Part shown: piece by piece, positions 1 to 63,455 of the stretch
Layout of the letters: the number at the start of each line of letters is the position of its first letter
How positions within the stretch are numbered: position 1 is the stretch's first letter
From: Lobulomyces angularis
Taxonomy: Eukaryota; Chytridiomycota; Chytridiomycetes; Lobulomycetales; Lobulomycetaceae
Length of the DNA: 63,455 nucleotides
Assembly (NCBI GenBank): GCA_027604685.1
Contig: JADHYX010000037.1
Span: forward strand, 1 to 63,455
Reading direction: 5' to 3'
Translations under genes and position numbers: made by a program
Notes under the pieces: model-generated
What the model saw: the letters and a program-made list of their open reading frames with translations, nothing else
Databases searched by the model: none
Told to the model about the DNA's origin: nothing

Positions 1-1255
1 TCTTATACTTTTAGATTTTCTCCTTTATAAAACTTTACTGGTTTTATAAAGTATTTAGTTAATTTATTAATTATATTTTTTTCTACTTTATTCATTAGTT
101 TTGGATCTAATTTACACAATTTATTAAAACTACCGAAAGACAATACAAGATATTAATCATATGGTGAATATATAGTGATTAATTCTGATTAATGATGTAT
201 TAGATAAGCAGCAACCGGCGTTCTACTTAAATAATATAATAATCAGAAGAGTATAAAATAGATCAAGTTATAAGTCTTTCATTAATTGAACAAAGAAACC
301 GCAAATAATATACATAACTACATTATAACTATCTACACTACCATTTTCAGTACACTACACTGCCATTTTCAGTACCATGGGAAAATTTAAAAAGAAAAAA
401 AAACCCCCTTTTTAGAAAATTCTTTATTTACATTTTTTTCTTTAAGTTATTATGATGTATGTTTTTTAAAATTGTATAAAAAATAGCAAATTATATAAAA
501 ATGTACTAAATATTATATTTAACTTAAAATCTTTCTTTAATATTTGAATCTAATCTATATCAAAAAAAAGTTATTTAAAATTCAAAGTTAGATATATTTT
601 TTTTTTGTTTTTTTTTTTTTAATTAAAATGTTCTTTCAAACAGACATTTCTATTAAATTTTTTGCTGAAAAATGAAAATTTTATTCCATGTACTTTGTAA
701 GATCTCTGTTTTTTAATGATTATAAATTCATCCTTAAATATGATAGTCTTTTTCTTAGTTTTAGTATATCTAACGGAAATTTACTGCAGAATTCCTTAAA
801 TTGCTCTTTATTCAACAAAATAAATTTTTCACTATCAATTATTTTTTCATTTTTAATTTCAATTATTCATTTTCACTTTTATGATATCACTTTAACTGCA
901 TTAATATCATTCTTAATTTTATTAGTTAAATACTTTAATTACAGCTTCATTTGTTTCACTTAATTCAATGTACTATCTATTCAGGAGTAACTGTTTGTTA
1001 TTTCAGTAGTTGCTGGGATAGAGAACTCAATTGGTAATTGATATTGGAATCAATTTGTTGACACTTAAAGTTACTGTTTGAGGGGTGGTTATTTCCTCAT
1101 TTGATGCATAAGAAGGACTTCCCATTCTGTAATTAAATTTATCAAGCTTAAAATATTTTGAAAATAAAATTAAAATTATTTTAAACAACCTGATTACTAA
1201 TTGCTTTCTGGTAATATCAACTTAAATATTTTCAATTTTTTTATTTTTTTTTTTA
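1..1255. other. Intergenic, left edge of window
   Basis: AT-rich DNA with no convincing gene. It holds a short imperfect direct repeat at about 331-376 and long T tracts near 598-620. A 91-codon reading frame at 688-963 is low-complexity and has no recognisable motif. The last part is presumably the 5' flank of the aminodeoxychorismate synthase gene, whose ATG follows a T tract directly. Confidence 0.6.
331..376. repeat. Short imperfect tandem direct repeat
   Basis: The unit ctacactaccattttcagta is followed almost at once by ctacactgccattttcagta, one substitution apart. It is intergenic and no function is apparent. Confidence 0.7.
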
Positions 1256-4156
1256 ATGAGAACCCTTATTATTGATAATTACGATAGTTATACATTTAAT
1301 CTATATCAATACTGTATTGCAATAGACTCCCATACTCCGGTTGTCATCAGAAATGACCAGTATTCTTGGGAAACACTCAGAGAAGAATTTATTCCGCACT
1401 TTGATGTTATAATTATTAGTCCAGGTCCTGGGTCTCCACACAACACCGAGGTATGAATTATTGTAGTTCATTATTATTTTTTCTTAATTTTAAAGGACTT
1501 CGGTGTTTGCGAACAAGTACTGAAGTTCGCGAGAATTCCTATTCTTGGTATTTTCAATTTTTATTAAACAGATTTATCCTTTAATATTCAAAAATATTAT
1601 ACTCAAAAAAATTTAATTAAATTGTCTAACTGGATACACTTTATTTTTTTTTTGAATTATGAAAGGTGTTTGTTTAGGGCATCAGGGTCTTGCTTGCGTG
1701 TATGGAGGTAAAATTATAAAAGCAAACACCGCTATGCATGGAAGGTAATTATCAGCCAAATTTTTTTAATTAACTTTTTTTTTGTAATGAAGAATTGAAC
1801 CGGTTTTTCATAAAGGTGAAGGTTTATTTAAAAACATACCAAGCCCGTTTAATGTGGTTAGGTACCACAGTTTAATAGTTGACCAAAATTGTAACTTAAT
1901 TTTGATATTTTAAATCAATTTTTTTTTTAGCTCTTCCAAACTGCACCAGAGCCAATGCTTGGTCTTACGAACACTCGGAACAAGGCAAATCTCGTATAAT
2001 AATGGGATTAGAGCACAAGGAGAAACCAATATTTGGAGTTCAGTTTCATCCAGAGGTATTTTTCTTTTTTTTTTTGGAATTTTGTAATAATCAGTATTTT
2101 GTACGTAGTCAGTGTGTACGGAATATGGATTGAATATAATTAAAAATTTTATGTCTTTATCTAAATATTGGTGGATGGATGAATTTCCAGTATTTTACAT
2201 TAAATTTATTCATTACATAATCTTTTTATAGCAGCACCGTTTGTTCAATATCCCGAATCAACTATTAAAAACTTCAGTTATACCCAGCCCTATTTCTCAT
2301 CGACCGAAGGAAGCAAACTTAGGACACCACTTAAAAATTTCAAAATTATTGGATGTGAAGGTTGATGCGTCCACAATTTATGAAAAAATTTTTCACACCG
2401 AATCTCCTTGTGTATGGTTAGATTCGGCAAGAGTAAGTAAAATTTTTGGATCGCTTTATATGTTTTAATACTTTTGATAGGTTTTAAAAAACTTGAGCAG
2501 ATTTTCTTTTATGGGAAACTTACTTTCAAAAAACTCGTTTTTGGCTAGTTACTGGTTAAAAAATAAAACAGTTTCAATAGAAAAAAATTTTGGATTAAAA
2601 TATTCGACTGAAAAAACTGAAGTGAAAGTAAGAGAACATGAGACTTTTTTTTCATGGCTGCAAGACACATTAGACTTTTATGGATTAAGTACTATGGATG
2701 TAAATGAAAATTTCAAAGTCGATGAGTTATCTGCTGCTGGTGTCAATATCATACATGAAAAGGTTCCTTTTGATTTTTTAACAGGATTTTGCGGTTATAT
2801 TGGATATGAAATGAAAAATGAAACAATTCCTTTCACAAAATGTTCTAGAAATAACATGTCTCGAAATTACCCTGATAAACCACACCCCATTCCTGATGCA
2901 TCATTTTTGTTTTTAGATAAGGTATTGGTAGTAGATCATGAAACAAACCACATTTGGACCGTAGAATTGCTAATTAACGGAGAGGATGGATCATTTGGGG
3001 AAGAAATGTTTAGAGAGATTTCGCTTATAAACGATTCGATTATACCAAAAGGAAAAAAGCAAAATATAACAAAAAAAGTGGAGAAAAGAAATTGCTTAAG
3101 TAACAGTTTATTAGAGTTTTCATTGCAACATTGCAAATCAGAATATATGAAAAATGTTGAGGCTTCCATAGATAAGATTATTGAAGGTGAAACTTATGAA
3201 GTTTGCTTAACAACCCAAATTAAAATTAATAACATTAAAAATGAAAGTTTTAATACTAGTTTCAATATTTATAAACATTTAAGAGAAAGGAATCCAGCAC
3301 CATACAGTGCCTTTTTAAACTTTGGAAGCAAAAAATTTAGTCTGGTAAGCTCCAGCCCTGAGAAGTTTTTAAATGTAGATAAAGCGGGCTTTATGATGAT
3401 GAAACCTATTAAAGGTAAAATCTACTCCTTTTTTTTCTTTTTATTGCTTAAAAATTTTACTTATTTACGTAGGAACTGTAGCAAGGGTTTTAACTGGGGA
3501 AAAAATACTTGCTGAAGATCAAAAAAGACGATACTGGTTAGAAAATAGTGTAAAAGATAAAGCAGAAAATTTAATGGTGCAGTTTAATTTGCTTTTTAAA
3601 AAAGCTAATTTTCTTAGATAGTTGATTTAATAAGGAATGACCTTAATTTAATATCAGAACCTAATACGGTAGATGTGCCAAGATTGATGAAGGTAGAGAC
3701 GTATGCGACAGTGCACCAGCTTGTTAGCACCGTCACAGGAAAATTAAGAAAAGATTTATCTTCAGTTGATGCTCTAAAGGCTACGTTTCCTCCAGGTACC
3801 ATTTAGTATTTTCGATATTTTTAATTTTTTTAAGGATCAATGACTGGTGCTCCAAAGCAGAGAACTGTAGAAATATTAGAGCAATTGGAAGGACATCGTA
3901 GAGGTCCCTACAGTGGTGTATTAGGATTTTTTTCTGTTGCAGGAGTTGCTTCTGATTTTAGTGTTGTTATTAGAACAGCAGTTTGTACAGAAGAAGGTAA
4001 TTGTTATTCACATTATTTGCATAAATCTTCTATTTAGAAATTACTGTTGGCGCTGGTGGTGCTATCATTATGCTATCTACTCCTGAAGAAGAGTTCGATG
4101 AAATGTTGTTAAAAGCTGATTCCGTTTTACCTTCAATAGAGCACATATTGCTCTAA
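1256..4156 (+). CDS. ABZ1: Bifunctional aminodeoxychorismate synthase (PabA-PabB fusion), multi-exon
   Basis: Makes 4-amino-4-deoxychorismate from chorismate and glutamine, the branch to p-aminobenzoate and folate. The N-terminal glutamine amidotransferase starts [19 protein letters not shown] and carries the nucleophile motif GVCLGHQG (about 1663-1687) and the His-Glu pair in GVQFHPE before an intron at about 2056. The PabB part follows: WLDSARV..RFSFMG near 2413-2517, then the chorismate-binding domain from about 3100, with the signature PIKGT split by the intron at about 3416-3472, DLIRNDL near 3620-3645, and [11 protein letters not shown] across the intron at 3795-3835. The PIKGT lysine, rather than alanine, marks aminodeoxychorismate synthase as opposed to anthranilate synthase. 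The frame runs through about ten short introns to a stop at 4154-4156. Both catalytic halves look intact. The start is the first ATG matching the family N-terminus. Confidence 0.95.
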
Positions 4157-4597
4157 ACTACAGTTGGGACAATACGTTGCAAACTGCTTAAAGTTGAAAT
4201 TGCTACAAACTTTTTTGCATGCAGAAGAATTTAAACTATTTATTCTTATTTATTTTCAATTATTTTTTAATTTTTAATAAAAATTGTTTTTGCTTACTTG
4301 TCTTCTATTGTCTAAATTAACATTTAAAAAATTTTCCTTCTTTTTGTTTTATGCGGATTAAAGCCCAACTTTTGATTTTAGATTAATTTCAAGGAGTTAT
4401 TGCTAAATTGTTTAGCAAATGCTTTATAGTTCTGAAATACAATTCCAAATGGAGTTTCCAACACTACAGTAAAAAAATGGTGTCACTTAATGATTCCAAA
4501 AAAAAATTAAAATAATACAACTAACGATTTTTTACAAGTGAATAAAGAAATTCCTAATATTTAAATTTATTTTTTAAAGCTTTTCCGATTAATACTG
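4157..4597. other. Intergenic between ABZ1 and the SMG6-like gene
   Basis: AT-rich spacer. AATAAA at about 4276 could serve as the upstream gene's polyadenylation signal. Nothing else is seen. Confidence 0.5.
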
Positions 4598-7290
4598 ATG
4601 GAAGAAGAAAAGCTTGCGCAATTAAAGATCCTCTTAAAAACGATTTTAAAATTGGAAGGCGAATTAAAAATTTGCCAACCTAGCAAGAAAAAAATTGAGA
4701 ATAGTTTGATGTAAGAAAATTAATCTTTTTTTCATTGGGTTTCAACTATTCCTTTTTTGTCATTTTTAAACATTTTCATAACTGCTACAACAATTTAGAT
4801 TTCAAAAAATTTGTGTACAGTTTATTGAGTTAAATTATGCATTTACTGTGAAATATGAAATCGAGAAGAAAATTTGGAAAATAGGAGTGTATAATGTAAT
4901 AAACGACTTGAAACTTTCACAAAGTGGAAATTTTAAAGAGAGTGTACGGGAAGATTGTGAAAATTGGAATAACTTTTTAGATTCAAGTTTGAAAAATTTT
5001 ATCTGTGTAAAAAATTCTCTAAAAAAAGCGTATTATGCTGAAATAATAAAGAAGATTTCTGATAAATTTAATTTAAGTAAAGTTACTAAATTAATTCCAT
5101 ATTGGTAAACCTTAATATTTTTATCATTGCATATTTTTAAATAATAAGCATTTAATAGGCACAAAATTTCTTGTAATCTAGGTGATATATATAGATACAA
5201 AGCACAATACGTTGCTGCCGAAAAGATCAATTGGGAAAATGCATATTTGCAGTATAAAGAAGCAAGCTTCTTGACTCCAAACAATGGCTTTTATTACAGT
5301 TTGCTTGGTTCTGTGTCAACTCAGCTCAACAAACCATTGTTGGCTTTGTATTACTACATGAGATGTTTTACAGTAAGGAGCCCTTACAATCCCGGTATGT
5401 GATGAAGTGACTTGTTGTTTAACAATTTTTTAGGTGATGCCTTAACTATGTTATTCAGATATTTACAAGACGATAATAATGACAGTACTGATATTATCTT
5501 TTTTACGGTGATTGAAATTTTATTTTCAAAGATTGGGTAAGATTTGCTACGACTCCAACGAAAATTCAATTTTTTTTTTTACTGTTAGATTGGATAATTT
5601 TAATGCGAAAGTTTTACAATTCGCAACTAATTTTGATGCTAAATTGAAAAATGCCTCAAAGCATGAAAAGGTTGATTTATCCTTTTTGAAACTTTATACA
5701 AAAATTTCTTGCGCGATGTTGCATTTTTATTTCATCAAACTAACCGATAATACCATAAACCGATATAACCTTGATATATTTATTGAAAATACCCTGAGTT
5801 TAATCTTAAAAATTCTTTTAGTGTTAGTTGATTTTATATTTAAGTATGTAAACTTCGAAGACTTGAAATATTTAGAGAAAGTCACTGATCCTATGATTTC
5901 AATTTGGATTGTAATATCAGTATTTAATTATTTTATTGGGAAAAAGAATGAGTTTTCTACTCATTTAAAAAACCTTCTGCGAGAACCTGTAATTTAGAAA
6001 ATAAATTTTTAAACAAAGAACCTTACTATTAACTTATAAAACAGAAAAATAACGAAATTTGGAATTCATTAATTGCGTTAAGCAATGCATTAATAAATTA
6101 TACCGAAGATGGATGGATGGATGAATTTTACAAAAGTAAGTTAAAAACTCCTGATTATTTAGTATCTTGTCACATTTTGTTAGAAGACTGGTAAATAAGT
6201 CATTATATAGTAGGAATCAAAAAATATTTTTTCTAGGGATTTGAATGGTTTTGAGACTTTAAAGGAAGCAATAAACCCTGCGACTTTTTTAAAACTTAAT
6301 CAAGTAAATGAGAAAGAATTTGATGAGCTGCTTGATTATGTCATATCAGGCCAAGATGTAAACGAAGATTGGAATGATAGAGTATTGAGTAGTTGTTTGG
6401 TTTTTGCAAGGGATGAGGTTACATTAAAATTTGCCTTTTTTTTATAAATTTTTAGTCATTTTTTTCATTTAATGGAAACAAATTCCAAAGAGAATCCAAT
6501 AATGATGAAGTGGTGATTACTGAATGCGAAAACTTATTGGAGGGTAATGTGAGTGATGAGGAATATGAAGGTTAGCTTTTTTTTTTTTTGAACTATGAAC
6601 TTCTTACTGAAGAGATAGATTTTACCTCAAATAATGTTGCGAATCATGATATGTTGGAAAATGATGTGGATGAAGAAATGAAAAATTTGGTGGTACTAAA
6701 TAAAAATAACTTATTGAAGATTTTAAACATTATAATTCCAGCTGCAAAAGCGAAAGTTAAATCAAAGAATCAATGAAGAACAGAAAAATATTGATATTCA
6801 GAAACAGCAAAGCTTGAAAATCAGAAAATTAGTAAAATTTAAATCTACTATCATATTCGATACGAATTGTTACTTGTATAATTTTGATAAGATTAGGATA
6901 ATAATCGAAAAGCAATTTTTTTTTATCATACTACCACTAGTAGTATTAACTGAACTAGAAGGGATTTCAAAGAATCCCAGCAGCGAGGAAGTAAACACAA
7001 ATAGTAAAGCAAGTTTACAGTTTATTGAAGAATTTTTTAAAACAAACATGAACGTTAAAAATAAGAGTTTAAAAATTATAACATCTAAAGGAAATTTTTT
7101 AAATAACTTAAACATGAAGATTGAAAACTTTGGAAATGACTTTGGATCAGCTGATGATGTGGTGTTGAGGAGCTGTTTATCTTTAGAAAAAGAAAATGAT
7201 GTATTTCTTTGCACTCAGGATGTTAATTTTAGACTTAAAGCAAGGGCAAATGGTGTGGCATGTATTTCTATGAAAGATATTTCAATTTGA
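4598..7290 (+). CDS. SMG6/EST1-like protein: EST1/14-3-3-like TPR domain plus C-terminal PIN nuclease
   Basis: Probable nonsense-mediated-decay endonuclease. The N-terminal half (4598 to about 6000, several exons) is the EST1/SMG7-type helical domain; its hallmark stretch is DIYRYKAQY...YLQYKEASFLTPNNGFYYSLLG around 5190-5310, with the small-residue and aromatic TPR pattern. The C-terminus (about 6835-7290) is a PIN domain: IIFDTNCYL supplies the first Asp, LTELEG the Glu, GSADDVVLRSC the next Asp and CTQDVNFR the last, so all four acidic metal-binding positions are present. Linking exons are acidic. In its own frame the piece ending at 6776 appears to stop, but an acceptor after ataattccag (near 6740) puts the PIN exon in frame as LQKRKLNQRINEEQKN. 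The start is the first ATG giving an acidic helical N-terminus. A separate EST1 gene and PIN gene is less likely, because introns link them without a gap. Confidence 0.85.
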
Positions 7291-8551
7291 GCTATTTTCT
7301 TCTTAGTGCTTATTATGAATTTTTCATATTAGAAATAATTATTTCTCTTTATATTGAATAAAAAACTGTAATTGTCCCAATAAATTGAATTCCACCCAAA
7401 CAAAAATGAAAAATCATTTTAATCAAAAAATTAAAGAGAAATAAAATATGTCATTTTTTTTTAAGTTTTCATTTTTCAACTGATTGCTGGGAGTTTATCA
7501 ATTTCAGTCAACTTCACAGTTATAAAGTGAAACAAAAAAAAGTTTCCATGTAGCATATCTTAGCAATTCAAAGTTGTGTATTTACGAAATTACCACAAAA
7601 TGCCACTACAAAACTTTACTTCATTGATTGAGTCTTTTCAGGTTTCAACCACATCATTTGTGGCATAAAATAATGAAATAAACTTTAGTAACTTCAGTTC
7701 AAAATAAATAGGAGTGCTGAATTGAATAAACCAAAAAATAACAAACTCAAGCTAATCCATACTTAGTAAGATTAAGGACTATTTATAACAGAGAACTTCC
7801 TTGACTTTAATTATAATCATAGCAAGTGAAACAAATTTGAAATATGGTTTTTCAAATCATAAAAACATTATAAAATATCATCATATCTGAATTAATTCTG
7901 TTTTTCGAAATAAAAATTTCCAAAATACAACTCTTAGTGTGCTCTTCAGATAGTTAATGAAATTCAGATTACAAACAAAAACTCTCCTTCTGTTTTTTTC
8001 TATCTATAAAAGTTTATGTTCAGTCTCCAGGCTATATTTTAATTTTAAAGTTCGGTTTATTCCGAATGGTGGTCATTGTGTGAAGTTAGAAACACTCAAT
8101 TTCAATGAGAGGCAAAAGTATTTTAAACCCCTTTTTGTGAATTTACGAAGATTCGTTGAAAAAGATACACCTCCAGTTCATTTTTAGCTCCTTAAAATTA
8201 GAGAAAGTGGTGTTTTTTACCTGTTTTTACAGCTTCTTTAGTTGAAAGCAGTTATTAAATAGTTTATTACTTTTAAGTAGGATTCATGCGCAGAGCTTTT
8301 TTTCTAATGTAAATATACATTTGGAATTGATTCAATACAATAACATTTTGAAAAGGCATATTTTTACATTAATTTTTTGGAGAATGGTAGTTGTAACTTG
8401 TGGGGCTTCATGAAACCAAGCTTATGGTAAAATAATATAGGATAAAAAGATAAAAGAACTATAAAAAGGTCTTGTCAAAAGTAAAATTGCTTAAACTTCG
8501 TATATCATTTTTCAATTATAAGTAAATCTTAACCACAAAAAAAAAATTAAA
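7291..8551. other. Intergenic, about 1.26 kb
   Basis: AT-rich with no recognisable gene. A 76-codon frame at 7957-8187 begins with a hydrophobic run but has no family features, no support from neighbouring exons and low complexity, so I do not call it. Confidence 0.5.
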
Positions 8552-10198
8552 ATGAAAAGTACAGTTATACGGCTATTGAGAAAAACCAATATGGTAAACT
8601 AAATAAAAAAATCATTTAAATACAACTTCATTTGTTAAATTGTTTTGAAAATTTTCTTTAGGTCTTTTGGATCATTGTTGGTGTGATTGTTGGTGTGCTG
8701 TTTGGATTTTTCGGTTGATTACAAAAAAATAAAATAAACTTCTAACTAATATCCAAATTTATAAATTAGCCAAGGAATTTTCTAAAGTGTATATGAAGTT
8801 ACTCTTTAATAGCATTTTTTTACCAATGGTACAAGCACTAATAACCCCTTTAATATTTTCCACATTAGTGGTTGGAATTGCTAGTCACGATGATATTAAA
8901 ACTGTCGGAAGATTAGCCTTAAAGTCAATAACATACTTTATGGTAATAAAAAAGGCTACGAAAAAAAATATTAACCAATACTAGACACTGACCATCATAG
9001 CCATTTTCATTGGTTTAATTTTTGGTAATATTATCCAACCTGGTACTGGTTCCAATCTGGTTTCAAGTGATGTAAAATTCAATTCTACTTTCCCTACGGT
9101 TCAAAAGGAATTAGAAAAAATTATTCCAAAGTCTTTTTTTAAAGCTGCTGCTGAGGTAACAGATTTGCTTTTTCTATATGGCTAAAATTGAGTAGAATGA
9201 AACTTTACAAATAGTGTTTTGTTCCGTTATGTTTGCTGTAGCAATAATGCTTACACCTAGCAAAAAAGCCAAAACTGTTATGTTGGAATTTTGTGAAAGT
9301 TTATCATTGATTATGTTTAAAGTTACAGATCTTGTTATGAACTTTGTCCCAATCGGAGTTGCCGGTGCAATAGCCAATGTCATTGCTGTTAATGGAACTG
9401 CAGGTAAACTTAGAAAACACATAGTTTGTGTATGAATCACTTAATTTATCCTAAATTTTCTTTAGTTTTTGGATCACTAATCAAACTTATTGGTGCTGTA
9501 ATATGTGGTCTGGTTACCTTTGCAATACTACTTGCTGTAATTTTAATGGTTTTACGAGTCAACCTTTTAAAATTCGTAAACTTAAAAAATTTTTATGTAA
9601 AATTTTTATCTTTTTCCAATGATAGATTAGAGTAGTTAAGGAGCCAGTAATGATTGCATTTGCATCAGCTTCGTCAGAGGCAGCGCTACCCTTAGCAATG
9701 GAAAGGATGATAGAATTTGGTAAAAAACAGCATTGTGGAAAAGATAATTTACTTTTTTTACTAGGTGTACCTGCAGATATTGTGGGATTTGTTATTCCAA
9801 CTGGTTATTCATTTAACATGGATGGTACTACCCTTTATTTGGGAGCAGCAGCTATGTTTTTGATTCAAGCAGGAAACATAACAATGAGTATGGGAGAACA
9901 AGTGATTATGCTTTTGATGTTAATGTTAATGGCAAAAGGAGTAGCAGGAGTTCCACGGGCAAGTTTAGCAATTTTAAGTGCTGGAGTGGACCTTTGGAAC
10001 TTTCCTGTAAATGGCATTGCTGCAATTGTTGCAGTTGACTTCATCTTAGATATGTGTAGAACCGTTATCAATTTGCTGGGAAACTGTGTTGCAAGTATTG
10101 TTGTTGCCAGGTGGGAAAAAAGATACCCTGAATATAAAAAGGAAGAAATTAATTTAGATGAAGAAACTGTGGTTGTTGTTGATGAACACAAAAGCTGA
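8552..10198 (+). CDS. Dicarboxylate/amino-acid:cation symporter (SLC1/DAACS family), DctA/GltP-like
   Basis: Multi-pass transporter of acidic amino acids or C4-dicarboxylates with the SLC1 elevator fold. Exon 1 (8552-8593) gives a short cytosolic start, and TM1 is VFWIIVGVIVGVLFGFF. TM2 to TM6 follow across short introns. Hairpin 1 holds ASASSEAALP (about 9660-9695), TM7 has GYSFNMDGTTLYLG (about 9803-9845), hairpin 2 has AKGVAGVP, and TM8 reads VDFILDMCRTVINLLGN (about 10036-10085). The TM8 Asp, Arg, Thr and Asn that line the substrate site are present. The Asp that usually follows the last Gly in sodium-coupled members is Asn here, as in proton-coupled bacterial DctA/GltP types. The C-terminus is an acidic tail. 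Intron count and order are as expected for a functional gene. Substrate and coupling ion are inferred, not shown. Confidence 0.9.
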
Positions 10199-10381
10199 TG
10201 TAAAGGTAAATATTTTACATATGCATTTCTACAAGCAATTTGATACTTGTTTTACACTTAGAGTTAATTATATAATATTTTGTATCAAGTAATTTATTTT
10301 TGTATACAAAACCTACTTTCAATAGTATTTTTATCATAAAATTGGAGAATATTGTTTTAACTTCAATAATATTTGAAATGT

Positions 10382-11756
10382 TTAAAATGCTGGAGTTAAT
10401 AAATACAGAAGTTCTCCGATCGAAAGATAACCTACAGGTCTGTTAAAGCCATCAACGATGTACACACTGAAAAAAAAAATTAAAAAAAACTTAAAAAAAA
10501 TAGTCGAAATATACCCATGAATGTGTTCCTTAATTAAGAGACTTAAAACATCACCAAGACTGTTCTCCAATCCTACGGCAAATAAAATTATTTTCTTTTA
10601 AATATATTATACCGCAAGTTAATGAGCGCGGTTTATAATTTTGTTTGCTTTTCAGTCCTTTAAATAAAAACATATTTATACTGCTATTAAAATATTCAAA
10701 ACTAGACAAAAAAATATTAGAAACTTAAATAAATTAAAAATTTCATACGAAGAAGCATGAACTCCTCGAAGATCACTTGATGAAAGCTGGCCATCAATAT
10801 GACCTCAAGATAATTAAACATTTACATTTAAAGAAAATATGTTGAAATTAATAATACCATTCTCGTCAACCACTGCAATTCCTCTCAATCTATTTGAACA
10901 CATTTTTTCTAAAGCTTCCGAAAACATTTCATCAATCCTAATTTTGACTATTGGATGAATTAGCTCCTTTATGCTACCGATCTTAGAGTTAAGCTGTAAC
11001 ATAAATAATAATAAAAAAACTTGATTTTATTAAAAATACAATATTTTCCGAAAGGGAAGCTCTTCTCTTTTCTAAAAAAAAAGCTAAATCCCATTGGGAT
11101 ATGATGTCAATTAATTCTTCATTACAATTCAAAACTGCAACTCTAAATAGCGTAAAAATGTTTCTTTTTTTCATGTATTTGCATATCATTTCTTACCTAT
11201 GCGGAAATCTGTTTACAGTTTTAGGTCCTTCATCTTCATGCCCAGATGGAACAATTGGATAACTATATGAAGGTTTAGTAAAAAAATCAAATACACTTTG
11301 TAAAGAAAAGCTTTCTCTCACTACAAATGAGGAGTCAATTTTTGAGTAGTCTAAAAAAAAAATAAGTTTGTCAATTTTAATTTCTTGGATTTATAAAAGA
11401 ATACTTAAAATTTTAAGAACTTCACATTTTAGTAACTGCTCTGTTTTTTCACCTCTAGAATGCATTTGTAATGCAAAACTGCAAATGTCTAACAAAATAA
11501 ATTTGTTTTAAATGTGAAAAAAAAAAATGTTTAAAATAAAGGCCATTGTTTAAAATTTCGAACCTAAAACATCAATGAATCCTATAAACTTTGATGAATT
11601 GTCAATTACTGGAACACATAGTATGTTGTTTTTATCTAGTAGCTCCAAAGCATAGTTGATCGACTGATGTGATTTAACGCTAATAAGATTCTGGATTTTA
11701 CTATAGGACTTTTTTTCTACTAGTAGATCTGAAATCGTTGATAGTTTCATGTTCAT
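10382..11756 (-). CDS. CBS-domain protein (probably four CBS motifs)
   Basis: A probable nucleotide-sensing regulatory protein of the broad AMPK-gamma/SDS23-like class. Reading from 11756, the first CBS motif contains LISVKSHQSINYALELL...CVPVIDNSSKFIGFIDVLD. A second covers RESFSLQSVFDFF...PIVPSG and FRVAVLNCNEELIDIISQWDL. A third is PIVKIRIDEMFSEALEKM...RGIAVVDENG, and the last is NSLGDVLSLLIKEHIHGYI...VYIVDGFNRPVGYLSIGELL, ending at 10382. It is split by about six short introns. Each motif shows the expected beta-alpha-beta 'V.D..G...G..S..D' end. No kinase or channel domain is attached, so it may be a stand-alone sensor. The upstream gene's stop lies only 80 bases beyond the start. The exact subfamily is unresolved. 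Confidence 0.8.
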
Positions 11757-11836
11757 AAAAAAAAAATATCGTCAAAATTTAATATCTAATTTATACAGAA
11801 ATGAAGCTGAAGAAAGTAGTTAAAAAATTCTATATA

Positions 11837-13825
11837 TTATGAGATTTTTTTAATTCCATATTCTTTTACCAAATACAAGTCACTTCCATTTTTAAAAATC
11901 TGGTAGAAATTCAAAAAGAAAAATTCATTTTCTCTAGTGAATTTAAAAAAATTTATTTTTTTTATTTCAAAATCAAGAAAACTATTAAAACTGTCATTAA
12001 AGTGGATACTTTCATTAATGTTTTCCTTTAAAATTTTTCCATTTTTTAAATTAATAATTTTATAGTTCCCTGTTGGTAGATTAGTAATAAAAAAAAGATT
12101 GTATAGTTTACTTACAATGGTCAAACATTAAAATAACGATGGGATCCAAGACAAAAAAATCAAAAAAATTACTGCGAAAGTCATTATCTTGTAGGGGATT
12201 GGTAAAATTGTACTCCAGTAACTTGCAGTTAAAAATTTTACTGGTAAAAACTAAATTTTCTGTTTTCGCTATTGAGTTAAAATAAAAGACACCATCATTC
12301 TGGGTAGTTACTTCAACTGAATTCTTTGTTATTGTAACAAACTCATATTGGTCACTTTCCTTACTTAATTCTTCTAATGCAACATTAGAAAGTTTGTGCG
12401 CTAAAGTATAATCTCTTTTTTCTTCTTTTTCTTTTGCCGAAAGTTGATAAAAGTTTTCTAAATCCCACAATCCAATCTTATTTTTGGATTGGGATACAGA
12501 TGCGAATACCAATGGTTGATTTATTTTTGAAGAATTTTGCGTGAAACTAGTTTCAGATTTCCAGTATTCTGGTGATTTTGATAAACCACCTTCAAAACTT
12601 AACAAAAAACAATAAAAGAAATCAATACCTTCTGTAAAAAAACCAACATCTCCAAGATCAACACTAAATAAACATTCCATAGTGTTAAATTCCCATACTT
12701 TAATCATATTAGATTTTTCAGTTGAACTCCTGGTGTAAAAAAGTTTTAACTAATTATTTAGAAAACTGGTAAATTACATACGTAATAAACCAACTTCTTT
12801 CCGGATCACATTTGCTAAAATAATACTGCTTAGGAAACGAAAACATTGCTAACGATTTACATTGAACAAAATCAAAAATGCAAAATATAAATTCTTCAGT
12901 GATTTCTGTTGAAGTGCCATGTAAGATGACACAGTCTTCCCTTCTTGAATTTCCACCATACAAAATGCTTGGGCTTTTTGCTTTGCAATAGTATTTATAG
13001 ACGTTATATATGTTAAATGAATCATGACTATATGTTGAATAGATATGCTCTTTATTTTTGTAAGAGTGAAAGTATATGGTGTCGCAATAGTCTTCTACTA
13101 CGTCATTTGCACTTAAAACATATAAGTCACTTAAAATGCTGAAATGCATAAGTAACACCGGTTTATCTGTTTAATGAGAAAGATAAGCACTTTTAAAATA
13201 AATGCTTATAATATAACCATTTTTCAAAGAATATTTCTTTGTTTTTCCTAAAGTAAAATTCAGATTTGCAAAAACTGTTGTTGTTGTTAGGTCTTTTTCA
13301 TCAAAATAGGTGTACCTTTAAAAAATTGAAAAAATTTGTAAAAACAAATTAAAAATCTATTTTACTTATTAAAAATAGGATTATAAAATTTCGTTAAGAA
13401 ATGAAAGTAGATAAATTTAACCTCAATTTAAATACATACCCAAAAGTGTGAACATCAACGCTTTTGTGGAGTAAATCTTGGTTTGGTTCAAAGGCAATAA
13501 CTAGGTAGTTCTGAAAATCATCAATTTTAACATATTCATCATCTGTATGGCAACAATCTCTTTTGTTACCACCTGATTTTGGATTACCGAATTTATTTAG
13601 AACTTTAAGAGAAGTTTTGTATTTTTGATGAAAACTGATTGCTGGGTCAAATACCAGAGGTATTTCAGGAAAGACATTTAAGTAGTATTGATACCATGAC
13701 TGTTTTGAAATTAAGTTGTACATTTTTTTGGAAGTTAAAACAAAATTTTTGAAATCTATGAAGTTCCGCCTTGATATAAATTCTATCAAATATATTAATA
13801 TATCAGAATTTAACTGTGATAACAT
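11837..13825 (-). CDS. F-box protein with WD-repeat-like C-terminal region
   Basis: Likely substrate adaptor of an SCF ubiquitin ligase. The N-terminus (13825 down to about 13690) has an F-box pattern: LNSDILIYLIEFISRRNFID, then FVLTSKKMYNLISKQSWYQYYL, which is the usual Leu/Pro-poor divergent form. Downstream exons carry weak beta-propeller signatures such as MIKVWEFNTMECLFSVDLG (near 12700) and KIGLWDLENFYQL (near 12470), where the WD-like 'VWEF' and 'LWDL' ends are visible. At least five exons are present; the last join, FDH to NYKIINLKNG, crosses the intron at about 12070-12117. The substrate is unknown. It sits head-to-head with TOP3B with 113 bases between start codons. Confidence 0.7.
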
Positions 13826-13938
13826 TAAATGGTTTTTTTTCTATAAGAAAATTACACCAAATTCTTTCCAACTATTATAAAATACAAAAAATTTGATCAA
13901 TAATAAAAAAATTAGCAACAGTTATATATCCAATATAA
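13826..13938. promoter_or_regulatory. Short divergent spacer, probable bidirectional promoter
   Basis: Only 113 bases separate the start codons of the F-box gene (-) and TOP3B (+). The spacer must hold both 5' UTRs and initiation signals. It is AT-rich with no clear single TATA element. Confidence 0.35.
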
Positions 13939-16900
13939 ATGTCAAAATTATCAGTTTTAATGGTGGCAGAGAAACCATCATTAGCCGTAACATCAAATTA
14001 AAACTAATCGACTTTGGCTAACTTTATAAATTAGGAAGGTATAGCCAAAATCTTATCTGATGGAAAATTTACAAAACGGAAGGGTAAACTAGATATTAAT
14101 ATAGTCCTAACGTTTTAGGCATTTCTCCTTGTTGTCCAATAATGGAATATCATGGTTAGTTTGATCGATTCATATTACTAAATTACTTTTCAGGCAATTT
14201 TCTTGGAAAAACAGTTTTGTTTAAAGTAACCAGCGTAGCTGGGTAAACTTGAAAGGTTTCTTGTGTTTAATAAGTTTTTTTTAATAGGCACATTTTTAAT
14301 TGTGACTTTCCAAAAGAATACAACAACAGAGTTGTTGTCAATCCCTTGGACCTGTTTGATGCACCAATTTCAAAATTGGAAGCCAACCCAAAGCTTTACA
14401 TTCAAAAGCATTTGCAGGTTGAGAGTAAAGGAATTGATTCATTAGTGCTATGGTATAAATTTAAGTTTTTAATAATGTTTTATTTTTTGTGGTATTGTAG
14501 GTTAGATTGTGATCGTGAAGGGGAAAACATATGTATTCAGAATCAATATTCTCTTTATTTACTCCAGTAGGTTTTGAAGTCATCACGTGCACACAGCTTC
14601 AGTACAAAGATACCTCTAGTTCAAACCCAAAAAAAAGGGAACAGGTTTATAGAGCTAAGTTTAGGTAATTTTTGTCACTTTTATTGCATTAAATTCATTT
14701 AACCCTACTGTAAAGTTCTATTACTCCAGTAGAAATAAAAAAAGGTTACAAAGCATCATTGCCTAAATGCTTATTTTGATTATATTAGCCATGAAAAATT
14801 TAGTAAAACCTGACGAGCTTGCTGCCAAAGCAGTGGACGTTAGACAAGAATTAGATTTAAAAATTGGTTGTGCTTTTACTCGGTTTCAGACTAGTTTTTT
14901 TCATGGAAAATATGGCAATTTTGATGGAAATTCAATAAGTTATGGACCTTGTCAAACGGTATTGATATCTATACTTTTTACATAAGTCATTTTATTGTTT
15001 TTTAAGCCAGCATTAGCTCTTTGCGTTAAAAGGCATGATGAAATATTATCCTTTCAACCAAAATCATTTTGGACTGTGCAAGCAACAGTCGATTTAAAAA
15101 ATAGTCTGTCCATTCAGGTATTAAGTGATCGTGGCAGAATTTTTGAGAAAAAAATTGCACAAAATTTAGTCGAAAATTTAAAAAAGAAAACTGAAGCAAA
15201 AATTGTATCGCTTTCAGTTAGTCAAAAATCTCTTTCCAGACCACATGGTATATAAAGATTTTTGAATATTGAATTTTTTTTTTGTAATTCTTTACAAAAT
15301 TTTATTGGCCTAAACACCGTGGAGATGTTGAAAGTAGCTAGTTCTGGCCTAGGCTTATCTCCTTCAGATACGATGCACATTGCAGAAAAGCTGTATCTCT
15401 CAGGTGAAGAAATACAGCTAAACTATTTTTTTTTATTGTTGCCTTATATTAAGGATATTTGTCTTATCCTCGCACTGAAACTTCAAAGTACTCCTCAGAA
15501 TTTGACATTGACTTCATTTTAAGTGCCCAGAAAAATTCTAATTCTTGGGGGCACTATGCTGAGGAACTTTTAGTAACGGGCTATACTAGGCCAGAAGGTA
15601 AATACTGCGAAACCAATATCATCATAAATTTTTTAAATTTAGGCGGTAAGGATTTTGGAGATCATCCTCCTATTACTCCAATGGCCTTAGCAAATGAAGG
15701 AGATCTTTATGGTAGCGAGTGGAAATTGTATGACTATATTTGCAGACATTTTTTAGGTTGATTTATCTGCATGTTATACTCACCATTATATAGCTACTCT
15801 TTCTTCTAATTGCCAATACGAAAAAACTAAAATTGTTTTTGAGATTGGTTCAACTAAGTTTGACTGGTCAGGAAATAAAGTAAGAAAAGCAGGGTAATGT
15901 TTACAACAAATCTAAGTAGACTTAACTTTTTAATTCATAGTTTTACCAGTGTTATGCATTGGAGAGCAATGTCAGACGACCTAAATGTTGAATTAGTGGA
16001 TTCTGAAGTCTGTAAAGTTTCGGATGTAAGTTATTTGTATACAATTGAAAATTTTTTGAATGGTTGGTTTAGGTACGTATAAAGGAAGGGCAAACTTCTC
16101 CTCCAGACTATCTCACCGAATCCGTAAATATGAAAATATTTTTTATTTTAACGTATAGACGTAAATTATTATAGGACCTTTTGGGAAAAATGGAAAGCTT
16201 GGGTATTGGTACTGATGCATCTATGGCTACTCACATCAATAATATTTGTGTTCGAAAATATGTAAATGTGTACGGAAATCAAAGATTGCTGATACCCACG
16301 AATTTGGGAATTGTTTTAATACACGGATTGGAAAAAATTGATGCAGGTTTTTTTTAATAACAATTGGAGTTAGTATTCATTTTTTCAACTCTAGAGCTTA
16401 GTTCCCCAACGTTACGTTCAAATATGGAAAAAAGAATATCCGTTATTGCAGATGGAAAAGAAACTCCTGAAAGTATACTTAGTTCTGAATTGAGTCTTTA
16501 TAAATTGAAATTTGAAGGATTTATGAAAAATGTAAGATTTAAAATATTAGTTTACTGGTATATTTCCACTATCTATATTTTCGCAGATTGAAAAGATGGA
16601 TCAGTTATTTGAAGCTTCATTTTCACCTGTTTCAAGCACAGGGAAACCATTTTCAAAATGTGGCATTTGCAAAAGGTTACTAATTACTATATACCCAATT
16701 TTGAACCGCCATTACTTACATAATAGGTATATGCACTTATTATCTACGAAACCGGTTAGGTTGCATTGTAGAAATTGTAACGAAACTTATAATTTACCAT
16801 CCAATGGGTCCATAAAGTTATTTAGGTTTTAGCAAATCAAAGGAAGTACTAATTGACAAATTTTTTGAAGAGAATTGAAGTGCCCTTTGGACGCCTTTGA

Positions 16901-17776
16901 ATTGGTTCTTTTTACAACAGGATCAAAGGGTAAGGGTTATAGTATATGCCCTAAATGTTACAATCATCCCCCATTTGAGAACATTCCAATTGGAATGTCA
17001 TGTAATAATTGCCCTGAAGTTTCTTGTAAATTTTCTTTACCCAACAATTCAATCATAAACTGTCCTCAAGAAAATTGCACAGGGGTGCTAGTGTTGGATT
17101 TTACTAGTGCTCCGAGATACAAGTTAAATTGCAATGCGTGTAATTTGGTTTCTAATTTTAAAGACACTGTTAATGGTACAAAGCAAAATTAAACTGTAAT
17201 TAACATTGAACAATTTTTTTTATTTGCAGAAGTTTTTCTAAAAGAAAATATATGTGAAAAATGCTTTTCAAAGCAGATTGAAATTAGCTTTATTAAAAAA
17301 GAAAACAAAAATGATTTGATTGGTTGTATTGTATGTGATGATGAATTAGATGCCTTGCTGGAGAGCAGAGGTAAACCACTTTTCTGTAAAGATATTTTAA
17401 TAGTAGATAGTGATAAAGTTTGGGAGAAGAGGTAAAGAGATCAAGGTTAGAAAATACAGGGGAAATACAGCAGAAAGTTCAAAAAATGATATTGTAAAGC
17501 AAAAAAGTAAAGAAGAGAAGTTTTTGGAAATTGCGGAAAATATTGGAGGAAGAGGAGGTAAATTAGTTAAATATTAATTTTTTTATTTATTACCGAGCAG
17601 GTTTTAAATCAAGAAGTGGAGGAAAAGTCAGGGGTTATCGAGGAGGTAAAAACTAAAACAATTAATTTAACTATTAATAATGTTGAATATTAGGTAGAGG
17701 ACGAGGTAGGGGCAAAAGTCAGGGTCAAAGTGCACCTAGTAAAAATACTTCTTTAGGAGATTTTTTGGATTTTTAA
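13939..17776 (+). CDS. TOP3B: DNA/RNA topoisomerase III beta (type IA) with zinc ribbons and RGG tail
   Basis: Type IA topoisomerase that passes single strands through a 5'-phosphotyrosyl break; the beta form also acts on RNA in animals. The TOPRIM domain starts MSKLSVLMVAEKPSLA and continues through VLWLDCDREGENIC (about 14450-14530). The body matches TOP3B step for step: ELDLKIGCAFTRFQT, ISYGPCQTP, ALNTVEMLKVASSGLGL, the active-site segment YLSYPRTETSKYS (tyrosine near 15460), DHPPITPM, PPDYLTE and GIGTDASMATHINNIC. C-terminal Cys-pair zinc ribbons follow (CGICKRLL, LHCRNCNETYNLP, CPKCYNHPPF, CNACNLV). The final exons encode an Arg/Gly-rich tail (VRGYRGGRGRGRGKSQG) ending SLGDFLDF. About twenty introns, with none of the core motifs lost. 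The start is the only ATG giving the family N-terminus. Confidence 0.95.
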
Positions 17777-18793
17777 ATTTTTTCGTCTTTGATAAAAATT
17801 TTAATAATTTTAAAAGTTATTTGTTTTAATGATATGTTAATGCGCTAATTTTATGCAGTATAAAAACTAAACTCCAGTATTTTTAATAAAAAAAAATAAA
17901 AAGAAAAATTGGGCAAATTCAATTAAAAACTTTCCGTATCAAATACGGAGTATTGTTTTTTCATTTGAAGTGTATTTTGTTTGGTATTAAATATACCAAA
18001 AATATTTTGCTCTCTTATCTTTCTTCAATAAAGTAAAAATGGGTTGTTGCAAACTTTGAGAATCCATAAAAATTAAGGGAATCAACGGAAGTCAGTTAAA
18101 ATTTAAAAATTAATGTTTCGTATATTATGGGCAAATTTTTTGTTGAAATAGATATTGGTTATCTTAAAGTTTAATCTAATGAATATTTTTGCATGTTAAA
18201 TACTCCAAAAATTTATGAAGAATGCAGGAAAATTGACAGTAACAAAATTTATCATTAAGCACTCACTGAAAAAGTTGTAAGTAATTTTACTTTTGTTATA
18301 ATTTTTCACATTTACTACTGATAAGACATTAAAACAGGAAAACGGTATAGATGAATGTTGTAAATTTGTGAATGTGATGCAACCACAGCGCCATATTAAA
18401 ACACGTTTTATAATTTAAATTACTACAATTGGTAAAAATTTAATTTAAATCCATAGAATATTTATAATATATTTATCAATTAGATATTTATACAGGTGTA
18501 TACTATACCTATTTTGTTATAGTAAATGCATAATTTTATAGTTTTTATTTTCACTCTAAACAAAACCTCTAATAATATTTATAAAGCTCTACCAAAACTT
18601 TACCATTCAATAGAATTTTAAGTAGACTTCAATAAAAAAACAAAAACTTCAAAACTTCTAAATATGTACTTTGAAATTGTGTCTCCTCTCCACACAAAAG
18701 CGTGTGTTTTGAAATTGTTTGAAGCACTTTTTTCAAATTTTTAAAGGTTTTTTTTTTCACCTTTTTTTTTCATTAAACTTTCTTCATACTCAA
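17777..18793. other. Intergenic, about 1.0 kb
   Basis: AT-rich spacer between TOP3B and ATG22. AATAAA-type sequences near 17885 could end the TOP3B transcript. A C/T-rich stretch at 18640-18710 precedes the ATG22 start. No gene is seen. Confidence 0.5.
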
Positions 18794-21138
18794 ATGTCCC
18801 ACACAACGTTAAATCCAATTGAACCATTGACCGTTAAGGAAAAGAGAGCGTGGTACTATTATGACTGGGCCCTTGGTTCTGGTAATAGACCTTTTTCTTA
18901 CATTGTTTTAACAAAATTTATTTTATTTCTGTGTAGTATCTTCTGTCAGCACTGTTTTTGTTTTACCCCTTTTAATGGACTATGTTGCCTTTCATGCTGG
19001 TTTTTTAATGAAATTTTTTTTTATGAATTATAATTTTTTTTTTTTATTTTTTGTTCGAATTAGGTTCAGGCTACGATAAACCAATTTTAAAACCCGGTGA
19101 TCCAGCTGGTAAGATATACTGATTTCTTTACAAAATATACAAATTGAAATTAATATTTTACTACAAATGTATAATATCTTAGAAATTTCTAAAGAAAAAA
19201 AAAAAAAAAACTATTTTTAATTCACCAATATTATAAATGTTTTTTTTTTTTCAGCCATGATGCCTGATTTCAAAGCTCTTGATAGTGGTTGGTTTAAACC
19301 TGGAACTTGTGTCGATGGTCAACCGGAACTGCCTTTATCTGATCAGGACTATTATCCCCGTTGTGTTCTTCCGTGGGGAGATGGTTATATTAGAAGTACA
19401 AGGTAATTTTTTTTTTATTTATATACCTAATAAGAATTTTAGTTGGACTTTAAATGGAATTTCAATTTCAGTTGGTGTTCAAGCTTTTTTTTATATTTCC
19501 TTAGGTGCATTAGCGGATCATGGTAAAAAAAATGCATACTGAAGTTATTTTTTTTCTAATTACATTAGGCAATTTGAGAAAAAAGTTGATGATGCTTTTT
19601 ACTTGGTTAGGAGTACTTTGTTGTTTATTACTAGCAATTCCATTTCCAAAAGAACTATATTGGCTTCCTGCTATTTTATCAATCGGCGTTTCATTATGTT
19701 TAGGTTCAGCGTCAGTGTTTTATAATTCGGTATTTGAAATTTAAATTTTTTCTACTAAAATTTTGTTTTCTTTAAAAGTATTTGCCCATTATTACTGAAG
19801 CAACTCCTGAATTAATTGAGTACAAAAAAATCGAAAGTGATTCTATTAAAATTGAAGAAAAAGCTGAATCAATATCGAATTATTACTCAATATATGCATC
19901 TGGATTAGGAATGTTGGGGGGTATATTTTGTAAAATATGTCATTTAAAATAATCTATACAGGTGCCATTGCTGCTTTGCTTGGTGCCGGTTTAATAGCGT
20001 TTTTAAAAAGTCCGTTATCCTATTATGTAAATATGGCGTTATCTGGCGTATGGTGGGCAGTTTTCAGCATTTACACTGGTAAGTTTTTTCAAATACATTC
20101 CTGCTTACTTAACTATTCTTGAGTTTAGCAAAGTACTTAAAAAATCGACAAGGAAAACCACCGTTACCTAAAGGAACAAATAGTTTTATATATAGTTGGA
20201 AAAACTGTAAATTTTTGAAGTTAAATTTTAAAATTAATTTATTTTTTCTCTTTGTAGTTTTTAACACTTTAACTCACATCAGATCCATTCCCAGAACTTA
20301 TATATACTTAATATGTTGGATTTTATTTGCTGATGCATACTCTACTCTTGTGCAAGGTACATGATGCATTTTTTTTTTTGGTTTTAATTCTTTTTAGTTG
20401 CTGTTTTATTTGCTCAAGTGGAGCTGAAAGCAGATAGAATTACCATTGCGTTATTAGTGATTTTGTCTCCACTCTTTGCATTTGTGGGAAATCACTTATT
20501 TTTATTTATACAGCGAAAAGTTCATGCGAGGGCGAAGACAATGCTGCAAGTCTGCTTGTTCGGATATATACTTATATCCATATACGGTATTTTAGGTCTT
20601 ACTTCTCTTCCAGTTGGCTTTAAACCTGTCAATATGTTATTGCTCAACGACAAATGTGTTTTAAATACAAACAGTGAAGGTCAACAGTATTACGATGGTG
20701 AAGGTTGTAAAAAAATAGCTTGGGAATTATACGTATTTGCAGTGTTTCATGGGCTTTTATTAGGCCCATTGAACAGTTTTTCTAGGGTAAAAATTGATGC
20801 TTCTTTGACTTAAATAAATAAAAAAACAATAGGTTATTTTTTCAGAATTGATTCCAACTGGGTCTGAAAGTGAATTTTTTTCATTTTATGCTATAACGGA
20901 TAAAGGCACTAGTTGGATTGGTCCATTAATTGTCGGTGCATTAAATAATGGTAAAATAAAGAAATTATTCATTACCAATTTTTCTTGTATAATTATAGGT
21001 GGTGGTACTTTACGATATAGTTTCCTATACTTTTTAATTTCCTTCGCTGTTCCAATACCAATTTTATACTTTTTAAATTTGCATAAAGGGAAGGAGGATG
21101 CAATTAAATTTGCCAAATTAAATGAAGTTGAAAAGTAA
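18794..21138 (+). CDS. ATG22: Autophagy-related protein 22, vacuolar amino-acid effluxer (MFS fold)
   Basis: Integral vacuolar membrane protein of the major facilitator superfamily that returns amino acids to the cytosol after autophagic breakdown. The N-terminus reads TVKEKRAWYYYDWALGSG, the family signature just before TM1 (YDWA). A lumenal loop with paired cysteines follows (PGTCVDGQPELPL...YPRCVLPWGDG). Later exons give SISVGVQAFFYISLGALADHG, LGSASVFYNSYLPII, NYYSIYASGLGMLGGI, SGVWWAVFSIYTAKYLKNR and the C-terminal FHGLLLGPLNSFSR...LIPTGSESEFFSFYAITDKG, which is the most conserved part of Atg22. About a dozen short introns interrupt it. An upstream in-frame ATG at 18719 would add a hydrophobic leader, but 18794 matches the family start. 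The frame ends at 21136-21138. Confidence 0.93.
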
Positions 21139-21299
21139 AATTAAGTTTAATACACGCATAAATTTTTGGTATTATGAACTTTTATAAAGGTTTAAAGTTT
21201 ATAATGGTTTTATTATTTTTTTTACTTTTCAAAGTAGAATAGACTAAAAATAGAATATAGAACACATTTTGTTAAAAAAAAAAGTAATTAAGAACAAAA

Positions 21300-22078
21300 T
21301 TATAAAGTTTTCATAAAATCTGAAATGCTAAAGCCATTATTATCTTCTAAATTTTTTTTACTCTTTTCCAACATATTTTTTAAATTATTTTTTTCTTTTT
21401 TTTTTTTTTTTTTTGGCTGCACTGTAGTGTTCACAGTACCCAACTGTATATCTTTTTGCTTATTCTTTCCAAATTCTAATTTTGTTTCAGTATTGATGTC
21501 ATTGTAAGAATCGCTAATCTCGTTTTTTTCAAAAATATCCAATTTTATTCTGGAGTCTAATTCCTTTAAATGATTTAAGGTTGAACCTGAAATTACAGTG
21601 GAAGTATAACAAATCTTGCAAGTGAAAAAAACTTTATTAACCAAAAATCTTTTGGTGTGCTTTTTTAGTGGTTGATGACACTTTTTTAACCTTTCCGACA
21701 CATTTTGTAGTTGCTGTTGCTGTACAGAATCATTCTCTATTTCTATTAATTTTTCAACCACATCTTTATTTTTTCTGTTTTCCAAACGTCTTCTGATTCT
21801 TACAAAACAGTTTATCCCTGGTATAAAAATTGAATTACAATATCCACATGCTATTAAATAATAGTTTTTAAAAAATAAAATAAAAATTAACTTGTTTTAA
21901 AAAATTATAATTTTTTTTTTTTTATTTATTTACTTTTTCTCTTTTCACTTTTTGCAATTTTGATATCATTTGCTATTGCCAAGTTGTTAAATAGTTTGAT
22001 GTAATGTCTAGAGAGTTCTGGATTTTCTTTTAAAGTTGAATATGCTGCTTGAAATAAAAACTGCAATTGGCTTTCCAT
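21300..22078 (-). CDS. RNase P protein subunit, Rpr2/Rpp21 family
   Basis: Zinc-ribbon protein subunit of the ribonucleoprotein that trims tRNA 5' ends. Exon 1 (22078 to about 21930) encodes MESQLQFLFQAAYSTLKENP and HYIKLFNNLAIANDIKIAKS, the paired N-terminal helices of Rpp21. The intron at about 21844-21929 joins to CGYCNSIFIPGINCFVRIRR, the first zinc cysteine pair and the basic stretch. The second pair is FTCKICYTSTVISGS near 21610. The C-terminus is a Lys-rich tail with KKKKKKEKNNLKN. An upstream ATG at 22126 would add a hydrophobic leader foreign to the family, so 22078 is preferred. SNM1, the RNase MRP relative, is the main alternative. It is convergent with ATG22, 161 bases apart. Confidence 0.85.
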
Positions 22079-22198
22079 TTCTTCTTTTTTTAAATAAAAT
22101 AAAATTTTAATCCAAAAAAAATGCAATAAAAAACTTATAAAATCATGCTTATGCTCTAGAGAAAAAATAATAAAGAATAACTATATAAAACTTCTATG

Positions 22199-23961
22199 TT
22201 ACAAATTATAACCCAAACAAAACTTTTCTTTGTCCATCAATAAAACAGACTCTCCATCAGAGTTCCATTCAAACTGATTTACGTTAAAGCCTGCTGAAGA
22301 AATTTCAATGGATTTTACACCTAATGCAATAATTACTTGTATGAAATTAAATAATTAAAAAGTACCTTTTTCCTCTCCTTCCCAAATATAAATAAAACTG
22401 GAATTGTTACTGGAATAAAAGTCGTCATCATTTGGGGTTGCTGAAGTCTTTTCCAATACATTATCTTTTTCAACGCACAAAAAAGCAAAACAATCTGTTT
22501 TTAGCGGATTCCATTTCAACAACTTGATAACTGAGTTCTGATTTTGAAAAATTAAACTAATTTGCCGTAAATGTAACAAATCCCACACCCATAAGCAGTT
22601 TGGCATGTTATCTAATTAAATAATGAATATTTCTTTTAATTTCAATTCTCCTCTAAAGAATTACCGTTTCTGGAAACTAAATACCTCCCATCACAGTTAA
22701 ACTCCAATAACCCAACACCCATTTTTGGATTGGGTTTTTCAGGTATTAACTTTAAAATAGGAATTTTGAAAGGAAACTTTTCTACATCGACTAGCTCATA
22801 TCCTTTTCTTGTTTTATTGTACAAGTTTTCAAATATTTTATCAGAAGTGTCAAAACTGTTCAATTTTGTTTCATAATTGACCTCTTGATAAATTTTCTAC
22901 TGATACAAAAAAAAATTATAAATATATTACAAATAAAAACTGAACTATGTCATGAGCGGCAATGCTGTTGGGATGATCCAATTCGATTATGGGCTTCCAT
23001 GTATAATTATTTAATATTCGAATCTTTTCAAAATATTTAAAATTAAAAAAAAAAAAAAAAAAAAAAATACCTTCTTATCGTACCCACCAACTGCTAAAAA
23101 TTGAGCTGACGGTGACCATTTGACTGATTTAATGCCTAGTCCTGTAATCTCCCTTGAAAATGTAGAAACTAATCGACCATCTGGAAAATAAAGAAGGACT
23201 TTGTACTAAGGAAATTAAATATTAATTGTAAAAATTTTTTTCTGTTACATCCAAAGATGATTCCCAAGCTGCAATGAATCTACCATCTGGGGACCACGCT
23301 ATATCTTCAAGATCAAAAGTGTCCGTTTGAAAATGCTAAAACTTCAAATTAAATAAAAAAAACTGCAAAAAAAACAATTTTTTTATAAACCTTAACCATC
23401 TCCCAATCCTCACAGTCAAAAACACTTATAAAATCCTTACACTCTTTTCTTTCGACTAAACTAAAATATTTTCCATCTTTTCTGAAACAGAATCCTTTGT
23501 TATCAAATTTAGGATATTGCATATATCGAACAGATTTATTTATTAAATTCCAAACTGTAATTCTTAGCTGAAAGTCTGAAAACGTTAACAGGTGCCGAGA
23601 GTCTGGTGAAAACAAGATTTTTGTTAAACCACCCAATCTATTAAATGTAAAATATTGTAGGATTAATAAAAAAATTGTGGTTTGGTTATAACCCTTCGTC
23701 AATTCTACAACTCCAATTTGGATCCACAAGATTCCAAATTTGAATGCTTCCTAAGTTAAAGCTAGCGCATGCAATCAAAGTAGAGTCTCGAGACCAGCAT
23801 ATAGCCTGCAGGTTGTCAGTAAAATTGAATAAATTTACGATTTCCAAATCGTGTGCATTTCTTATCACTAATCTATACTGAATTATACAACCAAGGTATT
23901 TACCATTAGGAGAAAATTTGCAAAGATTTTTACTTTGCTTAAATAATTCAGAAAACTCCAT
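22199..23961 (-). CDS. WRAP73: WD-repeat protein WRAP73/WDR8
   Basis: Beta-propeller protein of centrosomes, basal bodies and spindle poles. The N-terminus [20 protein letters not shown] and [17 protein letters not shown] match the family from the first residue. Later blocks correspond in order: [40 protein letters not shown], the segment with [40 protein letters not shown], and a last exon with [18 protein letters not shown]. The stop is at 22199-22201. About seven introns, one near 23040-23070 being mostly poly-A. The protein is conserved in fission yeast and animals. In a zoosporic fungus it would fit a basal-body role, which is inference. Confidence 0.93.
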
Positions 23962-24130
23962 GATATTATAGACAATTTGAAAAAAAATTTTAATACCCTT
24001 GTTAAAAACCTTTTCAATGGGTTAATAAATAAAGAGAAAAATCATGAGCTAAATTACATTATTTCTTTATTTTGAATACATAATACTTAAAATATAACAA
24101 ATTTTTTTTAGTAAATATCTTGAAATCAAA

Positions 24131-27031
24131 TTACTCCCCTGGCCGCAATAATTCTTGTAAGCAAGCAATGATTCTTTTAATTTCGTTGCAAGTTCTAAGA
24201 GTTCTATAGTTATTGTTTTCTGCAGTTTCTTTAACAAGTAATTGGTCTTTATTGCCATCTACATTACTATTTAAATCTCTTTCCAGATTACTTTCTAAAA
24301 CTAATTCCCCAACTGCCACAAACTCTTCCAAAGTTTTTATTACAGTCAATATCAATTTGTCATCTTTAACAATGCTATCATATGTCTTATCACTGTGATT
24401 TATAATGCTGGATAAAAGTATTGCCATGTATGCGGAATTAACAGAATGGTCATTCTAAAAATTAAAAATTCAGGTTAAATGATGATTTGAAGAAAAATAG
24501 TACTTTCACTGTTTCTGTCTTCATCTTCTTGAAATTTTTTATCAATAAATTAGTGATATTTTCTTTATTTGGACAATTGCAGTCATTGATAACACATTTG
24601 CAAAGAGCATATTCTATTGCAATGATATTTTAAGTAAAAAATTAAAAAAGTATACCAATATTAAAAAAGGACTTTAAACTCGGTGGATAGCTTTCTAATA
24701 CATTTATAACTATGCCCAAGCATAACAAATAACTTTTTCTAGAAGAATTCATTTCCAAAGTTTCAGGAATCTCATTAACGTTTTCAACTTCCAGTTGTTG
24801 ATCATTTGAAGAAGCACCAAAAAAATCATTAGATACAATATTTTTTAATAGTAACTTCAAAATTCTATTGTTATTAGAAAATATAAGTTTTTTAAAGCTC
24901 TTATTCGGGTGGCATTCAATATTCATTATGCTGGTACAATTCATCAACACCCTTAAACCATATTCGAATGTAACTGTTGCCTCTTTAGCACATGAGTCAT
25001 TTAATTTTGAAATTCCTATGAAAATTGCATTAATGGTGTTTATCTCAATTTATACCGTAGCAATAGTAAACCAAGTCTGCCACACTTTCTAGCCACCAAT
25101 TTGTCTCTTCAGAAGAAGCAAATAGAAACGTTGTATCATCTGAAAATAAAGTCAAATCCCCTAATACTTTAAAACAGTCTAAAAAAAATTAGTAATCCAA
25201 ATTACAAAGTAATAACCATTAAGTTCCCCCAGATCTACTGCTAATTCTGCATTGAAGTTCAGTTGATTTTCCCAGTTTTGTAAAACATTATGAACCTTTT
25301 CCGATAGTTTTTTTACTATAATCAGCATTGCATTATCAATATGACAATTTTTAAGCCATTTTTGTTGAGAAAAACCATCATACTTTACTACAAGACTATT
25401 CTCCGAAAAATTGAACAAATTATTTAAGATGGAAGAGTGAATATGAACATTTTCATTGTGATAATCTAAAAATGATGCCAAGACTTTTAATGAAAGGATT
25501 AACGATGGTTGGTTCTAATTAAAAAAAAAATTAATATTGAAATATATGATAACAGAAATTACCTGGAAAATTAAACTATTGTCTGCAAACTGCGGAACAG
25601 TCGCAATAACATTACTTAACTCTTTCAGCTAAACAAATATATATATTATTCAAAAGCAAATGCAAACCTACCACTCGCTTTTCAAGTTTAGTAAACTTTC
25701 CGTTTCTTTCAAAGTTAATTAAGGGATCCTGAAAATTATTTGAAAAGCTGTGTTCAATTAACTTTTCCATCCAATTTGCAAGTTCACATCTAATGTGGTC
25801 AAAAGAAGCAGAATCGTTTAATAAGCTGATCATCATCAGTAAAATTATGACTACAAGTATCTACAAATATTTAGATGGTATTTGTACTGGGTAATTTACC
25901 GAATCCGGTTCTTCATTTTCATTGGTGTGACTCAATAACAAGAATATTCTAACTAAAAAATTATGAGCACGTAGTTTAATTAAAAAAGCAGGTTTTAACA
26001 TTTTCTTTAGCAAATCCAGAGAACTGGTTCTCCTAATGTTTATTGCTTGCTGTGCATCCAAGCCATCGAATATATAATCCACTTCATCAGAAAATATTTT
26101 TAGTTCTCCCCCTTCTCTAATCTCGTGAATTGTTTTTATTTCAACTTTCTCCTGTACCAGACAAAACAAAAGGTAAAGAATAATCTAGCTTGAATAAAAA
26201 TAAACCTCATCACTACTTTCTAAACCTTCCTTTTTATTTCTTTTTGCAAAAGCAGCGTAGGTTTCCTGTGATCCATATGATTCCTGTGATAGTTTAAACT
26301 CCAGAGGTGACTCTAATTCGTTGTCATCATCTTTCTGGAAACCTACCATTAAAAAATTATTAAATTAATATATAACCACCAAGAATACTAGATGAGTATG
26401 TCGCTTGACGAAAGGAGTGAGATGAGGGATTTATATTTATTGAAGTAAAGCTATGTGGCGCGCTTTTATTCACAACTTCCAAACTTTTGAAGGATTGATG
26501 CTGATAAGGTATACTGGCAGAGTTATTTATTTCAGGTATTAAGTTTGAGATTAAAGTGACTTCCACACTTTTTTTCGTCACAAGTATTTCATCAAGTGGT
26601 TTGCTTCCTTTCAGCATTTTTGAAACTTTGGAGTGCTTTTTCATATCAATTGAGGTTAAAGAACAACTCTTTTTTGGAGGTGCTAAATCATCTTCGAAGT
26701 CAAAATATGAATTTGATGAAATCTCTTTTCGAGTAGTTGGTGATGTTAGAAAAAAATTTTCCACTTTCTCATTAAAATTATCAGGTACAAAATTAGATCC
26801 ATTATCTTTTAATCGTTTTGGTGAAGATTGCGGTTGTTTTCCACCATCAGATTTTCGTTTTGAAGGTGAATTTTCTTTCACTTTCATTTTTACACGGTTT
26901 TTTGATACTTGCAAATCAGTGGATTCTTCATCAGAATTAAAAACTAAGAATTCCTTTGGAGGAGCTAAACGTGTGGTATCAAAAGATTTTAAGGTTGGTT
27001 TAACAGACTTTCCATAAGTTTTTCTTTTCAT
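24131..27031 (-). CDS. WAPL: WAPL-like cohesin release factor
   Basis: Opens the cohesin ring to release it from chromatin. The long first exon (27031 to about 26370) is Ser/Pro/Lys-rich and disordered, starting MKRKTYGKSVKPTLKSFDTT. The WAPL helical domain begins near 26150 with TIHEIREGGELKIFSDEVDY and continues IFDGLDAQQAINIRRTSSLD and FLIKLRAHNFLVRIF, the most conserved part of the family. Helical repeat exons run to about 24640, then the last exon, MAILLSSIINHSDKTYDSIV to LQELLRPGE, ends at 24131. About ten introns. The C-terminal repeats are divergent in sequence but occupy the expected order and length. Confidence 0.85.
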
Positions 27032-27473
27032 TCGTTTTATTCAATTACTGATTAAAAAAATAGCTTTTTAAATTTTAAATTTAATGAAATAAATTGTATT
27101 AGAATGTTAGTTGATTGCTACAAAAGAAATTGAAATTTTTAAAGTAAAAATATTTAAATTTCAGTTAAAACTTTAGAGTAGTATACTACAAGCCATTTTT
27201 TTATATAGACTCACCAGCTTAAAAAAATTAAGATATTCTATTGTTAAAAATGTAAGTTGCTGTTTGTTCAAAAATGTTAATTATTTAGAAAATTTTTTTT
27301 TAGAATTACATTACATGTTTTTTAAACTTTTTGAAAAAGAATAAATTCATTGTCTTTTCAACACAATGACATATTAATGTTTTGTAAGTATAAATATATA
27401 TCTTATTTTTTGGCTAGGTAAAGTATAATGAACTCCATTGTAATTATTTTTCAATCAAATAAAAATTAAAATT
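27032..27473. other. Intergenic upstream of WAPL
   Basis: AT-rich spacer that must hold the WAPL promoter. A motif resembling TATA (tataaatatatatc) lies near 27390. No gene seen. Confidence 0.4.
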
Positions 27474-27831
27474 ATGAACCAAAAAGCTATTTTATTTAAG
27501 TTCTATAACACACTTATTGGAACTCTCTTATTTGTATTAAATTTGCCTTTATTTACAAAAATGAGCATCACTGATGAATTTTTAACATCAGTTGAGTTTA
27601 CCTGCGTGTCTTCTTTTTACAGTGTTAGCAACTACTCTATATACAACGGCAGCAATCTAGCAATTAATAAAAAAAGAAAGGGTAGACTGGTTATTGTGAG
27701 TGCATAACTCAAATTTTCAGAAATCTTATCGAATTTATTACCACCAGAACGACACTGAATCAGACTTTGTCCAGTATACTTCTATTGGCATTTACCACCA
27801 TAGACTTCAACAATTGTTAAAAGAACTTTAG
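27474..27831 (+). CDS. Possible small two-exon gene of unknown function
   Basis: An ATG frame from 27474 has a hydrophobic N-terminal half (LIGTLLFVLNLPLFTKM). It can be spliced at gtgagt..ttttcag (about 27696-27720) to KSYRIYYHQNDTESDFVQYT...LQQLLKEL, with a TAG at 27829-27831. The coding quality of the second exon is reasonable, with mixed polar residues and no homopolymer. I do not recognise the product. It could be a small membrane or secreted protein, an unassigned 5' part of the neighbouring Ras GEF, or chance. It lies 101 bases before the Ras GEF start. Confidence 0.3.
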
Positions 27832-27932
27832 TGTTAAATAAGATTTTCAATAATAAATTTAAAAAATGAAGTTCCACCAAGCTTTTCTAAAAAAAATTGT
27901 TAAATTGATATTAAACTTTTCTTGCAAGAACC

Positions 27933-30709
27933 ATGCCCATTAGCGACTCAAATGACAAAAATATAAATGTAATTCAAATACAATGATCTTAAATGTATTT
28001 TTTTTTTTTCACAGGTTACTTCTCAAGCTAAAGAAGAATCAGCTGAAAAATTTTGGAGTTTGCTGTTGGAAAATGTGACAAGCGCGGTTCATGATTTAGA
28101 AGTTTCCATCGAAACTAATCAAAATAAGGATATCTTGTTACAACAGCTTTTAACTATTATTGAAAAAATTAGAATTTTGGTTGTTGCTTCAAATACCCTG
28201 GAAATTTTAGACTTTAAAGTAAACCATCGTCAAATTCTAAACTCCATATCCAGTTTAATTCAATGCACTAAGGTAGCTTCAGACCTAAAAACATTGGAAA
28301 ATATTGGCGCAGTACAAAAATGTTGTCACGAAGTTTCTCTGGCAAATAAGCATTTTGTTGTAGCAGCAAAGGAATTTGGTGCAAACTTAATGAATCTAGA
28401 CTTAATTGATTTTACTGAAAAGTTTCCAAAACCTAATTTTTTGAAAAATTTTTCAGATTTAGAGAGTTTATCGGAATCAGACTTTTTTGATTTGTTTAAT
28501 GGGGAAACGCTCCATTTTGACCAAGAGTTTATAAACTTGTTAGATAAAAGTAGAAAATCTCTTATTAGGTCAATTTCCTTGTTAGTTAAAACAATTAGAT
28601 TGAATAAGTGTAATTCTAATACGCTGATATCTGAAGTTAGGAGGTAATGAAATTTTTCCAACGATCATAAAATTTACAAAAAAGATTATTTACTTAAATT
28701 TTTTTTTAGTCTTGTAATTGATGTAGGAAATTATTTGGCATCTGTTGATGAAATTCCGATATCCTCTTTACTGGATGACATAAGTATGGATTTTAAAGTG
28801 AATAGAATTACCTTATACAATAACCTTGCCAGTTTGTAAATAAATGTAAGATTTTTTTGTTTCTGACCAGAAGTTTTTTTTAGAGTAAATGCAACCCAGC
28901 AAGCAACTAGTCCACTTTGCCCTATAAATTCTCTAGAATATGTTATTCTTAATCTAGGCTTAGTAGAGAGATCTATAAAAGATCTTTTTGTGTCTACAAA
29001 ATTTTTATTGGAGGAAAAAGGAACGTTATCCAATGAAGATAACACATCTATATCTAAAGAAAATCTAAAAAATAAATCGCTCGCTGACGATAACGACGGC
29101 TTGGAATTAGTTTTTGGTTCTGATTTGTCAGTCAAAGGAGGCACATTAAAAGGACTACTCAATTATCTTCTAAATGATTCTATTTCAGGTATTTTCTTAT
29201 ACTGATTTTTAAAGTTTAAACAAATACTCTACCTATAGGATCTAATTTCGAAAGTCAGTTTCTCTTAACATATCGTACATTTACTACATCAACAATTTTA
29301 TATGAACATTTAAGACAATTTTTTGTCGAAAATGTTAATACCAAAAAACTAACGTCAGAATTAGTTAGAGTTAGGTAAGTCACCTTTAATCTCTGTCACT
29401 TAAAATTTTTTGTTAAAGGGTTTTAGAAGTATTGGAGTTATGGGTTGAAAATTATTCTGAAGAAACTGAAGAGGATACTAAAATCTTAAATGAAATATTG
29501 CATTTATGTCAGTCAAAATTTTTGGAACATCAAAAAGTTAAAAATGCTGTGGATAAATTAATTCAAACTGTTGAAGAAAAAAAAAAAGGGCGGCTTTCAA
29601 AAAGTTTCAGTTCTAATAGTGTATTTTTTTTAAAATTTAGCTTAAATAGCCCTCCCCCCATTTTGCCAAAAAATTTGTTGAAGATAAGTTTATTAGATAT
29701 AGATCCTTTAGAGCTAGCTAGGCAACTAACCATTTTAGAGAGTCATGATTTTATTTCAATTAAACCATTTGAATTTTTAAATAAGGAATGGAGCAATAAA
29801 AATAGCATGGAAATAAGTAATATTAAAAATGCAGCTAAAACTTTTAATATGGTAAGGGAAAAAATATTATTTTATTTATTTAGGTTGTTTTTCAAATTAG
29901 ATTATGCGTTGGGTAGCAGAAACAGTTCTCAATGCTACTGAAATTAAACTTAGAGCAGCTTATATAAAACATTTCATTTTAACAGCTGAGGTAGCATTTT
30001 TCTATATTTATAGGCTAATAACTTTTTTCTGTTTAAAGCGTTGCAGAACGTTAAACAATTTCAATACATTAATGTCACTTTTAGCAGGTCTAAACTCGGC
30101 TCCAGTACATAGACTAAGACGTACTTTTGATCAACTTTCATCTAAAACTAAAGCTATATTAGGTATTTTAATGTCGTTCAATTTCATTTAAATAAAAAAA
30201 ATACCAGATTCAATAGGAACTCTAATGTCTACTACGAAAAACTACTCAGCATATAGAGAAACTTTGCATCACCTGCAAAATTCTGCCTCCTCCTCTGCTG
30301 GAATTATACCTTTTTTAGGATGTCATTTGACAGATTTGACATTTATTGAAGACGGCAATCCTCAATTTTTAAAAATAAACAATAACCAAAATCATCAACA
30401 AAATAAAAACAAAATAATAAATTTTTCAAAAAGGATTAGAACAAGTGAAGTTATTAAGTTGATTTTAAATTGTCAGAGGAGAATTTACAACTTAACACCC
30501 ATTGTGGAGATTCAAAATTTTTTAAAAGAAAAGTTAACTGCTGGAGAAGAAGCAGATGGTGGTGGATTAGACGAGACTCGTATTTATGAATTAAGTTTGA
30601 GTTTAGAACCTAGAGAGAGGTAATTCAATTTTTTCCACTTTAATTAAACATTTTCTTTAGGGATGATGAAAAAATTGCCAGATTATTAGCTGAGTCAGGA
30701 TTTTTGTAG
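27933..30709 (+). CDS. Ras guanine-nucleotide exchange factor (REM + Cdc25 domains)
   Basis: Activates Ras-type GTPases by promoting GDP release. A 12-codon first exon (MPISDSNDKNIN) joins an alpha-helical region of about 300 residues. The RasGEF N-terminal (REM) motif is then LVFGSDLSVKGGTLKGLLNY and SQFLLTYRTFTTSTILYEHL near 29100-29310. The catalytic domain starts LKISLLDIDPLELARQLTIL (about 29676) and has the hallmarks ATEIKLRAAYIKHFI, CRTLNNFNTLMSLLAGL, PVHRLRRTF, IPFLGCHLTDLTFI and a final SLSLEPRER. An Asn/Gln-rich insert (NNNQNHQQNKNK) sits inside the catalytic domain after GNPQFLKI. About nine introns. No SH3 domain is seen. The upstream helical region is not assigned. Confidence 0.92.
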
Positions 30710-30920
30710 AATTTTAAAACTAAATTAAAAGTTAAAATTATAAAATAAACATAAACTTTTGTAATCTATTTGTATCTTACTACTTTTTAGTTTTTAAGAA
30801 TAAAATAACAGTGATTTTTCTCTTAAAGTGAAACTAAAGAAAAAAAATCAATAGAAATGTAGTTATATCTATTTATTTTAAAGTTTCATCTATTTTTCTT
30901 CAAGGGCTTGTTTACATTAC

Positions 30921-32401
30921 TTAAAAATAAATAGGTTTCTTTTTCTCTACAGTCTCACTGCCTTCCACGAATTGTGAAGTATTTGGTATTGAGGAAAGCT
31001 GGGTGATCTTTTCTTTCTGCTTATCTTTGCCTACCCCCCTTATCCCTACTGATACAATATTTTTTAATTTTTCCATAAATTTAAAGTAAAGTGTAAACTA
31101 TAGAATTTCTAATCAGTAGTGTTTTAATTTTGATTGTAATTACCTCAATTCCTACTGAAAGATTAGATAAACTGTTGAAGATGTTGTAATAGTTTTGTTC
31201 CACTATTGGGTTTTCTGAAAAGATAAACAGCACTTGATTCAACTGAACAAAGATATTTAAGAATCCACAAATTCTAAAATTGATTTATATTTGAGCAAGA
31301 AGTAAGAAATAGAATAAGAAAATTGATATAAAGTACGCTACAACAAACAGCCAAATGCAGCAAAAGAGGTTAATACTTTTCGTTATTTCTTGGATTTTTT
31401 TATCTGCCTCACTACTGCCTTTTTCCGCCTTTTTAATTTTTGATTCAATTTTTTCTACTCTCAGTATTATAATTGGGAGAAAAAAACCTGTTTTAAAAGA
31501 CTAAGAACAAAATTGTTTAAAAGTTTTGGTTCTAACCTAAACAAAGTTCAAAGATTGGAATTCCATATGTCTGAATCGAACCTATTGAACATAGCAAAAT
31601 AATGATAATAAAAAGAGTTGAAGATCCTTTATATATTACTTCCAATTGAAGATATCCAATTGTATTTGGAATAACTATCTATGTTAAAAAACGCCAGCAT
31701 CATATTGCAACTTCCAAATCCATTGTCTTGACTCCAATTTTCATCCAAAAGAAAACATAAATAATCAAGGAATCTGGGTAAAACTGCGACCACATTAATA
31801 AAAAAAGATACAGTAAACAGTGAGTAATTAATATAATTAGGGTATGGTCTAATTATCTGAACAAAAAGAGAAAATCTGAAAATAAAATGAAATGAAACTC
31901 AAACTATAAAATTTTTCGGTTACAAACCTCTTTATTGTTAGCAATTGATACCATAATAAAGCTCCAGAATAAGTAACGTATCGCAGCGTTAAGACAATCC
32001 TAATAATTTTATTAAAAAATTGTTAATTCAAACGAACTAATTGGTATATAATATTCTTTATTCAGAAGGTGACTAAAGTAAATAAAATGTAACCAGAATG
32101 GATGCTTATTCGGAAATACCCATGGGTCAAAATCAAATATCAATGACGCTATGGATGAAATAAGGCTGATAGTTGAAAAAATGAACCAACAGGAGTTAGT
32201 TAGTAGCAGTAAGTTGGAAAACTTTAAAATGCTTCTATAACTTTTTTTTGGTGACCATATGGAATATACTAAATTTGAAATCGAAACTATAAAATTTAAA
32301 ACATCCAACCCTAAAATTATTGACTTTGAACAAAGAATGTCTGATATTATTATTGAGTTGGTCACTGAAGGAAACAAAGTTACCAAATTGTAAGTTGTCA
32401 T
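30921..32401 (-). CDS. Orphan multi-pass (about seven TM) membrane protein
   Basis: Unrecognised membrane protein with GPCR-like topology. Reading from 32401: TM1 IILGLDVLNFIVSISNLVYSI, TM2 LLLLTNSCWFIFSTISLISS, a possible TM3 around YSGALLWYQLL, TM4 INYSLFTVSFFINVVAVL, TM5 STLFIIIILLCSIGSI..GIPIF, a charged loop with VEKIESKIKKAEKGSSEADKK, TM6 INLFCCIWLFVVAYFISIFLF and TM7 GFLNIFVQLNQVLFIFSE. The cytosolic tail is FKFMEKLKNIVSVGI followed by a Lys/Glu-rich end, with the stop at 30921-30923. The tail joins through an intron ending ctatag near 31100. The long charged loop between TM5 and TM6 is the usual G-protein-contact position, but no class motif (DRY, NPxxY) is visible, so receptor function is a guess. 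Confidence 0.65.
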
Positions 32402-32824
32402 ATATGTTTAATTGAAATTTATAATTACATTCCAATCAAAAAAAATACTCAGATATGAACTTCTGGAACAACTAACACCACATTAATTTTTTGTTTTTTT
32501 ATTTTGATAGCAGTAAGAATTTTAAAATAAGTAGAAAAAACTGTTGGACAATTAATCTTTAGGTCTGTAGGTGAGTCACTATACATAAATGAGAATATAT
32601 TTTAGTTCAGCCCACTTCAGAGTTTTACATTAAACACCATTTATTGAGTGGATTTTGACATTCCATATAATATAATACTTCCTGTAAGATAATACAAATT
32701 TATCTTTCTTCTATTGAAAAGAACAATTTAATTCTGGACAAGTCAAAAAATCACGTTGGAAACTTATGGGCAATAGAATGTTAAAAACTTTCCCTTTGAA
32801 GAAGAACTTAAGAATATACGATGA

Positions 32825-32937
32825 AAGATCGTTATTTATCTTCCTCAAAAAGCTTACTGATAGTATAGAAAAATAGATTTAAGATCGTTATTTATCTTCC
32901 TCAAAAAGCTTACTGATAGTAATAGAAAAATAGATTA
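32825..32937. repeat. Tandem duplication, unit about 56 bases
   Basis: Two nearly identical copies (32825-32880 and 32881-32937) of a unit beginning aagatcgttatttatcttcc and ending tagaaaaatagatt. They differ by one inserted base, which implies a recent duplication. Confidence 0.9.
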
Positions 32938-32950
32938 AAGAAGTCTTGGC

Positions 32951-33029
32951 ATGTGTATTTTCAATTTAGAGGAGAGTTTGTAAAAATAATATATGTATTT
33001 TCAATTTAGAGGAGAGATTGTAAAATGAT
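32951..33029. repeat. Tandem duplication, unit about 40 bases
   Basis: Two copies (32951-32990, 32991-33029) sharing tgtattttcaatttagagga. They lie just after the 56-base duplication and have a few mismatches. Confidence 0.9.
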
Positions 33030-33380
33030 AAAGATTTTGAATGTGCAAAACTTGTAATCAGTTCCAGTTTAAGACTAATTTTTCTCAGTTATTTTTATAT
33101 AAACATCACAATTATTAATCTAAATAACTTAATTAGTTATAAATAAAAACATCTAATTGTTTTAGTGCAAGAAACAAAAATTTTAATCTTTAGTTGCTCT
33201 TAATTAGAAATTTTTTTTTTGCAACAGAAAAATAATTCTTTCGGTTTCAAATAGCGGCTTTAACTAAATTCTAGTATGATATAATTTACAAAAATATTTT
33301 TTTCAAGGTGATTTCCAAAAATAGCCGAAATTTATTTTTGACCAAGAAAGTTCTGGCAAACTCTCATAGAACTTTTTTTG

Positions 33381-33388
33381 TATAAAAG
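33381..33388 (+). promoter_or_regulatory. TATA box of the repeat-protein gene
   Basis: TATAAAAG, 105 bases upstream of the ATG at 33494, at a spacing compatible with a 5' UTR of about 70-80 bases. It is the clearest TATA element in the window. Confidence 0.55.
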
Positions 33389-33493
33389 ATAATGGTTTCA
33401 CCACATCCTATTTTTCATATCGAGTCTTATTATTCAATTATACCAACAAACAAACAAGAAAAAAAAAAACTAATCGTTTAATATAATTAAAAA

Positions 33494-35639
33494 ATGCCAT
33501 CAATGAAACCAAACAACTATAACAATACCCCTTCAGTTCAAAGTCAACAAGCAACCCAACAATTGATTAACAATTGGATGAAAGTTGCACCAAATACCCA
33601 AAAATCTGCTCCAAATGCTACCAAACCTGTCAGTCAAAACAAAGAGATTGACTCCTTGAAATCCCTTAACAAAGCTCAGTTTAGTGAAATTCAAGCTTTA
33701 AAAGCAGAGTTATTAAGAGAAAAAGCTGCTCGTGCAAGAATTGACACCAGAATCCAAGAAGTTGAAATGCAAATCAAACTTGGATCTCAACCTGTTCAAC
33801 AAAGACAAATAGTTCAAAAACCAGTTGCATCCAAAAATACCCCGGTTCTTAAGAACAATGTAATAAACAAAAATACCCCAGCTCCTATAAAGAATGGTCC
33901 AAGTAAACAAAATTCTTTAACTGGAACTAATTATACCCCTGCTCCTCAAAACAAACTTAAAAAACAAGCAAGCAATTCCTCTCCAGTAAAATCTACTGAT
34001 ATTTTGATAATTTTATATTTTAATTTCATAGGTATCTGGTGATTCTGTTTGGGAGAGTTTTTTCGAGGCCAAATCTCCTTCATCAGTTAAACCAACCTCT
34101 TCTGCTAAGGTCAATCCTACTTTTAGGTATATTAAATAAAATTCACAGAGGATGCTTACTTTTTTTTAAATTCAATAGACCAAAATCTGCTCAAAAAAAT
34201 AACAGCAACGGCCTAAGATCAAATTCACCAAAGTCCGATAAAGCTAATGGACTGTAAGCTAAAAACTTTTTAAACATTGCTAATTATATCTTATATAGAT
34301 CAAACTCAAATCCTAACTATGAAAACTACCTAAATCCATCAATGTTTGACTTACCTGAAAATTACATGAAATGTTTAAAACCTGCTTCACCTGTTCGCAG
34401 ATCCCCTGTTAACAAATCATCAAGTAAAGCTGAATCCCCTGTTAACAGCAAACCTGTAAGCAAAGCTCAATCTCCTATTAACAGTAAGCCTGCTCAACAA
34501 AAAATTAACACTGCACAAAATAACATCCAAAACAAATCGAAAGAAAAACAAGCGGCATCACCGTAAGAATTTTTTATTAACTATTTTATTTAAGTTTTTA
34601 AATTAGTTCCAGTGCCAATTATGAAGCATTCTTTGCACCTGCCCTATTTGATTTACCTGAAAGTTATTTAAAATCATTGCGCCCTGCATCTCCAGTTCAA
34701 AAATCTATGGTTACAGCTCAAAGACCAACTTCACCACAACAAAAACCAGCTTCACCACAACAAAAACTAGCAACTCCAGCATCTAAACCAATAGCTGCGG
34801 CTCAAAGACCAGCTTCACCACAACAAAAACTAGCAACTCCAGCATCTAAACCAATAGCTGCGGCTCAAAGACCAGCTTCACCACAACAAAAACTAGCTAC
34901 TCCAGCATCTAAACCAATAGCTGCGGCTCAAAGACCAGTTTCACCACAAGCAAAACCAATGGCTGCTGTTCAAAGACCAGCATCACCACAACAAAAACAA
35001 GCTACTTCAGCATCTAAACCAATAGCTGCTGCTCAAAGACCAGCTTCACCACAACCAAAACCAATGGCTGCTGCTCAAAAACCAGCTTCACCACAACCAA
35101 AACCAATGGCTGCTGCTCAAAAACCAGCTTCACCACAACAAAAACCAATAGCTGCCGCTCAAAAACCAGCATCACCACAACAAAAACTAGCTACTCCAGC
35201 ATCTAAACCAATACCTGCTGCTCAAAAACCAGTTTCACCACAAGCAAAACCAATGGCTGCTGTTCAAAGACCAGCATCACCACAACAAAAACTAGCTACT
35301 CCAGCCTCTAAACCAATACCTGCTCAAAAACCAGCTTCACCACAAGCAAAACCAATGGCTGTTGCTCAAAGACCAGCTTCTCCACAACAAAAACCAGCTT
35401 CACCACAACAAAAACAGGCTGCTCCTGCTAAAGCAGCGTCATCCAAACCTCAACAAAATGCACCTGCCAAAGCAACAAAACTCAACAGTCCAGTCGAAAA
35501 GTTAAATTCGCAGAAGACCGCTTTACCATCACAAAAACCTTTAAGTGCTCAATCCAATGTAAGTATTAATTACAGGCTTTCTTTTAACTAAAAAAATATT
35601 TTTCCAAAATTTTAGAAGTCAACTAAAGGAAAAAAATAA
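33494..35639 (+). CDS. Pro/Ala/Ser/Gln/Lys-rich repeat protein with duplicated FDLPE exons
   Basis: Unrecognised, basic and mostly disordered. Exon 1 encodes MPSMKPNNYNNTPSVQSQQA and a short predicted coiled coil (LKAELLREKAARARIDTRIQ, about residues 70-100). Exon 2 (about 34031) starts SGDSVWESFFEAKSPSS. Exon 4 (from about 34299) contains SMFDLPENYMKCLKPASP and exon 5 (from about 34607) contains ALFDLPESYLKSLRPASP, so these exons look duplicated. Exon 5 then runs into 21-residue repeats (PASPQQKLATPASKPIAAAQ). A last small exon gives KSTKGKK and a stop at 35637-35639. No signal peptide or membrane segment. A scaffold, cytoskeletal linker or nucleic-acid-binding role is possible; none is shown. 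The TATA box and simple composition suggest strong expression. Confidence 0.85.
34747..34941 (+). repeat. 63-base in-frame tandem repeat inside the repeat protein
   Basis: The anchor ctagc recurs at 34767, 34830 and 34893, exactly 63 bases apart, with only one or two substitutions between copies. More degenerate copies continue to about 35420. Each unit encodes 21 residues of the type QKLATPASKPIAAAQRPASP. Confidence 0.9.
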
Positions 35640-37201
35640 ATTAAGACTTTTAATTTAATTTTTTTACATTTTAAAAACCTCATATTTTCCTCTCTTACAA
35701 GACCTCATAGTTTTTATTTTTTTAACTTCACAATTTTTTTGAGATTAATTTTAAGTTAGTAGTTTTTACTTTATTTTTTATTATCAATAAAATTAAGTTA
35801 AAAAAAAACAATATTTGCTATGCATATATCTATTAATTTTTTAATATTCTATTAACATTGAATTTTTTTTTTTTTTTAATTAATATTAATTTTACTTTTT
35901 TTTTCTTCTCTTTATTAGCATTATCATTATTTGCGAAATTATTTTTCTATTAATACTTAAATATTCTTTAACAATGAATTGTATTTATTTTTATTTTTTA
36001 ATTAATACTAATTTAATTTTTTTTTCTTCCTTCTTTTGTTAATATTATTAAAATTTTTTCTTTTTCAAACACATTTTCATTTATTTTACTTCATTTTTTA
36101 ATTTTTTCTTCTTGCTTATACTTAACTTATTCCTATTAAACTAGTTCTTTATTATTTTTTTTCTTTCAATAACTCTTTAAATTTTTTTCTATTTATTAAC
36201 AAATGATTATTTTTTATATTATTTAACAATTTAATAATAATTATAACGATTAAGAAAAGGTGATTCCATTCTAAACACCTTATGAGTGATTGGAAAACTG
36301 AAAATTAAGTGTGATTGAATGAAAATGAATACGAAAAAGGAAATTTTTTTACAAAAATTGAAAAGTTTAGAAGCTGAGAAATTCAGGGGCATCAAGCTAA
36401 TTGGGCTTCAACTTTTCCCGCCACATACTCCGAAAAACAATTTTTTACGAAATTTAAAAACAAAAAAAATCAATCAGTTTTCATTAGCTTCAATTTGTTT
36501 GTAAATGTTTTTTCTATGAATTGCAACGAAAAGCTCTAATGTGCATTTATTAATGTGGAACTTTCTAGAGTACTACGCATCAAGCAATGAAGTCCATATT
36601 AGTTCAGCTTAAAGAATATACTTAATGGCCATAATTGTATATATGTATAGTGGGTATAGTCTGTGCAATCTTCCTTAAAAACAATAAGTATATGTAGCTC
36701 TACGTTAATGCAGCCTATGGATATGCATATATTCTGTACAATTTTTTTGCAGGTAAAAAATGAATTATTTTAATCTAATCACATCAAATAAAATTACAAA
36801 TTAGCAGAAATTTTGGGATTTACTGAAGAATATTTTAAACTTATTTCATTTTTTAATAATAAATAAAATAACCAATCAATTTTATTTTTTTACAAAGTTT
36901 ATACATAATGATTACAAATTTTTTCATAAATTCACAAAATATGAAAAAAAAATTTCAATTAAAAAGAAAAAAAAAGAAAAAAAATTTTTTTTTTTTGACC
37001 AATCAGAAATGAAGCATTTAAGTAATAGTAAGTATTTCTACAGTGCGAACAAAAAATAAAGTTTTAAAGAATTTCCAATTTTTTTATTTTTTTTAAATCC
37101 AGCCAATCGGAGTTCAATTTGTTTTCCTTTTTTTTTTTAAAAAAAAAAAAATACTGGTTGTTTTATTGTTTATTTATTTTTTTTTATTTTTTTTTATATT
37201 A
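35640..37201. other. Intergenic, about 1.56 kb, extremely AT-rich
   Basis: Largely T-rich pyrimidine tracts (35690-36240) and A-rich tracts. A 61-codon frame at 36319-36504 has no family features. The GATA-factor ATG at 37202 follows long A and T tracts. Confidence 0.5.
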
Positions 37202-39893
37202 ATGGCATCTAAATTATCAAGCTATGGAGCAAACATAGCACTTGCAGATGATTACAATTTTCCTATAAGAGGCCCAACTAATAAAACAAGAGAAGAAACC
37301 TTATCATGCCGATTTTGTAGTGCCCCCTTAAATAAATTGAAAAGCTGTGATAATTGCGGTAAGATTATTATAAACAATATTAACTAAAACGCGTTATCTG
37401 AACTATGCATTAAAATAACTGATAAAAATAAAATAAACAATATTAAAAATAAAAATAATAGTAAAAGGGCTAAAAGGAGAATTTGCATTGTCAATGAACA
37501 ACTGTGGAATGCAAGCCTTAGAAAAGAGTTTAAATAATAGTTTTAAATTCAAGGCACTGGAAAAAATGGATTTTAAAAGTACTTCTTTAACTGAAGAGTC
37601 CCTAAAAGTTGAAAGTCTATGCAGTAAAAATATTGAAAAAATTTATAAAAAGGATAGTGAAAGTAATCAAAATCCAATTAGACGGTACATATAAAAAAAA
37701 TAAAAAATAAAGAAAAAATAAAAAACAAATAAAAAAAAAAAATAAAACAAATATACCAAAATAACAATTACTAATTAAAATTTTTCTTTTAAATTTTATT
37801 TTATATTTTTTTTGAAATTATTAGTGAATATTTTAATAATCTCAATGAAAATAGTAATTCCAAAAATAAATTTGAATTACCACCAGTATCGCAGCTATTA
37901 AAAAATCTACAATCAATTGATATTAAGCAAGTAGAAGAAAAAAACAGTACTCCAACACCACCACAGCAAGCGGCAACTGATGTGGTAGCTGCTGCATCCG
38001 ACGAAAGTGAAGCAATTAAAAATACAGAGATGAACTCATACACAGAAAATGGTGGTTCTTACAAAAATAAACCTATAATTCATGTGGGAAACAGCCAGAT
38101 TTTGTTGCACCAGAGAAATGTTAGTAGCCAGGCTGCTACTCCTGCTGCAGTGACACTATCTCAAAGTAGTTTTAACTACGGATCCAATCTGATGTGCCAT
38201 AACTGCGAAACCGTTGTTACTCCTCTATGGAGAATGGATGACACAGGCAAAACTATCTGTAACGCTTGCGGGTTATATCTAAAAATGAACAAAGTTCATC
38301 GACCTGTAAATAAGAAAATCCAAGCTACTCGGATCGCAAAAACTGTACAACAAGCAAACGCTGCAAAGACCACTGAAGATGCTTCAAAGGGTTGGAGTGA
38401 CTGTGGGCAAGGAAATTCAAGTGTTTATTCCCCCTTTAAAGACAAAAAGGTAGTTAATGAATCAGATTCAACTACTTCATTCAAAAGACGTAAATCGAAT
38501 TCACCCGAGGTAAAAAAATAAAAAATAAAGAACTTATATGTATCTTTTTTTTTTTTTTTAGAATTCGTTACAAAAAGTAAAGATATCCAAAAATCTGAAC
38601 TCAGAAAACAGTGGAACTCGCAGTGAAATTCTTAAGTTAAAACTTCAACAAAAGTCCGAACAGTCTACACTAAACACCAATCCTAAGACTGGAAATAGTA
38701 ATCACCATAATCAAAAATATTTACAACAACAAATTAATAGTAACTCAACTGGTCAAGAAATGGATTTAATTAATACGCAGGACCATTATGTACAAAATTC
38801 CAGTAAAGTACATCAACATCAAATTCAACAATCCCATTCGCAACAACAACAAAATGCAAATGTCGGTTCCTACTACATTAAAAACCAGCAACCTCAATCT
38901 AATATACAGCAGCAACAGCAACAGCAACCACAGCAAATCCAACAAAAGTTAAGCAATCTAAAAAATTTACACAACGAAATTGCTGCACCTTCTCACGTAA
39001 AACTTGGGGAGAGCATGATGCAAATTCGCGAACTGAATAGAAGTTTTAATACACCATTTTTACATAATCAGGAAAGAAAATCTGTTTCATCTCAACATTA
39101 TAGTGATACGCAAACTCAACAGCGAAGTCATTATAACCATGAGAGATTTACTCCAGCTTCAGCTGCTCCAGTGAATACTGAATACCAACAACAGCAAGAT
39201 TATTCTCCTTATCATCACCCAAGTTTCAACCAAAGACACTTATACCAGCAAACCGAAGCTCATCACCAAAAGCTTATCAGAACCTCCAGTCCAATGTTGA
39301 TGTCTAGACCAAACGAACCAAAATCATATTCACAGTCCAATTTTTCAAATCAAATCCCTACACATGGAATGATCTCGCAGCCAAATCGCTCTCTGCAACA
39401 GCAATCAGCTAGAAGCAGGTTAATTCCAGCGAATCAGCAGATTTCTGTTGAAGAAAATAATAGAAGAGAGTATTTTGCTCAGCAACATATAGCACGTCCT
39501 TCTTCCAGGCCAAATCAACTTCAACTGATCCCAGAAGTTTATCACTATAATGAAAGTATATACCATGACCAAGCAATGCAAGAGCATGCACTAAACTCTC
39601 AGATGCATCCTTACTCTTATAGAAATAAAGCCGATTTAAGTTCTCAAATGCGAATGAAGGCAGAATCTCATAATAGATTGGAATCCAACTCACAGTCTTT
39701 TTATCAGCATCAAAATCCGCATCATCATCAGTATGAAATATCACCAACACCTTTCGTTCAGCAAAAATTTATCTCTAACGCTTTGGGTAATGTACCGAGT
39801 TACAAAGATGGTCAAGTGTCTAGAACTAATTATCCTAACCACTACTCTCAAAACCCACAACAAATTTCATATACTCATCCTCAACACTATTAA
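37202..39893 (+). CDS. GATA-type zinc-finger transcription factor with a Gln/His-rich C-terminus
   Basis: Sequence-specific DNA-binding regulator recognising GATA sites. The single GATA finger is C-x2-C-x17-C-x2-[19 protein letters not shown] then [20 protein letters not shown] (about 38193-38310), with the LWR and NACGLY signatures and a basic tail. Exons 1-2 carry another possible zinc motif, [20 protein letters not shown], split by the intron after 37358. The third exon is Ser/Asn-rich with an Ala-rich stretch. The last exon is a 400-residue Gln/His/Ser/Tyr-rich disordered region ([23 protein letters not shown]) of activation-domain type. The stop is at 39891-39893. The target pathway (nitrogen, iron, light) cannot be told from the sequence. 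Confidence 0.9.
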
Positions 39894-40320
39894 AGAGATA
39901 AATAAAAAAATATAGAAAAAAATATTTACCATAAATTAAGAAAAAAAATAAAGAAATGCTACATAGAAAAAAACTTTAAATAAACATCCATTTTTTAAAT
40001 TTTTTTTTAAAAGTTTATATAAACATGTATGGATACAATATATTTTAAAATATAACATCATTATTTAAAAAAATATAAAGAAAATATATATATTCTTTAT
40101 TTAAAATTTTATTAATTTTTTTTTTTAATTTTTTTTTTTTATTTTTTTTGGAGTTTTAAATATTTACATATATTAAAAAAAACGAAAAAAATTAATTATC
40201 ACAGTAAAAAAAATTAACAGATAAAAATTAAAAAAAAAAAAATAAATGATGCATGTAAAAAAATATAGTATTTTACAGTTAAAAAAAAATTATTATTTTT
40301 TCCTTTTTTTTTTTTTTTAT
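39894..40320. other. Convergent 3' spacer
   Basis: A/T homopolymers only, between the GATA gene (+) and the SANT-domain gene (-). It presumably holds both polyadenylation sites. Confidence 0.5.
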
Positions 40321-42740
40321 TTATCTTCTTTTTTTTTTTTCATAATCTCTTTTAATATTAAATTTAAAAAAATTTTTTTTTGAGTAATAAAAGTCTACTA
40401 GATCTTTTCTACTTTTTTTTAAAACTTTACTTGTCTGCTCTGGATCAACATTCAACCCATTCTTCTCTGTTTCAATTTCCTCTTCAATTTCTCTTTTTAA
40501 TAAATTAACATATCCTTGCCGAAATTCATTTTCTAATATTTTAGGAAAATTTTTTCCATAATTTTTTAATCCTATTTCAAAAAATTGAACTTCTTCTTCG
40601 CTAAAAGGCAAAAATTTTTTTTTTAAATCGGACTCATTTGTAACTAAATAGGATTTTTCCCCATTTTGTAATTCCATCCCAAATTCGGTATATTTGTGGT
40701 CTAGCTCTGGTATGTTGGCCGCCATTGTTAAAGCATCAAATTTAAACACTTTTTTCACTAAAATTTCTTCTTCATCCTGCTTTTTTAAGGTTTTATTCGT
40801 AGACTTTATTTTTGGGGAAGCTGATCCAGGGGGAGATTTTGATGTCAGCTTTCTTCCAGTTGATATTGGCTTTGAAGGACCCTTATTAACAGGTTTAACT
40901 TTTGATGCTTCAAAGGTTGCCTTATTTTGGGTTAATTCAATATGCACCACATCTGCAGTTTTTTTTGATCTTAGCATTCTAAAACAATGGGAAAAAAAAA
41001 TTTAATATAAATAAAAAAAACAAAGTACCTCTCTCTTCCATTATTAGTAGGAGCAGATCTAGGAGCTCGTTGAACAGGTGGAGGAGAATTAGACTTTTCT
41101 TCAACAGGTGAACCTTTTTCAATTTCAAGTACATCAACGTCTTCCTCTATCGCTACATCATCTTTATTATTTTCATCTTTATTTGTAGGTTTTACTTCCT
41201 CGTTAGCTGTATTTTTTTTGGCTTTCTTTTTTCTTCTACCAAAGAAGCTAGCATTTCTTCTTCTTTTCGGACGAGATTTCGTATTTTCCTTTTTAGTATC
41301 GCCACCTTCCTGTTCCCCATCATCTTCTTCTTCATTTTCTTCACCCTCGGCTTCACTTTCCTCATTATTAACTCCCTGTTCTCGAACAGATGCTTTGGTT
41401 GATGAAGGTGTTTCGAGTTCCAAGGTATCTGAAATATCATTTTGAACTTTTGAATCTGAAAAATTTGAAGATTCAATTTTTGATTTCTTGTCTATCACTA
41501 GGTTAGCATTTTCATTTGAAGGAAGACTGGGTTGGAATTCTGCATCTGCATTATTGAATGGTATACTCTGTTCTTGGCTAGGTTTGAAATTAGGCTCTGT
41601 ATTTGATTTGCCTAGGTTAAGATCGCTTATGGGTATGGATTTTATGGGTACATTAGTTTGCAATTCGAGACCTTTCTCTGGATCAGTAAGGGAGACCTTT
41701 GTTAAAGAGGGGATTGGATTGTTGAATTCAGGTAACTGTTTTAAATTTTTTTGTAACTGATTAATTGTTGAGTCTTCCAAACTTAATTCTGGGCAGGACT
41801 TTTTCAAGATATTTACCAAATGGTAACCGTTTGAGTCCCCATTATACAAATATTTTCTAATGTTTTCGTTAAATTCGCTACACCTAGTCATCACAGTTGA
41901 TTTATCTTCTATAGCTTTTGTTATTAATTTAGTTTCTGATATGTGATTAGTTCCACTTAAAATTAAGATATCAGAAGTTTTTTCAGTTAAGTTTGCTGAA
42001 TGTAACTTAGGATTGGCTGCAGAGAGATGACTTGCAAGAGGAGGCTGCAAGTAATTTTTTTAGATACAAATAATTTTTTTACTTTTTGAGTATACCATTG
42101 AAGATGTCTTAGAAATTTCCGGACCAGAGATGATTTTGTTACTCTTTCATAAATAAATAAAAAATTATATAAAATAATAATAAAAAATTAATAAAAAAAA
42201 AATTAACTTAAAATTTGTTGAAATTTGTAAGAAAAAAAAAAGTATGGAAGGAAATGGGAATGTTTTAAATAGAAATGATAAGAAGAATTTTAAGACAAGT
42301 AAACTTACGATTGAAAAATTGGTCAGTTGAGAACTATTGAAGTTTACTTTTTTTAAATCTTGGGTCGCTTTCGAAATTGACTGTGAACGAGTTTGAGGTT
42401 TAGTTGAGCTTAGTGAGGCTGAGTGAGGAGCAGTAGAGTTAGTATTATCATCCAACTTAACAGTTGAACTATGTAGTGGACTTTCGTAGTATCGGGGATT
42501 ATGGAAATACATTTGTCCTTGAGGTGGTAAATTAGGTTTGTTAAAAGGGTTATTGGCTTGTGTAGAAAAAGGTGTATAGGGAGATAAGTTTGAGTTGACT
42601 TGATGGTAAGGACTACCGTAGATTGAGAGAGTAGGCTTATTTGGTTGCAGGATGGTGTTAGGCTGAAAGTCAACACTTGGAGGATTATTTGTGGAGGTGG
42701 TTTCCTTTGCAAGTAGATTGTCTTTTGGTAAACTATTCAT
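40321..42740 (-). CDS. Nuclear protein with SANT/Myb-like domain
   Basis: Probable chromatin or corepressor component. The first exon (42740 down to about 42310) is Asn/Pro/Ser-rich (MNSLPKDNLLAKETTSTNNP). A small exon, KIISGPEISKTSSM, follows near 42080-42120. The next long exon has an acidic tract (EEEDDGEQEGGD) and a strong bipartite basic cluster (RPKRRRNASFFGRRKKKAKK), likely nuclear localisation. The last exon (from about 40980) holds a SANT-type helix set: FLPFSEEEVQFFEIGLKNYG then KNFPKILENEF, with the closing helix KSRKDLVDFYYSKKNFF resembling the 'V.FYY.WKK' end of SANT domains in MTA, RCOR, MIER and SNT1-type proteins. No ELM2 motif was found. The exact corepressor family is unresolved. 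Confidence 0.75.
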
Positions 42741-43966
42741 AGAGTTGTATAGTAAATTGTTGCAAGGACGCTAGCGCTAAGTTTTAAGGTTGAAAAAAGC
42801 TTGCTGCCGCTTGTATAGAGAGTTTGGGTTTCTTAATTTTTTTTGCAGTGAAAATCAAGTTTTTGTTTTTTTCCTTGAGAAATCGCTTGTAACACCATCA
42901 ATTTTTTAGTAATTCATTGTTGTTTTGATGGCAACACACGAAGCAGGTGCTGGTTAAGAGCAGCTGCAGTAGCTCTGATTTGCTGTTGGATGCACGATCC
43001 TTGCTCTACCGCTACTCTTTTCCTGCATTTTTTTACTGCAAAACACAACCTTTTAAGCAGATTATCAAGTATAAATGATGCCAACAGATGCACTCTAATG
43101 CTCAACTTTTACCTCTACTTCAGTGCTGTTAGCTGACAAAAAAAGCTGCAGTTACCCTTGTTCTGCAATTGGTGTCCTTCATCTCCCAAAAAGGAATAGT
43201 TGCAGGATAAAATAAAAAATGCTTCTTTTCTTTAAACAAAACTAAATGTTATTTCAATGGCGATGATAAAAATTAGCAAGGCTAAAAATTCAACTTTTGT
43301 ACCAAAGGAATGTTTAATCAAAATTTTTTTAGTTGTTTTGAAGTTTATTAACTTACATCTCAAAAAAAAAAAAAAACCTTCTTTAATTGGTTCTTTAATC
43401 AATATTCATTAATGATTAAACATCCCCAAATCTCTTTTCTAAATATCTCCCATAAAGAAAGGTTAAATTTTTTCATAGAAAATTCCTTTTTTATCTCTGC
43501 TTAATTCCTCCACCCAGCCAAACAACTTAAAAAGAAATACACAAAATTACAATTTTTGAAGTAGTGTTGCCTGTAAATCTATCTTGCACTGTTTGCTTCT
43601 TTTTGGCTATCCTGCGCTGTTTGCTTCTATTTGGTGTCAATTCCCAGAAAAATTATTGGATGACAAATAAATTATATATAAATATATTTCTAATTCTCAC
43701 TCTTTTTGGGCACACAAATATTGTAAACGAACAAATAAAAGAGATTCATTTATATTAGCTAAAGAATAACTAAATTTTTGTTGCTAAAGTTATTATTAAA
43801 ACTATGATTATAATTTTTAATTTTTTTTTTTTTTTTTCATAAATAATGATGAATTCTTTTAAGGAAAAAAAAAATTAAAATAATTAAATAGTATAAAAAG
43901 TAATTTTTATAGAAAATAATAATAATTGAAAAAAAAAAAAAAAAAAAAAATTGATGGGTTTTTTTT
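42741..43966. other. Intergenic, about 1.2 kb
   Basis: Spacer with somewhat higher complexity than its surroundings. A 23-base unit (ctgtttgcttct with flanks) is repeated near 43578 and 43615. Reading frames at 42914-43105 and 43564-43758 show no family features. Confidence 0.45.
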
Positions 43967-44669
43967 TTAATCAGTCATATCATCCTTCTTTTTTAACTTC
44001 TTCATCGGAGAGCCTGAAAAATTATTTAAACTTAAATGTTGATTATTTAAATTATCGTGCAAAAGGGTATTGTTATAATTAGAGTGTTTTCTTTTATTGC
44101 TTAAGCAATTGTAAGGTACATCGTCATCGGCAATATCGAAATGTATAGCATGAATTCCATTGTCATTATTTACAATTTCAGGTAAACTGATGTTACTAGT
44201 AAACGTAAAATTACTAGGATTTAAGTGTAAATTTTTTTCCTTCACCAAATTACTTTGCTGTTGAGGCTCTGAAAGTTGCTGCTGATGTGTTTGCTGTTGT
44301 TGGTTTTCAAATAAATAGTCAAGGGATGACAATTTTTCATGTAAAAAAGAAAGAAGTGCCTCATGATTCTGATTATTATTAATAAAAAATGAAAATGTAT
44401 CTCTAATAGCATGTGCGTAACCTTAAAAAAGAGATAGAAAGTAATTAAAAAAAAAAAATTTTTAAAAAATTAAAAAATAAAGGTATCAGGTTAAAAAAAA
44501 AATTGTTCTCTTAAAAGTAACATTTTTTCTTTTAAATAAAAAAAAATAAAATATAATAAAAATAATTACCCAAAGAATAAGACTTTTTTGAATGCTTAAA
44601 TAATTGAGTTAAAGAGTGCGCAGCAAGTTTAAATTCTTGAGTTAACTCTTCATTAACATCGTTCTGCAT
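43967..44669 (-). CDS. Small Gln/Asn-rich protein, possibly HAPSTR1/DUF4588-like
   Basis: Starts MQNDVNEELTQEFKLAAHSL at 44669. An intron (about 44424-44570) joins the helical segment HSKKSYSLG to YAHAIRDTFSFFINNN, and the rest is in one exon ending KLKKKDDMTD. The pattern 'F..AA.S.T.L.K.S..SYS.GY....' followed by a low-complexity linker, a short conserved patch with IHAIHFDIADDDVPYN, and a basic C-terminal SPMKKLKKKD resembles the HAPSTR1 (C16orf72, DUF4588) arrangement, whose animal member is a stress-response partner of the HUWE1 ligase. The likeness is short and unproven; otherwise it is a hypothetical nuclear protein. There is a Gln-rich stretch (QQQQTHQQQLSEPQQQ). Confidence 0.55.
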
Positions 44670-46239
44670 TTTTTTTTGTTTTAAAAAAAATATATATTTA
44701 AAAAAAATAGTATCTTTGGTGTAACCAAAGATTGTTTCAGAATAATAAGGAAAAACTAAGTTAGATTTTATGTATGAGTTAATTGAAGGTTGTAAAAAAT
44801 TTTTTTCTAAAATTTAGAGGAAAATTTAATTATGTTACTTTTGTTGACTCTTTTTCAAATTTCAACTATTATTGCCTCTGCTTGTTTTTATTTTTTCGCA
44901 ATACTGCATCACCACATAAAGTTGCTATACCTATTTGAAAAGTCAAACTTACTCAAATATTAGTTTTAACTGGTTGGATTATAATGAAAAGAAATTGCGT
45001 GTATTAGAAAATTTTTTCAGTTTTAAGTGGTCAAGTTATAACAAGAAAAGTTGATTTCAATAATAGTTTTTCTCAAATGTCTATTGTCTGTAAAATTTCA
45101 TTTAGAGATAGTGCTTCGAAAAGGCTGATACAATTGTTTTTTCTTGGAAAAGCATCCTACTTGTAAACAATGCATGGTGCTGGTTTGCGTTGGGGAAATG
45201 GAGGACATGTTGTAACTAGTAATGCCAAACCATACAGGGATAACACTATTGCGTTGAATAATACTGCTGGTTGAGTAGAGGTGAATGGGAACACCAGGAC
45301 GATGTATGTGAAAAGATACCACTGGTCACTATGCATATGAAATGGATAGTATGAATATGATATGGATAGTATGAATATGATATGGAAAGTATGAATATGA
45401 TGTGGATAGTACTTGGCTGCCAGTCACTGGGAGGTAACTTGAAAACCATCCTTGAATCCACAGATCAACCATATTCGAATTTTTAAATAGATTAAAAAAA
45501 TATTTGACTGTTGAAAAATAATGAAATCTCAATAGAGCGAAGACTAAGAATTCGTTTTGTCCTAATTCACATTGCTTACAAACTATTAGATAAATTCCAT
45601 AAAACTGAACAGACTGTTTATAAGGACAATTGTTTTTCCGTTAATATTGAATATAACTTTTTATTTAATACATTTAATATAATTAGGAATTATCTCATAC
45701 TGGCTGAAGTTTATAATGTAAATTTACTGTAAATTTGCAAAATAAACAATCTTATTCTCAACTTTAACCAACTGAAATTCAGTTGTCAATCATCGCTTTC
45801 CTTTGTGCACTGTTGACCAAGATGCGATCAGTACATTTAAAATTGAATTTGGTAAAGTAAATCATTATTGTAAAGTTCATCCATTCTTAATTCTTTGAGG
45901 TGTATTGCGGCTTTTAAACTGAGGGATTTTCGCTTAAAAAAAAAGCAAGAAAATAAAAAATAAAAAAATTTATAATCCGAAATTCCTTTATTTTTTATTT
46001 TTTTTTTTATATTTTTATATAAAATAAAAAATAAAAAAAAAATGGTTATATTTTTATAAATAATTAAAAAAAAGAAAGAAAAGAATTTACAAACATACAA
46101 AGTTAAAATTAAAAAGGAAAAAATAAAATTAAATACAATTGAAAAAATGAATTAAAGCTGAATTTTTTTTTTTTTTTTTTTTTGGTTTTTGCCATCATCA
46201 AAAAAAAATAGATATAGAAGAATTTCACTTTTTAATACT
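44670..46239. other. Intergenic, about 1.57 kb
   Basis: Contains a 20-base tandem repeat (annotated separately) and A/T tracts. Frames on both strands across 45098-45732 are byproducts of that repeat or low complexity. No gene is supported. Confidence 0.5.
45335..45413. repeat. 20-base tandem repeat, four copies
   Basis: Units atatgaaatggatagtatga, atatgatatggatagtatga, atatgatatggaaagtatga and a last variant with tgtggatagtac. Exactly 20 bases per unit, one or two substitutions between neighbours. Confidence 0.92.
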
Positions 46240-47167
46240 TCAAATTTTTTTTTTATCAAAAATTAATTTATATTTTTCAAATTCAGTTTTAACCTCCTCT
46301 AAGGCGTATTTTAATCTATTCAATTCTTCTTGTTCCATTTCTGGAGCTAAAAAAAAAAAAATCATTTAAAAAAAAAAAAATTATTAAATAAATTAATTTC
46401 AAAATTATTTTTTAAAAAAAAAAAAAAAAATGGATACTCACTAAAATATAAATTAGATTTTTTCAAGGTAGAAAGAGAAGAAAGAGCCTGGTGCATTTCA
46501 ATTGTTGGATCTTGAAATAAAATTTCATCATACTTTTGTAACAAAACCTCAGACTTTATCAGAGGAGGTTGCTCTACTACATCACCGTCAACGATTGGTG
46601 GGGGTGGTTTAGGATATAATTGTAGATGGTGATACAGTAAAATTGATTTTTCTGTTGGATCAATAAAATTTAACTGTTTTTTTTTTTTTTTTTAAAAAAA
46701 TTAAAATACTTAAAAAAAGAAAAATCAAATACATTATAATAATTTTTATTTTTTTGGTTGCTTACTTTTATAATAATTTCAAATTCACCCCAACCAGATT
46801 CATTAACTTCGAACGGTTCTTCAAGAATGATTCTGTTAGAGTCGATAAAACTTTCATGAAGTTTAAATTCAACCGAACTTAAGATAGGTGCTAAACTGAT
46901 TCCTTTATTACTTTTTACAAATACTGACCATCTAATTTAAAATTAAAAAAAAAAATCTTTCTATATATAGGATAACAATATATATATATTTACTTGTGAG
47001 TATGTGTTGGATCTGGCATAAAGTCTGAAGGTTTAACAGGAATAGCTATAGAATTGAAAAAAGATAACATATTCAATTTTTTTTTTTTTTTTTTTAATCC
47101 TTTAATAAATACCTAAACTTCCATATACTATAGGAACTACGAAGCTAGTACCTTTTTTTCGATTCAT
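46240..47167 (-). CDS. YAF9: YEATS-domain protein, YAF9/GAS41 type
   Basis: Acyl-lysine histone reader of the SWR1 and NuA4 chromatin complexes. It starts MNRKKGTSFVVPIVYGSL; the YEATS core then gives DPTHTHKWSVFVKS, GISLAPILSSVEFKLHESF, EEPFEVNESGWGEFEIIIKL and KSILLYHHLQLYP, the classic W-G-E-F and H-L-L-P pattern. The C-terminus is a short helix (EELNRLKYALEEVKTEFEKY) expected to bind the complex. About 230 residues, the family's usual length. Five short introns. The stop is at 46240-46242. Confidence 0.93.
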
Positions 47168-47567
47168 TTTTTATTATTATTATTAAAATTTTTTGTTGTA
47201 AAAAAAAAATAAAAATAAAAGTTTAATTTAGATCCTTTTTTTTTTTTTTTTCTTGAAAACAATAAAAAAAAACTCTATTAAAAAATGGAATAAAACAAGA
47301 AAAAGAAAAAAGTTAACAATTCTATAATAATAACTATATGTAAAGAGGGTGAAAAAAAAAATAAAAATTAACAAAAAAAAAAAGAAACAAATTGCAAAGT
47401 AACATTTTTTAAAACAAAAAACAAATTAAAGATGAAAAAATAAAATAAAATTAAATTGGGTATCAAATCAAAAAACGAGCATTTCTTCGAATTTATCACT
47501 ATTTTTTTTTTTATTAATAAAAAAATAAAAATAAAAATTAATTGTTAAAAATTATATTAAAATTATT
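47168..47567. other. Spacer between YAF9 and the coiled-coil/cyclin-like gene
   Basis: A/T homopolymers. Nothing else seen; it must contain the YAF9 promoter and the 3' end of the upstream gene. Confidence 0.5.
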
Positions 47568-49774
47568 TTACCACAAGAATATTTCTTTAGTTAATGGTTT
47601 GGAATTAAAATTAAAAATGGGTTCGTTAAAACTAAATTTTTTAAAGTAAAATCCTATTTCAACTTCTAGACCTCCACAAAATTTTTCCCAATTGTCTAAT
47701 ATTTCAATTTCAAAATCTAAACAAAAATATATTTATATGTAAATATTTAAATTTTTAAAAAAAAAAAGTTTTTTTTTTTTTTATTTTTACTTAGAAGCTG
47801 TAAAAATTCCCACTCTTTTTTTTTAAAATCAGTGAGGGAAATAACAAAAAAATGTGAAGCAAAGTCGCAAAAGTTGCTGATATCAAATATGTCATCATTT
47901 AAACTTTTTTGTGCCATCATAAAGAGTATTAGAACAGTTAAAAAAACGTCGTCAACGGTTTCAAGGGTGCAAAGAAAGTGTTTTTTTGTCAAAAGAATTT
48001 TTTTAAGGAAGTAAAGTGACTTAATTAGGGAGGTCAAGTTTGTGGTAGACCAAATGCTTGTTAATTTTGAAATAAAGTACTTTAATTTTATCTGGTTATC
48101 CAAGTAGTAAGATTGGTTAGTTTTTAACTCCTGGAAATACTGTGGAAATTGTTGAATTACAGCCTGCACATAGTATTCTATTAAATTGTCTTTCAAACTG
48201 ATAAAGGTTTCTTTATTTTCAATGCCGTACGACATTTCTTCACAAGAAGTTGAATTAGGTGCTGGATTGCTAATAAAACTATAAAAAAAAAGGAAAATTT
48301 TAAAAAAAAAATAAAAAAATTAGCTTACTTTTCTTCAATATCAATGGTATTTGGTTCACTCAAGTCACTCAAACTACTAAGATCATCATTTGACTGAAAT
48401 GGGCTAGAATCATTAACTAGGGTAATATTACTAAACTCTTCGTTTTCTTTAGTAATAACTCTTTTTTTGCTCTCTTTCATTTCTGCTGCATGGTTTAGGT
48501 CATCCATACTACTATTATTATTTAAAATAGTATAAAAATAAAAAAATTAATTTTAATAATAAAAAAAAAAAAAGTAAAATAAAAAAATAAAAATGAAATA
48601 ATTCCTACTCTTTTCTAATTTTAAACCGATTTTTTACATTTTGTTTAATTAAGATGCTAGTAAAATATAAAAATAAAATTTAAAAAAAAATAAAAATTAA
48701 CTTACTCTTCTTCAAATTCTTTTATTCTCAATAAGAGAATACCATTTTCATTTTCTAATTTTTGAGTTCTATTTAATTTTAACAAAAGGATCCTATTTTC
48801 CTCTTCCAAATCTTGAACTCTATTTAACTTTATTAAAAGTTCCTTATTTTCAACTTCGATAGCTTGAGTTCTATTTAATTTTAACAAAAGAATCCTATTT
48901 TCTTCTTCCAAATCTTGAACTCTATTTAACTTTCTTAGAAGTTCCCTATTTTCAACTTCAAACTCTTGGGCTCTATCCAACTTTAATAAAAGATTCTTAT
49001 TTTCTTCTTTGAAATCTTGAGCTCTATTTAACTTTCTTAAAAGGTCTCTATTTTCAACTTCCAAATCTTTAACTCTATTAAACTTTGACAAAATTTCTCT
49101 ATTTTCATCTTCTAAATCTTTAACTTTATTTTTTAAATTTGAAACTTTATCATAACCACTTTATATACTTGTTAAGGTTATATTCCAAATTAGAAATTTT
49201 TTTTAAATTAAATTTAAACTGCCTATTTCTATACAGACTTTGGATATTTTCAAAACAGAGGTTAAATGCCTTGTCAATGAGATTTTCAATGTATTGGAGC
49301 AAAAAAAGCTCTTTGGATTTGTAAATAAAAAAAAATTAAAATAAAGATAAAAAATTGTAAAACCTTTTGGAGATTTGATTACTTTCAGATTTATAGTGTC
49401 AGAGTTGAGAAAGGCAATGATTTTAACGATTTTACCATTGTGGTTTAGTTGGAGTGAAATTTTATTTGAATTTTTTTTGTTCTTTTTTTGTTTTTTTACT
49501 GATTCTTCAATAATCTGAGTTAAATTATTGATTTTCTAGTGAAGTTACAACAAAAAAAAAAAAAAAAAAAAAAGTAGAGAGAAAACAATTGTTTTCTGTT
49601 TATTTTTATTCTAAATACCTCCAGTTGTTCAAATACACAAAAAGCATTTAATTCGTAGGTCTCTACGATGTCGACATAAAACTCACTTTCGTAATCATAT
49701 GATTGAAAAACTTGAGTAAATTGATTAAACTTTCTATGATAGTCTAGCAAAGCCTTTGGAACAAAACCCAACAT
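47568..49774 (-). CDS. Coiled-coil repeat protein with C-terminal cyclin-like domain
   Basis: Not matched to a named family as a whole. From 49774: MLGFVPKALLDYHRKFNQFT; an exon with SLQLNHNGKIVKIIAFLNSD; then ELFLLQYIENLIDKAFNLCF. After the intron at about 49130-49175 comes a long coiled coil made of at least seven 17-residue repeats (LNRVQDLEEENRILLLK and variants). A Ser/Asp-rich linker follows (NDDLSSLSDLSEPNTIDIEE). The C-terminal exon has a cyclin-box-like helix set: KKHFLCTLETVDDVFLTVLI, LFMMAQKSLNDDIFD, FASHFFVISLTDFKKKEWEF and LQLL..FEIEIL, like the Pho80/PCL-type 'A.K...D......W......L...E...L..L.F...V'. A last exon ends LTKEIFLW. The exon joins between these parts are consistent, so I read one gene. 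A CDK-partner role is inference. Confidence 0.65.
48715..49130 (-). repeat. 51-base in-frame tandem repeat (17 residues), about seven to eight copies
   Basis: The protein unit is L-N-R-x-Q-D-L-E-x-E-N-R-x-L-L-x-K. Copies at the edges are the most diverged and central ones the most alike. Alternate copies resemble each other more (RVQDLEEENRILLLK recurs twice), suggesting a past 102-base duplication. Confidence 0.9.
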
Positions 49775-50199
49775 CTTCCTTTTTTTTTAAGTTTTTTTTT
49801 ATTTTTTTGTTAAAAAACAAAAAAGGTTTTTTTTGTTAAAAAAAAAAAAAAGAAAGGTTTCTTTTTTGCTTTGATTTTAGTTTTTTTTTTTTTTTTNNNN
49901 NNNNNNNNNNNNNNNNNNNNNNNNNNNNNNNNNAAAATGAAGAGTTTTATATTTAATATGTTTTGTTATTAAAAAAAAGAAAGTAAAAGGTAAACTTAAA
50001 AAAGTTGATGCGAAAAAAAAAAATTTAAAAAGATAAAAAAAATTGTAATATAAAAAACTATATATTAATGACTAATTTACATTAAATACTACGATTAAAA
50101 TAAAAAAGAAATGCCGGTTGTTTAAATATATATATATGCTTTAAAAAAACTAAGAAAAAAAAAATATAAAATCTTTTATTTTCCTTCCAAATTATTTCG
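49775..50199. other. Spacer with assembly gap
   Basis: Homopolymer-rich DNA around a run of N. No gene seen on either side of the gap. Confidence 0.6.
49897..49933. other. Assembly gap (37 N)
   Basis: A run of 37 N follows a poly-T tract. The true missing length is unknown; the gap is probably a collapsed homopolymer or low-coverage stretch. Confidence 0.99.
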
Positions 50200-52278
50200 T
50201 TAAATTTTTACAGATTCAAAATTCAAATCCAAATCTTTTATGGGCGATAAGATAAAATTTTCATCAACGCCTAATCTGAACCAAATAAAACTTTCATCTT
50301 CAAAACAAAAAATATCCCAGTTGAATCTGACAGCGCCTGAACAAAGAAAACCAAAGCAACAGGTTTTTCTACATATCTTTCCTATCTGAGAATCACTATA
50401 AATTAACTTTTTTACTATTTCATCTACTCCTAATTTCAATACTTGTTTTAAACTTTGCAAAAAAATTTTATTATACTTGGCCACTGAAGGAAATGCTTGT
50501 TTGTAATTCATAAGCAAAGCAGCGGCAGTACAATCTGAAGGATGTCTATATAATGGTGAATCTACCGTTGGTTCATAAAAATTCAACGTATCTTCATTCG
50601 TTAAATATCCTTCCAAACACGATTTAATAGTTTCACCAATAGTCATTAAAAGTCGTTTGAACGGAAAATTAGGATTATATGTTGGTTTCAAAAAAGAAGT
50701 ATCTCCCTTTATGGTTAACCCATCTTTAAATATATTTTTTATTTCCCCCAACAATGCTCTCGATAAATTTATAAAAAAAGGGGTGTAAAGTAATTTAATG
50801 CTATTTGGCACGATTTCCACCAAGCAATTGATGCACTCGTTTTGGCTGTAGTTTGGGCTGCTGACTAGAGCATCTAAAAAATATTTTTTGGATGGCTGAC
50901 CAATTCTTCCCATTGCACCATCCTTTATGTAACTATCTGTTAAACTCACTTTTATATCATCGGTATAAGCAATTTGCAACTTTTCCAAAACTTTATCATA
51001 ATTACTAGAGAAAAAAAAAAAATAAAAAAGGTTAAAAACCATTAGGAAATATAAATATTACGTCCAAAAGATTCCAAGATTAGTACCCACAACACAAGAA
51101 GAAGAGGGATTAATTGGTAACAGTAAAGAATGTCTGGATAAAGAGTATTTTAAATGTTCCATAATTTGTTCCACTAAAAAAATTTTTTAAGTGAAAAGCA
51201 ATATAAATTTTTACCATGAATTTTTGGTGAACCATTATTGCCGACTTCCAAATTTTTAGTGGATAGAGAAGCGATTGCGAAATCAGTATGTTTTTGATTT
51301 TTTAGGGATATATTTTGTGTGTGCTCATTGTTTTTTGTGCGCTCATTGTTTTGGTTCGATATTATGGTGTATAAGTTCTCAACGAAAAGAAGGTGGGAAT
51401 TTAGAGATTCATTAATTAAATCTTTCAAGTTATCAGAGAGTTCAGTTTGTTGTGCTTCGTCATCAACCAGAGAAGTGTTGTTATTATTATCGTTAAAAAT
51501 TATGGGGTCTTCATCCAAATCCATTGCGGTGCCATCATTTTTTTTATTGAGATTCTTGTTCTCAATTTCCGTGGAAGTTTGATTTGGTATATTTTCAGAG
51601 TCATTAACGCTGATTTCAGATTTTGCTGCACTTTCACAGGAATTTTCATTATCTGAGGCTTTAAAGTGACTCTTTACATGCCGATTAAGTTCCTGTCTAG
51701 AGCGAATATTTTTCAAGCAAATCTTGAAAAAAATATATATATTAAAGGAGGTCATACATTTTTTTTTAAAAAAAAAAAAAAACTTACAGAACATTGTAAC
51801 GGTCTAAAATCCGTAGAGAAATGCTACAAGAGCATAAGAGTAAATAAATGCTACCAAAAATAATATAAATTTATATTTTTACCATTATAAGGTGATCTAA
51901 TAAACAAGTAAAAAAATAAAAATTAAAAAAAAAAATTTTATTTAAATATTATTTTATTTTTTTGTTTAAACCTCTCAATTGGCCTTTATGATTCATTCTT
52001 GATTTTAAAGTAAAGTAAGATAAAATAAAAACATTAGTATTGAAAGAAGAAAAAATGATAAATAAATTACTTATAGCCACAACCAGCAAAGTTGTGGTTA
52101 GAAACCCATTGACAAAGTTGTTTTCCGGCAAGGGAATGAGCTTGCAAACAATGTTCGTAAGTTTGCGCTTCATGGTCGAATACTTTGGCACACCCTACAA
52201 AAAGCATTAAACAAAAAAAAGAATAGTTTCAAATAATAAAAAAAAACCTTTCCATAAGCATTTACAACGAAATGGCAT
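50200..52278 (-). CDS. Triple C2H2 zinc-finger nuclear protein
   Basis: Probable DNA-binding or chromatin protein. Starts MPFRCKCLWKGCAKVFDHEA at 52278. Finger 1 is C-x4-C-x12-H-x4-H, ending YEHCLQAHSL. Finger 2 runs from LCQWVSNHNFAGCGYK to MNHKGQLRDHLIMH across two introns. Finger 3 is CSICLKNIRSRQELNRHVKSH. The pieces are very short exons (51722-52278) that splice cleanly, and the joined order 'HFSTDFRPLQCS-ICLKN' is coherent. An acidic/Asn-rich linker follows (51200-51700). The C-terminal domain of about 320 residues, with RIGQPSKKYFLDALVSSPNY, LLYTPFFINLSRALLGEIKN and YRHPSDCTAAALLMNYKQAF, is not recognised. It could belong with ARID2/Rsc9-type chromatin-remodeller subunits, which also carry such fingers; that is a guess. 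The stop is at 50200. Confidence 0.8.
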
Positions 52279-53705
52279 TAGAATTAGTAGCACAGGTCAA
52301 GCAATCTAAATTTTTATATTTTTTTAAACAATGTTTTTTGGCAAAAAAAAAAATAGTGTTGTGTAACGATAAACTTTAAGGTGTCGGTCGAATTTCAAAA
52401 AATGATTGCTGTAATGAATCCTTTTCAGTTCCAGTGTAATACGATTACCTTTTTTTTCAAAGAAAGTAATTTGCTTTAGTATAAAATTTCGTAAAAATCT
52501 TAGTATCGTTGAAGCAAATAGGAATGAAATTATTTAGAAACAAAATTAGTTTATATAATAATTTTATATTTATTACAAGTAGCAATGGATGGTTTGCAAG
52601 TAAGATGATAAAATCGTATTCGCCTTAATGGCAGAGGTGATCCGTGCGTTTTCGCTTGTGTGATATAAGTCTGAAAACTTTTTATTTCACTTTTTTTTTT
52701 TTTTTCATGAAATCGATTTCACTTCAATAAAAAGAATTTTACTAAATTTCATTGAACCAAACAAGCTGCAAGTATCAGAGATCTATTCAAAAAGATTAAT
52801 ACATACAACGCAAAAAGCTTCTTTAATGTATCTCGCCCTCCTTGGCATATTAAAGAATATTGTGTCGTGCCTGCCATTTGGTGCTTCGTTCTCGCCTAAT
52901 CCTTTTTTCGTAAAACCCTCGGCAAATTATGATTGGGGTTTTAAAGGTTGGGAAAGAACAAAAATTTAGTTTGGTATTAAAAGGTGAGGAATTGAGGGAT
53001 AATTGCTCGCTTAATAATATATCCTAGTATCTACCCTTATACACTTCGTTTATTCAATATAGTAGCCATTTTTCTTTATGTGCATGATAAATTAAATGAA
53101 AAAGTATAGTGATAACATAGTAATATAGGATAACATAATTAAAACTTTATTGAACAACATAGATAAACTTTAACAAACTCAAATTTCATAAAAGTATTGA
53201 AAACGTTAATGCAATAATAATATCTGCATCCAGTTTTAATTGATTAAAAATTCACAGGACACAATAATTTCTATAAAACTAGTTTAATTCATATAATATT
53301 ACATCTATTATAGCAAAGCATTAAAAAAATTGCATCCAACTCATCAAATTCAAACTTGATTCAAGTAGGCTTCCAACACACACATGAAATTCAAATCTTT
53401 GCAAGTATTTCAGAAGTTGCCAGATGTATCCTATAACTCTTGCTGATCCAACCTCTTATTACTAAAACAAACTTTATCATAGAACTTGCAACTCAGAGCA
53501 TCCTACTTCATCCTTTTAAATGTTCTTCCCAATAAATGAATCCTACTTTCTTCATTAGTTTTTCTCGATTTTGGTTTCAACGATGGTTTTATTTAATGCT
53601 GGAAGATTTCATTTCAAGTGTGTCAAAAGTTTACCCAGAATTTTTAAAAAAAAAACCTCTGAAAAACCCTCGTTGTTGTTTTTAAAAAAAAAATAAATAA
53701 ATAGA
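52279..53705. other. Divergent intergenic, about 1.43 kb
   Basis: Between the zinc-finger gene (-) and the secreted LysM gene (+). It has a relatively GC-richer island at about 52800-52960 with no open frame. No gene recognised. It must hold both promoters. Confidence 0.45.
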
Positions 53706-55461
53706 ATGAAACTAGAGTTAACTTTTTTGATCCTCATATTTGCGATACTTCAGTTGACCTCGACTTCACCATTAATAAAAAGAAAAATTAATAAAGTACA
53801 GTGTGGTTCGAATTCTACAAAATGTCCTACTTCTCTTTCGGATTTAATGGATCGTCAAAAGATTAATGGTAATTCCTTTTTTCTTTTTTTTTACAATTTT
53901 TATTTTTATTTTTTAAGATAGCGATTGTTGCTGTTTACAAGGAACTAAACCAACTTCTGGTTTAAACTGTGAAAAACCTTTTCAGTTGAAAAGTGTTGAA
54001 AAAGAGAAACAGGAAAAAACAAAAAAAAAAAATCCAAAAACAACCTCAATAAAATCTACCATGACAACCTCAATTAAATCTACTAAAACAACCTCAGTGA
54101 AATCTACCAAAACATCCTCATCTCTCTCCAGTGCTATATCTACCCCTTCTTCTTCGGATGGTTTTAAAACTGCTTATGCTACTTTTCATTCTTATCAGTT
54201 GAATCAAGGAGTCACCAGGTTTTTTTTTTTATTGAAATTTCATTTTTTTTAAAATTTTTTTATTATTAAAAGTTTGGCTTGTAGTGATAAGTTTACACCA
54301 AAAGGAATTTGGTCATTATCAAATTTAAAAGTTACTGCATTTAATGTTGGTACAAATCCTGAAACTGGAAGAGGTAAAAAAAAAAAAAAAAAAGAAATTT
54401 AAAAAAATTAATAAAATTAATATAAAAATAGTAAATTGTGGAAAGTGTCTAGAAGTGAAATCAGCTACAACATCCAATAGAGAATACATTACAATTATTG
54501 ATGGAGATGGAAAGATACCAGGATATGATTTTCACCTGGATTTATCACCAGATTCATTCAATTATTTACTTGGAGAAAAAGGTGTTCAAAACGGACATGG
54601 GCTAGTTGATTTTAGATTTGTTGATGAGTCGTATTGTACCCCTTTTAAATCCTCCACTACTGTCTCCAGCACTACTTCAGCATCGGGTAGTACAGCAACT
54701 CAAACACCACCAATATCTGATGCAAGTTGTATGAAAAGTTACATCGTAAAAAGCGGAGATATTGGAGTTTCCATTGCAGCAGCAAATCAGATAACTTTTG
54801 ATGAACTGAGTAGGATAAATCCAAATTTAGTTTGGACAAATTTAAAAATTGGACAAATTTTATGTGTAAAAAAGACCTTAAACACTAGCAGTACAATTGA
54901 AAACACTAATAGTGACGGTAAAAAGGTTTTACATAGCAATTTTGATGTCAACAAAAATATTACTGGATTTGGAACATATTATTATGACTACTTGAACAAT
55001 GTTTGTCCTAATGAAGCTTATGATACATATCCTGAAAATAAAGGGATAACAACATGGTAAATAAATAAAAATAATAAAAATACAAAGTTATAAAAAAAAT
55101 TTTTTTGCAACAAATTAATAGTGAGACTTATGATTCAACTAGTCCTATGTATAAAACAACATTAGGATCTCGAAAGAGTAATTATATAGTTGCGATATCA
55201 GATATAATTTTGAACAAGGATAGAGCAAAGTATTGTGGAAAAAAAGTTAATATAAAGTATAATGGAAAGTTGGTTGAAACTGAGAAACCATTTTTTGTTT
55301 GGGATGGATGCGGAGCATGTACAAACGTGAAGCAGCCTAGAATTGACCTTTCATTGAGTGCATTACAAAACATCGCAGGTGAAAAAGCCTGTGCTGATGG
55401 TGTTGTTGAAGGTTTTACATGGGAAGTGGTGGATGAAGTCGTTTTTCCATTTATTCCATAA
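53706..55461 (+). CDS. Secreted protein with two double-psi beta-barrel domains flanking a LysM domain
   Basis: Predicted extracellular wall-binding protein. Residues 1-21 (MKLELTFLILIFAILQLTST) are a signal peptide. A Cys-rich segment follows (SDCCCLQGTKPTSGLNCEKP), then a Lys/Thr/Ser linker with short repeats (TTSIKSTKTTSVKST). Barrel 1 runs from AYATFHSYQLNQGVTS through GRVNCGKCLEVKSATTSN and IIDGDG to DLSPDSFNYLLGEKG and VDFRFVDESYC, in the barwin/expansin/RlpA style. A Thr/Ser linker precedes the LysM (SYIVKSGDIGVSIAAANQIT, FDELSRINPNL, LKIGQILCVKK; about 54735-54870), a chitin/peptidoglycan-type binding module. Barrel 2 starts GFGTYYYDYLNNVCP and has VWDGCGACTNVKQPRIDLSL and ALQNIAGEKA, ending FPFIP. 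Introns join in frame, e.g. GITTC-ETYDSTSPMY at about 55058-55110. No glycoside-hydrolase active site is evident. Confidence 0.9.
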
Positions 55462-55803
55462 ATTAATTTATTTTTTATTTATATATAGATTTGTAGCATT
55501 ATAAAAAAAAATTTTATTAATATAGATTTAAAGCATTTAAAAAATTTTTGTTTTTAGTATTTATTAAGAAAGAATTCTATGTGTTGATTTTATTTTGTTT
55601 TTATTTTTTTTTATTTCTAGTTAAAAAAAGATGTTTATTAAAAAGAAAAAAAAAAAATTTAATAAAAAAAGTCTATATTCTAATGTAAAAAAAAAAAAAA
55701 TTATAATTGTAATACTAATAATAATAATAAAATGGTTATTCTAAAAGAAAAGAAAAATAATAATAATAATAATAATAATATATATATATATATTTTAAAA
55801 TTT

Positions 55804-56145
55804 TTAATAACAATGAATTTGAGAAGGAGGAGGAGAAGATTGATAATAAAAATTTGAGGTATTATTAGGAATAGTGGTATTTTTTAAATTTGAATTTAAT
55901 TGAACGGAGGTTCCTAGAGAAAGTAGCTGTTGAATTTGGTTATTTTTGTTCATAAAGAGCTTGTAGGTGCAAAAGTTGGATATGTCAGTTGGAGAGAGCT
56001 TGTCGGGAAGGATGGTTGCTCTGGAGTAGAGATGGTTGGGCCAGGTGTTTACTACAGCAACTGACTGGTTAAAAGAGACCCGTTTGTTTTTTTTTTGTTT
56101 TTGAAATTGTTGTTGGTTTTTTTGTAAACAAGAATGTATTTGCAT
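55804..56145 (-). CDS. Small protein with an RVxF-type motif
   Basis: A single-exon frame of 113 residues: MQIHSCLQKNQQQFQKQKKN, then KRVSFNQSVAVVNTWPNHLYSR, a patch with ILPDKLSPTDISNFCTYKLF, and a Ser/Asn/Pro-rich end. KRVSF fits the PP1-docking consensus (R/K-V-x-F) and is followed by the 'V.V..TW...Y.R' pattern seen in several small fungal phosphatase-associated or unknown proteins. Composition is far better than surrounding DNA. The link to protein phosphatase 1 rests on that motif alone. Confidence 0.55.
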   Translation of the reverse strand: MQIHSCLQKNQQQFQKQKKNKRVSFNQSVAVVNTWPNHLYSRATILPDKLSPTDISNFCTYKLFMNKNNQIQQLLSLGTSVQLNSNLKNTTIPNNTSNFYYQSSPPPSQIHCY

Positions 56146-56509
56146 TATTTTTAAAATTATTTTTTTTTTCTATAAAAAAAGAGTTTTTTTTTTTTTTTCT
56201 TTTCTTTACATGAAAAAAAAAAAAATATATATTAAAATTTAATAATTTTTTTTGATCTTTTTCTTTTTCATTTTTTTTTTTTTTTTTTTAAAATATTTAA
56301 AATTTTCATTTTTTTTTTTGTATCTTTTTATAAAATATTTTTTTTTTTTTGGCAAGCAAATAGGGCAAAAGCTGGGTGAAGTGAAAGAGGGGAAAGCTGT
56401 GACAAGGTGAACAGCCAGGTTTTTGAGTGATGAAAATTTGATAGTTTGATGTGCTGGCATTTATGTGGAATGAAAACCTAACAGTTGATAAAATTGTCGG
56501 ATTGGAATT

Positions 56510-56545
56510 AAAGTAGGTGGAAAGTAGGTGGAAAGTAGGTGGATT
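56510..56545. repeat. 12-base tandem repeat
   Basis: gtaggtggaaa recurs three times in a row (aaagtaggtgg units). Intergenic, function unknown. Confidence 0.75.
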
Positions 56546-57482
56546 GGAAAGAAAATGAGTTGGAGAAATGATGAAAAAAGTTGCATTCAATGAAGAAAAA
56601 AAAAAATAAAACTTCTAAGGTAATGTACACCAATTGTCCACAAAAAGATAATATTAAAAAAACTCTTTAAGATATACTACAAAATACACTAAATTATTAC
56701 ATCAAATACGATGCCTTCTGCAAAAAATTTATCTTAAACTATTGTATGGAGAATAGTATTGATATAAAAGAAGATTAGTAAATAAAAAAAAAAATAGATT
56801 TAGCGAAGTAAAAGATGCAACATTTTTAATTTTTTCATATTTTTTTTTGGTTTTTTTCTTTAACAAATTATTACAAATTCAATTCTATTATTAATTTATC
56901 AGATAGATCAAAAGAAAAAAAAAAAATAAGAAACTTGAAAAAAAAAAAAATAAAAAACGTTCAGAACACTTTAAAAATGTCATCTTCTTTTTAATTTTTG
57001 TTCAGGTAGATAAGTTGCACTATTATCCCTCAAGCCCTTAAACGCTCCGACCTTCCGCAATCAACCCAAAAAAAAAAAAAAAAAAAAGAAAGAGATGACA
57101 TAGGGGGTAACTACAAGGACTCATGACTAATGAGTATGAAAGTGGAATAATGAGACATTGAGACTACAACTCACTACAATGACGTTGAGAAAATAAATGG
57201 AAAAATATAATTTTTTTTAAATAGAAAAAAACCTAGATAGTTTATTAATTTTTTTTTATTTTCATATTTACTTTATTAAAAAAATGATAAAAAGTAAATC
57301 TACATTGTAAGATAAAAAGTAAATCAACATTCTAAATTAATAATGAAAATTTATTATTTTTTTTATTTTTTATAATTAAAAGATATAAAAAAAAAAAAAA
57401 TTCCAGAACAATAAAAAACTTGAAAAAAAAAATTTTAATAAAAAATAAAAAAAAAAAATTAAAAAAAAATTCAAAATTTTTT

Positions 57483-58289
57483 ATGTCAACAAGGATAAAA
57501 AAATATTGCTTAACAGACCTACCAAATGAAATACTAACGCTAATTCTTTTGCAGTTGGACCCAAAGTTTTTATGGTCTTTGAGAAAAATTAAAAACCTGA
57601 AATTTTCACTTTTGGTAGAGTTAACTTTTTGTAACTTGTTAAAGTTTCAAAATTTTCCTGATACCGTAGTAAATAAGAAAAAAACTTTTTTGTTGAAAAA
57701 AAAAAAAACAACAACAACTACAACAATTTTTTCAAACACCCAAAGACAAAATAAAATTCAAGAGTTACTGACAAAAAAAATAAATGATCAACTTTTGGTA
57801 AATTTGAACTACTTCAATAGCGCTTATTACACGTCTGAAAATTGTTTAAAAAAAGTTAATATTTCTTTTGAAACTAGACCTCTGAATGAACGGGATCCTT
57901 TTAAAAAAAAAAAAAAAAAAAACGATCCCGTTGATGATGAAGAAGAAGAAGGAGAAAGTTTTGATGTATTCAATTTTACCAATTTGATCTTATCAAAGTT
58001 TTTATTCAAGGAAAATAAATTTTTATTAAAACCAATTAAAAAAGTTTTGTTTAACGAAAACTTTTTGATATTCAACTTTTCCCAATGGATCATCGTTACC
58101 TTTGATCAACCTTTAGAAGGCAACTACGAAACTTTGATCAGTGCCGTTGTCACTCCAACCTTTGAAAATGACTTGTTTTTTTTACAAGATAAAGGCCTGA
58201 ATATTTGTTTTAAAAAGTTCGGTAACGACTATTTTACTTTGGAATGGGTAACAATAACAGCAAATGCTCTTTTTAAAGCCTTGTGTTGA
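57483..58289 (+). CDS. F-box protein, single exon, with Lys/Thr homopolymer runs
   Basis: Likely SCF ubiquitin-ligase adaptor. The start MSTRIKKYCLTDLPNEILTL gives a good F-box: LPNEILTLILLQLDPKFLWSLRKI (residues about 12-35). The rest, about 230 residues, is unrecognised, with runs of Lys (KKKKK), Thr (TTTTTT) and Glu (EEEEEG) encoded by homopolymers, and a C-terminal block, LEGNYETLISAVVTPTFEND. The frame is open through several poly-A runs, so it is either intronless or the runs are correctly assembled. A non-ATG extension upstream to 57420 is not credible. Confidence 0.75.
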   Translation: MSTRIKKYCLTDLPNEILTLILLQLDPKFLWSLRKIKNLKFSLLVELTFCNLLKFQNFPDTVVNKKKTFLLKKKKTTTTTTIFSNTQRQNKIQELLTKKINDQLLVNLNYFNSAYYTSENCLKKVNISFETRPLNERDPFKKKKKKNDPVDDEEEEGESFDVFNFTNLILSKFLFKENKFLLKPIKKVLFNENFLIFNFSQWIIVTFDQPLEGNYETLISAVVTPTFENDLFFLQDKGLNICFKKFGNDYFTLEWVTITANALFKALC

Positions 58290-58595
58290 AAAAAAAAAAA
58301 TGAAAAAAAATTAGCTGAAAGATTTTATACTTTATACCCCAAACATAAATACCTTTTTTTTTATCTTAATTTAATTTTAACATGAAAATTATAAAATATA
58401 ATTAAAAAAAAAAAAAAATAAAAGCAAGCATTATATATATTATTTTTTCAGTAAAAAAAAAAAAAAAAAAAAACAATAACAAAACTAATTATTTCAGTAA
58501 AAATATTATAAAAAATAAATAAATTATAATTTTTTATAATATTTCATTAAAAATATTATAAAAAATTATAATTTATTTATTTTTTTTTAATTTAT
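58290..58595. other. Convergent 3' spacer
   Basis: A/T tracts between the F-box gene (+) and the MDP1-like gene (-). It contains inverted copies of attataaaaaa/ttttttataat near 58505-58570, which could fold into a hairpin and serve both 3' ends. Confidence 0.4.
58505..58572. repeat. AT-rich inverted repeat, possible hairpin
   Basis: aatattataaaaaataaataaattataat is followed by its near-complement ending atttatttattttt after a short spacer. At this base composition chance is a serious alternative. Confidence 0.35.
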
Positions 58596-59593
58596 TTATA
58601 ATGATTGAGTGTTTTTAAACTTTGATAGACCTTGTTTCCAAATACTTTTAGTTAAGCCTTTTGGACAATAAATACAAACCACGCCTATTTTCAAAAAAAA
58701 AAAAAGGTATTTAAAAAAAGAAAAATTTATAAAATATATTAACCTAAAGGTGAAACAGCTTCAATGTTATTCATCTGATTATCAAAAAACATCATTTCTT
58801 CAAATTTAATTGATGGATTTAAATTTTTTAACCTTAACAAAAAAAAAAAAAAAAATTTTTTTTAATTTTAATATAAATAAATATCTATATATTTTTTTTT
58901 ACTTTTTAAAATGATGAGATTTATTTTGTTGATAAATCAAACAGTGATCCTCAGCAACTAGTTTATCAAAAGCAATTCCAGATTTCGTTTTAAATTTTCT
59001 TAGACAATCATATGCCCATTCAGGTTCATCGCAAGTTGATACGTAAGCAATTTTTATATCTTTTTGTTTACTTAAAGATTCCAAAATTTCATCTACATTT
59101 TTTTTGTTTTAAATAAAAAATTAATGTATAAAAAATAAAAAAAATTGGGATTCTTATTACCAGTAATTCCTAAAAGACTAACCTTTTCACCTCTTCTGTC
59201 AGCCAATTGTTTAGTTCCATCCCCAATAACATCGAATGGTGCACCACCACCTATAAAAAAGAAATAATAAGTTTAATTAATAAACAACTTTTTTGTTTTT
59301 TTACCTCCCCAAAGTTGATACCTAATTAAAAATAAAATAAAAATACAAAAATAAACTTTTATAAAAAAACAAAATTTTATAAAATATTATTACATTTCGG
59401 GAAGCCTATTAAAAAACATAGAAAAAAAATGGAAATTAATAAAATTATTTTTAGAGTAGTTGATTTTATATTTTTTTTTTATATATAATACTTTAAAAAA
59501 TGATAAAAATTAAAAATTATATTGATTTTTTTTTAAAAACTTTACCAGAAGGTACCGTCCAAATCGAATACGACAAGTTTCAAGTCAGTCATT
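58596..59593 (-). CDS. HAD-family phosphatase, MDP-1-like
   Basis: Magnesium-dependent phosphatase of the acid-phosphatase/MDP-1 family. Starts MTDLKLVVFDLDGTFW at 59593, giving the DxDGT nucleophile motif. Small exons then provide LPEM, YQLWGG, GGAPFDVIGDGTKQLADRRG and EKVSLLGITG. After the next intron, motif II is KIAYVSTCDEPEWAYDCLRK (Ser/Thr after the beta strand), and the segment with KSHHFKKLRLKN and FEEMMFFDNQMNNIEAVSPL supplies the C-terminal motif (FFDNQ..N). It ends GLSKFKNTQSL with the stop at 58596-58598. Seven or so introns. Human MDP-1 acts on protein tyrosine or glycation products; the substrate here is unknown. Confidence 0.88.
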
Positions 59594-60434
59594 GAATTTT
59601 TTGATAATTAAAAATTTTAAAATAAAAAAAAAATTTTACAATATAAAAAAAAAAATAAAATTTTTTTTTTGGTTAATTTATAAAAAAAATTTAAAAAAAA
59701 AAAAAAAAGATTTGTTTTTAAATGGCTACAAAAAAAAGCAAAAAGTAAAATAAAATTGAACAACACTTAATAAAAAGATTATATTTTATTTTTATTTTTG
59801 GTGTTCTCAAAAAAAAAAACTAAACTTCTTTTTATTAAGTGTTGTTCACTTTTTTTTTTTTTTTTGATAAGATTTTTTTTCCGCTTTTTTTTTTTTTTTT
59901 TTTTGATGAGAATTAAATTTTCATGACTAAAATTTTTAAAATCATAATTATTTTTTTTTAATTTTTTTAAATTTTATTTTAATTTATTTTTAATGTTTTG
60001 TTTCACTTTCAAACACAACTTCTTTTTTAATTTCAACTATTTCATTTTTTTTTTTTTTCATCAACTAAAATAAATATATAAAAATAATTTGAAAATGTGG
60101 ATTGAATAGTTGATTTTTTTTTTAAAAGTGGAGTATATTTCTGCAGCACTGAAATGTTAAAATCTCATTCCACTTGAAACAAGGTATTCAGATTATAAGT
60201 ATTAATTGTAAAATTCAATCATTGTTTAAACAAAAAAGAAACTGAAAAAAAAAACTGAATTTCTTACCTTTTTAACCAAATCGATTTTGTTTTTTCTTTC
60301 AAGGGTTTTTCTCTTTTTTTTTTTTTTAAAAAAAAAATAATTAATAATTAAAAAAAATTTTTTTTTCTTTTTTTTTTTTTTTACAATAAAAAAAAATAAA
60401 TACAATTAATTATAAGAAATAAAAAAAATTGAAC
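59594..60434. other. Divergent spacer between the MDP1-like gene and ISA2
   Basis: Homopolymer tracts. On the minus strand there are short basic coding-like fragments (near 60270-60330 and 60000-60055, with VEIKKEVVFESETKH and then a stop) that could splice together, but no start codon exists upstream, so I do not call a gene. An inverted copy pair (aacacttaataaaaag at about 59762 and ctttttattaagtgtt at about 59829) can form a hairpin. Confidence 0.4.
59762..59844. repeat. Perfect inverted repeat, 16-base arms
   Basis: aacacttaataaaaag at about 59762 is matched by ctttttattaagtgtt at about 59829, leaving a loop of about 50 bases of A/T. The arms extend on both sides with gttgttc/gaacaac. 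This is clearly better than background. Confidence 0.75.
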
Positions 60435-61143
60435 ATGGGAAAGTTGCTGCTGATGCAATCCATCAAATTAACAACAATAAGCTTGATTAAAAAGCAAAAC
60501 ACGTTTCCACAAACATTTAATTATTTAAACAATCGATACCATCAACATACATACTTTTCTACCTCTAGTTTAAGTCTGAGCGAAGCTGAGATTCCAAATA
60601 TTCAAAAAAAAATATTTATTAGCGATAATGCTGCTTTTCAATTAAAAAAGATAAACTCAAATTCCCCACAAAAAAATAATTTCTTAAGAATCACTGTCGA
60701 CTCTGGTGGTTGTCATGGTTATCAGTATTTAATAAAACTCGATCAGAATAAATTTGATGATGATATGTAAAATTAAATAAAAATAAAAACTAATGAATCT
60801 TTTAAATAATTAACAAAATTAAAAATTTAGTGAATTTGAAAAGGAAGGAGCAAAAGTTTTAGTCGATAATATTAGTTTAGATTTAATAGATGGCGGAACG
60901 CTGGACTATGTTGATGAATTGATTGGCAGTAGGTAACGAAATATTTTTTATTTAAAATTTTATTTTTTTTCTTTCAATTTAAAATTTTAAATTTTTTTCT
61001 TTCTTTCAATTTAAAATTTTACATTTTTTTTTTTCTTTCAATTAAAAATTTTAAATTTTTTTTTTCTTAGTTTTCAAATTGTTAATAATCCAAAAGCAGA
61101 ATCTAGTTGTGGGTGTAAAACTTCATTTAACATAAAATTTTAA
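60435..61143 (+). CDS. ISA2: Mitochondrial iron-sulfur cluster assembly protein ISA2/ISCA2 (A-type)
   Basis: A-type Fe-S carrier that works with ISA1 in making mitochondrial [4Fe-4S] clusters. Residues 1 to about 45 form a basic, hydroxylated presequence (MGKLLLMQSIKLTTISLIKK). The A-type domain begins KKIFISDNAAFQLKKI; the three cluster cysteines are in VDSGGCHGYQYLIKL and in SSCGCKTSFNIKF at the end. The middle exon, EGAKVLVDNISLDLIDGGTL to YVDELIGS, and the last exon, FQIVNNPKAESSC, are joined through two introns (about 60768-60829 and 60936-61070). Stop at 61141-61143. Full length for the family. Confidence 0.95.
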
Positions 61144-61522
61144 GTAATTTATTTAATTTATATTTTTCTAAAAATAATATGTATACATTTTTTTTTTTTT
61201 TTTTTTTATTGAATAATATAAAAGAATTAATATTTTTTTTTTAAAAAATAAAAAAAAAGTTAAAAAAAAGATTAATTTATTTGTTAAATTTTAAAACAAT
61301 TTGGCATTTCCAACAAAAAAAAAAGAATTGAAAAAATTAAATCTACTATTTTTTTAAATAAAAAAAAAAAAAAATTGATTAAAAAAATATCCAAAAAAAA
61401 TTTTTTTAGATCAAAAAATAAGCAAGAAGCCACCAAAAGCGGCTTACAGCACAAAAAAAAAAAAAAAATACAAAATTCAATAAAAAAAAATATTTTTCTT
61501 CTTTTTAAAAGAAAAAAAAAGA
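61144..61522. other. Spacer between ISA2 and the coiled-coil gene
   Basis: Poly-A and poly-T tracts. A Lys-rich frame at 61375-61581 is in a different phase from the downstream gene and lacks an ATG. An upstream exon for the next gene cannot be excluded. Confidence 0.45.
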
Positions 61523-63341
61523 ATGTTAAAAAAAGAAGAAGAAACAAGAATAAAAAATATAGAAGCTGTGACGAATTTTGAAAAACTAAAAAACGAACAA
61601 GATTTAAAAAAAAAAAACTTATTGATTAAAGAAACTTTGGAAAAGGAAAACCTTGCCTTTGAAAAAGCTAAAATTTTAAAAGTATTTGAATTAAAAATAA
61701 AAAAAAAATTTTTTTTTTTTTTATCATTAATTTCCTATTTTTTTTTTTTTTTTTAAAAAGACAAAGTTGGAAGAGGAAGAAAAAAAAAAAGATGCAGAAA
61801 AAATGGAGAAGGAAAGGTTAGCAGAAGAAAAGAGATTGGTAAAAAAAAAAAAAAAGTACTAATATATATAATATTAAAAAAAAAATTAAAAAAAAAATTA
61901 GGAACAAATAAGACAACAAAATGAAAAGATGAAGAGATTTGAAGAGTTAAAGGAAAAAGAAAGGATGAGACAACTAGAGGAAAAAAAAAAGTTGGATAGT
62001 GAGCGGGAAAAGGAAGCCTTTTTGAAGCAGGTTCGTGCAAAAAAATTGAAGTTGGAATCAGATTTAAAAAAAGTTGAGGAAGAAAATTTAAAAAAGTTAC
62101 AAGAGGAAAAAATTAGAGAAGAGAGGTTAATTAAGCAACGAAAAATTATGCAGAGGTTTGAAGAAGATCAAAGACTTAAAGTACAGAAACATAAATAAAT
62201 ATATTTATTTTTTTTTAATGTTGAATTTTTTTTATTTTATTTTTTTTTATTCAAGATGATGTCTCCAGAGGAAAGAGCACATATTTTGGCAAAACGTGAA
62301 GAGAGTGATCGAGCAGAGAAAGAAGCAGAGGAAGCGAAACTAAGAGCAGAGAAGGAAGCAGAGGAAGCGAAACTAAGAGCAGAAAAAGAAGCAGAGGAAG
62401 CGAAACTAAGAGCAGAAAAAGAAGCAGAGGAAGCTAGATTAAAAGCAGAGAGAGTCGCTGAGGAAGCTCAATTAAAGATTAAAAGAGAAGCAGAAAAAGT
62501 AGAAATTAGATCTCAAAAAGAAGCTCAAGAAAAGTATAAACTTGAAAAAGAGGAAATTTTAAAAGGAGAAAAAAAAACATCAGGCACTAATAATTTACCT
62601 TTAGAATTAAATAAAAATTTAAATGACAATACTACCACCTTCACAATGGTTGGCGAAAAAGAGCTCCCACCAGTGGAAAAGGAATTACCATTGATAGAAA
62701 AAGAATTACCAAAGGTAGAGTTATCAACTGAAGACCTTGAAAAATTTGAAAAGCGAAAGCTGGTATTGCAACAAAAAAAAGAAAAATTTCAGCAAGATTT
62801 AGAAATCAAGGAAAGATTAAAGTTTAACCAACGATTGGAAAAGGAATTGATTGAAAAAGAAAAACTAAAAAGAGATAAAGAAACTCTGGAAGATAAAAAC
62901 CTACAAGAATTACCAGCAATTCCGTACCTATCAGAGGAAGATTTGGAAAGAGTAACCACCATTCAACCTGAACCAATTTTTGAACCTGAGATGAATGAAA
63001 AAAAAAATTTAAGTATACTAACGGATAAACCCGTTTTAAGAATGGATGAAAAAACAATAAAAAGTGACATAGAAAAATTATTTGATGTAAAAAGAAAAAA
63101 AAGAATTTTTTTTTTTTAATTTAATTTTTTTTTTTTTTTATAGGATGAAGAAGTAAGATCCAGAACATTAACCGGAGTCGAATTACCAAAAAATGGAACA
63201 GAAGGAATTTACAGCGAATTAGGAGAAAAACTAGGATTGGAAACACTACCCCGAGCTTTTCCTACTGGTGAAAACACCACTAGGGAAGTAAAAATTAAAA
63301 AAGAAAATACCGCTTCGTGTTGTGGATGTAATATTATGTAA
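61523..63341 (+). CDS. Glu/Lys/Ala coiled-coil protein with C-terminal CaaX prenylation box
   Basis: Unrecognised long coiled-coil protein. Exons: MLKKEEETRIKNIEAVTNFE from 61523; KLEEEEKKKDAEKMEKERLA (about 61760-61840); a long helical exon with KRFEELKEKERMRQLEEKKK; then MMSPEERAHILAKREESDRA (from about 62256) with four 11-residue units AEKEAEEAKLR. A Pro/Glu/Leu segment has KELPPVEKELPLIEKELPKV (about 62660-62720) and a second coiled coil. The last exon, after a donor at about 63087, encodes DEEVRSRTLTGVELPKNG and ends TASCCGCNIM, so CNIM is a CaaX box (Met favours farnesyl) preceded by Cys residues suited to palmitoylation. Predicted to be a membrane-tethered rod. The start is the first ATG of the coiled-coil frame; an upstream exon is possible. 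Donor/acceptor joins are in phase. Confidence 0.75.
62311..62450 (+). repeat. 33-base in-frame tandem repeat, four copies
   Basis: The unit agagcagagaaagaagcaga recurs at about 62311, 62343, 62376 and 62409 (33-base period), encoding AEKEAEEAKLR, an 11-residue (hendecad) helix period. A fifth copy at about 62442 is diverged. Confidence 0.9.
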
Positions 63342-63455
63342 ATATATAAATATAAAAAATTATTTTTTAGATATTATTTAGATAAAAAAAAAAAAAATTA
63401 TATATATAGGTATACTATTATTATTATTAATTTTTATTTTTTAATTTTTTTTTAT
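63342..63455. other. Right edge, 3' flank
   Basis: A/T-rich 3' flank of the CaaX coiled-coil gene with ATT and TA microsatellite tracts. Nothing else is seen. Confidence 0.5.

Follow-up and report, generated by a model that had tools for sequence, protein, structure and literature searches.

A probably secreted chytrid protein combining a barwin-like domain, a LysM module and a predicted double-psi barrel of no Pfam family

The 'chitinase, lysozyme' of the green alga Volvox carteri (O65213, P0002–P0004) holds two LysM modules, both with solved structures (PDB 5yz6 and 5k2l), followed by a C-terminal portion; outside the LysMs, no Pfam family scores above its cut-off. Plant class I PR-4 proteins join a hevein module to a barwin barrel, which bears six cysteines in plants, and fungal LysM effectors carry a LysM as their only recognised domain. 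The double-psi barrel itself is common to expansin domain 1, loosenins, the glycoside hydrolase families GH45 and GH75, and the papain inhibitor. Expansin-like proteins of anaerobic rumen fungi, which are placed in the Chytridiomycota, combine an expansin-type barrel with a carbohydrate-binding module; they are described as YoaJ-type, one of them with a CBM_10, and neither LysM nor barwin is mentioned in the searched text of that source (PMC12632131).

The gene described here lies in a window of 63,455 nucleotides, the whole stretch of DNA that was analysed, on an AT-rich contig (27% GC) of the chytrid Lobulomyces angularis (JADHYX010000037.1). Its product is a new arrangement of known modules plus one domain without a family (Table 1). 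As in the Volvox protein, a LysM precedes a domain that we call barrel 2, and the six cysteines and three candidate acids of this domain are shared; however, the Volvox chain bears two LysMs and neither a barwin-like barrel nor the N-terminal Cys module. A LysM and barrel 2 on one chain are already known; the addition of a barwin-like barrel was otherwise seen, within the searches described below, in Clydaea vesicula only. Class I PR-4 proteins resemble the window protein in coupling a chitin-binding module to a barwin barrel, but this module is hevein instead of LysM, there is a single barrel, and they belong to plants. Unlike expansins, the window protein lacks expansin domain 2. Elsewhere in the window, an open frame at 34602–35588 contains many copies of a Pro/Ala/Lys/Gln-rich repeat, and those at 62199–63116 (+) and 48705–49160 (-) hold short charged repeats that probably form coiled coils.

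Table 1. Features of the barrel–LysM–barrel gene, in window positions.
Feature	Position	Strand	Residues	Remarks
Whole gene	53706..55461	+	509 aa	5 exons; ATG at 53706, last base of stop 55461
Exons	53706-53868, 53918-54218, 54273-54373, 54432-55056, 55122-55461	+		Read from DNA
Introns	53869-53917, 54219-54272, 54374-54431, 55057-55121	+		49, 54, 58, 65 nt
Likely signal peptide	53706..53765	+	~1-20	Possible KR processing site after it
N-terminal Cys module	53766..53982	+	21-76	Contains intron 53869-53917
Linker 1	53983..54156	+	77-134	48% Ser+Thr, 22% Lys
Barrel 1	54157..54640	+	135-258	Introns 54219-54272 and 54374-54431 inside
Exon 4	54432-55056	+	189-396	One uninterrupted frame, within a 243-aa open frame 54329-55060
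Linker 2	54641..54724	+	259-286	54% Ser+Thr
LysM	54725..54874	+	287-336	Pfam span 292-335 = 54740-54871
Linker 3	54875..54922	+	337-352	44% Ser+Thr
Barrel 2	54923..55458	+	353-509	Intron 55057-55121 inside
Codons of T370 and D374 (barrel 2)	54974-54976, 54986-54988	+	370, 374	Candidate site; putative function
Candidate active-site stretch (barrel 2)	55303..55347	+	458-472	D458 codon 55303-55305, D472 codon 55345-55347

The five-exon model was assigned by eye from the DNA, and is supported by its agreement with a deposited protein from the chytrid Clydaea vesicula (Lobulomycetales; HK099_008487, here P0001; 461 aa), which has the same module order and differs from the window product by two substitutions and a one-residue gap, so small a difference that the genome probably belongs to C. 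vesicula or to a near relative of it. All four introns are bounded by GT...AG, with a pooled GC content of 9% against 33% in the exons; introns 2, 3, and 4 contain in-frame stops, and retention of intron 1 would shift the frame. For intron 2, the upstream AG, located 12 nt 5' of the alternative acceptor, adds the four residues LACS in agreement with P0001, and lifts the whole-chain Barwin score from 24.9 to 33.4 bits. P0001 begins at an internal Met corresponding to residue 48 of the window product, and thus lacks the hydrophobic N-terminus and signal peptide; the longer start is probably the one used. The hydropathy maximum of the whole chain, a 12-residue stretch starting at residue 3, points to the signal peptide that an earlier note on this DNA had proposed, with cleavage expected near residue 20. 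The adjoining Cys module, overlooked in that note, holds six cysteines (C33, C40, C58, C59, C60, and C72, including a CCC triplet), and has a weak look-alike on contig C365 of the same genome (E 0.047, 30% identity). Two sub-threshold Pfam rows for the whole chain, Zn_ribbon_12 (E 0.008) and Zona_CL2 (E 0.036), were taken as chance.

The strongest argument for one chain is the continuity of exon 4, which runs without a stop from within barrel 1 (more than half of that domain, from residue 189) through linker 2, the LysM, and linker 3 into barrel 2, of which it encodes the initial 44 residues. Since this exon bridges parts of both barrels and the entire LysM, and P0001 shows the same order, two separate genes are unlikely, and this model was rejected. 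That the chain is a chance or annotation fusion of two adjacent genes would find some room in a model drawn by eye from DNA alone, but it is very improbable in view of the open frame across the three modules, the identical arrangement of the deposited C. vesicula protein, and the occurrence of LysM and barrel 2 as a single chain in Volvox as well. Sequence, splicing, and Pfam thus agree with the earlier proposal of a barrel–LysM–barrel chain with Thr/Ser/Lys linkers, and the motifs quoted for each module are all present in the product. The suggestion that a glycan binder is clamped between the two barrels was a guess, and the linkers are 16–58 residues long.

Within three protein searches, the full order of barwin-like barrel, LysM, and barrel 2 was found elsewhere only in P0001, although these searches reach only those relatives with exact words in common with the query and 0.55–1.75 times its length, so that a failure to find the order elsewhere says little. 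The whole-protein search, in which the best 7993 candidates were scored, yielded eight rows, with all three modules in P0001 only; the search with the barrel-1 region scored 54 candidates and found P0001 only. The barrel-1 part of the whole-protein search used a version four residues shorter, as did the search with the chain alone that is given below for barrel 1. The precomputed Pfam tags of P0001 are LysM and Barwin, with none on barrel 2. Among the titles and abstract beginnings returned by searches of open-licence PMC literature, none names this order, and any statement that it is undescribed reaches only as far as those searches.

The LysM scores 35.6 bits against PF01476 (cut-off 20.9), and its predicted model has the beta-alpha-alpha-beta fold, matching the LysM of an Equisetum chitinase with a TMt of 0.91, an rmsd of 0.8, and a Foldseek E of 0.0014. 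By both sequence and structure, the top matches are LysMs of fern, horsetail, and Volvox chitinases, with the effector Ecp6 ranked lower. Fungal LysM effectors, the comparison initially put forward, are consequently not the closest relatives: they share with the window protein a LysM and probable secretion, but its LysM is nearer to those of plant and algal chitinases, and the Barwin match on the same chain sets it outside the definition of an effector. The genome contains nine exon-level LysM matches across five contigs. Among five open frames scanned (four at LysM sites outside the contig of the window and one at the C108 barrel), two, on contigs C38 and C338, hold GH18 and Chitin_bind_1 above the cut-offs; these loci (L009 and L010) appear to be GH18 chitinases, with three LysM exon matches each. 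On contig C67 (L011:871-1440), a LysM precedes a Thr/Ser stretch and a probable transmembrane helix, so that this may be a surface LysM protein.

Barrel 1 matches the Barwin family (PF00967) with 36.5 bits as a domain alone and above the cut-off of 21 for the whole chain too, and shares with this family the layout C..CxxC..C of four cysteines (158, 191, 194, and 257). It further holds T143, with a Tyr four residues past it, D212, and D225 within HLDLS. Because residues 135–258 bear these four cysteines and not the six of plant barwin, the domain is called barwin-like and is not filed as barwin. Against the cerato-platanin family (PF07249) there is no Pfam match at E up to 10; the cysteine spacing, C(32)CxxC(62)C, has the layout of the cerato-platanin pattern given as C(38)CxxC(54)C (PMC4024134), but the gaps differ. 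Barrel 1 shares 36% identity with a cerato-platanin that stands alone on contig C108 of the same genome, and a two-row profile of both, compared with solved structures, retrieves cerato-platanins best (E 5.9e-7) and then barwin (1.7e-5), the strength of the former coming partly from the C108 row. For the chain alone, in the version four residues shorter, the barrel-1 matches are weak (sugarwin 0.081, papaya barwin 0.17, barwin 0.5). Structure prediction gave low confidence, with pLDDT blocks of about 22–33 from a seven-row alignment and 25–52 from a two-row alignment, and the assignment of barrel 1 to the double-psi fold is a putative one drawn from sequence.

The cerato-platanin on contig C108 (L023:777-1535) scores 57.5–59.5 bits against PF07249 (cut-off 24.4), and its first Cys gap of 38 is that of the family pattern; in a 2014 review, cerato-platanins are described as restricted to hyphal or pseudohyphal fungi (PMC4024134), and this genome is that of a chytrid. 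An aligner offered both barrels put the C108 barrel on barrel 2, an outcome that was not counted as evidence.

The two barrels of the window protein show no relation in a profile comparison (E 0.12). As the earlier note had it, they are different: barrel 1 is barwin/cerato-platanin-like, and the family of barrel 2 is one that Pfam does not model. Barrel 2 matches nothing in Pfam up to an E of 10, GH45 (PF02015), GH75, and DPBB_1 included. RlpA/DPBB_1 (PF03330) matches neither barrel at E up to 10, nor any exon of the genome at E up to 0.1, and the score against the Streptomyces papain inhibitor family NF041659 stays below the NCBIfam cut-off (18.3 bits against 150). The D1–D2 (CBM63) order of expansins is absent, as the chain ends after barrel 2 and has no expansin Pfam match. 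The predicted model of barrel 2 is a double-psi barrel, resembling expansin domain 1 and the papain inhibitor, and more weakly GH75 and GH45; fold prediction supports the LysM and the second barrel of the proposed chain, and gave no confident model of the first.

Barrel 2 and the domain at the C-terminus of Volvox P0002 are 50% identical, and a search with the barrel-2 region (149 candidates scored, five rows) retrieved the latter at E 4e-27. Barrel 2 is also found in Rhizoclosmatium (P0009), in Chlamydomonas incerta, and adjoining a GH18 in the metagenome protein P0006, whose algal origin is a guess. Across seven barrel-2 sequences, 31 columns are invariant, including all six cysteines (380, 397, 435, 460, 463, and 487), T370, D374, D458, and D472. 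In an unrooted tree of these sequences (LG+G4, 200 bootstraps), on which neither direction nor transfer and common descent are separable, the two Volvox rows, C. incerta, and P0006 group at 93%, with the three chytrid rows outside. Pattern matches in viral and in genome contigs (30 each) included none confirmed by tblastn, so no kin of barrel 2 was found there in viruses or prokaryotes, and Foldseek against viral models (BFVD), whose list includes LysM proteins, yielded nothing with an E of 0.001 or lower. Further down the viral fold list stands Q84565 of the Chlorella virus PBCV-1, a 'Barwin domain-containing protein' (E 0.032, 142 columns); such a domain in a virus of algae could be relevant to the link between algae and chytrids.

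Two other loci of the genome touch on this domain. Contig C163 (L022:599-1884) holds a barrel 2 paralogue after a long Lys/Ser/Thr-rich stretch, with no other recognised domain. On the minus strand of contig C365:5500-11500 (L027), CBM18-like and GH18-like pieces and a Ser/Thr linker accompany a barrel-like part containing HFDVDTDTFNYL and, at the end, a Cys module with a CCC triplet that resembles the N-terminal module of the window protein. As a GH18–barrel–Cys-module gene this locus is no more than a lead, as GH18 (12.2 bits, cut-off 29.6) and Chitin_bind_1 (24.6 bits, cut-off 27.8) remain below threshold exon by exon, and its barrel-like part has no Pfam or PDB support.

In GH45, the catalytic base lies four residues after the same conserved Thr that is present in these barrels. 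Barrel 2 holds T-Y-Y-Y-D at 370–374 and D472 within IDLSLS, and by motif T370, D374, D458, and D472 resemble the GH45/GH75 site, whereas barrel 1 has the conserved Thr and a donor-like Asp only. The Thr–Asp pair of the expansin domain 1/GH45 type would hence occur in both barrels, and a base-like Asp in barrel 2 alone, so that an enzymatic role is conceivable for barrel 2 and that of a loosening-type binder for barrel 1. GH45 and GH75 are reported to share the double-psi barrel, with an acidic proton donor that is kept wherever such barrels are carbohydrate-active, and with an Asp close to the N-terminus as base (PMC9485262), and expansin D1 to keep the donor and the Thr (TWY/TFY motif) without the base (PMC9888185). 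However, the hydrolase reading of barrel 2 is weakened because the papain inhibitor and kiwellin are described as likewise carrying an N-terminal acid (PMC9485262, the V-Csn paper), and because loosenins are reported to have no lytic activity and to have released nothing from the substrates tested (PMC9888185).

The explanation that we favour, with modest confidence, is that of a probably secreted, chitin-directed wall protein of the chytrid, in which one barrel would be of the loosening type and the other possibly hydrolytic. The LysM would bind GlcNAc polymers and anchor the chain on chitin, and the flexible, perhaps O-glycosylated Thr/Ser linkers would let two unlike double-psi barrels act on the same surface. 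Barrel 1, with its Thr–Asp pair and no base, may bind and loosen chains without cutting them; for barrel 2, either cleavage of beta-1,4 bonds or another binding function is possible. The protein would most likely act on the chitin wall of the fungus itself, during growth or spore release. The LysM, the two LysMs of the Volvox relative, and the GH18 of P0006 point to chitin, to which both cerato-platanins (PMC4024134) and loosenins (PMC9888185) are reported to bind. Conversely, the barrel 2 proteins P0005 and P0009 and the C163 paralogue, in which no chitin module is recognised, do not back this target, cerato-platanins are described as not having been found to bind the walls of fungi (PMC4024134), and loosenins as not substantially boosting chitinase (PMC9888185). 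A narrower version is a doubtful possibility: barrel 2 would be the catalytic domain of an unclassified, inverting GH45/GH75-like hydrolase family that attacks chitin or a similar polymer of GlcNAc and that chytrids have in common with volvocine green algae, perhaps through exchange, and its fusion through the LysM to a non-hydrolytic, barwin-like loosening barrel would produce one chain that both loosens and cuts.

Two other functions have to be weighed against a loosening and possibly cutting wall protein. As in cerato-platanins and LysM effectors, the role of both barrels might be confined to carbohydrate binding, the protein being a non-catalytic binder of chitin or its fragments that hides the chitin of the fungus or coats the wall. 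We consider this unlikely, even though cerato-platanin is described as non-catalytic in a chitin-binding family (PMC5444802, PMC4024134) and loosenins lack lytic activity (PMC9888185), since D374, four residues after the conserved Thr, occurs in seven of seven barrel-2 sequences and has no counterpart in barrel 1, and the base Asp is said to be missing in expansin D1 (PMC9888185). Less probable still is a chitin-anchored protease inhibitor, in which the LysM would sit on chitin and one or both barrels would inhibit cysteine or serine proteases, like the Streptomyces papain inhibitor or the fungal RsRlpA; against it stand a score far under the NF041659 cut-off and the partners of barrel 2 relatives, which are LysM in the Volvox protein and GH18 in P0006.

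The gene connects a fungus with the Volvox protein that bears the name of chitinase, and the three invariant Asp residues offer a direct test of whether the domain outside the LysMs is an enzyme. Cleavage of chitin by barrel 2 would allow a new family of hydrolases with the double-psi barrel fold to be named; without such activity, the chitinase label of the Volvox protein would need another basis. In either case, the fusion provides a natural comparison on one chain, between a barrel without and a barrel with a base-like Asp.
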